Origin: Papiliotrema nemorosa
Taxonomy: Eukaryota; Basidiomycota; Tremellomycetes; Tremellales; Rhynchogastremaceae
Direction: 5' to 3'
Length of the DNA: 64,000 bases
NCBI GenBank assembly: GCA_032158125.1
Contig: JASKOT010000049.1
Span: forward strand, 21,428-85,427
The number at the start of each line of letters is the position of its first letter. Within the stretch, counting starts at the first letter, position 1. The notes below the pieces were generated by a model. The model saw only the letters and a list, made by a program, of their open reading frames with translations. It did no database searches and had not been told where the DNA came from. Below, one piece after another: positions 1 to 64,000 of this stretch. The translations under genes were made by a program, and so were the position numbers.

Positions 1-1261
1 AACCAAGCGTGGCTGTGCAAATGACTTGATTGTAGCTCTTGGGCTCTTGCTCGCTGGCAACCAATACGGATAGCCCATCTTTGTCCTTCAAGACCGCTGT
101 CACTCGCTTTTTCACCTGCACTTTGTCGGCCCCAATGCTGGCCAACATGCCTTTGGCAATGTCCTCCGATCCGCCATCCACACAAACCCAATCGTAATCT
201 CTGGCTGCAGGCGGGTCAGGACGCCAACTATCGTGTCCCAGAGCTTGGTCGCCAAAATCGGCGAGTTCCATCAAGGTCTGAGTTAGAGCCATGTCGTACC
301 AGCCAGTAGTTCCGGTCTGAGTGGTCTCGATCCATTGTATGACGGCAGGAGGATATCCAAAATCAGAGTTGGGAGCGTACATTACTTCAAGCAGTTTATC
401 CAGGGTTGGGATCTCCAAAAGCTTGTCCTGCTTGATCTTCCCTGCGTCGTCGATCCAGTCGGGGTGTATGCCAAACACCTTGAGCCAGCTTCGCGTGGAG
501 AACGTGTCTATCTTTCGCAGAGCGTCATCGGCTTCTTTTAGTTTGCGTACTCTGTCCTCCTCCGGAATGCCCTTCTTGTTGATGTCGGCAAATATCGATA
601 TGATGAGTTCGAAGGAGGCGCTGATCAGCTTCGCTGCGCCTTTGTTGACGTATATCTGCGGAACGATGCCTTCTCCGGACGGGTCGTCTTTGCCTATACC
701 GAACGTGTCAGCACCCTGAGGTGTGGCCTTTCCCACGAAGGGTCTGTTGTTGTAATACTGCCGCACATTGGGCATATCGTCCCGGGGGTCCATGTAATAG
801 GGCGCAATCTTGCGTTCTACGTCGAACCGTCTAAGCGTCAACTCAAGGCAGCTCAGGGGGGCAAAGGCAGCTCACAGTTTATGGAATAAGTCCACCGTCA
901 ATCGTCTCATGAACCAAAGCCGGGGGAATCGCATGGCTCCTACATCGTAATAATCATGGTCTGCGTCTGAAAAGTGATGTGTCCGAACACGACCGCCAAC
1001 ACGATCCGACGCCTCGAGGATTTCAAATTTGATGCCCAGATCTTTGAGAATCATTGCTGCGTACAAACCAGCACACCCAGCACCGATGATCCCGACGGTA
1101 ATGTCGCTGCTGAGAGGCCTGTCCTTGGGGGAGGCGGGCATGTCCCGAGGCGCATTCATGTGTTTAACGGCGTTGATTGAATTTGACAGTCCCCATCTCG
1201 CCATTTGGTCACGTATGGTGATCGGCGCATCCTTGGCCGTGTCGGGATACAGGCTTGCCAT
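1..1261 (-). CDS. L-amino-acid-oxidase-like FAD amine oxidase (3' part cut by the window edge)
   Basis: Flavin-dependent oxidase of the monoamine/L-amino acid oxidase superfamily, expected to deaminate an amine or amino acid with release of H2O2. Exon 1 (876-1261) has the Rossmann motif GIIGAGCAGLYAA and, after the beta-strand acid, EASDRVGGRVRT, the two signatures of FAD binding in this family. It continues with DVGAMRFPR. Exon 2 starts at 830 after a 45-nt GT-AG intron (831-875) and stays open to base 1, ending in a FAD/NAD-type CTATLG segment, so the C-terminal third lies outside the window. No signal peptide precedes the FAD fold. The ATG at 1261 is the only start upstream of the fold. 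Family is certain; substrate is not. Confidence 0.88.
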
Positions 1262-2096
1262 GCTCGAGCAATCTGTGCTTGCTCAGATGCCGCTGTGAAG
1301 GAAACTCGAGAGTACACTGGGAATTTTTCATGCGCGAGAATTCTGTGGATTTTATAGTTGACTGCTGAGCCAGAAGGTCGCACCAGGCTGCGTGTACGTC
1401 CTTTCCTTCCTTGCGGGGCAGGTCGCGGCTCAGGCACAGAACTGAGTTGGCATTGTAGTATCGTTATGCAGGGTACAGTCGATCAACCAGGTCGCATCAG
1501 CTGACACAACCTTACAATTCGGTTCACAATCGGAGGAGACACGATACGCGCCAAAACCTTGAGCTTCTCTGTTTTTCAAACTTCGATCGAGTTAATGTGA
1601 ATGCCAAGGTACCTCTGTTGTCGTAAGCGGGACAGGATTGTCGGCATGCGTGAAAAGGCACAAGCCACGGATGTGATCACATGTCGGATGCGTGTCGAAA
1701 ACTTTTTGAGGGGTTCTGTTTTGCACTATGAACGGCCGAGCAGCTGGTCCCGGATCTATCACAACTCTCGCTGACATGCCAGGCCAGAATCTGGGGGTTC
1801 CCCCGCTGTGAAGTGCCCCTCGGGGTCTTTGCGTGCGTACTGACAACGAGGCTCGACGGGAACCCATGAGCGGAAGCGAGATAAACCAAGATTCCCGATC
1901 TACACGTACGCCATCTCCCTACGAATAGCCTTCATCCCATTCGCTCAAGGGCTTTCCAAGTCAAGTCCGCTGTGCACTGATCTTTTTGGACTTCCCCCCT
2001 ATATCTATACTTGGGGCAAGGATATAGACACCATATTCGTTAGCCTTTCGACCTCTTCCTTGTCACGCCCATCCTCCTCCCTGATCAGTTGTCAGA
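1262..2096. promoter_or_regulatory. Divergent intergenic region between the oxidase and the heme-barrel gene
   Basis: No convincing gene. It holds the upstream regions of two divergent genes. A TATA-like run (TATATCTATA, about 2000-2009) and a pyrimidine-rich stretch lie just before the downstream coding frame. A short ATG exon at 1866-1905 may belong to the downstream gene. Confidence 0.5.
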
Positions 2097-3083
2097 TTGA
2101 ACCTGGCTCCGAATGCGTTTAGACCTCAAACCTCCACCCAGGTCGACCCTCGAGCGGCCTTCGCTAATGTGGGCGCAGCTAAGGACCCTCTTGGACCTCT
2201 GCGAGCTCTCATAGGAGAATGGGAGGGACCTGGCTTCAACACGATCTGGCGGCCGTTTTTCGCCCAGAAACCCGACGATAAGAGCCACTTCTTGCAGCTC
2301 AACAAAACTCGAGAAACTATGAAATTTGAAGAGATTATCGGTAACATCCCTAATCGAGGGCTTCTCCAACAGGATATCGACATGTTTGGAGTTCATTACA
2401 TTCAGCAAGTGTTCGATGTCAACGACCCTACGGTTGACCCAAAGAAACAGCCCATGCTGCACTTTGAGCCGGGCATTTGGGTCACTGTACCATCTACAAC
2501 GCAACCCAATGTGGTGCCCACTGTGTGTCGGATGGCATCCATCCCTCATGGCACTACGATACTCGCTCAAGGAGAGGTTTTCCACAGTCAAGGTCCCCAA
2601 TTCGAACCGGTCAACATTGACCCCTTCCTAATTGGTCAACCGGGATCCTTCGTCGAGGAGAAGCCAAAGTTTGTAGACATCTTAACGATGACTAATCCGA
2701 CCAAATTTCGATCACCAGAAACTCCGCTCGCCGTGGGCATCACTCAAGACATGGTCGACGATCCCAATCTGATCTTGCAACGTGATATCGCGGGTCAGAC
2801 TATACTCCAGACGACCACCTTTGCTATCAGTTCTCTGACGACAAAGGAGATACCGGGCGGAGGCACTACGAACACGGCATTCCTTGCGGGAAGTGACAAG
2901 CCTAACGCCGATGCTGCCCAAGTCACCGCCAGGTTCTGGATAGAGCATCTTCGGGGGAACAATGGAGAGGAGATCCTGCAACTGCAATATACGCAGACAG
3001 TGATCCTCAACTTCAAAGGTCTGAGCTGGCCCCATGTTTCGGTGGCTACGCTGCTTAAAAAGCCTGATCCTAAAGAATCGTAA
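2097..3083 (+). CDS. Conserved heme-binding beta-barrel (FABP/nitrobindin-like) family protein, start unresolved
   Basis: A single long frame of about 328 codons matches a family shared by bacteria and fungi and usually annotated as heme-binding or FABP-like. Hallmarks are LGPLRALIGEWEGPGFN, EIIGNIPNRGLLQQDI, EPGIWVTVP, MASIPHGTTILAQG and the C-terminal LNFKGLSWPHVSVATL. No signal peptide or membrane segment is visible. The frame has no ATG before the conserved N-terminal motif: it opens at a TTG, with an in-frame TGA at 2082. A 5' exon must therefore exist, or the annotated protein starts inside the domain at the ATG near 2319. One frame-compatible option joins ATG 1866-1905 to an acceptor at 2088, but its intron (about 183 nt) would be unusually long here. 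Biochemical role is unknown. Confidence 0.72.
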   Translation: MNLAPNAFRPQTSTQVDPRAAFANVGAAKDPLGPLRALIGEWEGPGFNTIWRPFFAQKPDDKSHFLQLNKTRETMKFEEIIGNIPNRGLLQQDIDMFGVHYIQQVFDVNDPTVDPKKQPMLHFEPGIWVTVPSTTQPNVVPTVCRMASIPHGTTILAQGEVFHSQGPQFEPVNIDPFLIGQPGSFVEEKPKFVDILTMTNPTKFRSPETPLAVGITQDMVDDPNLILQRDIAGQTILQTTTFAISSLTTKEIPGGGTTNTAFLAGSDKPNADAAQVTARFWIEHLRGNNGEEILQLQYTQTVILNFKGLSWPHVSVATLLKKPDPKES

Positions 3084-3720
3084 GCTCTCCCTTGTGGCGG
3101 TTGGTTGGATGAACAGCGAGAATACATCACAAGATGCCAGGGGCGCTTAGTCGTGGCGTTCTGTCAGCATTGGTCATCTTTCGAGTCCGTGACGTTCAGG
3201 TCCGCAAGGTCTCTTTGTAGGTTATCGCACGGTCAGAGTTGCATTGGCTCGGTTGATTGTTTTCCGTCAGCGACCCTCAAAAATAATTGTACTGATCAGA
3301 CCAAGGCGAGCTATCACTTGCCCAAAATCTGGCTTCTTGGTTCTCCTTTGACACATTCTGAGATGCGGTTGTATCTATTTCGAAGCTATTGGATAATCGC
3401 GCTGACACGGTTGCCGCCGGCGTCAGCATTCACTTCGCCGCGCGTTCCATTTGGCAGCATACACAAGAGTGTATACAGTTCAAGATCACCATCCACCGCT
3501 TCGTCAACTGTCAAAACGTAGTGATTGCATTCCAGCACCCGGCGGATCTCAGACATGGGATCATACCGTACTCTACGGTAGCTACGCTTATGTCACCATC
3601 ATCACAGCGGTGTGAATATGATCGGGATATCCGACTCGGCCTTCCCATTGACAAAAAACGCTTTGCTCCCGCTACATTGCGTCAGCTGCTATGCATACAG
3701 ACCACGCCACCAACAGACAC
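3084..3720. other. Convergent intergenic region, no gene seen
   Basis: Lies between the 3' ends of the heme-barrel gene and the P450 gene. Open frames here lack family motifs and splice support. I see nothing beyond presumed 3' UTRs. Confidence 0.5.
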
Positions 3721-5573
3721 TTACTGTCGCGTCGAGACTGTCTGACTAGACGGTAAAGAAAGGTGGTATGAACGCATAATTGTGAAGATCAAAGCCTTTG
3801 AGCTCGCCAAAGCATAATTGAACATCCTACCGTCACTATTTGGCTATTTATGCTGAATCGGTACTGACGGGCATCCTCTTGAGCCGCCTGAAAACGTAGT
3901 GGATCTTCCCCAAGCGAAACTCATATCATCGAGGTCGGCGGATACAGTCCCATCGGCAAACCTCTCCGGCCGGAATACCTCTGCATCGTCGCCGAAAAGT
4001 CGCTTATCGTGATTGACAGCCAAGAGGGCTTCATGTTGATATCAATCTTACTCATTAAGAGCACTCACGGATCCACACTTCGTCCCCTTTGGTGACTTTG
4101 ACGCACTCTATCAAGTGACCATCGCGACCTACAACCGGATATCGCAGTGGGACCACGCAAGAACGAGTGCATTTGCGTTCGAGCGCTTGATAAGGCTGGC
4201 GCATGCGCATAACTTCTTCGATCACATGGTCGAGGTACGTAATGCCATTGAGCTCATCTCTAGATCGCATCAGCCGTCGCCAACAAGACGGAAGGAGCAT
4301 TACAAGGTGGGATTGTCCCCGAGACTAGACAAATTGTCCCTCAACTTGGTCTGCACGTCGGGGTTGGCTGCAACGCTGTGCAAGATGTGCACTATGGCTA
4401 CAGTCTGGATATCCATCGACCCTAAGATCTGTTCGATTAGTAGCGGTGCGGTGACTCTTTGGTAGACTTACCAGGAAGGGCGCATTGTGGGCAATGTCCA
4501 GGTCAGAGAGTTTTTGACTCGCCTTGACATTTGCGTCTATGTTGTTGCGACCTATCATAATTAGCCTTCAGGGGTGAGATGACCAACATAGGGAGGTCAG
4601 CATGTCGTATGGTTCTGTGGGATCCAAGCCCTGCATATCGGTGCTCTCTCGCAGATATCGTTTCTTTTCCTCGGCGATCGCCTGACGGCTTCAGCGCTCT
4701 CTCTATAAGGGGACTAACCTCTCCATATCTGGTCAAATCACGTAGAGCTTTCTCAGCCGCCCTGACGTTGTCGGTTTTATAAAGCTTGGTGTATCAGTGC
4801 TGCACTAGGCTCTACTTGCAACACACTGATCGATTATCAATCCAGCTGAATTTGCTTCGAATTCGATGGAAGTTGCCGATAAGACGCTGTAAGACGTCCA
4901 AAGATTGCCCATCAGTGTGCTCGAGACCAGGACCCAAAACAACAGAAGATAGGACATTGATCATGTACCTCGTTGCGGTCGCTCGAGCCATAAACTTCTG
5001 CGCACCGCTGTTGTCCTCGATCTCCGAAATGGCTCAGGTCACCTGCCAAGCAGCCGCAAGCATCCGAGGAAAGTAGTGTCGACAAGCTGAGGGGGATATC
5101 ATGGTACCCAGAGCGGCTTTGACTCCTCGATGATGGTCACCCGACACGCACGGAATACAGTGATCAAGTCCCATGGCTCTCAGTGTAGGTCCCATTCTGG
5201 CGCTCTCCTCAAAGTCTTCACTTTTTCGCTGGACGTAAGCCAAGAAGTTGGGGTCGGCGGTAAGAATTATGGGTCTGTAGTAGGGCCGGACACGAATGCG
5301 AATAGTCCCTCCCAACGAAGCGAACCATTCGCGATATAGACTAGAGACAGGGTGCTTGCTAGCAAGGCTATCGTGATCTTCCTTGAAGGTCAGACCAGGG
5401 GCCACTTGAATGCTCAGCTGGATATTGGCTATCACACGCTTACAAGGAAGATTGTCGTAGCTTGTCCATATGTGTCGTCGTATCGGTCTCAAGACTTTCC
5501 ACAGCACCGCGACGATCAGAACGAGCGAATAGTAGACCAGCTGTTGCTTTTGCAGGCGGCTCAAGTCAAGCAT
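3721..5573 (-). CDS. Cytochrome P450 monooxygenase
   Basis: ER-anchored heme-thiolate monooxygenase. Exon 1 (5573 to about 5044) starts at an ATG followed by a membrane anchor (QLVYYSLVLIVAVLWKVLR) and the substrate-recognition N-terminal fold. Downstream exons give an I-helix-like segment (LGSMDIQTVAIVHILHSVA), the K-helix ExxR (EEVMR near 4215), the RPERF motif and the heme loop FSGGSRGCP. A 46-nt intron splits the codon after the heme cysteine. The last exon continues as MFNYALASSKALIFTIMRSY, the expected L-helix, and stops at 3721-3723. At least six exons are needed and not every junction in 4300-5040 was resolved. The second residue after the heme Cys is Met rather than the usual Gly. 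CYP family and substrate cannot be assigned. Confidence 0.85.
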
Positions 5574-6546
5574 GTCGTGGTGTTGTTTGGCTGTAAAAGC
5601 ACGCTCAGCGGTCCGACTTATAAGAGAGAAGGTCGACTGCAGATGCACTCCGAATTTTATATTGCACAATGTCCCCGGCCCCAACACTGATCGAAAGGAT
5701 GGAGCCGGGTCAATCTGGGCACGCATGCCGCAGGGATTGTTCCGCATTAGAGATAGAGTACAGAGTACGGTATGAGTACTCGTAAATGTCGTTGAGTGGA
5801 CTGTACTATCTATGGAAGCCAGGCTCACTTAGCCCAGGATTGCGCAGGCCCAAACAGCAGATCTGGCGTTTATTTATGTCACCCTAAAGATTATTTGCAT
5901 CATTGATACACCGCTAAGCCTGACAGCATACCGATCCTTGAGATCCACGAGCTCCGGCTTCTTGCCCGATGTTTCCCAGCTCCACCTTCGAAGGCTTAGT
6001 CTTGAAGCAGTGATTAGTCCAGCTAGCTCCAATTGACTCCCCTTTATGAACTGCACGGTGATGGAGGGTTCAACGGGACAGCCTTTGCTAAGTCTTACCG
6101 CGCGGCGTGCGAAGTCGAACCCTGATAACCCAATGATGTCTTCGAAAAATCGGCACTATTGCCAAGGCGAACGGGGGGCGGGGGAACGAGGCCGGCGGAC
6201 GCCCACTGATAGCAAAGACTCCGTGGTCGAGCTGTTGAGTGAGCAGGCAACAGCGAAGCAATATGGTATGACCCGCAAAGGTCAAATGCTTCTTCGAGTA
6301 GACTTCGGCTCGCATCCTGCACTAACAGGTTCTACAGACATCGCCATATTCCGTCTATTTATAAGTAAGCAGAAGCGAACGTGTCTGATCAAATAAAATG
6401 TTCGAACGATGATAGGTCGAACTGTCAATCGTCACTCCAACTTTCAAGTCAGGATGTGACAACGATCATTGCATCGCAAAGAAGAAGTAATTCACGATGC
6501 GCGCAAGAGCTGCCTGCTTGTATACCCTTTTGCGCCCTTATCAGCG
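5574..6546. promoter_or_regulatory. Divergent intergenic region between P450 and acid phosphatase
   Basis: Nearly 1 kb without a supportable gene. Short open frames on both strands lack motifs. A TATA-like CTATTTATAAG lies near 6355-6366, about 185 bp before the phosphatase ATG. Confidence 0.45.
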
Positions 6547-8594
6547 ATGCTGTCGATCCTGATACCTTTGCTAGCCTTGACAGCGGTCTCTGCTGTGCCG
6601 CACATCGCTTCTTCAGATCCCGCCCTTCTCGTCGCTCGAAACGACGCCCCTCGGTGGGCGCAACAATGGCAACCTGACTGTAAGGCTTCACAGATCTTCC
6701 TTCTGCCGAGTCAAGAGCTAGGTGAAGTTGACGGAATAGCCAACGGGGTTGTCAACTACGGGTATAACTCGTCCTTCGGACAAGGTTTCAACAACGCTAC
6801 CCAGCTTCGACTAGCTTACCGAGGATGCACAGGAATGTCCGTGTCATTTTCCACAAATCAGCGACAAGATACGCCTCAGGTCCGTTACGGAACTTCAAAC
6901 ATTACCCTGGTGAGCTGATGCTGTCCATTGACAAGACTGATGCCTTCTAGGACTGCAACGCCTACTCCTCGGTATCCATCACCTATGAGACCAGTCCCAA
7001 GTGGGAGAACCATGTGCGTGATTCGTCTACTCTGGGAGTGAGAGGCAATACTGAGGACAGGTTGTTCTGGATGGTCTCTCTCCTGATACCAAGTGTCAGT
7101 GTCATTATGCCCCCACTGTCAAAGACTTCGTCGCTGAACTGTAGACTATTACCAAGTCTGCGACGGTCCAATCTATAGCTTCACCACTGCTCGATGTGCG
7201 GGAGACATGACTCCCTACAGCACCGCCGTCGTCGTCGACATGGGCACGATGGGCGAATACGGACTCTCGAGCTGTCTACCAAAGGGCATCGATTATGCTC
7301 TCCAACCCAACGAGACCAACACCCTGCAACGTTTAGTTGCTCAAAAAGCCGACTACGACTTTGTCATCCATCCCGGAGACATGGCGTACGCTGATTATTG
7401 GGCAAAACAGCAAATCACCCACGGCAGCAACTTGACGATCCAGGATCAAATCCTGGGATACAACGCCATCAATGAAGCCTTCTTTGACGAGGTCAGCGAA
7501 GTTGCAAAGTGGAAGCCTTATATGGCGGGAGTGGGCAATCACGAGGCGAATTGCATCAATGGTGGATATAAGCAGTACACCGAGGCAATCTGTACAGCTG
7601 GATTGACCAACTTTACAGAGTACAAGGTCAGGTGGAACATGCCTGGAGACGGATCACCCTCGAACAACTTCTGGTATTCTTTCGGTGAGTTCCTGGCTTG
7701 GACAAAGCAACAGGTGGTAATGGCAGACCATGGGATGGTACACTATCTTGTCTTCGATACCGAGACGGATCTTCCAGCCCCCTACATCGCGCCCGACGTC
7801 CAAGGTGGCTCGGCAGGAATGCACGAAGCCAATGTTGGATCATACCCGAACGCACAAGTCGATTTTATCAAGAACGATCTGGCTGCAGTAGATCGAAGCA
7901 AGACTCCTTGGGTCATTGCGCTTGGCCATCGACCTTGGTATGCGCCTTCCATCCCGGACTACCAGTTTATGGATGGCTTGGCCGTATTTGAACCATTGTT
8001 CACAGCTGGAAATGTACGTGACTCATCCACCTGCCATTTGTAGAGAGCCACTGACCACGTAGGTCGACATGGTCATGCATGGTCATGTGTGAGTCGATTC
8101 AGTGATTAGTCAAGCGGGCCTGCTCACATATGTGGTCACTTGATGGGCCGTACTTTCCCGGTGTGGAAGAACGGCACCATCCAGCAAGACAACTACATCG
8201 AGCCTCAAGCGCCTGGTATGTGCAGCTCACCTCGCGAGACGTCGACTTGGCTAATTCGTTCAGTATATATCGTCAATGGAGCTGCTGGCCATTATGACGG
8301 GCTTGATGCAGCTGCTAATCCCCTACCCAGCTTCATCGCGTGAGTTCAGAGACCTTAAACATCCAAGTCGAGCCACTGACTCCCCATAGCTTTGCCAACG
8401 ATACGTGAGTTGCCCTTGCTCTATGGCTTGACAAATGGACTGTACTCATGGACAGGACATACGCGTGGTCAAAACTCACGTTCCACAATGCCACTCATCT
8501 CACCCATGCCTTCCTCGCCTCGAGCGATAACTCTGTGATAGATGAGATTACAATTCAGAGAACTGTAGGTCACCTGTATAGTGTGGAATACTGA
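6547..8594 (+). CDS. Secreted purple acid phosphatase (metallophosphoesterase)
   Basis: Starts with a signal peptide (MLSILIPLLALTAVSAVP). A fibronectin-like N-terminal domain ends in YYYQVCDGPIYSFTT, followed by the binuclear-metal phosphatase core. Motifs in order: VDMGTMG (family GDxG, with Val for Gly), HPGDMAYADY (GDxxY), GVGNHEAN (GNH[ED]), ALGHRPWY (GHxxW) and MHGHV, the start of GHxH. The C-terminal end includes VNGAAGHYDG. Coding sequence runs through at least eight short exons. Introns include 6910-6950, the one ending at 8062 and 8219-8264. The intron that interrupts GHxH has no AG at the position where the motif would rejoin (see findings). The last exon may end at 8594, or splice to a TGA near 8606. 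Likely role is extracellular or periplasmic phosphate scavenging. Confidence 0.88.
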
Positions 8595-8762
8595 TGAGAC
8601 AGCATTGAGCGCTACAGTGGCCAGACAGTCAGATACAGGAACTCGTTCACATATAATGCAAGAAGCCAATGTATCGGGACATAGAACAGACCGCACATAC
8701 CACTCCGCTCAAGAAGAGATCTATCGTGATCAATCAATATATCAAGGCATCTATAAACAACT

Positions 8763-11391
8763 CTACAAGACCTCCCATCGCTGCCTGCCCATACTAATCA
8801 GCCGGACAAACAATTGCTCCCTCCTCTGTACCCTCGTGAAGTGCATCGTGATACCCTCGACCTTTTCGCTTCCTGCAGCCTCAGCCATCTGTTGCGTGAC
8901 ATCCTTGAACCGTAACGTCAAGCCAAGACCCTCGACATCCGCCCCGCTCACCCAGCCCAGAGCCAATCGAGGCATGGAGACGTGCGACTGATGTCAGCGG
9001 GTATAAATGAGGTGGCTCACCTTTTTGAGTTCGACAATGTCGTCAATGGGGTAAATGAAGCGCTCTTCTGTACCCGATGACGGCACGAAAGCAACTTGAG
9101 GGTGTATCAAATCATCATTGGACATTTCCAGCACAATGTACCCGTTTTCTCCGTTAAGCCGAGCCGGGTAAGACTCCAGTGATCCCTCGTCTTTGGCATT
9201 TCCGCGGAAGAAGAGTTTGTCGACCTTGTTTCCAATCTTTCGAGGGATGGGCTGACTATGAGTGTCTGGTGATGGGTGGATGAACTCACATCTTTAGGTG
9301 CGCCGTCCACACTGACATCTCCTCTGAAACCAGCCATCTTCTTTCCAGCTTTCTGGAAAATATGGGTGATCGCTTGTTTCGTGTGGTGTTTGGTCTTGGC
9401 TGCCACTTCTGAGACCTTTCCATCTTGGGCTGCTTCTTCGACTTCTTCATCATCTTCAGCGGTCACGGTCGCGGGGGAAGTGTCTTTGATCGCTTCTTTG
9501 GGTGTTCCGGCAAGAGGTGGTGGTCTGTGTTTCAGCACACTCAGCGGCCGGTCTCCATCTTGAGACTCACGGTGGTCGTGGAAGAGGTGTATGGAGAGCT
9601 TCTGCGACACGGAGGAGATGGAGAGTGAGTTGCTGATCGGTGGGCACCCCACTGAGGATGGAGCTAGATCGTCAGTGATACTCGCAGATCCTGGACAAGC
9701 CACTCACTTCCGCATGTCCAACTTTTCTTGCCAATCCGGGACTAGCTCGACAAACTTCTTGGCGGCTTTGATCAACAGCGGCTGACCCCATATCCCAACG
9801 CCGATCATGAATCCGGTAGCTCGTTGGAAGATCCAGGGCGGAACAAAGGTGATGAGGAACATTGGGGGTACCAAGAATGCTCCAGCGATCTTGAAACGAG
9901 CTCCCCGGTCGGGGTAGGGTGAGGGTGGGGACAGAGCACTGATTGTCAGGCCCGCTCGTTAGGTTTCACTCACTTGGTGAGCCTCTCGGTCAAATCTGCA
10001 AACTCTCCTAGTCCAACCTCGGTGGCCTTGGTCATTTTTGACACCATTTCGTCTCGTTTCTTCTTTGCTTCTTTTTGTTGCAATTTCTTCTTCTCCTTCT
10101 CGGTGAGAGGTTTGTCCGATTGTACCTTTCCCCCACCCAGGACAATCTCGGCAGACTCGAGTCCCTGTGCACCATCCTGAGCGGGGCGGGATTTGACTAC
10201 CTCGTCTTCATCCTCACTCGAGCTGGAACTGGAGCTTTCCTCCTGCTTCTCTCCCACACTCGAGTTTCCTGCTTCTTTGCCTCTTTTACGGCCGTCCTGC
10301 GTGTCAGAGTATGTAGATTGGAGTGCTACTCACAAAAAGTAGCCTAGTCGTGTACGCCTGTAGGATGCTGGCCGCTTCAAACGCCTGCTCCTCGGCTTGC
10401 TCTGCTTTGCTTCGATGTACGGTCGCAGAGTCGGTAGTGCCCAATAAACTCTCGTCACCCTTTTGATTGGTGGGATCAGTAGCGGAAGGTGGAGTGAAGG
10501 GAGGTGGGGGGATCTAAGGATCAGCCATGCATCTAGATAAGCAGTCCAGCTCACCGCAGGGAAGAACCATCGTCGGCAGTCTGGGAAACAAACAATCGCG
10601 ATGAAAAAGCTGAGTACACCCGCTGCAGTGTAGCCAAAAATCCAGCAAGTAAAGTAGGCGGCGCAGAACAATCCGGTCCTCACTCTCTCCTGAGGCTCCC
10701 ACGACATGATTCTCCCCATCTCTCGCGATCCCCGCACAGCTGATGGCCCTATGGCCGCAATGGTACGCTCCAGGTTGGATTTCAAGGTGTCCGAGTGGGA
10801 AGGGAGGTTGGGGAGGGTGGAGAGTCGCAAGTCGGGCTCCCTGGGTGGGAGTTTGGTCGCCGGGTGAAGCACATGTGAGATTTGCTATTGCTCAGTGACA
10901 CATCTCCTACACACCACCGCCCAGCTCACCACGTCGAAGCGCCTCAGCATCTGCCATAGTCGATCGTCCTCCAGCCCTGCGACAACGGTCCCTTTGGGTT
11001 TCTCACCCTTAATCTCTCTTGCCGCTGCTTTGGTCTTTTCGACCTCTCGATGAATGACAGCTGGGTGTTCATTTTTGATAGCCTCTTTCTGCTCCTCTGG
11101 ATGAGTTGATGGGTTGGTGGGAAGGGCGGTAGGTGCCGACTCGGACGAAGGAACATTTGGGTCGATGGTCGAAGTAGGTGTCTTTGAAGCCAGATGGGAG
11201 GCGGTAGCAGCAGCAGGCTGATCTGACAATGGGGCGTTGGCGGATCCAGGTCCTGCAGCTACAGGTCGATGATCGACCACCTCCTCGACAGACGATGCCG
11301 ACTGCGGGACGACCGCGGCTGGCTTGACCGCGACTGTTTCGTCGCTGTGGCCCGCGGGGCTGGAGCTGCTGATGGGCTTTCCCAGATCCAT
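8763..11391 (-). CDS. DUF3292-family membrane protein with GRAM-like C terminus
   Basis: Fungal protein of unknown function matching DUF3292. The N-terminal ~170 residues are Ser/Ala/Pro-rich and disordered. The family core begins at DDRLWQMLRRFDV and continues after an intron as QISHVLHPATKLPP and DLRLSTLPNLPSHSDTLKSN. Two adjacent hydrophobic stretches (GLFCAAYFTCWIFGYTAAG and LSFFIAIVCFPDC) form a membrane hairpin. An acidic Ser run and a Lys/Glu-rich coiled-coil segment follow (9970-10257). The C-terminal exon ends in a GRAM/PH-like segment (GLGLTLRFKDV and QLFVRLISMGRQRWEVL). The true start is the ATG at 11391; upstream codons in the same frame use GTG. At least six exons. Role not known; the GRAM-like end suggests membrane-lipid contact. 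Confidence 0.8.
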
Positions 11392-12602
11392 ACTATCTGC
11401 TGTAGTATAGCTCTGTTCTCTCACCAGGGTATCGAAAAGACCAACAAGGATGAGAAAGAAAGAAACAAAAAAGACACAGAGACTGCGATTCCAGTGAAAG
11501 AGAGGGGGGGAAAAGTGCGACGAGCAGTGACGTTGGAAGACGGAAGATCAATGACGTCATTTTGGGCACCACCATGCCCAAGACCTTTGTGACTTGACTG
11601 CAGGTAGCGATGCATGCATGGCTGAGTGTGCACACGGACACTGACAGGTAGGAAGAAGCTTGGAGCAGAGAGAGAGCCTTGGTGGTATAGCTGAGGTCGG
11701 GGCGAATCAGGAGGGGGAGACGATGAGGGTGAGAGGCGTCGTGCTTATTTGCCACTGTCCAGATCCCATGAGACAAACTGCTTTGATGGAGGATACCAAG
11801 ATGGTTTGATGGTGGGTAGGGGACAGAGCAAGTGGATTGAGAAGCAGAGTAGACTGACTCCACTCCAATGGAGAGCAAAGACCCGTCAGTTGGGGCGACG
11901 CGAGCTTCACCCCCAAAGCGCCAACGGGCGCAGTCTTGTGAAATACGACTCGATGCGAATGGTGTTTGGCGTTGATGAGGATCGCCTTCGAAGACTCTCA
12001 TATTTTACATCTGCTCGTAGCAGGGCAAGATAGTGAGTCGCATTGACACCCGGGCGACCTCCAGGGAGTCTTTTGCTCGAGACACGACGAACACGAGGCA
12101 ACCGGCTCAATTCGGGTGGCTATTGAACGAGGGTTAGGGCTCTCTGCATGATCATTTTCTCGATGCGCATTGCTTGAGCAGAGAGATGCACAGGCTCGGC
12201 AGATCCCTATGACCCATCTAACACCTCCGATATACCCAATACAGGGAAATATTCTGCTACGTGGGTACCATGGGCTAAGGGCTGAAGAGGTCGCCACTCG
12301 CGTTTCAAGTTTCACGCCAAACATCTTTTTTGTTCGTCGCATCTCCCTATTGTCCCCCATACAACATCGACTGCGGCTCTCATGCCTATGCATCGCTCTC
12401 CCGCATGCATTGCCTTTACAGGACTATCTGTCCTGCGACAACAGGGGAACGGACAACAAGAGTTGACCACATTTCAAACGGGATGAACATGACAGGATCT
12501 ACGTGTCATCCCTTACGACTGATCCATATAAGGCGTCTGGTCGGCTTGTCCCCTCACTTGTCAATTTCATCTACTCACGTCTAGTGCAGTCTCAATCTAG
12601 CG
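11392..12602. promoter_or_regulatory. Divergent 1.2-kb intergenic region
   Basis: Separates the divergent DUF3292 and Ser/Pro-rich genes. No open frame here has family motifs or splice support. It carries a perfect bZIP-type palindrome at 11552-11559. Confidence 0.5.
11552..11559. promoter_or_regulatory. CRE/bZIP-type palindrome TGACGTCA
   Basis: Perfect TGACGTCA about 160 bp upstream of the DUF3292 gene start, with a TGACG half-site at 11528-11532. This is the classical ATF/CREB site. Function is inferred only from sequence and position. Confidence 0.4.
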
Positions 12603-14883
12603 ATGCTGCCTTACGCATCTTCACCCCACTCATTTTCAGGCGACCACACCGAACCCACCAGTCCAATCGACCCCACTGGTGATATCCCTTCTCGGACTCT
12701 CTCAACGAGACGAGCTCGCGAGACTGGCAACACAGACTTCTTCTCGGCTGTGTTCCTCGATTCCCCCATGGAGGATGAAGAAGTGTTACACCCTGGAAAT
12801 GCGTACATGACGAGACCTTTGCAAGTGAGAAAGAAGGTGTCTGCTATCAAGTCCCACTCGCCTCGTATGTCCAAGTCAATCTTATGCCATCCTCATTTTC
12901 CCTTTCCTTTCTACTGTAGCGCTGGAGCTTGAAGCTGACACACCAGCACAAGAACGGTCCGTCGTCGTCTCGGTTCCTACTTCCCCTCGCTCGACTACAA
13001 CATTTTCACCTGGTTTCCCTCGAGCTACGGTTGTTCGCACCGACACTATCACGTCCACCTCTTCATCCACTATCCACCCGCACCACTCTATCTCTCGTAT
13101 CTTCCTCAACGCATCGCCCATCTGTGCGACACCTCTTCCCGACATCCCCAGACATCCCGTCCCCTCTATGCCCTCCGTCCCCTCCACCCGACCCAGACAC
13201 CGGCCGGTCCGACCTATTCGTCGTCGACGTATCGCCTCGACGACTTCAGAATACCACCTGAACCTTGGCTCGTCAAGTGGCCTATTTGACACACACCTTC
13301 CTGGACCATCTCCTCCCAATACGGGCGGTTCCACACCCACACGACGATCGTTTGTCGCTAGTCAACCGAGGCGCGTCGTTAGGCCAAAGCTTCCCTCATC
13401 ACCGTTGACACCGTCTCACGCTCCGGTCAAAGCTGCGAAGCTCCTCGGAAGCACCCCCGGAACTGTTCAGAATGGCTCTTTCGGACGATCAAGTGGGAAG
13501 AAGAGAAATCACTTTCGACCTTTACCCACCCAGACCCTGGTGGATATCGAGAGATTCTTCGGGGAGGTGCCGCGAAGAGTAATAGCACCTCCTGTCACTC
13601 GATCCGGTAAGACGGTGGGTCCTACAGGAGGGGCAGGTGTGGTCGGAGTACTGGACAGGAATGTCGGCCACGGTGAGACGGTACGACATCGGGGACCAGA
13701 TGGAAATATGTGGATGGATGTGGAGGAAGAACAAGAGTTCGCGTGGCTCATGTCGGACCCTCTCCATGTCATTTCACCTGTGCCTCGCATCGACGGGGAC
13801 GCAATGACCGTCGGACCCGGAGATGGACCGATGGACGGCTACGAAGTGGTGTTTGAGGAGGCTAGCGAGAATGGGCGAGAGGTGGAGCGATGGGACATGG
13901 AGAATTTCCAGTCGGTGCTCACTATGGCCTACCCGCAAAAGTGCTCTTCCACGACGACAAGCAATCGTCTCACCAAGCCATTGACCCACACGGAGAAGGT
14001 CAAAGACATAGCTCGAACGGTCCAAGTCTACGTTGGAAAGGCAAAAAATAAGAAAGGCTTCAGGGAGATCGACGAGAGCTTTATGGATTTTGGCGAATCG
14101 AGACCAGTCAAGCGGGTCCAGGAGACCACTCGACCTGTCATTCCCGATACGATTCACCCTTGGTCGTCTACCGATTCACTCGATATTGTGACGCCTTCAC
14201 GATCCGACTCGTCGACCGCTTCCTCGCCTTCCTCTCCTCTTCGTCCCAGCACTCTCTCGATCCCTCTCTCTCCTCGACCAGAATCCCCTCCCAGGATCAA
14301 GAATCGACCACCTCCCTTGACTCTCCGACCGGGGAAGAAGAACCCAAACCTTCCGGTGATATCTACCACTCCGGATACTTCTCGCCAGTCGAGGCCGCAC
14401 TCGGGCGCAGCGCACACAGGCATCACGCCTATCACTCCGTTTGTCCGACCTCGACCTGCTCCGGTCCCCGACGTTCCCGCCCTCCCATCTCTCCTTCCCA
14501 CGATTCAAATCCCTACATTACTCACCATCCCTACCGTCCCTGCCGTCCCTATCATCCCTTTCATCTCTCGTGTCCCGGAGTTTGAGCCCATGGACTTACA
14601 CGTTAGCGATGACCAGTACGACGATCAGGATTGTTCGAACGATCTAGCCTTTCCAGGTCAATATGGACCCACAGGTCGACCTCGACATCAACAATCCAAA
14701 GCTGCTCGATTGATGGGCCTCGATCCGCTGGAAGACCCTACAATGCACAATGTCTCCTTCTTTGAGCCGGATTCGCCTTCAGAGCGGTATTCAAAGTCTG
14801 GGTTTTCTATGGCCACCAAAGGAGGGATGAAAGCGGGCAAGGGATGGCTGCAAAAGGTCGTCAGGCCTCTGGTCAAGGCCTGA
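12603..14883 (+). CDS. Ser/Pro/Thr-rich protein of unknown function
   Basis: Two exons. Exon 1 is 12603-12866 (ATG then LPYASSPHSFSGDHTEP). A 53-nt GT-AG intron (12867-12919) follows, and exon 2 runs open from 12920 to the TGA at 14881-14883, giving about 742 residues. There is no membrane segment or catalytic motif. The chain is rich in Ser/Pro/Arg, with many SP/TP and RRxS-like sites typical of phosphorylated, disordered regulators. A short motif occurs twice, as VKAAKLLGSTPGTVQNGSF (near 13425) and SKAARLMGLDP...HNVSFFE (near 14697). The C-terminal tail is basic (GGMKAGKGWLQKVVRPLVKA). I do not recognise the family. Confidence 0.75.
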
Positions 14884-15328
14884 GCGTCGTTGCTTCCAGA
14901 CATGACTTGACTGTGTGGAGTTGCGATCGGAATGGGCGTGGGACGATGAACGTAGGCGACAGGAGTGGCTGAATGATGCCCTCCCTCTTGCAGAACTTGA
15001 GTGTCGGCACTGATATTGGAGAGGTCAAGGGCCCGAACGGCTGGATCCGTTCAGAAGTATTCTTTGAACTGTGTCATGTCTTCAGAATCACAAATGTCAC
15101 GATGCATGTCTTCTCAGAGACTCAGTGGCCTCATCAGCATGTAATGCATACAACAGGTGGGTCCTCCATGCCCCGACGCCATGTCTCTCCTGACGCAGAA
15201 CTGCTCCAGGTCACCCGCCAGATGGGGAGTCAAACATGCTCGCGCTGACTCTTCTTCTCTCTTTCTTCTTGACCTTGATCGCCGATCCGCTCACACCCCC
15301 ATTCTCGGTGCCAGCTCCCGGCACATTG
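14884..15328. other. Convergent intergenic region, no gene seen
   Basis: Lies between the 3' ends of the Ser/Pro-rich and LRR genes. Nothing recognised. Confidence 0.5.
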
Positions 15329-17245
15329 TCAGTCATTTGTGCCCTTGCCTCCTGTAAATTCCTCCTCACCCTCAAATATCGTCTTGGGCGGCAATCTCAT
15401 GGACCCACCCACAACCTGACCTGTCGATATATCACCCTTCCCCGGCTCGTCGAGATTGATCACACGCCTAGGAGCGCGCCTCTTCTTGTTCTGTACATGA
15501 CTCGAGACAGGCGAACTGGATCCGCTGGGTGCAGTACTTCCTGCTGCCAGACGGGATATACTCCCAGAATCGAAAGCGGGCAGTCGAGCAGGAGTAGGCG
15601 GGACCGAGGATGTGATAGGGTGCAAGTGATGGCTCGTATGGGTAGTGTGCGCAGACGAGCTTCTAGAGTGCGCTCTTGATGGCGTGTATTGTACCCCGCG
15701 AGACTGGAGCAACCCCTCCATCTTCCTGCTTTCTGCCCAGGTCCAAGGTCTATCGTCAAACACCACCTCTTTATTCCCCGATTGCGCAAACAACACTCCA
15801 AGCTCTATCCTCGTTTCATCTCCGTTGGTCGAAGGTCCGTCGAAAGGGTTGTCCGCATACCATATCTCCTTGATCTGCGGTAACTCTGACAGTCGTCCAA
15901 TCTCATCCCACTGGGAAATCGAGTTGCCCCTGAGATCTATCCTCTCAAGACCTAGTACCCGTTCTAGACCCACTACGCAGTCTATCCTATTCCGAGAGAG
16001 GTTAAGAGAGGTGACATTGCCCAAGACGGATGGAGCTTGGCGCAGGGATCGAATGACATTGTCAGATAGGTTGAGCGATTGGAGAGAATGGAGTGACGAG
16101 AGGGAGGTTGGCAACGTTTCGAGCAGGTTGTGTGAGAGATCCAAGTGTGTGAGAGAGGCGAGTGGGAGACGAGGAAGATCCAGCAGTGATCCATTGTGTA
16201 GGGAGAGGTGTCGGAGGTTGGGAAACCGAGCCGTAGCTTTATCTTGTTCGTCGTCTCCTTCCGAGTCCTTCGCATCGACGACGAGCAGCTCCTCCAGCCA
16301 GTCATCGGCATCCTGCACGTCCCGGATGGTCAAGCTGCGTAAGATTGGATTAGGAGGTATAAGCAGACCCCGAGGGTCATACCCTTCTAGCTCTAGTCTG
16401 TCCTGTGAGCCAGATCCAGCATCGACAGAAAGACAGCACGCACATTTGTAGATTACGCAGGACGTCGAGGGGCACCCTTACATCTATCCCGCCCAACTGA
16501 GTGTACCCTCCAGCATCGATGAGTTCCGCGATAGGTCTGTCCGTCAAGAATGGCGGGTGGATTAGCAGAGCAGGCAGCACATTGAAGATCGAGTACAGCC
16601 GAATCAACAGTTGGTCTGATGATGAGCATTGATCCATTAGCATAGTGTCCTGCTTAGCCATCATCAAGGCTCACCTTCGTCGATCTCTTCCTTCTTCAAC
16701 CAGCCCAGACCAGGTATGCTAGCACTTCGCATACTGCCCATGCTAACACTCCTCATACTCCCCACCCAGCTTCTGACACTTTCGACGTCTCCATCACTCT
16801 TTCTATCCCTCATATCGACCCTCGCTCCTCTGGCTGCGACAGATATTCCGGGGGATACAGGCTCATCCGTTCTTCCCACGTGCTGCAAGCCCTGTGGGAG
16901 GGACTGCCATCGGAGTAGGAGGTATAGCAATCTATCAGGTGGAAGTCGCAATAATAAAGGTTTGGGCGGTGGACGTGGAGGCGTCCGCGTCGATGGTAGA
17001 CCGAAACCAAGGGTCAAGGGAGCTTTGACATTCCGTGATAAAGGTGCAGAGTTGGGATCGAGACCAAGTGTGAGGAGCGTGTAGGACTGTTGGAGAAGTG
17101 AAGGCTCGGGTGGAGAGGGACGTGTGGGAGGGGCGAATCGGGATTGATTGGTAGATAGGTACTTGTACAGCGTCGATATGTATTCCGCGCCTGGCAGAGG
17201 ATCAGGAGGGTCTGATGACTGGCCTGGGATGCCCAAGAATGACAT
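15329..17245 (-). CDS. Leucine-rich-repeat protein (SDS22-like repeats)
   Basis: Three exons: 17245 to about 16674, about 16613-16448, and about 16403-15329, joined by GT-AG introns of about 45-60 nt. The first 190 residues are Pro/Ser-rich with a short SMRS repeat (SMRSVSMGSMRSAS). The last exon contains about six SDS22-type repeats: LRHLSLHNGSLLDLP, LTHLDLSHNLLETLP, LQSLNLSDNVIRSL, VTSLNLSRNRIDCV and LERIDLRGNSISQW. They are capped by the LRR-cap-like IKEIWYADNPF. A Ser/His-rich tail with KKRRAPRRVINL (possible nuclear localisation) follows. Such repeats act as protein-binding scaffolds, often for phosphatases or small GTPases. The partner is unknown. Start ATG at 17245 is clear. Confidence 0.82.
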
Positions 17246-17435
17246 CCTCTAGGTTGTACCAGGTGTCTGATGGAGTCGTCTTCAAGAGTGAATGAATTGA
17301 CAAGAACAACAACAACGTTGACAATGTATCAACATCCATCCTTCACCACAGTCTTCGTCGTCACCATCATGGCTCCTGCATGTATCTACTCGTCGATGCG
17401 TACGGCATTCAGATTACCTCTACGCTCTACATGAT

Positions 17436-18467
17436 CTATGCCCCGAAATGCTTCTTCAGCCAAGCGACAGTAACTTCAGTCAATTCCTTCTGCGCGTCTG
17501 GCTCGGCAACACCATGCGATGCCCCTTTCACGACTCTCGTCTCCAGCTTCCCATTTGACGCGGCGATCCATCGATCAAGCAATGTTTGTTGATTTTCCAA
17601 GAACCCATACTCATCTTTCTCCGACCACAATGCCAGCGCAGGAGTCTGCAGGGTGCCAAATGACCTGTTGAGGGGGTGGATATGAGGCGTGGGTGATTCA
17701 TCAGAGTCTGGCAAATCGGAGGAGAAGTAGTCATCGTCTCCACTACAAGCTCAGCTTGTCGTACTACTCGTTAGACTCACCCAATGCCCACCAAGCTGTG
17801 TGTCCTGTAGGCCGACATGGGACACCCGGCCTGTTTACAAAACTCCTCCGACATCAACTGATCCTTCTTCCCCTCTTTGATCAGTTTCTCCGCCACCACC
17901 AATGCATCCGCCCAGAATCTATACGTTGGCGCTTCGGGTTTCCCTTGGAAGTACTGTCGGTCGGATGCGGGTGCTTGCATGATTCCGCCATCAACCGTCG
18001 CGCGCGAGGTAGAGCCGGACGATGTGAGGTAGTGGATCACATCCTGAGATCCAGTCGAGTGACCCATGATGACTGCCGTCTTGAGACCTAGTTATCAGTG
18101 GACACCTGCCATGTCGCCTACCCTCTGAACGGAGGTGCTTGATCAATGCCGACATTTCAGCGACATCCCGGTCGAGGCTCCCCGTGCCGAATCCAGTATA
18201 CTGCGATGTCCAGACGAATTGAACGCTGAGGAGTAAGATTTGATACAAGTGCAACTTTACCACTCACAACCGCCATCGAGCCTCTTTCAACCCATTCGAG
18301 AGGGTTACCACATAGTGCGGTTCCATCAGACCGTTGTAGAGTCCACCGATGAACACCACCGCTCTGTCAGAGTCGAGGTCACCAGAAGTAAAGTATGGCC
18401 TTTTTGACACGTCCCCATCTTTGTCTGCTGGCAGTGGGTATTGCGATAGTACGCCTTGAAGGGACAT
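17436..18467 (-). CDS. Alpha/beta hydrolase of the DUF1749/SidJ (UPF0613) family
   Basis: Family members include the fusarinine C esterase SidJ, which releases iron from siderophores in Aspergillus; substrate here is not proven. Visible features: RAVVFIGGLYNGLMEPHYV near the N terminus, the family signature SQYTGFGTGSLDRDV, the nucleophile elbow GHSTGSQDVIHYL, then VDGGIMQAPASDR, and the catalytic-His region KGASHGVAEP near the C terminus. Four exons are separated by short introns: after about residue 66, before GHSTG, and after about 17776. No signal peptide, so probably cytosolic. Stop at 17436, start ATG at 18467. It is divergent from the permease gene with about 220 bp between, so the two may share a promoter. 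Confidence 0.82.
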
Positions 18468-18691
18468 GGTCCTCAGTATAGCTCACTAGGGCTGCAATCT
18501 CGACTTGTATGTATTCACTTCGGATCCGAGATTGCCGGTGATTTTTCGGCGATCTCCGCTTTTTTGCCACTTTCGGCAATTCCTTCGGCTCCGGATCTCG
18601 CGGGGGATCTGGCGATAACAACATGTGCGGCGTTTTTCATTCTCGACATTCTACATCTCTCATTCGTTCATCTCATTCACGACAAGAAAAA

Positions 18692-20842
18692 ATGTCCACA
18701 GACGCAGGAGTCATGGCTGACCAGGTTAACAGCGACCACAAGGATCTTCCTCGTGCAGAGGTATCTGCAGACGCGCTGTCTGACACCATCGCGCTCGAGG
18801 AGAAATTCGGGTGAGTGTGCTTTTTCACCAGTCACACGACCGCCCCACTGACTTTTCATAGGTACACCCAGGAGCTCCCACGAGTGAATATACTGCTGTT
18901 CGCGAAGAAACAGTCTCTAATGACCAGACCAAGTCGTTCTTCAACCTCTGGATGATGACCATTGTGCTCAGTTCCGTGCCATACGGTCAAGCCACCACGC
19001 TCTGTGAGTATCACGTTTCATCCCCGTCCCGTGTTTTGCGTATTGACAATCAGACTACCCCTTGTCCAACGGCGGGCCCGTCGTAGCAGTATGGGACTGG
19101 ATCGTCATGTCTCTCATCTACGTCTGCGTGGCCATCTCCCTCGGTGAAATCGCGTCCAGGTACCCGGTCTCTGGCGGATTGTACTATTGGTCGTTCAAGC
19201 TGTCCACACCGAAATTTGCTCCTCTCGTCTCGTACATTGTCGGATGGATCTCGGTCGTCGGAAACGTCACGGTCACTTTGGCGGTCAACTTTGCGTGCGC
19301 CCCTCGATGAGTGCGGGATTCCCTGGCTAACGTGTAGTACTACCCAGCTCATCCTCTCCTCCGTTGTCAGTGAGTACTACAGAATTCGCGGCGAGGTCAA
19401 TGCTTATACCAGTGTACTACCCTGAATACTACCCCACCGCATGGCAGACCGTCCTTGCTTCTTGGGCACTGTGCGTTTGGTGTTGACTGCCATCGAGTCT
19501 GAGCTGATCCCAGAATCCTGCTCGTCGGAGTTATCGGCATTCTCGCTCAACACTGGGCCAAACACATTGACATGTTCACCATCGTCCTCGTCGTTGCCGT
19601 GTGAGTATTCACATGCGTCGACTGAAACTTTGCTGAGTATAGTGTCATCGCCAGCGTCATCACCTTGCCTGTGAAGGCTGCTTCCGGTCGATTGTCTGGC
19701 AAGCAAGTCTTCACGTGAGTCCACCTGGTGTGCAATGAACCAAGGTCAACTGACATTTAGCGAATTCATGGGTGAAGGCTCAGGATTCCCGAAAGGTTGG
19801 GGCTTTGTCATGGGTCTCATCCAAGGTGCCTACTGCTACTCTGCCACCGGAATGTTGCCGTCCATGGCGGAAGAAGCCAAGCAGCCGGATCTTTCCATTC
19901 CCCGAGCGATGTGAGTTTTCAATATGCGTCCCCTGCCATGCTGACGGGAAAGGGTCTTTGGTGTTATCGTCAAGTGAGCTTCATCCGCCTAACGCATTTG
20001 ATGACCGCTGACGTGCAAGTGGTGTTCTTGGATTCATGTTCCTCCTCTCCCTCATGTTCACCCTCGGCGACATTAGCACCATTCTTGCTAGTCCCACCGG
20101 TCAACCCCTCCCACAGCTCCTACTCCAAGCGACCGGAGAGCGGGGTGCTGCCTTTGGTCTGTTCTTCCTGAGTACGTCGAGGGGATGCTGTCAAGTTGGG
20201 ATCACTGACGTCAGTCCTTGTGATCGGTCTCTCTTGCGGTTTGGCATGCTCTACCGCTACTTCTCGGTGTATCTGGGCGTGAGTTGACTCGTGATCACAC
20301 AAAGCAGGCAGACTGATGTCGTAGATTCTCGCGAGACGGTGGTCTTCCCGGAGCTCGATTCCTAGGTCGAATCTCGTCAAAGTTTGAACTCCCTCTCAAC
20401 GCATTCTACCTCAACACAATCATCCAATGCGCCCTTGCTTGCATCTATTTCGGCTCCTCGGCTGCTTTCAACGCATTCTTGGGTGTGTCGGTCATTTGTC
20501 TCGGAGGTGCTTGTTTCTTGCCCATCTTGGTGTCGTTCATTCGAGGTCGAAAGGATATCAAGTCGGGGAAATTCTACAAGGGAGCCATTGGATACATCTG
20601 TAACGTGTATGTGCTGTACCGTGCTCCCTCCCAGATCCCTCCTGACATGCAGGGTATCCATTTGCTGGTTTTTGCTCGCCATCCCCCTATTGTCTTTCCC
20701 CACCTTCCTCCCAATCACGGCTCAGGGGATGAACTACGCCTCGGTCGTATTCGTTGGATTCGCCGCGATTGCCCTGGCATGGTACATCATCTCTGGTCGA
20801 AAGAATTTCCGAGGTCCACCAGACAGCCGGACTGGTCTTTAA
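18692..20842 (+). CDS. Amino-acid/choline/GABA permease, APC superfamily
   Basis: Polytopic plasma-membrane transporter of the fungal choline/GABA/basic amino acid permease group. The start ATG at 18692 is followed by a short acidic cytosolic N terminus (MSTDAGVMADQVNSDHKDL). Transmembrane exons include the family-typical GEIASRYPVSGGLYYW after TM1-2, then FAPLVSYIVGWISVVGNVTV. Later helices lie in short exons to about 20560. The C terminus ends in WYIISGRKNFRGPPDSRTGL. At least nine introns of 40-60 nt interrupt the gene, so only some exons are long. Substrate cannot be told from sequence. Confidence 0.83.
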
Positions 20843-21059
20843 GGGCCAAATTTGCCGACTTTCAGCCGAGTTGGTGTTAGATCTTCTACAGGTCTAGACG
20901 GATCTCCATACCCTTTGTTTCAACCACAAACGCTCCAAAAGGGATTTCAACAATCTTGTATAATTTCAGTTCTGGTGTCGTATAGATCAACGTCTGCTTC
21001 ATCCTGCCGTTTGGCGAGACTCTTTTTTGGGTTCATCCTCGAATGCATTATGTTAAAAA

Positions 21060-24000
21060 CTATACACAGCTCAGAGAACTCTGCTTGATCTTACTCCTCA
21101 ATCCGCCGATTGCATCCCAGACCACAAGAAGAGACCACCCGATCGGCAACACAAACACGATCAATATCCCATTCGCAGCCAACAGGTTGATATTGTAAGT
21201 CGAGCTGGGTACGTCCGCTCCCATGGCATAGGTTGTGATTTCGCCAAAAAAGAACATGAGTGCGACAAAGGTGATCAGTATCACACCACCGCCGACCAGT
21301 TTGAATATCGTCAATATCTTGGCGTTGCCTTTGAACTTGGCGAAATGGGCACCACCGCCAGACCAAGTTGAACGAGGGTTGAGCAAGGCGTACCAGCCTA
21401 CCGTCAAGGCGAAGATGCAGACTCCGATAATGCTGCCAAGCATTACTAAAGCTGTTCCGGGCGATATGCTCTTTGCGACTTCGGCCATCCCATCCGACTT
21501 CTGAATGTCTGGTAGGTCCGAGTACGCGGAACCGCTGTTGTTGACTAGGAACATGAAGGAAAGACCTTGTCTGAGCAAAAGAAGAGTGATCACTCCTTGT
21601 AAAGCAAATAGGAATAATCGGAGGTATGTCTTCCAGCTTGATTTTCGAAACAGAGTGATTGGTCCATGCACATTTGAGCCCATGAAAAGAGGCGATACAC
21701 CATGCAGGAGACCCTTCGCAGCGCGTCGAAGAGGTCGGGTCGGGTGTCGATACCATGGTTCACCAGTCGTCCTCCTCGGGTCTCCATTCGCCCTGCCAAC
21801 TGTCAGAGAAAGGAAGATCCCGGTAAGAAGTACTCCGACAATCATGAACAAGTTGAGCAGGGCAAACATGGCGGTAGGATCTAAAGTCTTCTGCTTGAGA
21901 AGGTCATTCGTCATATCGGTCGACACTTCAAGATCGGGATCTTCGGCCCGCTTGGTCGGTGCTTGACCTGTTGTGGACGAGAGAGTGACAATGTTGCCTA
22001 TCTGACGAGCACCTTCCATCCACAGGACGACCGTCGCGAGCGTGAGCAGTGAATACAGCGGAGCGTGTCGTAGGACATGCGCAATTCGTCTGAATATCGC
22101 CATAGGACCAAGGGGATTGCTGGCGTTTCCATCCGAGGATCGCTTGCTTGAACCGAACGTAGTCGACTGTGGTTCGTCTCCAGGTCCATCCTGTCCTCTC
22201 GAATCGTTTCTGTCTCGCTTCTCTCGTGTCGAAGACTTGCCTGCATCAAGTGATTCCCCTCTTGGAGCTTCGTCATCTTCTTGCATCTTCTTCTTGAGTC
22301 GTTCTTTTCGGAGTTCCCGGGCCGTCTTGCGGGCTTCGTCGTTAGTGGTCTCACCGGGAGTGTCCATGGCAGTGCTAGAAGAATCGATATCAGGGTCGCC
22401 GACTTCTTGTATATCGTCTTTTCCTCCGTGTGAAGGGGTATCGGGAGGTGACGCATCGGCCTGCAGTGGATCCTGTGCGGTCTCTTCGTCCTGTCCCCGT
22501 TGTTGCTCCCTTTCGTTCCGCCTCTCCTCTCGAGCTCTTTGAGCTTTTGACGGCTGTCTGTCACCATCACCGTGCTCATTCTGCGCTGTGTCCTTGTCTG
22601 CGGGAACCGCGGTCTCCTCACCAGATAATCCGTCCACCTCCTTAGGTCGATTCTGCTCTGCTTCCTTCTTCGCTCTCTCCTTCTTTTCCCGTTTTCTTTG
22701 CTTCTTCCTCTCTGCGTCCGTCATGCCATCTGTTGTCTCTCCCTCAGCATCACCCGCGTCCCCATATTTCTCCTTCTTTCGAGCTTGTCGTTCTCTTCGA
22801 CGCTCGGCCCTTTCTTCTTTCGTCAATTTCTTCTTGCTCTCTGCGTTCTTTGCTTTATGATTGAAGACGTTCGACATGGGATTCGGGGATTCTTTGGGGT
22901 CTGCAGTCTCCGTCTTGCCTGGATCGTCTCCTTTCCCATCAAGACCGCCGTCGCTTTTAGCATCCTTTCTCTTTACCTCCGCCAGTGTTTCTCCCGTAGC
23001 CATGGTGTCCGGAATACCCATCGACTTGCGCTTTTCCGCTTCTTTGGACTTGAGATCCTCGTTCTTCTCCCTCTCCACCCTCTCTTTCTCGATCTCCTTG
23101 ACCAAGTCATTCCCGCCCGATGAGTCGAGCTCCTCCGCGATCGCCTTTGTCTTCTTCTGTCGACCATCTCGTTCTACTTTTGCCGCTGCGTACTGCTCCC
23201 AGTCGTCTACATCGCCAATCGCCTCTTGACCCTCGGCGTTCTGGGATCCTTTTGGCTTGGGGGCAGGGTAGGCTTTCGTAGCCTGGACTTTGGCATCGGG
23301 TTTCATCTTCTCTTTCTTCCTCGCTTCCTTTTTCGCTTCTTTGGCCAGCCGCTCTTCCTTGTTCTTCCGTGCTATGTCCTTAATAGCCTCCTGCTGAGCG
23401 TCATACCGCTCCTTGGCTTCCCTTTTCTCTCTAGACACATCGTCTTCGTTTTGATCCGGAGATGCGGTGGACAACTCAGCCGGCTTTTCAGCTTCGACTC
23501 TGGACTTTTGCTTCCTCTCGGGGGAGCTAGGCTCATCTCCAACCGTAGTAGAATCACTATCCCATCCTTCTCCGCCCTTTTGCGTTGCGTCACCAGTGTC
23601 CTTGGCTCCCTTCTCCATTTTAAGTCCCTGATCGTCCAACTCGACTTGGTTGACGGTGATTGGCGCAGGCTCATGATTCCGGACTATCTCATCCAACTGC
23701 GCTGCTTTGGCGGTCTTTGGCTCTACACGATCAATCAGCTGCAATATTTCAAACTCTCAGATGCACTGACCCTGTGTCCAGGTGGGCATAGCTTGCGGCA
23801 ACGGCGGAGCATCCTTGGAGATGCGTTTTGTCCTTGAGCCCTCTGCAAGCGATTCGCCTGTACCAAAAGTCAGCTTATCATCGCTAGCATGAAGCACTGA
23901 CATACCGTCGCTGTCAACTTCGGTCAACGCGTCCGCATCTGCTTCTCAGCGCATTGTGATTACTCAATCAACGTACCGTCCTGGGTCCAGGCTTGCTCCT

Positions 24001-27000
24001 TTGTTTTTCCGTCTGATTCAGGAGACCTTTTCTTCTTTGACTTGGTCCGTTGAGATATCCCTTGTGACGGTGCGGCGGACGCTTGATCTTGAGTGTTGGT
24101 CGGTGTGATGGGTGATACAGCATCTCTATCCGCTTGAGTGGCTGGAGGAAGGTTTTTGAACTCGTCCCCAAGCGGAGACACATCAACAGAACTTGCAAGA
24201 TGTACGTTGTCTGCTCCGATCGGCTCAATGTAAGGTCGCTTGGCTTTGATCACCTCGTCTTTTTCCTCCTCGGCGATTGCATCAGTACCGCCCTTCAGTT
24301 TGTCAACCTTCTGCCTATGGGCTTGACGTGAGGGATCGTTCCGACTCAAGGGTTTAGACGACTTTGCAATCCCATCCTGAATGGATGCAGAATCAACCTT
24401 GAATGTCTTGTTTGGATCAATTGCAGATTGCGCTTGCAATGCTCTTGCGCCCTTTGGACTTGTTTCCATCTTGACAAAGTCATCGTCGTGCTCACTGGTT
24501 GGAAGGAGAACATTGTTGTATGCTGTATTGGAAGCTGAGTCTTCACTAAACTCATCATCACTGTCTGCTGGCAAAGCAACCTTGTCTGCTTCTTGTTCCT
24601 CCCATGTTGCAGCATTTGCTCTTTGACCCTTCCTCTCTTTGTTATATGCCATGTTGGACCCAATCGTGTTTGAATCTTTGAGCATTTGCACCTTGAAGTC
24701 TTCTCTGTTCAACTTATGGAGCTTCCCTAGTCTCTCCCTGCCCAAAGCCTCAGAGGCATCAGTCTTGGTAAACAAACCGTCTCCCAGAGATTTTGTGTTG
24801 TCGGTGTCTCTGCCAAGAGCAGAAGGAGGGGCTTCACTATTCTCTTGGACAGATGGTTGTGGAGCCTGTGGCAGGTCTTCTCGGAATTTTGAGTGCCTCT
24901 TAGTATCCTTCTGTGCCGTTTTCTTCAAAGTTTCCAAACCTTGCAACATTCCCACAGGATCAGCTGCCGATTTACTTGTGGATTGCTGCTCTGAAAATGC
25001 ACTTGACTCAGGTGACATCTTGGCTTTAAGGTCTTCTTCCTTTTTGACGCTTTCTTTGGCTCTCTGAGACTTGGTCAGCGTAGGTTGCATATGGCCCTGC
25101 TGTGTTCTGTGATTCACCAGTTCTTTTTTCAGTCTGGCTGCCTCCATGTCAAATTTGTCATCTGGATTTGGGTGATTCTGCTTTTCATCCTGGTTGATGT
25201 ATTGTTCTTCTGCATCTTGCACTTTCTGCTTGGCTTCTTCAGATACTGAACCTTAGCAAAGTAGCAACTAGCAGGAATCATAACTCACAAACATCAGGAG
25301 CGCAGGAGTCCAGTCCTTTTTGCTCTGCTTCCTCGAGTGCATTGTAATTTGGCCCTTGGTCTCCCTCTTCAAGCAAGCTTTGTGTCTTCTTGTGGCCCAC
25401 TGCTTGCTGTAATTATGTCAGTGATGGTTCTCAAGGCTCAACAGCAACATGCCTTGGCCTTGCGCCTTTTTGCAGCCTCCATGTCATACCCTTCATCTGC
25501 GTTGGGATGTTCCGGTGTTTGGTCCTGATTGAGATATGCATCCTCTGCATCTTGGACTTTTTGCATTGCCTTTTCAGACACTGTACCTTCAGCTCAAATC
25601 ACTTTGGCCTCTGATTTGAGGAAACACACAAACTCCAGGAGTTTGAGCATCCAGTCTCTTCTGCTCTTCCTCATTCTCCTTATTTTCCCTTGTCTTCTCT
25701 TGCAATCTTTCTTTCTCTGCCTCCTCTTTTGCTCTTTTGGTTTTGATATCTAAGGTCATCTTAGGCTCACAACAAAGAGGAAATTCTCACCAGTCTGAAT
25801 CTTGTTTACGTTCCGTACTCTCTGAGGTCTCCTTGATCTGCTCTTTTCATACTCTTCATCTACGTCAGAATCTGATTCTTCAGGTTCATCTTCCACTTCA
25901 TCCAGAGTGGCCCTCTTGCTCTGTGCCTTGGCTTGAGAAGCAGGAGGTCCAGCAGACGTGACTGCATCAGCAAGTACACTCTCCTGCCTAACAGTTTCTC
26001 TGTTATCCTGCTGTCTTGTCCTCTTTGTGTCATCTTCATAGTTAGCGCCAAATGCCCAGGTAGACTTTTAAATGTCAAGACCAACCTTCTGACTCAAACT
26101 CAAGGGGGTTACGTGCCAAATCATCCATTGTATCTAGTCCACCATTCTCCCTTGCTAACTCTTCTCTTGCAGCAATGGCAGATGCAGGAGTGGGAGGTTG
26201 CTCCTCCTCCACGTTCACCTTGCTTCTCTTGTTCCTCTTTTTCAGCCCAAAGGTTCCACCTGACTCCTTGTCTCTTTTTGAATCATCCTCGCTGACTTCT
26301 GTACTTTCATCCCCACTATTCTCTTGGTCAATGGTCTCTACTTGGCTGTTGCCCAGGTGCAGACCATCAGGCTTTTGCTTTGACTTCCTTGACTTGAGTG
26401 AGGCCGCAGCTGTCATCTCTTCATCTACATCTTCATCCTTTTCACCATCATCTACTTTTGTTTTGTCTTTCTTTTTTCTTTCAAGAGGATTTTTATCCCC
26501 TTTTTTGGGTGTCTTCCCCTTTGTCTGCATGAAAACATCTTCCTCTTCCTCAGAATCCCTGTCATCCCCGTCCCCATTTGCAGTCTGCCTTGGGCGTCCT
26601 TTGGTTGATTGTGCATTCCACTTGTAACCACCATCCCAGCCTTCTTGTTCTGCTGCCCTCAGATCCCTCTGATACTGCATTGACTGCTGTGCATGCTCTT
26701 CCAGTCGCTGATCATACTGCGCTCTTGATTCCTGTGGCTGTCTTATGGGGGGTGGTGGAGGAGGCGCAAGATTGTTATATTGTTGTTGCTGAACACGCAG
26801 AGGAGGCGGTTGATGGAGCTGATAATCTCCATATTCATCCCATGTCTCATAATCCTGCGCTTGTTGACGTTGCGGTCGTCTCAATGGAGCATTTTGACGT
26901 TGTGGTTGTGCCATCTCTGGCGTGTCTGCCATTTGCTCTCTTCTGCGTTGCGATTTGGCGTTTGACTTAGGATCAACGAGATCATCTTCTGCTTGGTAGT

Positions 27001-29144
27001 CATCGTCAGCGTCATCTGCCTCGACTCGTGCTGCTTTCTTCTGCTTGTTTGACTTTGCTCTGGCCGGTGCAGGTCCATCTTCCGGCACATCTCTTGTTTT
27101 CGCTTTGCGCGGGGCTTTGGAGGGTCCAACCGCCCCGTCGTCAGAGTCTTCGACCTCTTGTCCATGATCTCGAACCCTAGTCTTCTTCTTTCGTACTTTG
27201 ACATCCTCACTGAGGCTGGTCCTTCGTCTAGCACTGGCATTGTCATCTTTATCCTTGACTTTCGTCTTCTTCTTGACCTTGCGTATAACACCAGCATCAT
27301 CCACTTCGCTGACCTCGTCATATGCCGAGTCCGACTCTTCGCCCTTCACTTTTGTCTTGTCCCTCTTCTTCAGCTTTGTCTTATCTTTCGCTTTGGCATC
27401 CTCCTCCGAGCCGTCCTCCACCTTTGCCTTCTTCTTCTTTTTCCTTTTGACTTCCTTTCCATCGTCCAAAACAACCTCTTCTTCAGATGACGAGACGGCA
27501 ACTTTCTCCTTGTCTTTCTTGGCTTTGTCTTTCTTTTTCACCGTCGCTGCCTTCTCGTCCCCAGACCCCTTGCTTTCATTCGTCTTCTTCTTCTTCTTTT
27601 TGACTTTCCTACCGTCTTCGATGACTTCCTCCTCTGAGCTAGATGCCGCTACCTCCTCCTTTCCCTTCTTCGCCTTGTCTTTCTTCTTGACAGTCGCTGG
27701 CGCGTCGTCCTCTACGCTCAGCCTTCTCCCCTTCTGTTCTTTCCCCCGTTTCACTTCTTTTTCCTTCTCCTTCTCCTTGATCGGAGAGACCTCATCGACG
27801 ACGGCTGCTTTTGTCTTCTTTACCTTGGCTTTGGCTGGTTCGATTTCCTCCTCCACATCGACCGTCTTCTCCGACATGATTTCGACCTCTTTCACCTGTC
27901 CAGTCACCGGATCCCTGACCCATATTTTCTCCTTCTCCTTCCTGACCTTCTCTTTTTTCGTCTTCTGCTCTTCGGGTGAATCCACTTTCACCTTGGTTTG
28001 ACGTTGCTTCACTTTCTCAGCCTCCCGCGCTGCTTTACGGAGCGCCTCAGCTTCAGCTGCCGCGTGACCAGCTCGGGCGGAAAGAGGGGCCGGTATGGGG
28101 TCTTTGACGTCCACGGGAACTTTTACCTTACCGGGGTAAATGTAGTCTGGCTTGACGTGCACACCACCCTGATTGTCAGCATCTCCATAAGCTATCGGGC
28201 CACTTTCGTACGGGGGTTAGGGGTATTCTTGTACCGCCCGGAGCCAGTACCTCGCTTGATGGGACCCAGTATGGATTTGCAAACTGGACATGATCAGCCT
28301 TGGTCTTGGAAGATTCGACAGTGCTTACCATTGGTGACGGAGCTGGATGACCCGAGTCTACCCTACTTGGCGAGACCGTCTCCTCTGATCGCAATTTCTC
28401 CAATACTCTGGGGTTATGTCCCCCTGTCAGAGGTTGTTCTCCCGGCTTAGGCACTGGTCGACCGATCGGGTCTCGTCCCGTAGGCCAAGGGACGTACGGG
28501 AATGCAGAATGGTACGGTGCAGCGCTGACTGGAACTCCTGCTCGAATCTCGCCAGGTGTAGCTTGCGTATACATCCTAGGCACATACGGCGTCACAGGCT
28601 CTGGTTCCAGACCTTGGCTGTGCAGATTGGTAAAGTACGGAGCCTGTGGTGTACCTGGTTGAGACCCCGGGATGTTGAGACGGACAGGTCGGCCATCTGG
28701 GCCAATATGTGTCACGCCAATCTCGACATTCTTTGGTCCTTGACGAGGATCAAAATGGACGGTGGCACTGTTCCCACCCGGTAAATGGGCGGTCATGGAA
28801 TCATGGTCTCGTCGTGGGGGTACGCCTGTGCCTGCTCCACCGCCACCAGGCGGGCCGCGATCGCGTGGTTCTTCGTCTCTTGGCGGTCGGCTAGAGTCAG
28901 GAGGGATGGTCGCTGGTGTTGCAGGTGCGGAAGTCGCGGGAGGTGGACCTGCCGGAGCAGCAGTAGGGGGAGCGCTAGCCGCCGCTGGCGTGGGAGCTGG
29001 CAGTGCATCGCTAACGGATCCGGTTCCAGGAAGCCAGCCCTTGATATGTAGCACAGAGAGAAGTAAGACGCCGAGGAGGATGCCAACTAGCGTGACGGCC
29101 TCCCAAAACGCCTTGTTGGGATTCGTGCTGGGCTGGTTGACCAT
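21060..29144 (-). CDS. Giant membrane-anchored, Lys/Glu-rich repetitive protein (2558 residues, ten exons)
   Basis: Ten exons join in phase to one 2558-codon frame: 29144-28212, 28168-26086, 26033-25791, 25749-25630, 25580-25453, 25406-25289, 25245-23977, 23938-23906, 23857-23771 and 23722-21060. One intron (25407-25452) is GC-AG; the rest are GT-AG. The N terminus has a single membrane helix (AVTLVGILLGVLLLSVLHI), then a Pro/Gly/Ala-rich stretch. About 1,900 residues of polyampholyte follow, with alternating Lys and acidic Ser clusters (SSSEEEV), coiled-coil Lys/Glu runs and duplicated units. The last ~330 residues hold about six hydrophobic segments, including LYSLLTLATVVLWMEGA, YLRLFLFALQGVITLLLLRQG and GVILITFVALMFFFGEI. 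The first ATG in frame is 29144. No family recognised. It may tether or space membranes, but that is inference. Confidence 0.75.
25289..25749 (-). repeat. Duplicated exon-intron unit within the giant gene
   Basis: Two tandem units encode LDAQTPGV|LSEKAMQKVQDAED and LDSCAPDV|LSEEAKQKVQDAEE, followed by NQD...HPNxDxxxDMEAAxxxK. Each has an intron at the same place in the same phase (25581-25629 and 25246-25288). The intron position was therefore copied along with the coding sequence, indicating duplication at the DNA level. Confidence 0.75.
27415..27700 (-). repeat. Tandem ~48-residue Lys-rich/acidic-Ser repeats in the giant protein
   Basis: Two adjacent copies of ATVKKKDKAKKxKExVAxSSSEEEV...DG(R/K)xVKxKKKKK. 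Each alternates a basic block with a casein-kinase-2-like acidic Ser cluster, reminiscent of Nopp140-type arrangement. Similarity to that family is only compositional. Confidence 0.7.
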
Positions 29145-29525
29145 GGTGAGCGGGACCGGGAAGGTTGAGGGCGTAGGGGCAGAGGATTTCACAAAATGAG
29201 TAGACAACACGAGCCCCCTCAGTAATGTCAGTTGAAGTGGAGTCTAGTCTGAAAGGATGTACAAAGTGGCATGAAAGGGTGGTGTCGAGAGGGCAAAAAG
29301 GATGTCAGTCTCAGGCTCAAATATGCGGTGATCAAGGTCCGGATAGGCGCCTTGCCTGGGACCATTCTAGATTGTAGACGTCTCTGTCATCGTCATGGTA
29401 GATCGTGTGCTGACAGTATAATACCTGTTGCCAGGCCTGCGACAAAACTCTACGACATAGAGGACTACTGTTCGTCAACTGGAAAAGCGGTCACCAACTC
29501 ACCTTATACAATACATTTCCTTGGT
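29145..29525. other. Intergenic region upstream of the giant gene
   Basis: Separates two minus-strand genes. It should hold the giant gene's promoter. No motif stands out. Confidence 0.4.
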
Positions 29526-30473
29526 TCAACCCCCCTCCGTCTCTGTGCTTTCGAGCGATACGTCCAGCTTGGCATGATGAGGAATCTCTTCATCTGCCCA
29601 GAGCAGTTGATGTCGGTCATCCATTCTTTTCTGGACACTCCGAACTGCAGCCTCTTCGCCCCTCAACACCATCTTCGCCCTCGGTACCGGTCTCTCCCCG
29701 TCCGCTACACACGCCAGACACTTTGTATACAGGTCACTTCCAAACGTCTCGTTTGACACACATTCACAGTTTGGTACGTCGTACACATTCTCCACGCCTA
29801 AAACAGCTAACGCGTCATCCGTGTGTATTTGCCCCCATTCCACGCGTTCCAGTTCCGGCCAGTGGTCCTTGAGGCTTTGGAAGAAGTGGCTTCTATCGGC
29901 TTTGGCCGACAAGAAGTAGGTGTGCATCTCTCGATATGCCGTGCAGCCTCCATTGAGGCTTGGACGGATGATTCGAAGGTATTGAGGTCGCGCCATGCGG
30001 CGTATGGACTGATAGACCTTTAATGCGGATTTGCTATTGTTGTACGAAGCCGAAGGGACCCGCGTGGGTAGACTCTTGATTGCATTCGAGTGAATGAACA
30101 CCGTGTGACAATTGGGGAACAGATGCTCTCGAGGCATATACTCGGCAAGCGACGTGATGAGCGAGGCTGACTGTGACGAAGGCGGGCAATCCAATCGGAT
30201 TGAGCGAACGAGCGAAAACGTGTTGTCCCTGTTGATACCTCGCGAATGATCATCGGAGGTGACCGATGAGATACGAGGGGATCTCATGGACGTGAGCAAG
30301 CGCCGGAGAATTTCATCGGTGTGAAAGACCAAAGACCTGTAGAGGATCGGTGCGACTGTATCATAAGTTGTCCTATTGAGTACGAGTAAATTCGCCGCGC
30401 TGCTCAGTGCCTGACTGTCGACCATATGCTGCACGATGCCCGGGATAAGATCTGTCGATAAATACGCCGGCAT
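29526..30473 (-). CDS. F-box-like hypothetical protein
   Basis: Intronless 315-codon frame starting with MPAYLSTDLIPGIVQHMVDS. It continues with AANLLVLNRTTYDTVAPILYRSLVFHT, the usual layout of a fungal F-box-like domain (I/L-P-x-I...ASLVCR...YRxL). The rest (about residues 100-315) has scattered Leu-rich segments and a Cys pair pattern (PNCECVSNE and YTKCLACV) but no recognised domain. F-box proteins recruit substrates to SCF ubiquitin ligases. The assignment rests on the N-terminal pattern only. Confidence 0.6.
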   Translation of the reverse strand: MPAYLSTDLIPGIVQHMVDSQALSSAANLLVLNRTTYDTVAPILYRSLVFHTDEILRRLLTSMRSPRISSVTSDDHSRGINRDNTFSLVRSIRLDCPPSSQSASLITSLAEYMPREHLFPNCHTVFIHSNAIKSLPTRVPSASYNNSKSALKVYQSIRRMARPQYLRIIRPSLNGGCTAYREMHTYFLSAKADRSHFFQSLKDHWPELERVEWGQIHTDDALAVLGVENVYDVPNCECVSNETFGSDLYTKCLACVADGERPVPRAKMVLRGEEAAVRSVQKRMDDRHQLLWADEEIPHHAKLDVSLESTETEGG

Positions 30474-30558
30474 ATTTCGCTAGATCTAGCCCATTGCTGG
30501 ATCGCCGAGGGACGAGATGGAGACATGCAGAGGATAACGTTGAAGATGCGAGACGAGG

Positions 30559-30567
30559 TATAAATAG
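30559..30567 (+). promoter_or_regulatory. TATA box (TATAAATAG) in a divergent promoter
   Basis: Consensus TATAAATAG lies in the 310-bp gap between the divergent F-box-like gene and the MFS transporter, 217 bp before the transporter ATG. Confidence 0.45.
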
Positions 30568-30783
30568 GCGCGTCAAATATACTATGATCGGCTCATTTCG
30601 CCACCCATTGGGCGCGCCTATTCATCGGAGATGTCCTATAGGGGGGTTTCCTGTTTTGGACCCATGTGCTGACATCGCAGGTCATACCTTTGAAATCTCG
30701 TCGAGATATATCATCGATGCAGGTCTCTTGATTCTCAGCTTATCCCCACGTCTACCAGTAGTAGCCCTCGCCAATCAGCAGTC

Positions 30784-33488
30784 ATGTCGAGGACGACAGA
30801 CGACGAAGCAGCACCCAAAGTCCACGAGCCTTCGGCGGTCCCACCGTATATTCGACATACTCGTCGGGCTCATTCTGCGTCATCGGTCAAGAGCAACAGT
30901 TCCACTCGATCTCATCCTCACCCCCAGAACGAGCACGTTCCTATCGCTACAGGTATCACCACTGTCATTGGTACCGCCGAGCCCCTTGTCGAGACCGAGA
31001 TCGAGATTCGACATGACGATGACGATGCGCACAGTGAAGCTGATGACAATGTGGATTGGGACGAGATAAGGACTCGAGCTCACGAAGGCATTCCAGCTTG
31101 GAGACGACCTCGACCTGCGTGGATCTATCCTTTCTTGTTTGGAACGGCATTCTCACTGGGAATGAGTAGTGCCCCCAAGACAGAGCTCTTTATCAATCTT
31201 ACCTGTCTGGTACATCCTCCTCGGCAGCCTTCCAGCGCAGCCGTTTTGAATCATTACGATTATGCTAGCATCCACGCTGTCGACTCGCGATACTCTCCCA
31301 CTTACCAAACCATCACCCAAGCGCCGATTAATGCATCTCTACCGGACTCGAACTCACCCCAAGACCCCACGATCGGCGGGGAAATGCCCAGATCGGCAGC
31401 GGACAAGTGGTTCTTAAAGCTACAGAAGGACATTTACGATTGGCAAGTGGCTCATCCAGAACCTGAGCACAACGGGCGACACTCGCAAATCAGCACCTCT
31501 CCAACTTCGACTGCGACCTATAAACTACCGCCAGGTCCTCTACCTCAGCCCACCATGTCGCCCGATAAGCCACCTTCTTCGCCCCCCTTGCCCAACAAAG
31601 ACCCCCAGCAAGGTAGCGAACACGGTAGCGAGCACCCTCCTTTCCACGCTATTGACCCTGCGCAATGCAAAAAGGACTCGACAGTCCAGGCGGCCGCTGC
31701 TAAGCTCACCATGGGTTGGTCACACTTTCTGCGTCGATGAAAAGACATCTCGCTCACGCGCAGCTTTGACCATCACACTGGGTGTCCTTTCCGCCTTGAC
31801 CACGGGATACTGGGGTAAGATGAGTGACAAGATCGGCCGAACCAAAATTATGGCCATCGTCGAGCTCGGGCTCTTCGTAGGGTGAGCTCGTTTCGGCAAT
31901 CAGACGTTCTGTGTTTGACAGTGCAGCCAAGTGTCATTCATCCTGGTCGCCTCCTTTCCGTATCTCGCCCCTGGCGGATATCGATCACTCATTATCCAGC
32001 CCATCCTTGAAGGGTGCCTCGGAGGGACAGCATGTCTCCTAGCGACCGTCTATGCGTACATCTCAGACATCACCCCTGACGGATCCCGAGCCGGGGCGTT
32101 TGCTCGGTTGATGGGGATTTTGATGACTGGATTTGCGGCCGGACCCATGGTTGGCGCCATGCTTATCAAGGCCACGGATAACATGTGAGATATTTTGTGT
32201 CGATCAATGTGCTGATCAGCAGCATGGTGCCATTCTATATCGACGCGACGGTGCACGCAGTCTGGCCCATCCTAATCCTCCTCCTCCTACCCGAATCACT
32301 CTCCAAAGAAGCTCGGGCTCATCTCGCCAAGCAATCTGAGAAAGCCGCGGAGTCTGCTCGACGAAAGGACGCGCTGCAAAGGGAATGGGAGAACGAGCAT
32401 TCAGTCACTCCTCATGACGACGATCCCGCCGCATCAGGATGGAGCAGGATCTCCAATCCGGGTCATTCGAGAAGACGAAGACGATTCGTGGGCAGAATTA
32501 CAAGGTTCAGCAAGACGATGTTTCATTTCCTGGAGCCACTCACCGTTTTCGCACCGCATGAGAGGTTGGATGGCGGAAGGGGAAAGGACTGGAACCTCAC
32601 CCTCGTAGCGATTGCCATCTTGGCGGCCTCTATGAACATGGTATGACACATGCGGATTATCCAGTTGCGAGTAGCATCGCTGATGATCTAGGGTATATTG
32701 CTTGTCAAAGTACAGTATGCAGTCTACGCATACGGCTGGACGACAACTCAGGTATGTCGCTTTGTGTGCAACATAAGATCTATCCTGACTTGTGCAGCTT
32801 GGCCCGTACTTGTCGATATCCGGCTTCTCTCGAGGATTCGTGCTCATCGTCCTTCTACCTCGTGAGTGACTACAACACCAATCTCCATAGCCATCATACT
32901 GGTGCACATTTCCTCAAGGCTGATCAACTCGCAGTTGTTATCAAATTTATCAAAGCCAAGTTCTTCTCTGAACCATCACCCGAGACCTCCCCCGATACAA
33001 CCCCCAGTTCTGCTCCTCCCCCAACCGCCTCTCTCGACCTCATCACCGTTCGCACGTCGCTCACAATGGAAATGACCGGTCTTACTCTTCTCTCACTCAA
33101 CTTTGGTCCGACGGCGTTCGTCTTGATCACCCTCTGGATCACCTTGGGTTCCGGTACGACACCCGCACTCAACTCCCTTGCCTTAGGACTCTTACCCGAT
33201 AAGAGTTCAAGTGGAAAATTGTTTGGCGCTTTGTCCGTGTTGCACGCGATAGGATCAACGTTGTTATCGCCTATCCTTTTTGGAGAAATTTTCGCAGCTA
33301 CTGTCGGTATCTACGCTCCTACGATTTTCGCAGTAGGGGCGTTCCTCCCCGCGAGTGCCTTGTTGGTCTTGTCGTTTGTGCGACTCGGTCGAGCTCCCGA
33401 ACTTACTGGTGAGAGCGCGATCGAAGGCGTTGGGCAAACTCGACCGACCTCCCCGCGGAAGCTTAGGTCGGCTTCTCCCAGAGGCTAA
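30784..33488 (+). CDS. MFS transporter with a long TM1-TM2 loop
   Basis: Major facilitator of the YCR023C/TetA-like group. The N-terminal ~110 residues are hydrophilic and His/Asp/Glu-rich. TM1 (WIYPFLFGTAFSLGMSSAPK) is followed by about 190 non-membrane residues rich in Ser/Pro. Then comes TM2 with the MFS motif A as GYWGKMSDKIGRTKIM. Further helices include LLATVYAYISDITPDGSRAG and LMGILMTGFAAGPMVGAM, then a charged central loop (AHLAKQSEKAAESARRKD). The C-terminal half has GLTLLSLNFGPTAFVLITLWITLGSG and ALSVLHAIGSTLLSPILFGEIFAATVG. Several 45-60-nt introns (from about 31714, 31882, 32187, 32642) connect exons. Substrate unknown. Confidence 0.8.
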
Positions 33489-34164
33489 GCGCGGCGCAGC
33501 CTAGGGCTGGACGGATCTCCTTTACTGAAATGTATGTTAGTGAGCTGTATCCTGGAATCTAGTTACGAGTATGTAGTCTTTATACACGGTATTGTTGGAA
33601 GGAATCAGAAATATAATTATAGTGGTCCCCTTTTCAGTTTGTTCGTCGATGATATACTTCTCCCCTACCCGACTGATATACGGCCTGCCTATGGCAACTG
33701 CCGAGTACCTGATACGAACAACATTTGCATCGCACAACAGGTCTGCCCTTCTCGTTCTCCCCGCCGCTGGCAGGCTTATTGGCAGGCTCATACCCGTCAC
33801 CTGGCGCGCCTCCTTTTATTTCGCACTCCAAGCACTTTGACATATATGTCCACCCCGCAGTAAGGAGCTACGTTGTCAAAGGAACTCCCGGGCGATACGC
33901 GTCGCAATAAGACTGGTGGAGGTGGCATGGGGTCTACGGACAAGGGACATTGAAGGGCCAGACGTCAATGTGCTGCTCAATGCTTGTGATAACTCGGCAC
34001 TCGTATGGTGTGAGACATCCTATCTTTCATAGCGCCGGTGGTCCCAGTCATTTGAGTTGATCTCGACCCCACGCTCTTTCAATCTGTCCGTCATCGTGTT
34101 ACCGTCTCCGCTCATCTATCTGGCTACACAATAGCGGCGGAACTCGTTTCGACCCAAATCAGCT
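33489..34164. other. Intergenic region upstream of the dibasic-repeat gene
   Basis: 676 bp holding the MFS 3' UTR and the promoter of the secreted protein. Short frames here have no motif support. Confidence 0.45.
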
Positions 34165-36723
34165 ATGAATCGCAGACAGCGTAATCTGCTCAAGTTGGTT
34201 GGCGCTCTAGCAGGCGCAGCGAGTGTTCAGGCGTGTTATTATCAAGCTCTCAATCTGGAGAATCCTTCCGATTACTACTATCGATACTGCTACGCAGGCG
34301 TGAGTTGTGACTCAATACCTGTTGGTTCCAAGTCGCTCATCACCCAGTGTACAGCAATCCAAGCGGCTCAACCGGACTATACTGCCTGTTGCACACCCCT
34401 CCCAGCGGGTGCAACAGCGCCTGCAACTTGTGGTCAGCTATCCAAATCACATGAACAAGCTGGGACGACTTGCCAATGGGGTGCCGTGCCCACCACTGAC
34501 TTTCCTCAGCAGTACAATTATGCCCCATCCACCCAAGGGGGTAACAATCAGAAATCAACTGTATGGGTCACAAGTACCACAACTACTGCTTGTGCTCAAG
34601 GTGCCTCAAGCCCATATGTCCCCTCGGCACCTGTATCAAGTCTGTCAAGCTCCAAGTTTCCCGATGTCAGCCCAGTCTATGCATCTTCACCTCCTTATGT
34701 CCATGAAGACACCTCATCAGGCAAGCTGGCGCAAGCTACTTCCTCTCCGCCTGCTCCACCTCCTCCAGCCCCTTCCTCATCTCCCTGCAAGTCAAATCCT
34801 ACATATGTTCACCAAGAACCCAGCTCATCCCCTCCTCCTTGTCCGCCAGTGTCTTCCAGCAAACAGGCTGAGTATACCTCAAGTCCTCCCCCTGTCAGCC
34901 CAACCACATGGACTCCACCATGTATACCCAGCCAACAAGGTCTGATCTATGGTACCTATGTGCCATGCTCTGGTTCAAGCTGTCCGCATGTTGGGTGCGC
35001 TGTCTCCACCTTGCAGAGTGGCAAGTGCGGTACTGACGTTGCAGTGCCGCACCACCATCTGGCTTTCTGGGCGATCCTCAGAAGCGCAACGGACCACCTC
35101 AAACTGGATCATGCCCCCATGTTGGGTGAGGATCCTCATCCCTGTTCAATGATGAGGGAAATTCGTGTCTGACAACTATGCAGTGAAGCAGCACCTTCTG
35201 ATTTTACAAGAGAGCAACAGAAGAGAGCTGCTGTGCCAACTGTCACACCTGCTCTTGTAGGGAAGCATGACAATCTCAGAAGACCTGTTGTGGGGTATGA
35301 ACCACCCCAAGCCAATGACAAGAGAGCATTACCTATGGCAAATATTGACAATGTAAAGCAACCCCCTCCACCACCTAGAAACCTTGAAGATGTGGAGAAA
35401 CGGGGCAATACAGTGATAGTCACCTCAACTGTCACTGGATCTCAGACTTTTTACAATTGTGCCGGAACCTGGATCTTGGGGACATCAAGCTATGTGTCTT
35501 CATTTTCAAGCAGCGGTGCAGCTGGACTTGCCATGCCGTCCATCAGCTCAGGAGCAGGTGAGTCAACCTCCCACTTGCAATATGCTTTGTGGACTCTGAC
35601 CCATTTCCAGGATCAGCCCCTACAGGAGCAAGAAGAAAGAGAGAACTGCCAATCACATTCACAACTATCAGCACACTTTTCCCGACAGCAAGCTGTCCCT
35701 ACCCAGGAGGAAAAATCCCAGGAACTCAACCCACTGCATCTTACATTTCTGGTCCTATCCCCTCTGGCTCAAAATGCTTCTGCAAATCTGGATATCAACA
35801 ACCTTCCCCACCCTCAGCGAACAGCTCTCCTGTGTCATCTCCTGTTAGGCCATACAGCAGCTCAACTAAAGGTGGCTTGGAGATGAGTATCAGTAGTGGT
35901 GCTGGTGCTGTGCCCTCATTCTCGGTCTCTCAAGATATGGCAAGGAGAGCAATGGTCACGCCAGCTCCCTATGGAGGCCAGTTGATGCACAAGAGAGAAG
36001 CCATGGTAGAATGTCCTTGTGAATGTGGACAGGTTATATCTGTCTCTCCTCCCACAGCTTCTCATTCTTCAAGTGCATCAGGCGGACTGGCAGGATTCTC
36101 AATTAACTCTGGGGCGGGGTCAGTATCTCTTGTATCTGTCACAGTACATGCTCACTGGATAGGGCTGCACCAGTGGCTTTCTACACAGTAGACAATGCCA
36201 GGAGAGGGGCATATCCAACCAATCAACCAAACATTGCACGAGATTACATTGCAGTAGCAGGTGGCTTTCTCAAGCAAGATGTCCCCCCTTCAGATTGGAA
36301 CCGCCCAGAAGCCCCTGAAAAGAGGCAGCTCAATAGTCTTCTTGCAAAGCGTGAAGCACCCCCTGAAGTGGTCACCAGTACCAAGTGGATCACCACTGAC
36401 AACTGTGCCCCAACATCCACTGCTTCCGGATGGAACTCACATGAAAGTCATGATCATGATGAAGATGAAGAATGTGATGAAGATCAGGGTTCTGCAAGCG
36501 ATTATACCATTGTATATGATGCTACATCAAGCGGGAAACTGGCTCAAGCTACATCCAGTCCGTCTCCTGCTGGTGCACCATATACCTACCAGCCCGCCTC
36601 TTCTTCTGGTGCACCTCATGTTGGTATGTCTGCTATGGATCCTGCACAAATCAGAGCTGATATGAAGGTGACGGGACAAGGCCACCAGGTTTTGCTGTTG
36701 ATGCGCCAGAGAGGAGAAAATAG
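34165..36723 (+). CDS. Secreted modular protein with repeated dibasic (Kex2-type) processing sites
   Basis: Six exons (34165-34994, 35045-35125, 35184-35557, 35611-36118, 36163-36623, 36689-36723) join in phase to 762 residues. A signal peptide (LLKLVGALAGAASVQA) leads to a Cys-rich domain of about 70 residues, then Ser/Pro-rich stretches. Six units follow the pattern [AV]G, then an A/S-x-P-like start, then 8-15 residues, then KR or RR. Examples are VG|AAPPSGFLGDPQKR, VG|EAAPSDFTREQQKR, AG|SAPTGARRKR and AG|AAPVAFYTVDNARR. Five of the six begin at an exon junction. Further sites read NDKR, EKR, HKR and AKR. SSGKLAQATSSP occurs twice. It may be a Kex2-processed precursor or a wall protein. No family recognised. 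Nearly all of it is CpG-poor. Confidence 0.72.
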
Positions 36724-36912
36724 GGGCAGCCATAGAGATGATTTCCTCTTATCACTCTTACACTGGACTTTTCAGCGACAGTTCTGCAAAATGTATACAT
36801 GATATCAACAAAACTTTGCATAGTGTAGAGTTCCTAATTTGCATAACCCTTCCAGGTTGTTGTCATCAGGGGATGTGCCATTCCCTCACTGGGGATTGGG
36901 CTTGAAGCTAGG

Positions 36913-38632
36913 TCAAGCTTGCCAAGAGGTGCAGAGTGTATGTAATGCATACCGAACCCAACCTGCATCATTAGTACATGTGCAAGATCTTATGATGCCC
37001 ACTGAGTATGGTACACCAATGGCAGAATCTGCAGAAGTGGTTTGAGTTGTTGAGCCTGCCGCTTCTCTGATTGCAGCACTTGTCACTGGCTTTTCCTTGG
37101 AAGATGAGCTAGAACTTGAGCCCGATCTGGAGGAAGATCTTGATGAGTGCTCAGAAGATGCAGATGGTCTTGATGAAGAGGAAGAAGTGGTACTGCCTGC
37201 TGCTGCTGCTGCTGTTGCTTTTGCCTTTTCTTTCTCCTTCTCTTTGAGTGCTTTCATCTTTGCAAGCTTTTCCGCATCTGGATCAGAAGGTTTTCCTGCT
37301 GATGAGCTGGATGCGGTGACTGGTCTTGCAGAGGATGAAGAACCTCCTGAAGTTGCTGCCAATGTTGATGAAGTTTGTGGTTGCACCATAGTGAGAGGTG
37401 GGTTGAGCTCCTGGGAAACAAGCTGAATAGAGAATAACAGTAATAGGAGAAAGCCTAGTGTCTTGTTCACTGAATGTCAGTAGGTCTCTTTGGCTGTAGC
37501 ATACAAAGGCTGATGCCAATGATCATTGCTAAAGTCTTGGTTCTCCACAGCTTCTGATGCTCCCTGCAATCAGCTTGATCCTCACTGTACTTCTCACTTG
37601 TCCTCAGCCGCCTTTTGTTTTGCTTTCTCAGCAGCTCTCACTTTGATTACCTCTGCCTCTTTCTTCTTTTTGGCCTCGTCTTCCGCTTTTTTCTTCTTCT
37701 CTGTTACTTCCTTCTCCAACAGCTTGGCTCTTTCTTTTTCTTTCTCTGCAGCTCTTTGCTTTTCTTTCTCTGGATCAGGCCGGGCAGATTCTTTTGCTTG
37801 TGGTTTTGCCTTTCCCTTCTCCTTTTCCTTGTCACTGGGTTTATCTTGCTTCTTCTCCTTGTCTTTGTCTGTCTTCTCCCTGCCCTGATCATTGTTGCTC
37901 TCAGGCACTGAAGGTCTGTTGAAATGGCCACTGCTGATTAGCCCAAACACAAGATGTTGAAGTTGATGTGACTTGACTCACACATGTGCTGGCATGCCAC
38001 TCTCCCACCATAGCTCATTTCCCTTTCTCTCCGCTTTACCCATGGGAAATGGCCAAGGTAACATTCTGTTCAATCTTGTAGTCAAGAAAGCTGAAGGGTG
38101 TGCCCGTAGATCATCCCATGGTGTAGGCTCAGGTTCTTTCTCTTCCTTCTTTTCTTTCTTTTCTTCCTTTTTCTCTTCTCTCTTGGAAGAAGAGGATGAT
38201 GAGGCAGGGGCTGGTTCTGGTGGAAGATCTGCTACTACCTGATTCCAAATGATGAAAAAGCTACAGGTCAATTTGAACAGGGTATCATAATATGTGAACT
38301 CACAAGAGAAAAGCCACGGTGAGGTGGACATAAGTGATGTGTAGTCTGGGCACACCAGGTAAGACACCGGTCATTTGAGCCATCAGAGCAAACAAAACTA
38401 GGACAAATCCCCATTGCAGGATGAATGGCGCAACATTTCTGCTGTCAGCATCTAACAAGAGTATGCTTTCTGGTGAGTTTTACCCTATTTTATCAGGGGA
38501 AAGTGTGAGCCCAGGCATGGCATTTGAGGTCATGAAGAGAACCATGCCAATGATGAGGATGACATATACTGGTCCTGGAGCTCCAAGCGCTTCAATTGGT
38601 GGACTTTGATATGCGGGATAGTAAGGGTGCAT
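36913..38632 (-). CDS. Four-helix membrane protein with Lys/Glu-rich linkers
   Basis: Six exons (38632-38484, 38441-38304, 38260-37982, 37933-37598, 37563-37505, 37469-36913) join in phase to 505 residues. Membrane segments: VYVILIIGMVLFMTSNAM, PFILQWGFVLVLFALMAQM, a third across the exon 2/3 junction ending FFFIIWNQVV, and a fourth reading TLAMIIGISLL and then GFLLLLLFSIQLV. Between TM3 and TM4 lie a KEE-type coil, a conserved-looking block (PTPWDDLRAHPSAF and LPWPFPMG) and a long KEKEK-type coil. The C-terminal tail is Ser/Ala/Lys-rich. The start ATG at 38632 precedes PYYPAYQSPP. No family recognised. It is convergent with the dibasic-repeat gene, 189 bp apart, and shares its CpG depletion. 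Its make-up resembles the giant protein, but no homology is claimed. Confidence 0.65.
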
Positions 38633-38897
38633 GATGCTGTAAGACTGAGATGAAGTATGGGGGTGATAAAGTGATACAGACAACAGATACTGACATGACT
38701 GACATGACTTGAGATGTGAAACGGAAAACAAATGCTGATGGAGATGAGGGATGAAAGGATTCCGCAGGATCAAACATGACTTTGTCCGTCACAAGGCATA
38801 TGCAGTTGCAAGTATATCCTCCCATACCCTCCTCATATATGCATGCATGAATGTTCAGAACAGTCCTCCATGAAATTGTATACTTCTTTTCTGTCTG

Positions 38898-40591
38898 TCA
38901 ATACAAGCCAAAGTAGTAGCTCACCTTCTTCTTCTGATGGGAAGCCGGTATAGCTTCTAACCATTGACCTCCTGGCCCATGATGTTCCCCTCTGTCATCT
39001 GCCCCAAGACTGCTTGATGTGGGAGCATTGTAAATCTCCAAAATTGTAGTCCCTGCAACCTCTGTGTACACCTTTGTGATCTTGCCGTCCACCCCGGTAT
39101 ACTTCGCTTTGCAAGCAGGTGCAGAGGTACTGTACACATCATACAACAATCCTGAGGGTTTTGTACCGCTTGCAGAGGTGATTGTAGATTGTACACTTGT
39201 GGATGGAGCAGATGGTGAGTATTGCAGGGCATAGTCAGATGTGGATACACGTGCACTGCCGCTTGCAGCTGGTGCAGACGCACTACCACCCATCTGAACA
39301 GCAGCGGCACCATCCACACCCGCTGCAACAGTTGCAATGACTTGTAGAGTCCCCTTTGTGGCGGTTTTGGTGGGACTTGGACCAACGGGGAATGTTGTTG
39401 TGAAATTGGTAGCCATGTTGGCGCAAGTGGCAGTGGCAGACAAGTATTTTTCTTGTGGTGTTGCAGCGCCTACATAGTCTGTACGGTTGGGGCAGAACTC
39501 AATCTCATAATCCGCTAAACGACCTTTTGATGCAGAGGCGGGACACGTCCAAAGTGCCGTCTTAGACTTCTCGCTGTTTATCAGCAATTTTCTTGCCATA
39601 ATACGTCTCGCCTACTCGTAGGCATACTATCATGTTAGTGACCTAGCTCAAGAACACCATGTATACGCACGGCGTAGGAATTCCGACAGTTGTCCTTGAA
39701 CAGCGAGTAATAGTCGACACCGCAGATTGCGCAAAGATTTGGGTCGTTGTACCCGCCTATATTCAATGTCACGACTAGATTTCTTCGCTAGAAGTATTCA
39801 GTCGACTCACCAGAGCAACAAGCTTTATTGCCAAATTTCTCTTGGCCAAAGCCCACATTGCACGCCGCAAGACATCCTAGATTCTTGCCTTCTTGATCTA
39901 TGCCCGATCGCAACAGAGGCGGGCACATGGGGTTGATGTTGGTCGGACAGTCCGGGTCGGCGCATGTCTCATCTGACGATTTGATCACTAGTGGTATGTT
40001 GAAGCCTGACGCCCTGTGAGCTGCAAAGAATTGTAGCGTGCTCACCGTCTACCAGAGAAACGTCGTAGTTGTCTTCGCCTTCTTTGGCAAAAGTAAACTC
40101 GGCTACGGTATCAGCATTGTCTTCGCGGACGCTCGGAAAAGCTGGCAGCGCACCTAGGGTAGCAGGAGGTTCGTTTGTGACTTGACTATCTTATCAGTCT
40201 TCTCGATGCTGACCTTCGCTTTCGTTACTGACCAAGTGATATCTCCGCCTGTACCCAATCCACATCCACCCGTCAAACACTGAAACTTGCCATCTTGAAT
40301 CGTACACCCCGTTCTAGCCCATATTCTCCCTGCCGTCCAATCGTCTGCCACTTCAAACTCGTTGTACGTTCCAGGGGTGAGTACCCATCCGGTGACTTGT
40401 TGAGGGGCGTTTGTACCGCCTGTATGCATTCCTGGCCATATTGTCGTCCCGCACGAGTTCTTTACCGTGATCTTTCGAGCCGTCGCGAGACTCGCTTGCA
40501 GGAAAATGAAGACGATAATAGATATTAGGATGTGCGATGGGATCAGGTGAAGAGGTCGGGACGGACCCTTGAGGCGACAAGAGGACCCCAT
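38898..40591 (-). CDS. Thaumatin-like secreted protein with Ser/Thr/Ala-rich tail
   Basis: A signal anchor/peptide (ILISIIVFIFLQASLATA) precedes a thaumatin fold. Visible parts are ITVKNSCGTTIWPGMHTGG, TGWVLTPGTYNEFEVADDW and AGRIWARTGC, then CLTGGCGLG. Later exons give CADPDCPTNINPMCPP, NLGCLAACNVGFG and NKACCSG. The domain closes with CGVDYYSLFKDNCR and YAYAYDEKSKTALWTCPAS, then YEIEFCP. The many Cys match the disulfide pattern of the family. Introns lie at about 40026-40066, 39771-39810 and 39613-39669, with another near 40170-40220. About 200 Ser/Thr/Ala-rich residues follow the domain, probably O-glycosylated. Thaumatin-like proteins bind or cleave beta-glucans; activity here is untested. 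The C-terminal stop at 38898 assumes no further intron. Confidence 0.82.
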
Positions 40592-41056
40592 TGTGAATGG
40601 TGGGACTAGACGTAAGGAGCGTATATGGTGAGATCCTCGACAAGCGGTAAGCGGTCCAGCCGATTACCCAGTATACACAAGGTCTCAAAGAGAGCGACAA
40701 TTTCAGAGTGTTCTCGCATCAACGTACTCGACGTCGCTATCGAGGTTGGTACGACGGTCACACCCATGGGACTCGCAATGACCACGGTCATATGTCGAAA
40801 CGTTCTCCCAGTCAAGGGGCTGAGTTTCGGCCCAAAGGATGGTCTTGCTCTTGAGCTGTATCAACAAGTCTGCGCCGATAAAGGATCACCAACTGCAATA
40901 AGGGATTCAAGGTGCAGTGCGTCCTTGGCATGTCTGTGCTGCTGAGTCGACAGACAATCAAGAATCGCTTAGAAAAAAATACGGCAGAGGATTGAATACT
41001 GGTCAATGCATGAGATGTAGTAGCGTTGCAGATTGCATTATAGATTGTTAGATGGA
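40592..41056. other. Intergenic region, no gene seen
   Basis: Upstream of the thaumatin-like gene and downstream of the next minus-strand gene. No supported frame. Confidence 0.45.
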
Positions 41057-42312
41057 TCAGTGAGTGAGTGAGTCTCGACAATTGTCACGCCGTCGGTGAA
41101 CAAGGTCATGCTCGATCTCCCAGAGAAGCGTTCCTACCCCGACATGCCACCGTCTCGATATCCGCCTCATTGCATTCTGCCCCATAGTCTTGGAACTGAC
41201 CCAAGTTTGTCGGACCTGTTGTTCCCCTGCGATTCTCTTATACTCTCGCCGCCTTATCCTGTGATCCCATCCTATCGCAGTGCCCGTGATGACCACCTCT
41301 AAAACGATGACGACCAAATTGAGACAGATTACCACGACAACGGTCGGAAGTCCATGGCATGCTGATCCTGGTAACGCGGCCAGAAAGGCGGGCAGGAGTG
41401 GAGGGGTATAGTGCCATGGTGAAGGACAAGGAGGGAGCTGGTCCGCTTGTAGCAGCAGAAGCAACGCGACTGACTGTCAGCTTGTCCCGTGTGTGTGAGA
41501 GAGAGTTTACGAGACTGTGGAAGTAAAGTGAGGACAGTGATGGTAAGATGTAGACCGCATTGTAGCCATGCTGAGTGTCTGCGATTCAGCGACGTCAATG
41601 CTGTCAATGCTTCTTTCAAGACTCACATGGGCCGACCTCGTATCATCCCTATAATCTCCAACACAATCCCCGGGGCGAGGTACAATGTTTGCAATACAAG
41701 ACAGACGACCAGGATCAACCATAATATCATTGGTTGTATGAGATGTTTGACCAGGAGATACGGTATAGCCGTTGAAAATGCTAGATGGGCCGCGATGAGC
41801 AGAATGTGAATGACCGGTAAGAGGGGTCGACGGAGGTACGGGACTAGCACCTCCTGATCTGAATGAACAGCTGGAGTAGGCCCATGGAGTGGTAGTGACA
41901 GCATACGAGCGGAGCTGAAAGTCTTGAGCGGTGATCGAGGAGGGATCTGATGCCCTATTTGCCGAACCGAAAGTCGAGGACTGGGGAGAATGCTGTGTCT
42001 AACGGGGTTGGGAAGGAGCACGCGCAGACCTAGGTTATGAGTGTCATTTAGCGTCACTTCGCCTTCTCTCCGCGTGAAGTCGAGTCCGACACTAGACATA
42101 TGGGAGATAATCCCGTTTGATGGGCCTGCCGGGGGCTCGACCAACGTCGCCGTGGACGTGTTGGCGGATTGATGTCCCCAGTGAATGTCCTTGTCCATCT
42201 CCTGCAGGCGATGGTCAGATGAAGCGAAAGCAGCAGCTTCGGTCAGCAGTGTTCCGTGCGTGTATACCGTCTCATCTCCATCATATGCGCATAAGTTTGT
42301 GTGCCGTTTCAT
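41057..42312 (-). CDS. Orphan multi-pass membrane protein (5' end uncertain)
   Basis: A hydrophilic N-terminal part of about 170 residues (from ATG 42312) leads to membrane segments PVIHILLIAAHLAFSTAIPYL and ILWLILVVCLVLQTLYLAPG. An intron with a consensus GTGAGT donor follows, then a small exon encoding CGLHLTITVLTLLP. After another intron the last exon gives ALLLLLQADQ, PAFLAALPGSACHG and TVVVVICLNLVVIVLEVVITG. The tail is basic and His-rich. The frame upstream of 42312 stays open with non-ATG codons. A codon-typical minus-strand frame at 42457-42732 (starting with an ATG at 42732) may be its true 5' exon, but I could not find a clean junction. No family recognised. Confidence 0.5.
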
Positions 42313-42749
42313 AGAAAGGATGTCGAGACATGTCGAAGTCGGTATGCGGGACAGCAAAGCCAAAGGATGATCAGATAAGGGGGGAAAGGAGACTTCCCCT
42401 TGTCGTACCGATCTCGCCCTACCTCATTACAGAAGCATATCGTATGATCTTCAGTATCAACTCGCATGCTTTCTAGGATGAATTTTGGTCGCTGCATACG
42501 GATATGCGATCCTCAAGCTGTAGGCTGTAGAATCGCCTTTGAGATCGACTCGGCCAAGACCGATCCGGGATTCCGACTGAATGGCAACCGACTTAGTCAT
42601 GATGGCTTGGAGGACCGACTCGAGCGGTCTTTTCTCGCTCGAGGATGGGGTCAAGATGATGAACGACCTCGTCTCCTGATGTCTGCCTCGAGCATCTGTG
42701 TATAGTCCCTCTCTTACACCTCTCCATCCCATGTGTCGAGTCCGTCAAA

Positions 42750-44790
42750 ATGTCCAGAGTCACTCCCCCGCTGTCGACTCCTGGTCCCGCCGATCAGTCT
42801 GAAAAATCTATACCGACCACTACGCCTAGCAATCTCACTCCCGAAGCAATCATAATAGACTGGGCGGATTCTGACCCTCATGTGAGTGTCAAATAATGCT
42901 CGCTCTACCTGCATCGCGCTCTTGGAAGTACAGCTTACCCCCAGAATCCACAAAACTGGTCGACGGTTCGAAAATATGTCTTACTTTATACCTCGTTAAT
43001 CACCTGTATGCTATGCGCTGCAAACTGTACCCATGTCGCCATCGTCAATCCGGCAGGACAAGAACGTTTCGGTGTTTCACGGGAAGAGTTCACCTTGTCC
43101 TTGACGGTGTTGTTGATTTCTATCGCTATCGCCCCTTTGGTCCTGGCTCCTCTGAGTGAGACTGTGCGTATGATCTTCGCATCATTGCCCATGTTGACGT
43201 GCAGCTGGGCCGTAACCTAATCTATCAAGTCACCGGGCTCTTGTGAGTCGCATTGGATCTTTGAGGAGGAGCTGATAAGACAGGTCGTTTTTGTTATATC
43301 TCCCTCAAATCTTCACTACCAACTACAGCGGATTCCTCGCTGCTCGCTTCTTTGTGAGTTGATATCTGTGCTTTTCATCACATCAGTGCTGAATGAGCAG
43401 CAAGGAATAGCCCAATCCGTCGCCAATTCAATGGTGAGCGGTATAGTCGCCGATATCTTCAGTCCGGAAGACCGTGGTAGACCAATGAACGTCTTTGTCC
43501 TGGCTACATTCTTTGGTCAGGTATGTCTTTGTGACATGCACGTCCGGATTGAATGTGGACTTATGTTAGTCACTAGGTGGGGCAGGATTCGGATGGGTCG
43601 TACAGGATCTTAACTTCCAATGGGTCTACGGCGTACGTCCACTAGAGTAACTCCTGTTCTCCCGCCAATGAACCAGATACAAGCCATTATAGCCGGTGCA
43701 GCGTGCATACTCAACCTCGTCTTTCTGCGCGAAACTCGAAGCGATATACTCCTCCTTCGACGTGCTCAAAGCCTGACGAAACAAACGGGTCAAAAGCATG
43801 TGCCTAGAGGATACGATTCTGATAAAGGTGGATGGAGGTTGATTGCCGTCTCGTGTCTTCGGCCTATACGTGAGTCGCCTCGCTACACTTGGGACATACG
43901 AGCAGGGAATGTGGCTTACAATCCAGAATACCTCTTTACCGAGCCTATCGTTTCCGCTTTGTCTACGTGGATTGGTTTCGCATGGGCAATGATTTTCCTC
44001 GGTGGAACTTCTGTAGGTCTGGTGTTCAAGCAGTATGGGTGGAACCAAGGTCAACTCGGAATGGCTCAGTTGTACGTCTGCCTTTTCATGTTCGGATTTT
44101 CGTCCTCTTTACGCGGTTTTCTCCTGTAGAGTGGTCCCTGACGATTCACAGACCAATCTTTATCGGTGGACTATTAGGGATGATAGCAAACGATCACCAG
44201 GAATATCTCTACCGCCGTGCCGGTACAAAACACGGTGGGAAATCTCCTCCTGAAGCTCGACTTTATTACGCAGCCTACGGCGGGCTTTGTTTCCCACTAG
44301 CAATGTTCGTCTTTGCATGGACGGGCAGACCAGATATACATTGGATCGTGCCTGCCCTTGCGCTGGTCGTCTCCAATTTTGGCATCTTCACAATTTACGC
44401 TGGCGTCTTGTGAGTAGGCCAGTCTCGGTGTGCGGGTCGAGGAATTGATGGACAGCAACTATCTTGCCGATGCGTACGAGACGTATTCTTCCTCCGCGCA
44501 AGCTGCTCAGTCTCTCGCTCGGAACATCTTGGGCGCCGTGTTTCCACTCTTCGCTTATCAATTTGTGGGCTCCCCTCTTTGTCTACCAGATCTGCGCTGA
44601 ACTATAGTACACCGGTATGGGTTATGACCACGCATCGACTTTGGTGGCTTGTGTAGCACTATTCTTGGGTATCGCACCGTTCATCTTACTCAAATACGGA
44701 GCTGAGCTGCGGGCTCGAAGTAAAGTAGCGAGTAGTCTACGGCCCGAACCTCCTCGTGAGATAGAGGGGGATTTCCGACCGGGTCTTTAA
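42750..44790 (+). CDS. MFS drug/polyamine exporter, DHA1 type
   Basis: Twelve-helix proton antiporter of the FLR1/TPO-like group. The N-terminal signature DPHNPQNW is formed across the first intron. TM1 is KYVLLYTSLITCMLCAANC, and the second helix begins EEFTLSLTVLLISIAIAPLVLAPLSE. The motif-C-like region includes GIVADIFSPEDRGRPM, typical of the group, and the link after TM6 reads FLRETRSDILLLRRA. C-terminal helices include TWIGFAWAMIFLGGTSVGL and PLAMFVFAWTGRPDIHWI. At least nine introns of 40-60 nt. Start ATG 42750-42752, stop TAA 44788-44790. Substrate unknown. Confidence 0.84.
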
Positions 44791-44974
44791 GTGAGAGTGA
44801 GCTTGGGTTGTGCATGTCGTCTTGCGCGTGCTGCATCTCGTAAATCATTATGTATCTATATATCATCGCGCATGGGTTTGGCGTAGATAATTTCGTTGAT
44901 GGTCCATTCGGAGCAGAGCATCATCAAGACGACTCTGCTCCCTACTATTCCTTCTCGCCTCACCGTGGTGTGCA

Positions 44975-46582
44975 CTACAAGGACGCCTTGGTCCTCGCTG
45001 CCCACATCATCCCGACAAAGCTCTGGCCTTCCGGACTCCTGGCACCGTTGATCTCCCATGGTCCCATTGGATTTACAACAGACGTCAACCATCCTTCCGA
45101 GTCAATCTTGACGACTACACCGTCGAAAGCCTTTTCTGCGGCCGCGTCGGTTGACGCGGAGGCTTGGTCAGGGTACATGTTGATGAATCGGTAATACGCA
45201 GCGACGACGATGGCGGTTCCAGCGGCTTCACCTCCTGACATCGCTGCTTGGTCAGCTCGAATCATGGGTCATGGGATAATGTTAAGGCTGCTCACCGTAA
45301 GACTGGTCCCAATACGACATGTAGTTTGGCAAAAGTCCCTCGTTCTGGGAATCAGTATCGGACTAGAGGGAAATCAGAGGAGACTTACGTTGAGTTGACC
45401 CAGCAAAGCCTTGAAGACTGTTCCGAGGGTATTCTTGACATCCGCAATCTGCCCCGTGAACGCCCCCGAACGTCCAGCCTCTTCGATGTTGGCCAGTATT
45501 CTCAAACCACCATGGACCATCCATCCATTTCCAGTGGCCCAGAATAGAGGATCGAAATCGTTTATATGACGATACAAGCCAGTCGACGGATCTAACAGTG
45601 CTGAACTCTCTAATTGCCATTGGGTGATTGCCAAGGAGAGGAGGTCGTCGTTTGATGTGTCACCGCCCAGGTCTATACGTCAGTCGATGCCATGGGGCTC
45701 GCGGTATACTGACAAGCTGGGAAAGGAGGGATCATTGAACCCATATCGGCCCAGAGTTGAAAGTAGCCATCTCGCTGGGAGAGTGTACCTAGGATCAGTA
45801 AAACAACGGCTCAAACTTGCTATGGACTCACCATTTTCGGAGGCAGACCCTTGTTGGAGGTATGCGAGTTGGTTGCCACACGCCCAAGCCAGTTGAGCGG
45901 AGCTTAGACCAGAGCTCAGACCGGATCTCACGTCGCTTCTCTGGGCATATCTAGCCAACAACCACACTCCCATCCCCAGCGCGACTGGGTCACCCAAAGA
46001 TCCATCTCCATTGATCAATGGTTTAGGAGATAGTGGGGTCGGAGTGGTGCTATAATCCAAGTAAGCCGCGAGATCAGTGACTGAAGCAGGGTTGTAGTTC
46101 CCCGGAGATCCCGTCCAGTCGTACCCTGCCAACCAGGCTTCTACGACCCACAAAGCCGCCCAAGGGACGTCCTTTGCAAAGGCCGTTCGGTCAAATTCGA
46201 AAGGGCCAAGTTTGGGAACATACACCTCGAGCAGGGATTCTACCAATGATCCGACTTCCCACGAATGGGTTGAAGATTCGATAGCATTGGTCATGATGGT
46301 GGGGAGGATCTTGGTTAGGTTGGTATATGATGCACTGTCGATCTTGTTGTTGGGTCGCAATGGCAGTAAAGTGACGTCCTTGCCAGAGACGAGAAGAGCG
46401 TTGGAGCTGAATCCCCATGTTGGAAGTGCTTTGATGGCGCCCGAGACCGCAGAGCCCACAGCGGCAGCTTGTCGTTTATCGTGGTGGGCATGTCGAGGGT
46501 GGTGAGGTTGGTGGTGCGAGGGTGCGGCTAGAGCGAGTGAAAGGAGAGGTGCGAGTGTGAGAAGGGGGCCAATGATGCGCAT
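44975..46582 (-). CDS. Secreted glycoside hydrolase, GH88/GH105 six-hairpin type
   Basis: A signal peptide (LLTLAPLLSLALAAPS) precedes a His-rich stretch and a KR site (HHDKR), a likely propeptide cleavage point. The catalytic-domain features resemble unsaturated rhamnogalacturonyl hydrolases: ALWVVEAWLAGYDWTGSPGNYN, GMGVWLLARYAQ, GYFQLWADMGSMIPPFPAY, LYRHINDFDPLFWATGNGWMVHG and the C-terminal EGQSFVGMMWAA. Exons are separated by introns at about 45787-45833, 45674-45712, 45344-45386 and 45245-45295. Start ATG 46582, stop 44975-44977. Likely acts on a plant or microbial polysaccharide fragment outside the cell; the exact bond is not known. Confidence 0.78.
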
Positions 46583-46608
46583 GGCGCCGGAATGCTACAG
46601 GTGGAAGA

Positions 46609-46642
<34 letters not shown>

Positions 46643-47478
46643 GATGTCGTCGTCGCTCGAGGTTGAATGATGGGGATGTCGACTTTGGTCGACGGGTCTT
46701 TGTGTTCTGATAGAAGAGGGTGTCAAAATCGAAAGGACAGTGAGGCAATCAACGCAAACACTTGTCGTCTACACAGAGGACTACAGGCAGATGATGATAC
46801 AAGAGAAAAGTAAAAGAGAGGAGAATGGGAGAACAAAGGATGAGGGTCGAGAGACGAAGTTGCCAAGACTTGGCGCGTTTCGAGGACAATCAACAATCCT
46901 CTTGGACCTAGGACGCTCTTCATGCATGGTCGTATCGAGCAATATTCTTCTTATTCTTCTACATGGTCTAGACCATACATCTACAAAGGCTCTGAGCAAC
47001 TGACGGTTTGGTGGGTGTGAGAATGAACCTTGTCAAAGGATGGTTTCCACCACAATCTCTCGGCGCAATCGAGCACACGCTCTGCAGGTCCCGATCATTC
47101 CTATTCACCACAACTGACCCGTCTCAAAGCTCCACTGGGGCCAGGTCGACTCGACTTCTCTACCATTGCATCGGTCTCTCACGCAGCTTCAGCTGAAGTA
47201 GACCGGACTACACCTCTCGACATTTTTTTCTGCGCGTTCGTCGAGCTCGACGTGATAGAGATAAGCTTATTCCCCTTATAACACGTGCTCCCATTGAGGC
47301 AAGTCGCTTTCTGCGGATGCTGATTCCCTTACGACATATAAGAGGTCAACTTTCATGCAGCAAGAGGCAACGATGGATGGGTGATACATTCAAGCCTGTC
47401 ATGCGAGATCATCAAAAGCGGCACAGCAGACCCCCGGCAGTTTGACAACACTTTACAAGTCTCCAGGTCCTCGAGTCC
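46583..47478. other. Upstream region of the glycosidase gene and 3' region of the Pro-rich gene
   Basis: About 900 bp without a supported gene. Contains a TTG microsatellite near the glycosidase start. Confidence 0.45.
46611..46643 (+). repeat. (TTG)11 microsatellite
   Basis: Eleven uninterrupted TTG triplets (CAA on the coding strand) about 30-60 bp upstream of the glycosidase ATG, so within its probable 5' UTR. Confidence 0.9.
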
Positions 47479-48186
47479 TTACCACCTCCCCACCAACTGC
47501 GGGGCCATCGTAGTGGGATACCCCCATAATGGCCCACCGGGTAGCGCGGCATGAGGGACATCTGCTTTACCTACAGAGAAGCAAAACCGCCTGTAATCCG
47601 GTTTGAATCGCCTTGTATATCCAGGCTGGCCGTAGACATGTGGAAGGGGAGTGACGCTTTCCCAGCCGAACAATGGGGAAGGGCCGCAACCGAGGTTCAG
47701 CAATGGTCGAGCGGGGGTGTATGGGTGAGGGATGGGACCTTGAGGGAGGAAAGCGGCCGGGTGAATAGGAGGAGCAGCGTGGACTGCTCCTTGTGCTGCG
47801 AATACCGGTGTAGTGAAGTGAGGTACGGCTTGATTTTGGCCGAAGATGGGTGGACGGTGTAGATATTGCTGCTGGCTGAGTCGAGGCGGATGTGGCGCAT
47901 CGGCATTACCTCCCAAGTCAAAGTTGACCTGTTTCCTGTGTCTGTTCTTTGCACATTCCTCGCATGGACCAACCTTTTCTTCTCGCTGCTTCTTTCTGGT
48001 CTTATCATCCTGACGTTCTGGAGGGAAATGGTCAGCCTGACTGTCGTAGCCAGAATGGGACGATGAGTCTGAGGCGGCTTCGATCTCCCTGCAAACATCA
48101 GTGCTGCGAGTCCGCCTGGTCGCTCGACCTACTTGATTTGAGCCATCGTGGTCTAGCCCGTGATTGGTAAGAGGGTTACATCTCAT
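47479..48186 (-). CDS. Pro/His-rich hypothetical protein
   Basis: Single open frame of 235 residues from ATG 48186. The N-terminal half is charged (EIEAASDSSSHSGYDSQADH and KTRKKQREEK). A short CEECAKNRHRKQVNFDLGG follows, and the second half is Pro/Ala/Gly-rich with aromatic residues (PLFGWESVTPLPHVYGQPGY). One CxxC pair is present but no zinc-finger pattern. No signal peptide or membrane segment. An intron could be hidden near 48060. I do not recognise it. Confidence 0.5.
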   Translation of the reverse strand: MRCNPLTNHGLDHDGSNQVGRATRRTRSTDVCREIEAASDSSSHSGYDSQADHFPPERQDDKTRKKQREEKVGPCEECAKNRHRKQVNFDLGGNADAPHPPRLSQQQYLHRPPIFGQNQAVPHFTTPVFAAQGAVHAAPPIHPAAFLPQGPIPHPYTPARPLLNLGCGPSPLFGWESVTPLPHVYGQPGYTRRFKPDYRRFCFSVGKADVPHAALPGGPLWGYPTTMAPQLVGRW

Positions 48187-48517
48187 GTCATCTTGCTATA
48201 TCCCTCCTCAACATGATCATCTCATCGTCATGGTCGTTCCGTTCATTTGGCTGTCCTTTGAACGCCTACCCCTAGGTAGATCCGTCCACCATCTGATCTC
48301 GAGTGGCAAACGGCAGGCAACCAAGCGTACTTTCCCGTAGGAATCGCCCCAGCACTCTCGGCTTGACAGCGATGCGGTTTACGGAGAGATCAGGAACTAT
48401 GTATGCGATGTGATAACTATGCATGATTGTATTGACATACTTTACAACGTGATTCGGTACACTGCTCATCTCATCTCCTCGATAACCGTCCACTTGGCTC
48501 GGGCATTCCAACTGGGT
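48187..48517. other. Short intergenic region, nothing recognised
   Basis: Between the Tyr-rich peptide's stop and the Pro-rich gene. No motif seen. Confidence 0.4.
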
Positions 48518-48679
48518 TCACCAATACGTCCCCGTCATATACGCATAAGGGTTGTACATTCCGGAGTAGCCCAGTCCATAATTCGGTCCATAGCCGTATC
48601 TTCCCCATCCGCTGAACATGTTGCCGTACATGTACGGGTAAGAACTGACAATCGGTCCGGCGGCAGTGTACATGTACAT
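48518..48679 (-). CDS. 53-residue Tyr/Gly/Met-rich peptide
   Basis: Small frame of 53 codons from ATG 48679 to the TGA at 48518-48520. It contains 14 Tyr, 9 Gly and 7 Met, in runs such as MYMYTAAGP, SYPYMYGNMF and GRYGYGPNYGLGYSGMYNP. No signal peptide is evident and no Cys or Lys is present. Just upstream a good intron (CAG|GTACGT ... GCTAATGCGTTAG|G, about 35 nt) places an acceptor one base before the ATG, implying a 5' UTR intron. Biased composition over a short frame with splice signals supports a real gene. Tyr/Gly-rich peptides form sticky or cross-linkable matrices in other systems; its role here is unknown. Confidence 0.5.
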   Translation of the reverse strand: MYMYTAAGPIVSSYPYMYGNMFSGWGRYGYGPNYGLGYSGMYNPYAYMTGTYW

Positions 48680-49344
48680 CCTAACGCATTAGCTCCATCA
48701 TTACCTCGACGTACCTGTATAATATAGGCGTTATCAGAAACGGTAGAGTGTGGCTAAGCAAGATCACTGATCAAAGTAGTGCAAATTGGTCTGTTGTCTC
48801 GTAGATCGTCAAGTGATCGACGTCCCACGAGTCGTCGACCCTTTTATACCTTCGAGCCGTATCTACCGGCTCTTGGTCAACCGGCAACTCGAGGAGTCAA
48901 CATCTTTGCTCAAATTTCGATTATGTTTCGAGGTCACCTAAACCTGTCAGACATTTGGCAATCCTTTTCGAACCTCCGTACGAGGGTTTTCTGACGTCAG
49001 GCTCGTGAGTGACATCGTCAAGCTTTTGACCTTTCCTTTCATCAACGTCCTTACAGATACGAACGTATGGGAAATGTGATCGGGTCAGTGCTCGTGAAAC
49101 AGCAGGCGCATTACCCGGGGCCCTCCAAGCAGTAAAGCTAGGTCAAAGGTTGACCGTTCGAGACGTTGCAAAGGATGCTGGTCTACCTGCCAAATTGTGT
49201 CAGTCAGCTGAATGTCACTCGTCTGTCTCTGAACATCCATATTCTACGGATCATCCATCCATCTATCCAGTCCCCATTCCGATCAACCCTTCCTCACCCC
49301 TTTTCAAGTCCATCAGCCCCATAACCCTCTGGGCACCCCTCGTC
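48680..49344. promoter_or_regulatory. Divergent promoter region between peptide gene and Ser-rich membrane protein
   Basis: Contains the 5' intron of the Tyr-rich gene (about 48681-48716) and the 10-bp palindrome CTGACGTCAG at 48991-49000, a bZIP-type site roughly midway between the two divergent starts. Confidence 0.4.
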
Positions 49345-50441
49345 ATGCCGTCCGACCCAAGAGCCGCCTCGTCCTCTTCCGGCGCTAGGCCTTCTTCCTC
49401 TTCGTCCTCCTCGACAAAACCCTCCAGCTCATCGTCTTCCGATCCGAAGAAAGCGGCAGCGTCTTCATCTTCATCGTCTTCTCGCCCCTCATCGAGCAGT
49501 AGCAGCGGTGGCTCGTCATCCTCTTCATCTTCTGCCGCAAAACCCACCCAGCCCACGGCAAACATCTCCGCCAACGCGTGGATGTCATTCTTCCTATTCG
49601 TCTGTCTCGTCTTGATCATCTTACAGGGACCTCTAGGTCTTTCCGGTACAGGATCTGGTTTGATGTCTATGGGTGGGTTTGGGTTTGGTATGGGTGGGTT
49701 GCCGGGATGTGGTGGATACGTAGCTGCTGCTGTACCTTGGTGCGCTCCTGCCCCGGCTCCCGTCGCTGCGCCATACATGCCTCTGGCGCCTGTAGCCCCT
49801 GTAACACCTGCGATGCCTGTCCAAGCAATTTATCGAGCACCTCAACCTCAGGTGATAGTTCAAACCCCCCCTAGGTATCCTGCGCCGCAGATGGGAGGTC
49901 AAGGGTATGTGGCCAGTCCTCAAGGTGGCGGTGGGTACTCTTGGTATGCCAATCCATACCCAAATCAAGGCAAGTCCTCCGTCCATCATGGATGCTGACA
50001 AGTAGGAGGAGGGTATAGACGCCCGTCTCAGCCTGTATCGGTCCAGTACCAAAGACCAGGGATGCAAATACAAGTGGAGACAGGTATGCTCTGTTGGTAT
50101 TTCCCATACGCATGTCAACCTCTGATCCCATACGCGTACGCCCGTGACTCCCCACCTTCAAACTTGATTGATCGTACTCATAATACTGCTCAATATCCAT
50201 TGGTACCTACGACAGGTGGGAGAAGTCCCCCGGTGCAGGTCCAGCATCAAGGTCCAGCTGTGCCCGTCCAGCCTGTAGCCCCCATACCGGGTGAGTCGAC
50301 CTGTAGTATTTTGGCTGACGGCCAGTCACACCACCTGCCAGCCCCGAGTTTGTAGCTGGACTAGCCAACCTCGAATCTGCCTTCTATCCATTACTTGTAG
50401 GCGCTATAGCTCTTCTGGTCATCTTTGATTACGCCTCATAG
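49345..50441 (+). CDS. Ser-rich two-helix membrane protein with a GC-AG intron
   Basis: Four exons (49345-49969, 50006-50083, 50216-50290, 50326-50441) join in phase to 297 residues. The N-terminal 75 residues are largely Ser (SSSSSSSTKPSSSSSS-like). A membrane helix follows (WMSFFLFVCLVLIILQGPLGL), then a Gly/Pro/Val/Gln-rich region (GGFGFGMGGLPGCGGY and VQVQHQGPAVPVQPVAP). A C-terminal helix reads YPLLVGAIALLVIFDYAS. The first intron (49970-50005) uses a GC donor in ideal context, AAG|GCAAGT. Its acceptor is at 50005, or at 50002, which also keeps frame. The ATG at 49345 is preferred, since nothing upstream in frame looks coding. No family recognised. Confidence 0.65.
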
Positions 50442-50539
50442 TCGATGCATGCCACTCTCACGTAATCGGACCTATGCACTACGCGACTCTCTCTCCCATC
50501 TGAAGTCTATCCACACACTTCGAAGTCTTCAACTCTCCC

Positions 50540-52900
50540 ATGATCCCACGCAGACAGCGTCGAGGACCATGGGTATCACTTCGTACATCTACTCAGCGCC
50601 TGTATAGGCAGATTCGGGAAAAGGGGGTGTACCCCATTCTCGCTGGATTACCTCTTACGCTCGTCCGGAAATTCCGTCGAGAGGCTCGGTTCAGACTCGC
50701 CATTCTGGCTCTTGCGCTTCTATCCACTCTAGCCTACACATGCGCTTCGTCACCGCGTAATCTCGAGCCAATACTGTTTCCTCCGAGATTGACCCACCCC
50801 GAAGTCGCCTTTCGACAGTTGAGAGAGGATATAGCCGGTGGGAAGGTCAACTTACATCCTATAGAAAATGGACAGCTGGTCGTCGATCGCTCGTCGACTA
50901 TACATCCCATTGAACAGCTCATCATTACCGCCCAGGAGGAGTGGGAGAGAAAGGTGGCATCTCAGAGTCGGACCTTGAAAGAAGCAGTGAGGGTTTATGA
51001 GAAACGGTATGGCAGGTCGCCTCCTCTTGGTTTCGACAAGTGGTGGAAATACGTCGTGTGAGCATGTCAATCCTTCTTCGTCTCCTGCCCTTCGTATATC
51101 TATATCATATCGAGAAGAACATGGAAGAATGGGCGCAAGCTGATACGCATTTTAGCGACAATGAGGTCGTCTTACCTGACGAATACGACAGGATCAATAA
51201 TGACATTGACCTATACTGGTCTTTCCCCCATGCCCAACTTCGCAGTCTGAACGATGCATCTCAAATAGCCGAGGATACCTACACCCTCCGCGTCAAAGAT
51301 GGCACCCTGACGACTTTCCGGACATTTGCTCCTGGGGCTTATCGACGAGCGGTGCAAGATCACGAACAGCAACTCGAACTGATCCGACCCGTGATTCGAT
51401 GGTTGCCCGATGTCAATATCACTTTTACATTACACGATCATGGACATAGAACTGTATCATGGCAACATCGGATGGACCTCAAATCTGGGAAAGCATTGGA
51501 AGAGGGGTACAAACCCTGGCCGTTTAAAGGGTTCGAATTGGCTTGTCCACCGGATTCACCTATGGCCAAGACGAGCACGAGATATAGTGCGAGGGACGAC
51601 CGCGATCAATCGGGAGAAAAAAAACTGTCGGGGAAGACGTTTACGCATACGACAAAAGGTGTAGCGGATATATGTCAACATCCAGAGTACGAAGACATCC
51701 ACGGGACCACGGCTAGACGACCTCCCTCTCATGGTGATTCTATATTCCCCCAAGTCATCTTTGCCCTTTCGAAAACGTCGACTCAGGTCGAACTGCAGGG
51801 TGCGTCATTATACCTCTGGACCGATCATCGAAAAGCGCCGTATATCCCTTGGAGGAGGAAGTATCGCCGGCGGGCGGTATGGCGAGGTGCGGGGACCGGT
51901 CAGTGGTGTGCGAGAGATACTTTGTGGAGGGACGGACAGAGATTTCGATTAGTCAATCTGACAATGGATTGGGGGGATGAAGAGGTGGATCTGATCTTAC
52001 CTAGATCAGAATGGACGTCCCCGACTTCTCCCTCTGCGCAGGATGGTGCGAATGTTGGGATAAACACTGTCCGGATGAAGAGGAACAACTTATCGGAAGC
52101 GTTGTTTGATTTCGGCTTCGCAACCACCACTGGGAAAGCAGTCTGTAAGTTTCGCCGTGTACCTTACTCGTGTTTCTTTACCTGAGACGTGGCGGGCTCA
52201 CGTTTAGTATGCTCGGAAGAGGATGGGACTTGCGATACGATCAACAAGGAATTCCCCCATGGAAAGTATATGGATCGGTGGGACGCCGCAAAGTACAGGT
52301 ATATCGTGGACGTGTAAGTCACTCCATGTCGCTCTTTCAATATCCGTCGTCGTCATCGCGGGGAGGAGCTCATGTCTAGTGACGGCAACGGATGGTCTGG
52401 GCGGTTCCAGCAACTGCTCCTTACCGGATCAGTCATCCTCAAATCGTCCATGGTCGGTGAGTCGCATATGACAGACTACAGAAAATATCATTCTTGGTGC
52501 TGATGACAAGTCGAATGGTGGCATGATAGGTTACAACCCTGGGTCCACTACGTTCCTATCAACGTCGACTATTCCGATTTATACGACACTGTAGCCTACG
52601 TGAGTCACTCCTTTGCTTTGTCCATGTCCACCTCTCAATGTACCTCTCTCCCTTGACTCTTCCGAGTTTTGCCCTCGCCATGGGCATGAATGACCATCAT
52701 CTGACGGTCAGTTGCAATCGCACGACGAACGCGCGAGGGAGATTGGCCAAGCCGCACGAGAGTGGACCACCCGATCTTGGCGCAAAGTCGACCTGATAGC
52801 GTACAATTTCAGGCTTTACCTCGAATGGGCGAGGTTGTTATCGGACAACAGGGAGAGTCTCGTCTATGATCCACGTATGGAGCAGGTCAGGCGGGCTTGA
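50540..52900 (+). CDS. CAP10-like glycosyltransferase family 90 (capsule-associated type)
   Basis: Type II membrane protein. A basic N terminus (MIPRRQRRGPW) leads to a signal anchor (RLAILALALLSTLAYTCAS) and the family stem LGFDKWWKYV, then LPDEYDRINNDIDLYWSFP. The luminal catalytic region shows ADICQHPEYEDIHG, LYLWTDHRKAPYIPW, RRAVWRGAGTGQW and FPHGKYMDRWDAAKYRYIVDVDGNGWSGRF, with LLTGSVILKSSMV, WVHYVPINVDYSDLY and the C-terminal YNFRLYLEWARLL. This order is that of GT90/CAP10 enzymes, which add xylose or similar sugars to capsule polysaccharide and glycolipids in Cryptococcus. Introns lie at about 51055-51110, 52145-52206, 52312-52376, 52451-52528 and 52598-52711. Which CAP or CXT paralogue this is cannot be told. 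Confidence 0.85.
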
Positions 52901-53100
52901 CGTGGTAAGAGAATAGCCTGGCGTTATAATCGTCGGGTTGTTCTTGGGCTTTGAGACTCGGGAATTGTCATGCAATCGTGTATAGGATACATGATGACTA
53001 GGACGAAACATGAACGAGTGGTAATATAAAGCTTGTATGTAGAAATCTCAGATCATAAAACGTCGTATATGTCAAACACAAATACCCAGAGCAACAATGA

Positions 53101-53132
53101 TTCCTCCGCCCTGGCATTCCTCCGCCCTGGCA
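53101..53132. repeat. 16-bp perfect tandem duplication
   Basis: TTCCTCCGCCCTGGCA occurs twice head to tail just downstream of the phospholipase D stop, in its presumed 3' UTR. Confidence 0.85.
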
Positions 53133-53155
53133 TATTTTACGGTCAAATGCGTAGC

Positions 53156-56100
53156 CTAATCGTAGATGGGCAAAGGGAGGATCCTGTCGCTCTGCGATAG
53201 TCAGCATTGCACCTTGATCTGGAGATATCACTAACCTGGAACAGGAATTGCCCGGCGGTATCTTCCTGTTCTAGGAATCGCGTAGAGTAGAGAACTACCA
53301 TTAGCCCATATGCCAATAGCAACTTGTCGTGGCTCACCCAAATGGCCCCTTACTTCATTCAGCAACGCCTCCATGTCATCCCTCTCCCACTGCTGCCATG
53401 CATCATTAGGTCCCGAAGGTTCCCTCGTGTGTCCACCTCCATTGGCTCCAGCAGCGTTCACCCCGGCGTCGTCAACCTTGGTTGACGCCTGGCTCTTTGG
53501 CGATCCAGGGGCTTTGTGTTCGACCTTGCCCTTGTGATCGCTCCCTTCTCCTTGACCTACTGCACCACCACCGCTGCCTCCTCCCCCAGCACCATGAGTC
53601 CCCGGTCCATCATGTACGACTTTTACCGGTTCGTCCTGTCCTGGTTGGGTGACATCTTCCGGAGTCCTATTGAACTTTTCAGCATGATTTGCAAAAGCCT
53701 TGTACGCCGCCCAGGTAGTGACCAGATCGTCTGGAATACACCTGAAGACTTTTCTGAAAATCTCGGTATTGTGCACGGCCGTCGCGACCCACATGTCTTT
53801 CCAGAATGTATCATCTAGCGGATCATGGAATCGATTCGGGTTGATCTTGGGTGTGGGAGTAGGCATCGACCAGGGAGAAACGCCGACTTTGGCCGAGAGG
53901 TGTTTTCGGAGGGTTTTTCGAGCTGCAATAGCCGCTTTTTCATCCTCGGTATGTTCGTCCCGCTCGATGTCTTTGTTGGGAATTGCATCGTCATTCTTGA
54001 CCGCGTTGGAGGGAGCTCCGTATGGTTCTTGATCTTGGGGATCCCCTCTGACCCGGGGTACGCCACTCTTCGAAGCTTTGGGATCCTCGTCAAGTACAGT
54101 ATCTTTGTGTTTGACTTCTCCAGGTACAGTCGCCTCTTTCGGGCCGGCGTTTTCACCTCCAGTACCCGCTTCTCCCTCTTCGATGAGATCGAATAGAGGC
54201 GCTCCATTCGCGTGCGAGGCAGAAGGTCTCCTTTCAAAGATAGTCTTTTCTTCCAAGGTAGGAACGATGGAACTGGCAAATCCAGAAGTCCTGTTCCCGT
54301 GTTCATCGTAGTCTTCCCGTTCATCTGGATCTCCGTTGAATCGTTCAGGCGAAGCGGCGAATTCTCCGGATTTGACGACGGCAATGGGATGTATGACTTT
54401 GTCGGCGACGCGGTGTACATTGTCGACCATGTTCTCGCTCATTCCCTTTGTGACTGAAGTCAATGCGATCCCTTCATAATATTGGACTCACTTGAGGATA
54501 GACCAGACGCAACGGTAACTGCAAACCGATCACCGGCACTTCGCTTCTTGATCTTGGTCACTCCACGTGTCATCCCTTCATCCTCTTGCTCATGATCAGG
54601 ATCCCAAGTCTCCACCTCGTCATCGGGCGCGATAGGCTTTCGGTTCATGAGCTCGTCCTCTTCAATGGCATCTACGTCGACTCCTAGATGTTCACGCATG
54701 AGTCGCACACGAAGAGTATGAGCGAATCGTCCGACCTTGAAAGGCTTGCCAGCCATGGTGCTGGAGATTAGCAAGGGGCGATCGATACTACTTACCCGTC
54801 AATCATGTCGGTATCCCTGATCACAGCAAGCAGCTCGGAATCTCGATCTCCCCGCTGAGATCTCTCATTGATATTGGCCGAACCACACAAGACCAATCCT
54901 GACATAAGCATCAACACCCTATGGAGCTCTGAGCAGACTCACGATCATCCACGATCATCGTCTTTCCATGAATATACACCTGCTCCGTGGTCAAGACTCC
55001 ACTCTTGAACTTTGCCCACCCTCTCAAACTGAAGAAAGTGATATATTCATCCGGATCAATCCCCTCCTTCCTCAACCTCGAGAAGATTGAATGGGTACCT
55101 CGACAAATGGTACGATTTTGACATTCCATAATGAGTCGGACGGAACTTGCTTCGCCAGAATCGATAGGATACGTGTAGCCCGGTAATAGGGGGATAACGA
55201 TACATGCTCGCCAGGGTGTGTCCTCCTTGTGAGCTTTGATAATTCGGTTGACTAGGGCGTCTCCAATCTGATTGTGTATCGTCACTCCGTCGACGACGGT
55301 AGAAGTGATGAAGAATTGGTTTTCAATGTAGACAAAGTGTTCGGACATTTCAATTGCTGGCCATTAGCTGTGCCGCGATCTCCTATCCTTGCTTGATGAC
55401 TCACACTTGCAGTATGCATTCTGAATCGAGTGCTCGATCTTCTCCAGTGTACCCATAGACCACGGGCCCACAGACCGACAGATTTGCACCTCGCATGTCC
55501 CTTGGAGTTTCAGATCGTGCAGTTCCCGATCGGTGAAATCGGCCGCGGGCAACAAGAATGGCATTCGACGCTTGTGATTCTGCCTCATCAGCCCTCCCTC
55601 TTATTCGCGCAAGGGGAGACTGACCTTTGTCCTGATGAGGAGATTCCATCGCTGGACGAAATGGCGGCATATATCTCTTGCAGGCTGACCGACAATTTGC
55701 AGTCCGACATCATGCCATGGCATTCGGGGCACCTTTCCTCTGTCGAAAACATCTTCGAACGGTTTGTCAAGGTTGGAATATTCGGCTACTCGCTCGTTGG
55801 AGTAATCCTTCCCTCGCCAAACGGGTCCATTGGGCCCCGAAGGCTCGGTGTGGTCCTCGTCGGTAAGGATGTGCTGAGAAGTATCCCATCGACCATAACA
55901 ACTATGCTATCAGAACTGCGCAAGACTCTGATTCAGGGAACTCACAGATCCAGACCTCCCATGAAGGCAATCGTTTCGTCGATCACACACATTTTCTCAT
56001 GCTACCTGTCAGCAGTTTTCTTGGTATTTCATCGGCCACTCACATGGGACCAATAGAAGGTACCCGTCTGGAAATGACTTGGTGACCTTTGGACCATGAT

Positions 56101-58981
56101 GTTAGGGTGCAGCCCCGTCAACGTCTTTTTGGTGTAGAGACTGTCCACCGGTGTCGTCTTGTCTGAAACCTCGTTGTAGATTATGATGAAGATCTTGACG
56201 CCATCTTCCGCTTTCCTCTTGAGCAGGTTGTCCAACCTGTACCGCTCGTTTCCTGGTCGTCGGAGGTAAAGTTCCGGAGAGATCCACCAATCGTGAATGT
56301 ATATCCTATCCTTGGCCATGTTTATAGCCCGACTGAGATTCCAAAAGTAATCACGACCATCGACCAACCATTGCGCAGCGACATTGACCCGTAATGGTGC
56401 AAACGAATCGAAACGATTTCTACCGGTCCACACACACTGAGCAGCGATCCGTTCCATGCTCACTATGAATTGGTGCATCTGTCGAGCATTCTTGGCCACC
56501 AATTTGAGTTTACGCTGTCCGTTGACAATGTAGAACGTATGTTGAGAAGCGTGATGCTCTTCACCGTCGTCTTGGGAGTTGCCTTTTTGGCCTTGGGCTT
56601 CTCCGTTCGCAATGACCATTTGTTCGGCAAGAGGGTTGTTCATATCGATCTCATTCTCGTCGAGCGAGTCTTTCTTCCGGAGTGACTTCATTGTCGAGTG
56701 ACCAGTCATGAGGTGTAGACCGCTTCGGTAGACACGTTTTGGCCGTTCGATTGCAAAATCGGAATCAAGGACGAACACATCGTAAAATTCGGTCTGACAT
56801 GTTAGAACGCGTATACAGAAGCACTGCGATCACTCACTGCCTCAGGCCCGTCTGTCGCAATAAAGTAAGAGTCCCTGACGATGAACCACTTGGGCTCTCG
56901 ACTGTGCAACCAGGACGTCGGAGTCAAACCAGGTTGATTCGCACGTCGACTTGCATTTGATCCGGGAATCTTGAGATAACCTGCCTTCCCTTGGAATCCA
57001 CCCCGAGGAGCCAATGACAGAGTCAATGATGACAACTCGAAGAATTTACATAATCGATTGGATTCGGGCCGGAAGATCTAGACGTCAGGTACAAAGCGCA
57101 CGGATACAGGTCAACTCACGACAGCCCGGATAAGCTCGACCAGGTAGTTTTGCAGTGCGTCCCTACTTGCTTGAGCGTATTCCGACTTGCCCGCTGGCTT
57201 CTTTTCTCCTTGTTGTTGACCCCCAAACTTGTTCAGATAAGGTATACTCATCTTTGGAAAGTCGGGAATTTCAACACGTCGAGCGCTTCTGAGACCAGCG
57301 ACAGATGTACCGAAATTGGCTGCTTTGTAGTGGGCGTGTAGAGATAGGAAGTCTCGGAGTTCACGATATATGACCTGACTATAAGCATCTCCACCATATT
57401 CACCGCTTCAGGTGACTCACCCATTTGACAATACCATCCCCGTACTCGCACTCGACCTTGAACATCTCTTTACCAGTCTCCCGCCCAGCTCGAAGTCCGA
57501 CACTGTCACCCACTCTAAATCGTAGATTCCCCAGTAATACAGGAACAGCTCGATTTCCTTCATCGTCCCGATCCATCCACGTCTTCAGGATCATGACCGG
57601 CAGTTGTCCAGCCAGAAGCTCCGTGGTGACCGGCACCGAGGCGATAGCAGTATGTGCCAAAGCGGTCACCTTGCCTGCACCAGGAGCAGGACCCCCGTTC
57701 GAAGGTGCCTTTCCGGGTAAAACTCGGTTCCGTAAAGCCGACCACCTCTTCTGCGCATTCTCATGGGCTGCCGGTGATTGAGGTAGATCTTCGTCGGATG
57801 TATCACGGTGAGGCTGGGGGTGACCGTCTGAATGGGCTGATTGTCTGAAAGCGGAGAAACGATGTTGGGAGGAAGAACTGGGTCGGATGGGCGCGTCCAT
57901 CCCGGTCGTCCAGTGACCGTTCTCCTGTTGATCCTCGTGCTCGTCCGAGAGATTCTCAACATCATCATTCCTCATTTTCTCCTTGGATTGCTTTCGAGAG
58001 GGTCCCTGCGAATGGCCAGGTGTCTGACCGGGAGGAAGTTCGTCTTCACCATCGGGAGTGACCTTGAGTATCGGGCCTAGCTCGATTCCCTTCCCAGTCT
58101 CATCCTTCTGCGCGTGGTACTAGGTATCAATACGGCAGATGCCTAAGTAGCAGGTCGCTCACGTGTATATGAGTGATCCGTGGATCAAGCACAATCTCCG
58201 TCCTCGGTCCAGGCGGTTCTTCCCCCTTGACACCCTTCAACCCCATAGGATATCCCCCCACTTCATCTGTCAATCGCTTGTAGGGCTCCTGATCCCTCGA
58301 TATGACCTTCTGCTCGGGATCGTCCCCGTACGTCAAGCGATTCGAGCCTCCTTCGTGTTTGTCTCGCTCGTCGATCGTCTCTTTGGCTCCCTCCCCGGCA
58401 TCCCTATGACCACCGCCCCTTGCTGCCCTTTCACCATCCTCATGATTCGCCGATCCGGGTACAAGACTCCTATCCTCATCTCTATCCATTGGTGGGGAGT
58501 TTTGGTCATCCGCTATAGAGCTCTTCTCCTCTGTCGGACTGTCGAAAACTCTCCCTTTGCCATTATCCAGAATCCTCCTTTCATGTCTTCCAGGTCCATT
58601 ACCGAGTGGCCCTTCCTGATCTTCCTCCCTTTCCGGCGTAGCATCCGATCGCGCATCACTCGGTATAGAGCTACTGGAGCTCGCTCTTGAACGGTGTCGA
58701 CGTAATCCATCATCCGCATCTCCCTCTCCATGCTGTTCCTTCCATTCCTGAGTATTCCTCTTCAACCCGGTTGATGGCAGCTTTTTGCTGGGTCGCACTC
58801 CATCGGGCGTAGGATCTTGACTTTCTCCAGAGTGTTTCTTCTGCTGTAGCTTATGCACTAAACCTCCGAACCCGGCAGAGCTGGTGGATCTGCTAGAATC
58901 TTGATGAAGGAGGTTGAGCCGACTCGTCAGGGGGGTACCGTGATGCGCCGCGGCTGCCCCGCTGCCTGCTGGGCCTGACAT
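53156..58981 (-). CDS. Phospholipase D1 (PX-PH-HKD type)
   Basis: Large PLD that hydrolyses phosphatidylcholine to phosphatidic acid in vesicle traffic and signalling (Spo14/PLD1 family). The N-terminal 280 residues are disordered and charged. A PX-like region (LPVMILKTWMDRD to IVKWVIYRELRDF) and a PH-like region (KWFIVRDSYFIAT, FYDVFVLDSDF) follow. Catalytic half 1 has RIYIHDWWISPELYLRRP and HHEKMCVIDETIAFMGGLD, the first HxKxxxxD. Half 2 has EHFVYIENQFFITS and VYIHGKTMIVDDR, the second HxKxxxxD, then LCGSANINERSQRGDRDSE. A long disordered insert precedes FWKDMWVATAVHNTEIFRKVFR, and the chain ends ILPLPIYD at 53156-53158. About fifteen introns. Both HKD motifs look intact. Confidence 0.9.
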
Positions 58982-59359
58982 CGGTCAAGATAACTCAAAC
59001 TTGTCACTGCCGTGCTAGCAGGACGATCCAGCTGGAGGTTTCGAGGAAGAGAGAGAAATAGATGTAGAAAGAACGATGGATACGTCTGAACCCCCTTGTC
59101 TTGTCGTCGGTGGCTGAAAGAGTGACTGGAAAATGACGAATACTCCCCCCTTTGGTGCGCTTTAGACCCGCAGCAGGCACTGTGTCTGGCCATGGTCTGC
59201 ATATGCATTTCAAGCTTCGATATAGGGTAGCAGAGGGTCATCACGACGGCAGACCATGCAGACCACATGCATGCTACAAGAGCACCAGGCGGGATCCGCA
59301 GAAATCACCGGGATTGATACTGCGCACATCGCTTGGCAGTAACCCGCAGTATTCAACCC
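58982..59359. other. Intergenic region upstream of phospholipase D1
   Basis: Between two minus-strand genes. It should carry the PLD1 promoter. No motif stands out. Confidence 0.4.
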
Positions 59360-61753
59360 CTATGCGGCACCCCACACTGTATCATTCCCATTGAAAATCA
59401 TGGCCAGGTCCAGATCAACCCCTTCGAGCTGCAAGAAAGACTGAAAGTCAAACCCGTGGTCAGTGTTCAGCGGATCTAACGGCAGGTCATTCGCGATGTC
59501 ACTGGAACAACGTCAGCCTCGTCTCGCATCGATGACTCACGATGGGAGCGAGACACCGGCGACTCTGCACAAGTCGCGCACCACTTTAGCAAGGTAGGAT
59601 GTATGTCTGATCTCAGTGAGATCGGTCTCTTGGAGGGTGACTACTGCCGTGTCGATGTAGTGAGGGAGGACGGCTCGGTCTACTGGGATAGTATGAGGCC
59701 AGACGTGCAGCCGGATGAGAAAGACGGCAGCCTGAGCAAGAGATATCCCAAAGTACTGGCCATGAACATTGAGCGCACGTGGTAGAAAACAAGCTCACGT
59801 CGACCGCGCAAGATAACGCTTGACCGCGCTTGGCTATGTCCGTATGGATTTGGACAGTGTTGATCGCAGCATCCGCAGCCTTGTGTAGGTACTGCTGCTC
59901 GGTCTCAACTTCCGGTCGAAGGGTCAACGAGTTGAGGCATAAGCGTATATGCTCCGCTTGCAATTTTGCCAATACCCCCAGCTCGCCCAGCTGGATACAT
60001 TGCAGTGAGCCTGAGTATCAGCACGGGCAGATCCGTCAGGGCCGTGAAAACGCACCACTCCACGTCCAGATACTAGCCCATTGATCCAGCTTCGCGTTCA
60101 AGTCGCGCAACAAGCTCTGGATGGATTTAAACTCTTCGATATTCGGGCGTGGGTCCACATTTGCATGTAGCGTGAATGTGAGTTCGCGGGCCATCTGCCA
60201 TGAGCACCATCACTAGCTTCCGGCAGGGAAAGGGAGATGAGCATCTCAGTATCTCACCTGAGTGAGCTGGACGAAGCTGGCAATGTAGGCATCAGATGCT
60301 GAGGGTCCTATCGATTGCGACAATTGCAGAAAGCGATTCTCATTAGGCGGATCCAGCCAGGTCGTCTGCGGTCGACCATATCCAAGACTCAAAAATCCAT
60401 CGAAGCTGCGCCAATCAGCTCTGACCGACCTTTCAAGGGTCATCACTCACTGATACCAACACAGCCAGACTCTCCACTTGTTGAGCAGTTTGATCTTCTC
60501 CTCCTGGCTCTCCGGTATCGTGTCATACGGTGTTCTGTGCAAGCCCAACCTCCGGGCCAATCTGACACAATGCCCAGTGACCAACCATGGATCAGGTCCA
60601 CCTCCGCTGGACTGCAATCCCCACCCGGACAGCAACAACGTAGCTTGAACGTCCTCCAGCCTGTGCTGTTTACGAAACATGCTTGCAGCCAGGTGAGAGT
60701 AAGCAAGCTGAGCACATCCGTTCGAGAGTCCCGTATCGAATGCAGCAGATGGGATGGAGTGCTTTTCGGCGTATCGAGCATAAGTGCGGGTCACGATGCT
60801 GATGATGACAGTGTAGAGGTAAGAGGAGGAGGAGCGGATGACCGTGCCGGGCGTCGTGCCGCGAAGTAAAGGTAGAGAGGGATGACAGTGTTCAAAGAAG
60901 CTACATTGATCAGTCAGGACCCCAACAGGTCGGATAGGTTAGAGTAAACGCACAAAGCGACCAAGGTGTTCCCCAGATCCTCTGTGATCCAAGCCAGCGA
61001 TACAGGATCATCATTCAAACCCGCTCTCGCCTCAAATACCGGTACGCTGTCTTCCGGTCGAGGACTGGAGGGACGACTGATCTCTCTATTGTCCCAATTG
61101 GAAGGATGATATGTTAAAGGTTGAAATGGCGCATATCCCGTTGTAGCCGTCTCCAACCTAGCCTCTGGATCTTCCGGGTTTGCCTTTCGGCGGTTGCTAG
61201 ATGCTGGTGAGATGCCATCCACGAACCCCACTTTCGGCTGTCGGTTGACGAGTGCATCCTGTGATGCGGGAGATAGCCCAAAGATATTGACAGGTGAGAG
61301 GGAAGGGATAGTAGGTGGGGTCGGATGAATGGTTGGGTTGATCCATTGATTCGGGCCCGCTACATTCACAGCTGACGGCTCTGACACGATGGGCGGCGCC
61401 GCTAATGTTTCCAATTGCGAGGTATTGGGTACCTGTCCTATGCTGGAGATAGCCTGAGGTGTCGGCTGTAGACCCGAGATGAGATCCGCCAAGGTCCTCT
61501 CCAATTGAGCGATTCTCGCAGTCGCTTCATCACCACCAAACGATACCGTCGTGTTGCTCCTCGTATGATTCCTCTCGTTTCCCAATACACCCGGCCGATC
61601 ATCAAAGTCGCATGGATGAGATGCTCGTAGGCATTTCCTACACGGTTGCCCTCCGGTACACTTGAGCTTCTTCTGTCTGCATCGTCGACATGCTTGAGGT
61701 GCTCGGGCAGGTCGGATGGGTCCCGCGGGGGAATGTGGAGGTGTCGCCGACAT
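59360..61753 (-). CDS. Zn2Cys6 fungal transcription factor
   Basis: The N terminus carries CRRCRQKKLKCTGGQPCRKC and a sixth Cys in LRASHPCDF: C-x2-C-x6-C-x5-C-x2-C-x6-C, a complete Gal4-type binuclear cluster. A likely dimerising helix follows (ATARIAQLERTLADLISGL). The middle is Pro/Ser-rich. The fungal-specific TF domain is recognisable from CAQLAYSHLAASMF, GHCVRLARRLGLHRTPYD and KWRVWLCWYQ. Later exons give LSLGYGRPQTTW and YFGISLAQAAVFLIRLHVW. The C terminus (FDFQSFLQLEGVDLDLAMIF) is acidic and hydrophobic, suggesting an activation domain. At least seven short introns. Start ATG 61753, stop 59360-59362. Targets unknown. Confidence 0.87.
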
Positions 61754-62093
61754 GGTACCGACATAGAACTCCTACCAGAGTAACACGGAGATCAACTCGG
61801 GTGAGCTCGACTGCTTGTTCCGTCCAGACGGCTCCCCCAATGTCCCTATATGTTTTAGTGTCAAGAAGCCAGAAGAGGAGAACGCAGGACGATGCCAAGT
61901 ACACCGCACCCACCCGGGAAGACATTCGGATGGAGCCGAACCTCTGGCACTCACACCTCTTGCAGCCCTCGCCCATTCGAAGCTCGAAAGTAGTTCCCTC
62001 GATGACAGGATAGGGAATGCCCCAGGATTCAAACAGTGGTGCAATCACCTTCATCAAAAATATGCATTCCAATACTTGATTCAATGATTGTAG
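61754..62093. other. Upstream region of the transcription factor gene
   Basis: 340 bp between two minus-strand genes. Overlapping open frames exist on both strands but have no ATG in good context or family motif. Confidence 0.4.
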
Positions 62094-62661
62094 CTACTGA
62101 CTCCGGCCTCTTAGCACCAAGGAGATTTGCTCTCTTTCCGTGACGCCCTGACATACAGGCTGGAATTCATCTCCATGAGGGTCAAGGGTGAGAGTGAATG
62201 TCACCTGTACAGAGTCTACCCACTCGTCCTTGGTGATTTCCAAGAATGTATCATCAGAAAAGACTCCGTCAACTTCTGTGGTGAATCCCGTCTGATACAC
62301 CCTCCCTCCTTGCCAAGAAAGTTTCAGATCATGGCAGTCAGTGCTCTTGGCCGTGGAGCCAGCGAGGGCATCATAGTAGAGCTGCTTGGAATGGTTGTCA
62401 ATATGGATCTCATCAAAATATTTATTATCCATTGCAGAGAAAAGGCCGCACTGTAATGAGACCCATTCATTTGCACCTTGAGTCAAAATACCACATTCTT
62501 GTAGGTTGGTAATCGTCTCGTTTGGAACTGTCCATAAGGTCTTTGCGGTGAGCTTCCACTTGGGGGTGGTACAGCTGTTCTCCCCAGCGACAGCCTCTTC
62601 AAAAGTGGTGTGAGCAGTATACTGTAATTGGCTGTGTCACAGTGGCATGCCACTTAACCAT
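62094..62661 (-). CDS. Small orphan protein, Cys-containing (start tentative)
   Basis: An uninterrupted frame runs from 62621 to the TAG at 62094-62096. It encodes YTAHTTFEEAVAGENSCTTP, KTLWTVPNETITNLQECG, VSLQCGLFSAMDNKYFDEIH and QVTFTLTLDPHGDEF. It is preceded by a splice acceptor. The simplest start is ATG 62659-62661 directly followed by a 37-nt intron (62622-62658, GTTAAG...ACAG), which keeps phase and gives about 177 residues. Four to five Cys and alternating beta-like segments suggest a small extracellular or lectin-like fold, but no signal peptide is seen in this model. No family recognised. The TATA-like TATATA at 62725-62730 and two palindromes lie upstream. The sequence is CpG-poor. 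Confidence 0.4.
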
Positions 62662-62689
62662 TGATCAAGACCGCCTTTAAAAGGAGGCT

Positions 62690-62718
62690 TTGAATTCAAC
62701 TGCCCAGGTTGAATTCAA
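62690..62718. promoter_or_regulatory. Two copies of the palindrome TTGAATTCAA
   Basis: Perfect 10-bp palindromes at 62690-62699 and 62709-62718, 19 bp centre to centre, with CCTTTAAAAGG at 62674-62684 and TATATA at 62725-62730 beside them. They lie just upstream of the orphan gene on the minus strand. A paired dimeric-regulator site is possible. Confidence 0.35.
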
Positions 62719-62737
62719 GCGGCATATATAGCCCTCA

Positions 62738-62923
62738 TCACAGGCTGGTTGATTGGCTAATTGAAGTCTCTGGCTGAATCTCAAGTTTCAGTTCTGTCGG
62801 AACATCCAGAAACAAGTACACTGAGTAAGGGAAGACTGGGATCATCTCACTTCGAGCTTGCTGATCTTCAAGCAAAAATGGGATTGTGGTGCAAATATAG
62901 ATTGATTCTGGAACAGATGCCAT
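62738..62923 (-). CDS. Short orphan ORF (61 residues), doubtful
   Basis: ATG 62923 to TGA 62738 encodes MASVPESIYICTTIPFLLED, then EMIPVFPYSVYLFLDVPTEL. The reading looks protein-like but is short, AT-rich and CpG-poor, and has no recognised domain. It could be an exon of a longer gene or chance. Confidence 0.25.
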   Translation of the reverse strand: MASVPESIYICTTIPFLLEDQQARSEMIPVFPYSVYLFLDVPTELKLEIQPETSISQSTSL

Positions 62924-63127
62924 TTTGCTTGACTATATGATTGAACTGGACTAATCAGGATGTCAATGACAAGAAAAATGTGATTCAAAACTAGATGGAA
63001 AGGTAGACTTGCCTTGGTATAGGGTATTGGGAGGAAAAATGTCACGTTGTTCCACTGCTAGTTACCAGCCCAACGCGTGACTAGTTTATCTAGCCTAGAA
63101 AGAGAAGGTACTCAACGATATATGTCA

Positions 63128-63149
63128 ACTTAGTTACCAGTAACTAAGT
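63128..63149. repeat. Perfect inverted repeat, 10-bp arms with 2-bp spacer
   Basis: ACTTAGTTAC-CA-GTAACTAAGT at 63128-63149, followed by a short direct repeat CTAAGTCG/CTAAGTCG. It lies in gene-free AT-rich DNA. May be a hairpin or the remnant of an element end. Confidence 0.6.
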
Positions 63150-63439
63150 CGCCTAAGTCGCTAAGGGTTGAGTGATAATTGGCGAGACTGAACGAGGTGG
63201 ACGAGATTCGAGCAAGAGTGACTGGAGGACAAAAATAGCCAAAGCTAAAGATGACTTGATAGCAGAACTACGAGTAGATAACGAGTAGTGATGCAGAAAG
63301 CACTGTTATAGTGTTGTATTGACTCAATAACAAGAAGCTAAAGAAAAGGAATCCACCGCCTTCCTTCTAGTACTAATATCTCCCGGGTCATGAGCGAAGA
63401 GGTCCTTCGACGTTGAATGAGCGTTGAGTGATGACAAAG

Positions 63440-63780
63440 AGTTGAACGATATTCCACCTATCGATCTACCTTTCCTTGGACTTCTTTGGCGATAATCGGT
63501 TTCTCAGCGAGAATCGTCGAGTAGTCGTTAGAGTAGGCAATTTCAGCAAAATAGGCAAAGTCGTTGAGGTCTCGGTCATATATCCTCGGTCATTGGTGGC
63601 AAAAGTAAGTCGCGTCGAGGTAGCCTTCATGACAGTACCCCTATTGTTGTCAAAACCACCAAACATCGCCTTGTTAGATGATCTTATCCTACACCGTTGG
63701 CTACTCTCAGTCCCCAACGACCTTTGCCAAGCTTTGGCAAACTTCCTTTAGGTTAGGGCCAATCCAGGATAGGATCAACC
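63440..63780 (+). mobile_element. Possible degraded copia-type retrotransposon fragment
   Basis: Plus-strand frames with a stop and frameshift show FFGDNRFLSENRRVVVRVG, resembling the segment after the protease active site in copia polyproteins. About 70 codons later an HRWL...SPTTFAKLWQT-like stretch in two frames resembles the GAG-pre-integrase His motif. The spacing fits, but similarity is weak and no LTR is proven. Confidence 0.25.
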
Positions 63781-64000
63781 CCACACTTCTGACAACAATG
63801 CCCATGTTGGATGACAGGCAAATCACTAGGACAGTTGTGCGCCTTCTCATGCATGATCTAGGTACAGTAGGGATCCGAGAAAAGTTGTAGGTGGCGATTG
63901 CCACCACTATCATCTCAGAGGGTATCGATATTCTTGCAACTATAACTCATGCAATTTGACAGCTAGAGACTTGAAACTTTGTATACAAAGGCGTACATAT
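63781..64000. other. Right-end sequence, nothing recognised
   Basis: AT-rich DNA without a supported frame. It may continue a transposon-rich region beyond the window. Confidence 0.3.

What the first reader, a model, noticed from the sequence alone, without database searches (positions are those of the whole stretch)
34165..36723. Exon-modular secreted precursor with repeated dibasic cleavage sites
A 762-residue protein with a signal peptide is built from six units of the form [AV]G - A/S-x-P - 8 to 15 residues - KR/RR. Five begin at an exon boundary, and exon 2 (81 nt) is a phase-2 symmetric exon that could be duplicated freely. Additional DKR, EKR, HKR and AKR sites occur between units. The layout suggests a polyprotein cut by a Kex2-like protease into several secreted peptides, or a wall protein matured in pieces. 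I know no named family with this pattern. The joined exons divide exactly by three and each junction keeps phase.
Basis: partly seen in the sequence, partly recalled or inferred. Interest (0 to 1): 0.78.

Follow-up and report, generated by a model that had tools for sequence, protein, structure and literature searches.

The report
Secreted fungal protein, probably protease-cut
A fungus encodes what looks like a secreted protein with a conserved cysteine-rich head and a tail dotted with protease cut sites, so it is probably chopped into several peptides on its way out of the cell; relatives exist in Kwoniella and Cryptococcus, and what the peptides do is unknown.

Summary
The five-intron, 762-residue model reproduces exactly, but a sixth, in-frame 48-nt intron (34300-34347) was missed. 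A paralogue has an intron at the same point and aligned relatives lack those 16 residues, so the protein is 746 aa. Only 3 of 6 units fit the stated formula. Five of six sit on exon junctions. A motif built only from relatives' units ranks four of them first among 732 positions, three of those on junctions. There are 12 dibasic runs against 1.5 in shuffles. The genome encodes a Kex2-type protease.

Relatives in three Kwoniella and Cryptococcus neoformans share the head and many dibasic sites. Best reading: a Kex2-processed polyprotein, a degenerate variant of the known KEP kind joined to an undescribed cysteine domain. It fails approximate KEP repeat criteria; one Kwoniella relative passes the identity part. 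Against a conserved hormone: in Kwoniella the stretch before the cut is less conserved than the linkers, and the CxC stretch after it is better conserved. Secretion, cleavage and function are inferred, not shown.

The parts
34165..34299 (+). exon 1: start codon, signal-peptide-like N terminus (MNRRQRNLLKLVGALAGAASVQA, judged by eye) and first part of the cysteine domain
   Evidence: relatives aligned
   Evidence: GTGAGT...ACCCAG; same position as the 56-nt intron of the paralogue at G000:C28; the 16 residues are absent from the 4 relatives aligned
34348..34994 (+). exon 2: rest of the cysteine domain, then Ser/Pro-rich stretch
34234..34506 (+). cysteine-rich domain (interrupted by intron 1), in the window protein C-x17-C-x3-C-x12-CC-x12-C-x13-C, shared with relatives and the paralogue
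   Evidence: alignment of 5 head domains, 29 invariant columns, 7 of them Cys; no Pfam match, no PDB sequence match
34995..35044 (+). intron 2, 50 nt, interrupts Gly261 of unit 1 (phase 2)
   Evidence: CTGAC branch-like site 12 nt from the end; retention gives a stop after residue 329
34990..35087 (+). unit 1: VG|AAPPSGFLGDPQ-KR, residues 260-275, across intron 2
   Evidence: top motif hit, 16.5 bits
35045..35125 (+). exon 3, 81 nt, phase 2 to phase 2
35121..35226 (+). unit 2: VG|EAAPSDFTREQQ-KR, residues 287-302, across intron 3
   Evidence: third motif hit, 9.8 bits
35126..35183 (+). intron 3, 58 nt
   Evidence: GTGAGG...ATGCAG, CTGAC branch-like site; retention gives a stop
35184..35557 (+). 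exon 4: dibasic sites at residues 301, 320, 334, 360
35558..35610 (+). intron 4, 53 nt
   Evidence: GTGAGT...TTCCAG, CTGAC branch-like site; retention gives a stop
35554..35642 (+). unit 3 (degenerate): AG|SAPTGA-RRKR, residues 412-423, across intron 4
   Evidence: only 3 residues between SAP and the basic run; not among the motif's printed best
35611..36118 (+). exon 5
35901..35948 (+). unit 4: AGAVPSFSVSQDMA-RR, residues 510-525, no intron
   Evidence: fourth motif hit, 6.5 bits, near the mean shuffle maximum of 6.3
35991..36026 (+). KR site (540) followed by EAMVECPCEC, resembling the post-cut CxC segment of relatives (RRR-GIMVRDTCVCP)
   Evidence: resemblance by eye
36119..36162 (+). intron 5, 44 nt
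   Evidence: GTCAGT...GGATAG, CTCAC branch-like site; retention gives a stop
36114..36205 (+). unit 5: AG|AAPVAFYTVDNA-RR, residues 581-596, across intron 5
   Evidence: second motif hit, 11.1 bits; compare NTAPASFTVDNH-RR in C. neoformans P0003
36163..36623 (+). exon 6
36320..36409 (+). KR-QLNSLLA-KR-EAPPEVVTSTKWITTDNCA: short peptide between two dibasic sites, then a Cys motif
   Evidence: same order in P0001 and P0005; in P0002 the second site is not dibasic; the search pattern did not match P0003
36624..36688 (+). intron 6, 65 nt
   Evidence: GTATGT...CACCAG; weakest branch-like site (CTGAT, 32 nt from the end); retention leaves an open frame
36689..36723 (+). exon 7 and stop
36620..36720 (+). 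unit 6 (degenerate): VG|FAVDAPE-RRK-stop, residues 735-746, across intron 6
   Evidence: not ranked in register by the motif; the 4 relatives aligned also end within a few residues of a last basic run

Best explanation
A secreted precursor of a family found here in Cryptococcus and Kwoniella. It enters the secretory pathway, folds its N-terminal cysteine domain, and is cut in the late Golgi by the genome's Kex2-type protease (Kex1-type trimming assumed) at about 11-12 dibasic sites. The products would be one ~250-residue piece carrying the cysteine domain and a set of smaller peptides (7 to 100 residues), several rich in Ser/Thr/Pro. Several of these end in a G-x-A-P-x-x-F-x-x-D-x tail just before the cut. 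The pieces most likely act outside the cell, at the surface or matrix, as the Rep1 peptides of Ustilago do. Shown: open gene model, sites, relatives, Kex2-type gene. Inferred: splicing, secretion, cleavage, place of action, function.
For: Dibasic runs: 12 observed against 1.51 in shuffles; four relatives 8-10 against 1.7-2.5. A motif from relatives' units only, basic residues unscored, ranks window units 260, 581, 287 and 510 as the four best of 732 positions, and a dibasic pair follows one residue further on in all four. Relatives share the head domain; P0001 and P0005 also share the short KR-bounded peptide and the VTST..TTDDCA motif in order; the four relatives end near a last basic run. 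The genome has a proprotein-convertase P domain beside a catalytic exon whose best PDB match is Kexin. The paralogue has the head but no KR or RR, so the sites belong to the tail module. Precedent: Rep1 and Hum3, Kex2-delimited pieces in a basidiomycete, Hum3 with a hydrophobin domain (PMC4617103, passages).
Against: No protein or transcript data. Two of six units are degenerate; the fourth motif hit (6.5) is about an average shuffle maximum (6.3) and only two hits exceed the 95% level of 10.2. By a 65%-identity grouping none of the window's 10 fragments of 8-100 aa pair up, nor do those of P0002. phmmer of relatives' tails against the window tail gave one weak match from P0005 and none from P0003 or P0001. 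The short KR-bounded peptide is not kept in P0002, and the pattern did not match P0003. In three Kwoniella pairs the 13 residues before the cut are less conserved than linkers (31-46% against 64-69%), which argues against one conserved bioactive tail. The AlphaFold model of P0005 is uninterpretable (mean pLDDT 35.4).
Confidence: 0.6

Rival explanations
1. A surface or wall glycoprotein whose working part is the cysteine domain. The Ser/Thr/Pro-rich tail is a glycosylated stalk, trimmed by Kex2 at one or a few sites only, and the fragments have no function of their own.
For: The cysteine domain is the most conserved part after the signal region (97-100% in three Kwoniella pairs, against 64-69% in linkers and 31-46% before the cuts). 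The paralogue keeps only the head and a Ser/Thr-rich tail without dibasic sites. Ywp1 of Candida is a wall protein whose Kex2-cut propeptide stays attached (PMC6258133, abstract).
Against: Eight to twelve dibasic runs in each of five proteins is more than trimming needs. No GPI-like C terminus is seen by eye.
Confidence: 0.25
2. The segments before the cuts are species-specific signalling or antagonistic peptides that diversify quickly, as pheromone-type peptides can.
For: In three Kwoniella pairs the 13 residues before the cuts change faster than linkers, and tails are more alike within a protein than between proteins (difference 0.105, label permutation p 0.0002). Tails are fairly homogeneous in P0005 (mean identity 0.51) and P0003 (0.48). 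Four of 11 internal window cuts are followed by X-A (KR-EA twice, KR-AA, RR-GA), a Ste13-like pattern (judged by eye).
Against: In P0002 and P0001 the tails are hardly more alike than between species (0.26, 0.28), and in the window protein not at all (0.21), which fits loss of constraint equally well. In the P0003/P0004 pair the tails are not faster (103 of 110 against 293 of 333). Stretches 16-24 residues before the cut are variable too, and alignment there is uncertain.
Confidence: 0.12
3. Chance enrichment of basic pairs in a low-complexity secreted protein that is never cut.
For: Low-complexity composition; no protein-level data.
Against: None of 5000 shuffles reaches the window's count (maximum 7 against 12); relatives are enriched too.
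Confidence: 0.03

Closest known systems
Homologues: Kwoniella dendrophila L201_006946 (P0001), K. bestiolae I302_108503 (P0002), K. mangroviensis I204_01521 (P0005), Cryptococcus neoformans C356_04220 (P0003)
   Same: N-terminal cysteine domain with CC pair; many dibasic runs; in part G-x-x-P-x-x-[FY]-x-x-D tails before the cut; end within a few residues of the last basic run
   Different: The three Kwoniella proteins have three, and P0003 two, fragments of 53-84 residues each with two CxC motifs; in the window protein CxC is rare and the middle fragments differ
Kex2-processed repeat proteins (KEPs; PMC6339444, PMC7329392)
   Same: Apparently secreted precursor with several peptides bounded by KR/RR
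   Different: Repeats too divergent (0 passing pairs) and a 251-residue first fragment; carries a conserved cysteine-rich head
Rep1 and Hum3 of Ustilago maydis (PMC4617103, passages)
   Same: Basidiomycete precursors with Kex2-delimited pieces; Hum3 also joins them to a hydrophobin domain
   Different: No sequence comparison was made here; Hum3's hydrophobin domain follows the repeats, whereas this head comes first, and its Cys spacing is not that of a hydrophobin (recalled)
Paralogue G000:C28:213124-212400 (-)
   Same: Same head domain, same intron 1 position, SGKLAQ-type motif
   Different: 222 aa, no KR or RR, no units

Membership tests
KEP (Kex2-processed repeat protein) | Signal peptide | not testable with these tools
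   No predictor at hand; the N terminus looks right by eye and relatives begin similarly
KEP (Kex2-processed repeat protein) | At least three similar repeats of 8 aa or more between Kex2 sites | tested here: not met
   Approximate test with 65% identity and 70% coverage: window 0 pairs among 10 fragments; P0005 a group of 3 of 7; P0003 and P0001 groups of 2; P0002 none. The published detection procedure was not run
KEP (Kex2-processed repeat protein) | No separated sequence longer than 100 aa (PMC7329392 only) | tested here: not met
   First fragment 251 aa; 163-173 aa in four relatives
KEP (Kex2-processed repeat protein) | Kex2 sites enriched and a Kex2-type protease in the genome | tested here: met
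KEP (Kex2-processed repeat protein) | Peptides actually released | not testable with these tools
   Needs peptidomics
Cryptococcus/Kwoniella family of P0001, P0002, P0003, P0005 | Cysteine domain with the invariant Cys pattern | tested here: met
   44-51% identity to the head domains of P0001-P0003, 7 invariant Cys in 5 sequences with the paralogue
Cryptococcus/Kwoniella family of P0001, P0002, P0003, P0005 | Unit tail before dibasic sites | tested here: met
   Four best of 732 positions with a motif from relatives only; two further units not recognised, and only two hits exceed the 95% shuffle level
Cryptococcus/Kwoniella family of P0001, P0002, P0003, P0005 | Fragments with two CxC motifs after the cut | tested here: inconclusive
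   Two window fragments carry CxC, one with 1 and one with 2 overlapping
Umemura KEP type P-7 (#26; Cryptococcus and Talaromyces) | Sequence membership | not testable with these tools
   The list is in a supplement that could not be read; the paper's 100-aa limit makes identity doubtful

The most novel reading that the evidence does not exclude
A family of jelly-fungus yeasts and their kin in which a conserved cysteine-rich head is exported together with a string of Kex2-released peptides whose tails are species-specific and partly homogenised within each precursor: a recognition or antagonism system with a member in Cryptococcus neoformans, built in this species from units placed on exon junctions.
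Probability: 0.12. Interest if true: 0.75.

Novelty: new variant of a known kind. Interest (0 to 1): 0.42.

Why it matters
One KEP survey reports very few such precursors in Tremellomycetes (1.00 per strain; PMC7329392, passage of the abstract). Repeats as divergent as these would probably escape such identity filters, so secreted-peptide precursors in Cryptococcus relatives may be undercounted (inference). The family has a C. neoformans member, no Pfam match here, and a simple test (supernatant peptidomics). The unit-to-exon match is a small case of modular gene building.

Tried and rejected
AlphaFold on P0005 with four relatives (5 sequences): mean pLDDT 35.4, not interpreted, and no fold search was made. 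A PDB sequence search with the head-domain alignment gave nothing. Pfam gave one sub-threshold DUF5429 hit (E 2.1) for the window protein and nothing for the 5 relatives of A3. Protein searches scored only the 7986 and 7985 candidates sharing most words, so distribution is a lower bound; the profile search listed P0001, P0005, P0006 and P0007 but not P0002-P0004. P0006 is the window's own unspliced ORF. The head-only search scored nothing among 22 candidates, although P0001-P0003 carry that domain, so it says nothing about distribution.

phmmer of relatives' tail regions against the window tail gave only one weak match (P0005, best domain 10 bits; none for P0003 and P0001, none in shuffles), so the tail relation rests on the motif scan and on order. 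Simple exon duplication for all units was considered: the phases (2,2,1,2,1) and unlike intron sequences (by eye) do not favour it for all five, and introns in GG|T codons may be a general splice-site preference. Identity with KEP type P-7 could not be tested.

A locus-tag search found one paper holding CNAG_04220, on DNA repair; that tag was my guess at the H99 name and is not used. A C. neoformans secretome paper was looked at in passages only and gave nothing usable (PMC4600298). Literature searches (16: 3 papers, all listed; 20: 801 papers, 20 listed; 37: 27, 20 listed; 43: 1; 55: none; 63: 68, 12 listed) showed no paper on this gene that I could recognise from the listings; supplements and subscription papers were not searched.

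Full report
What is there. A further 48-nt stretch, 34300-34347, is bounded by GTGAGT and CAG, has no in-frame stop, and is best read as an intron. The paralogue at G000:C28:213124-212400 has a 56-nt intron (not divisible by 3) at the same codon. The four relatives aligned run YC..GC with no insertion, as does P0005. P0007, a relative from an unnamed source, reads another frame before the same point and ends at GHVG, where intron 2 begins here. That is what an unspliced reading across conserved introns 1 and 2 would give; this is my inference from its letters, without its DNA. The corrected protein has 746 residues in seven exons. Five of six introns carry CTGAC, CTCAC or CTCAT branch-like sites 12-15 nt from the end; intron 6 has only CTGAT, 32 nt away. 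Retaining introns 2-5 brings a stop, retaining 1 or 6 does not.

Is the unit pattern real? The formula was drawn from this protein, so I made a test that is not circular. A 13-column weight matrix was built from seven 15-residue units of relatives only (two each of P0002 and P0005, three of P0003; 21 other regex hits of other lengths were left out), basic residues not scored. Over 732 window positions the four best are 260 (16.5 bits), 581 (11.1), 287 (9.8) and 510 (6.5). Only the first two exceed the 95% level of shuffle maxima (10.2), and the fourth is near the mean maximum (6.3). All four are followed, after one more residue, by KR or RR. Three of the four lie on codons split by introns; the chance that the three best hits all fall on the six junction codons is about 3e-7 under random placement, a figure worked out after seeing the result. 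The units at 412 and 735 are short and the matrix does not rank them in register. So there are four recognisable units and two degenerate ones, five of the six on exon junctions.

Dibasic sites. After residue 24 there are 12 KR/RR runs against a shuffle mean of 1.51; four relatives have 8-10 against 1.7-2.5. For P0002 a few shuffles reach its count (p 0.0008). One locus with a proprotein-convertase P domain was found in the genome (counts there are lower bounds). Its catalytic exon matches Kexin at 4.8e-75 and Furin at 1.7e-49. A Kex2-type protease is therefore present. Cutting at the runs would give fragments of 251, 25, 17, 12, 24, 58, 100, 14, 53, 38, 7 and 98 residues.

Relatives. Protein searches gave Kwoniella dendrophila, K. 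bestiolae, K. mangroviensis, C. neoformans and three sequences without a species name, one of which (P0006) is the window's own ORF. Five aligned head domains (window, paralogue, P0001-P0003) share 29 invariant columns, seven of them Cys. No Pfam family reaches its cut-off and no PDB sequence matches. Searching this genome with P0005 and P0003 gives the window gene first and the C28 paralogue second, as expected of an orthologue. After the head the relatives have: fragments of 53-84 residues with two CxC motifs (three in each Kwoniella protein, two in P0003); a 38-39-residue fragment with one CxC; short fragments (19 and 8 residues in P0005, 11 and 8 in P0001, 11 in P0002); a fragment with a VTST..TTDDCA-type motif; and an end near the last basic run (P0003 also has 3-, 17-, 18- and 37-residue pieces, and P0001 one more CxC fragment near its end). 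The motif pattern matched P0001, P0002, P0005 and the window but not P0003, where I see TSTTWVITDDCG by eye. The window protein keeps the head, a short KR-bounded peptide, the TTDNCA motif and the basic end. It keeps the CxC pieces poorly.

A result against the simple peptide-hormone reading. Between three Kwoniella pairs, identity is 97-100% in the head, 64-69% in linkers, but only 31-46% in the 13 residues before the cuts (each Fisher p below 0.001). The profile around cuts shows 0.08-0.54 at positions -11 to -1 and higher values after the cut (0.81 at +1, 0.91 at +5, 0.95 at +11, but 0.38 at +2), where the CxC segment lies. Positions -24 to -16 are also variable (0.15-0.76), so the low is not confined to the tail, and alignment in such stretches is uncertain. 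The pair P0003/P0004 shows no such effect: 103 of 110 tail residues identical against 293 of 333 linker residues, p 0.11; a narrower tail definition on the same pair gave 74 of 77 against 322 of 366, p 0.04, in favour of conserved tails. Tails are somewhat more alike within a Kwoniella protein than between proteins (p 0.0002), driven mainly by P0005; two extracted tails, one each in P0002 and P0005, are artefacts of the last basic run and were left in. Two readings remain: relaxed spacer, or fast-changing species-specific peptides. I cannot separate them with these few sequences.

What is known. KEPs are defined by a signal peptide and repeats between Kex2 sites (PMC6339444, passages; PMC7329392, passages and its detection section). 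PMC7329392 reports 1.00 KEP per strain in Tremellomycetes and a type P-7 in Cryptococcus and Talaromyces; whether P0003 is of that type could not be tested. A Coprinopsis study detected KEP-derived peptides and saw no apparent phenotype in six kep knockouts (PMC9769878, passages). Rep1 of Ustilago is processed into 11 peptides that form surface fibrils, and Hum3 joins repeats with putative Kex2 motifs to a hydrophobin domain (PMC4617103, passages). Candida Ywp1 is a wall protein with a Kex2-made propeptide (PMC6258133, abstract).

Verdict. The window protein works like a KEP on paper but fails my approximate repeat-identity test (0 pairs among 10 fragments) and the 100-residue limit of one survey, so I do not file it as a KEP. 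It is a divergent member of a Cryptococcus/Kwoniella family in which an undescribed cysteine domain heads what looks like a Kex2-type polyprotein. Most likely the pieces act at the cell surface or in the matrix; this last step is inference with a low weight.

Noticed in passing
G000:C28:213124-212400 (-), locus L009: Paralogue of 222 aa with the same cysteine head, the same intron 1 position and a Ser/Thr-rich tail, but no KR or RR; its tail ends in CWCDHGTVTTCDDHTGRYYTW.
   Followed up: yes
window 34717-34746 and 36530-36559; also L009: The peptide SGKLAQATSS occurs twice in the window protein, and similar stretches (SGKLSEVTLS, SGKLAQPTSS) occur in the paralogue; a second repeated motif not tied to the dibasic sites.
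   Followed up: partly
window 35221-36355 (cuts at residues 301, 540, 595, 644): Four of 11 internal cuts are followed by X-A (KR-AA, KR-EA, RR-GA, KR-EA), like the Ste13 spacers of alpha-factor precursors (by eye).
   Followed up: no
window 35480-36120: Each SGAG-type unit is preceded by a related stretch (GLAMPSISSGAG, GLEMSISSGAG, GLAGFSINSGAG), so the repeat is longer than the unit for these three; the other three share SCPHVG or APHVG (by eye).
   Followed up: no
G000:C10 about 225960-228850, locus L012: The genome's Kex2-type protease gene, split by introns, with HGTRCAGE and GGTSAAAP motifs, a P domain and a membrane-like segment near the C terminus (motifs by eye).
   Followed up: partly
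window 24001-28000: Strong strand asymmetry (AT skew -0.382, GC skew -0.170) with a 713-codon minus-strand frame (26078-28216) that has a sub-threshold LEA_3a match.
   Followed up: no
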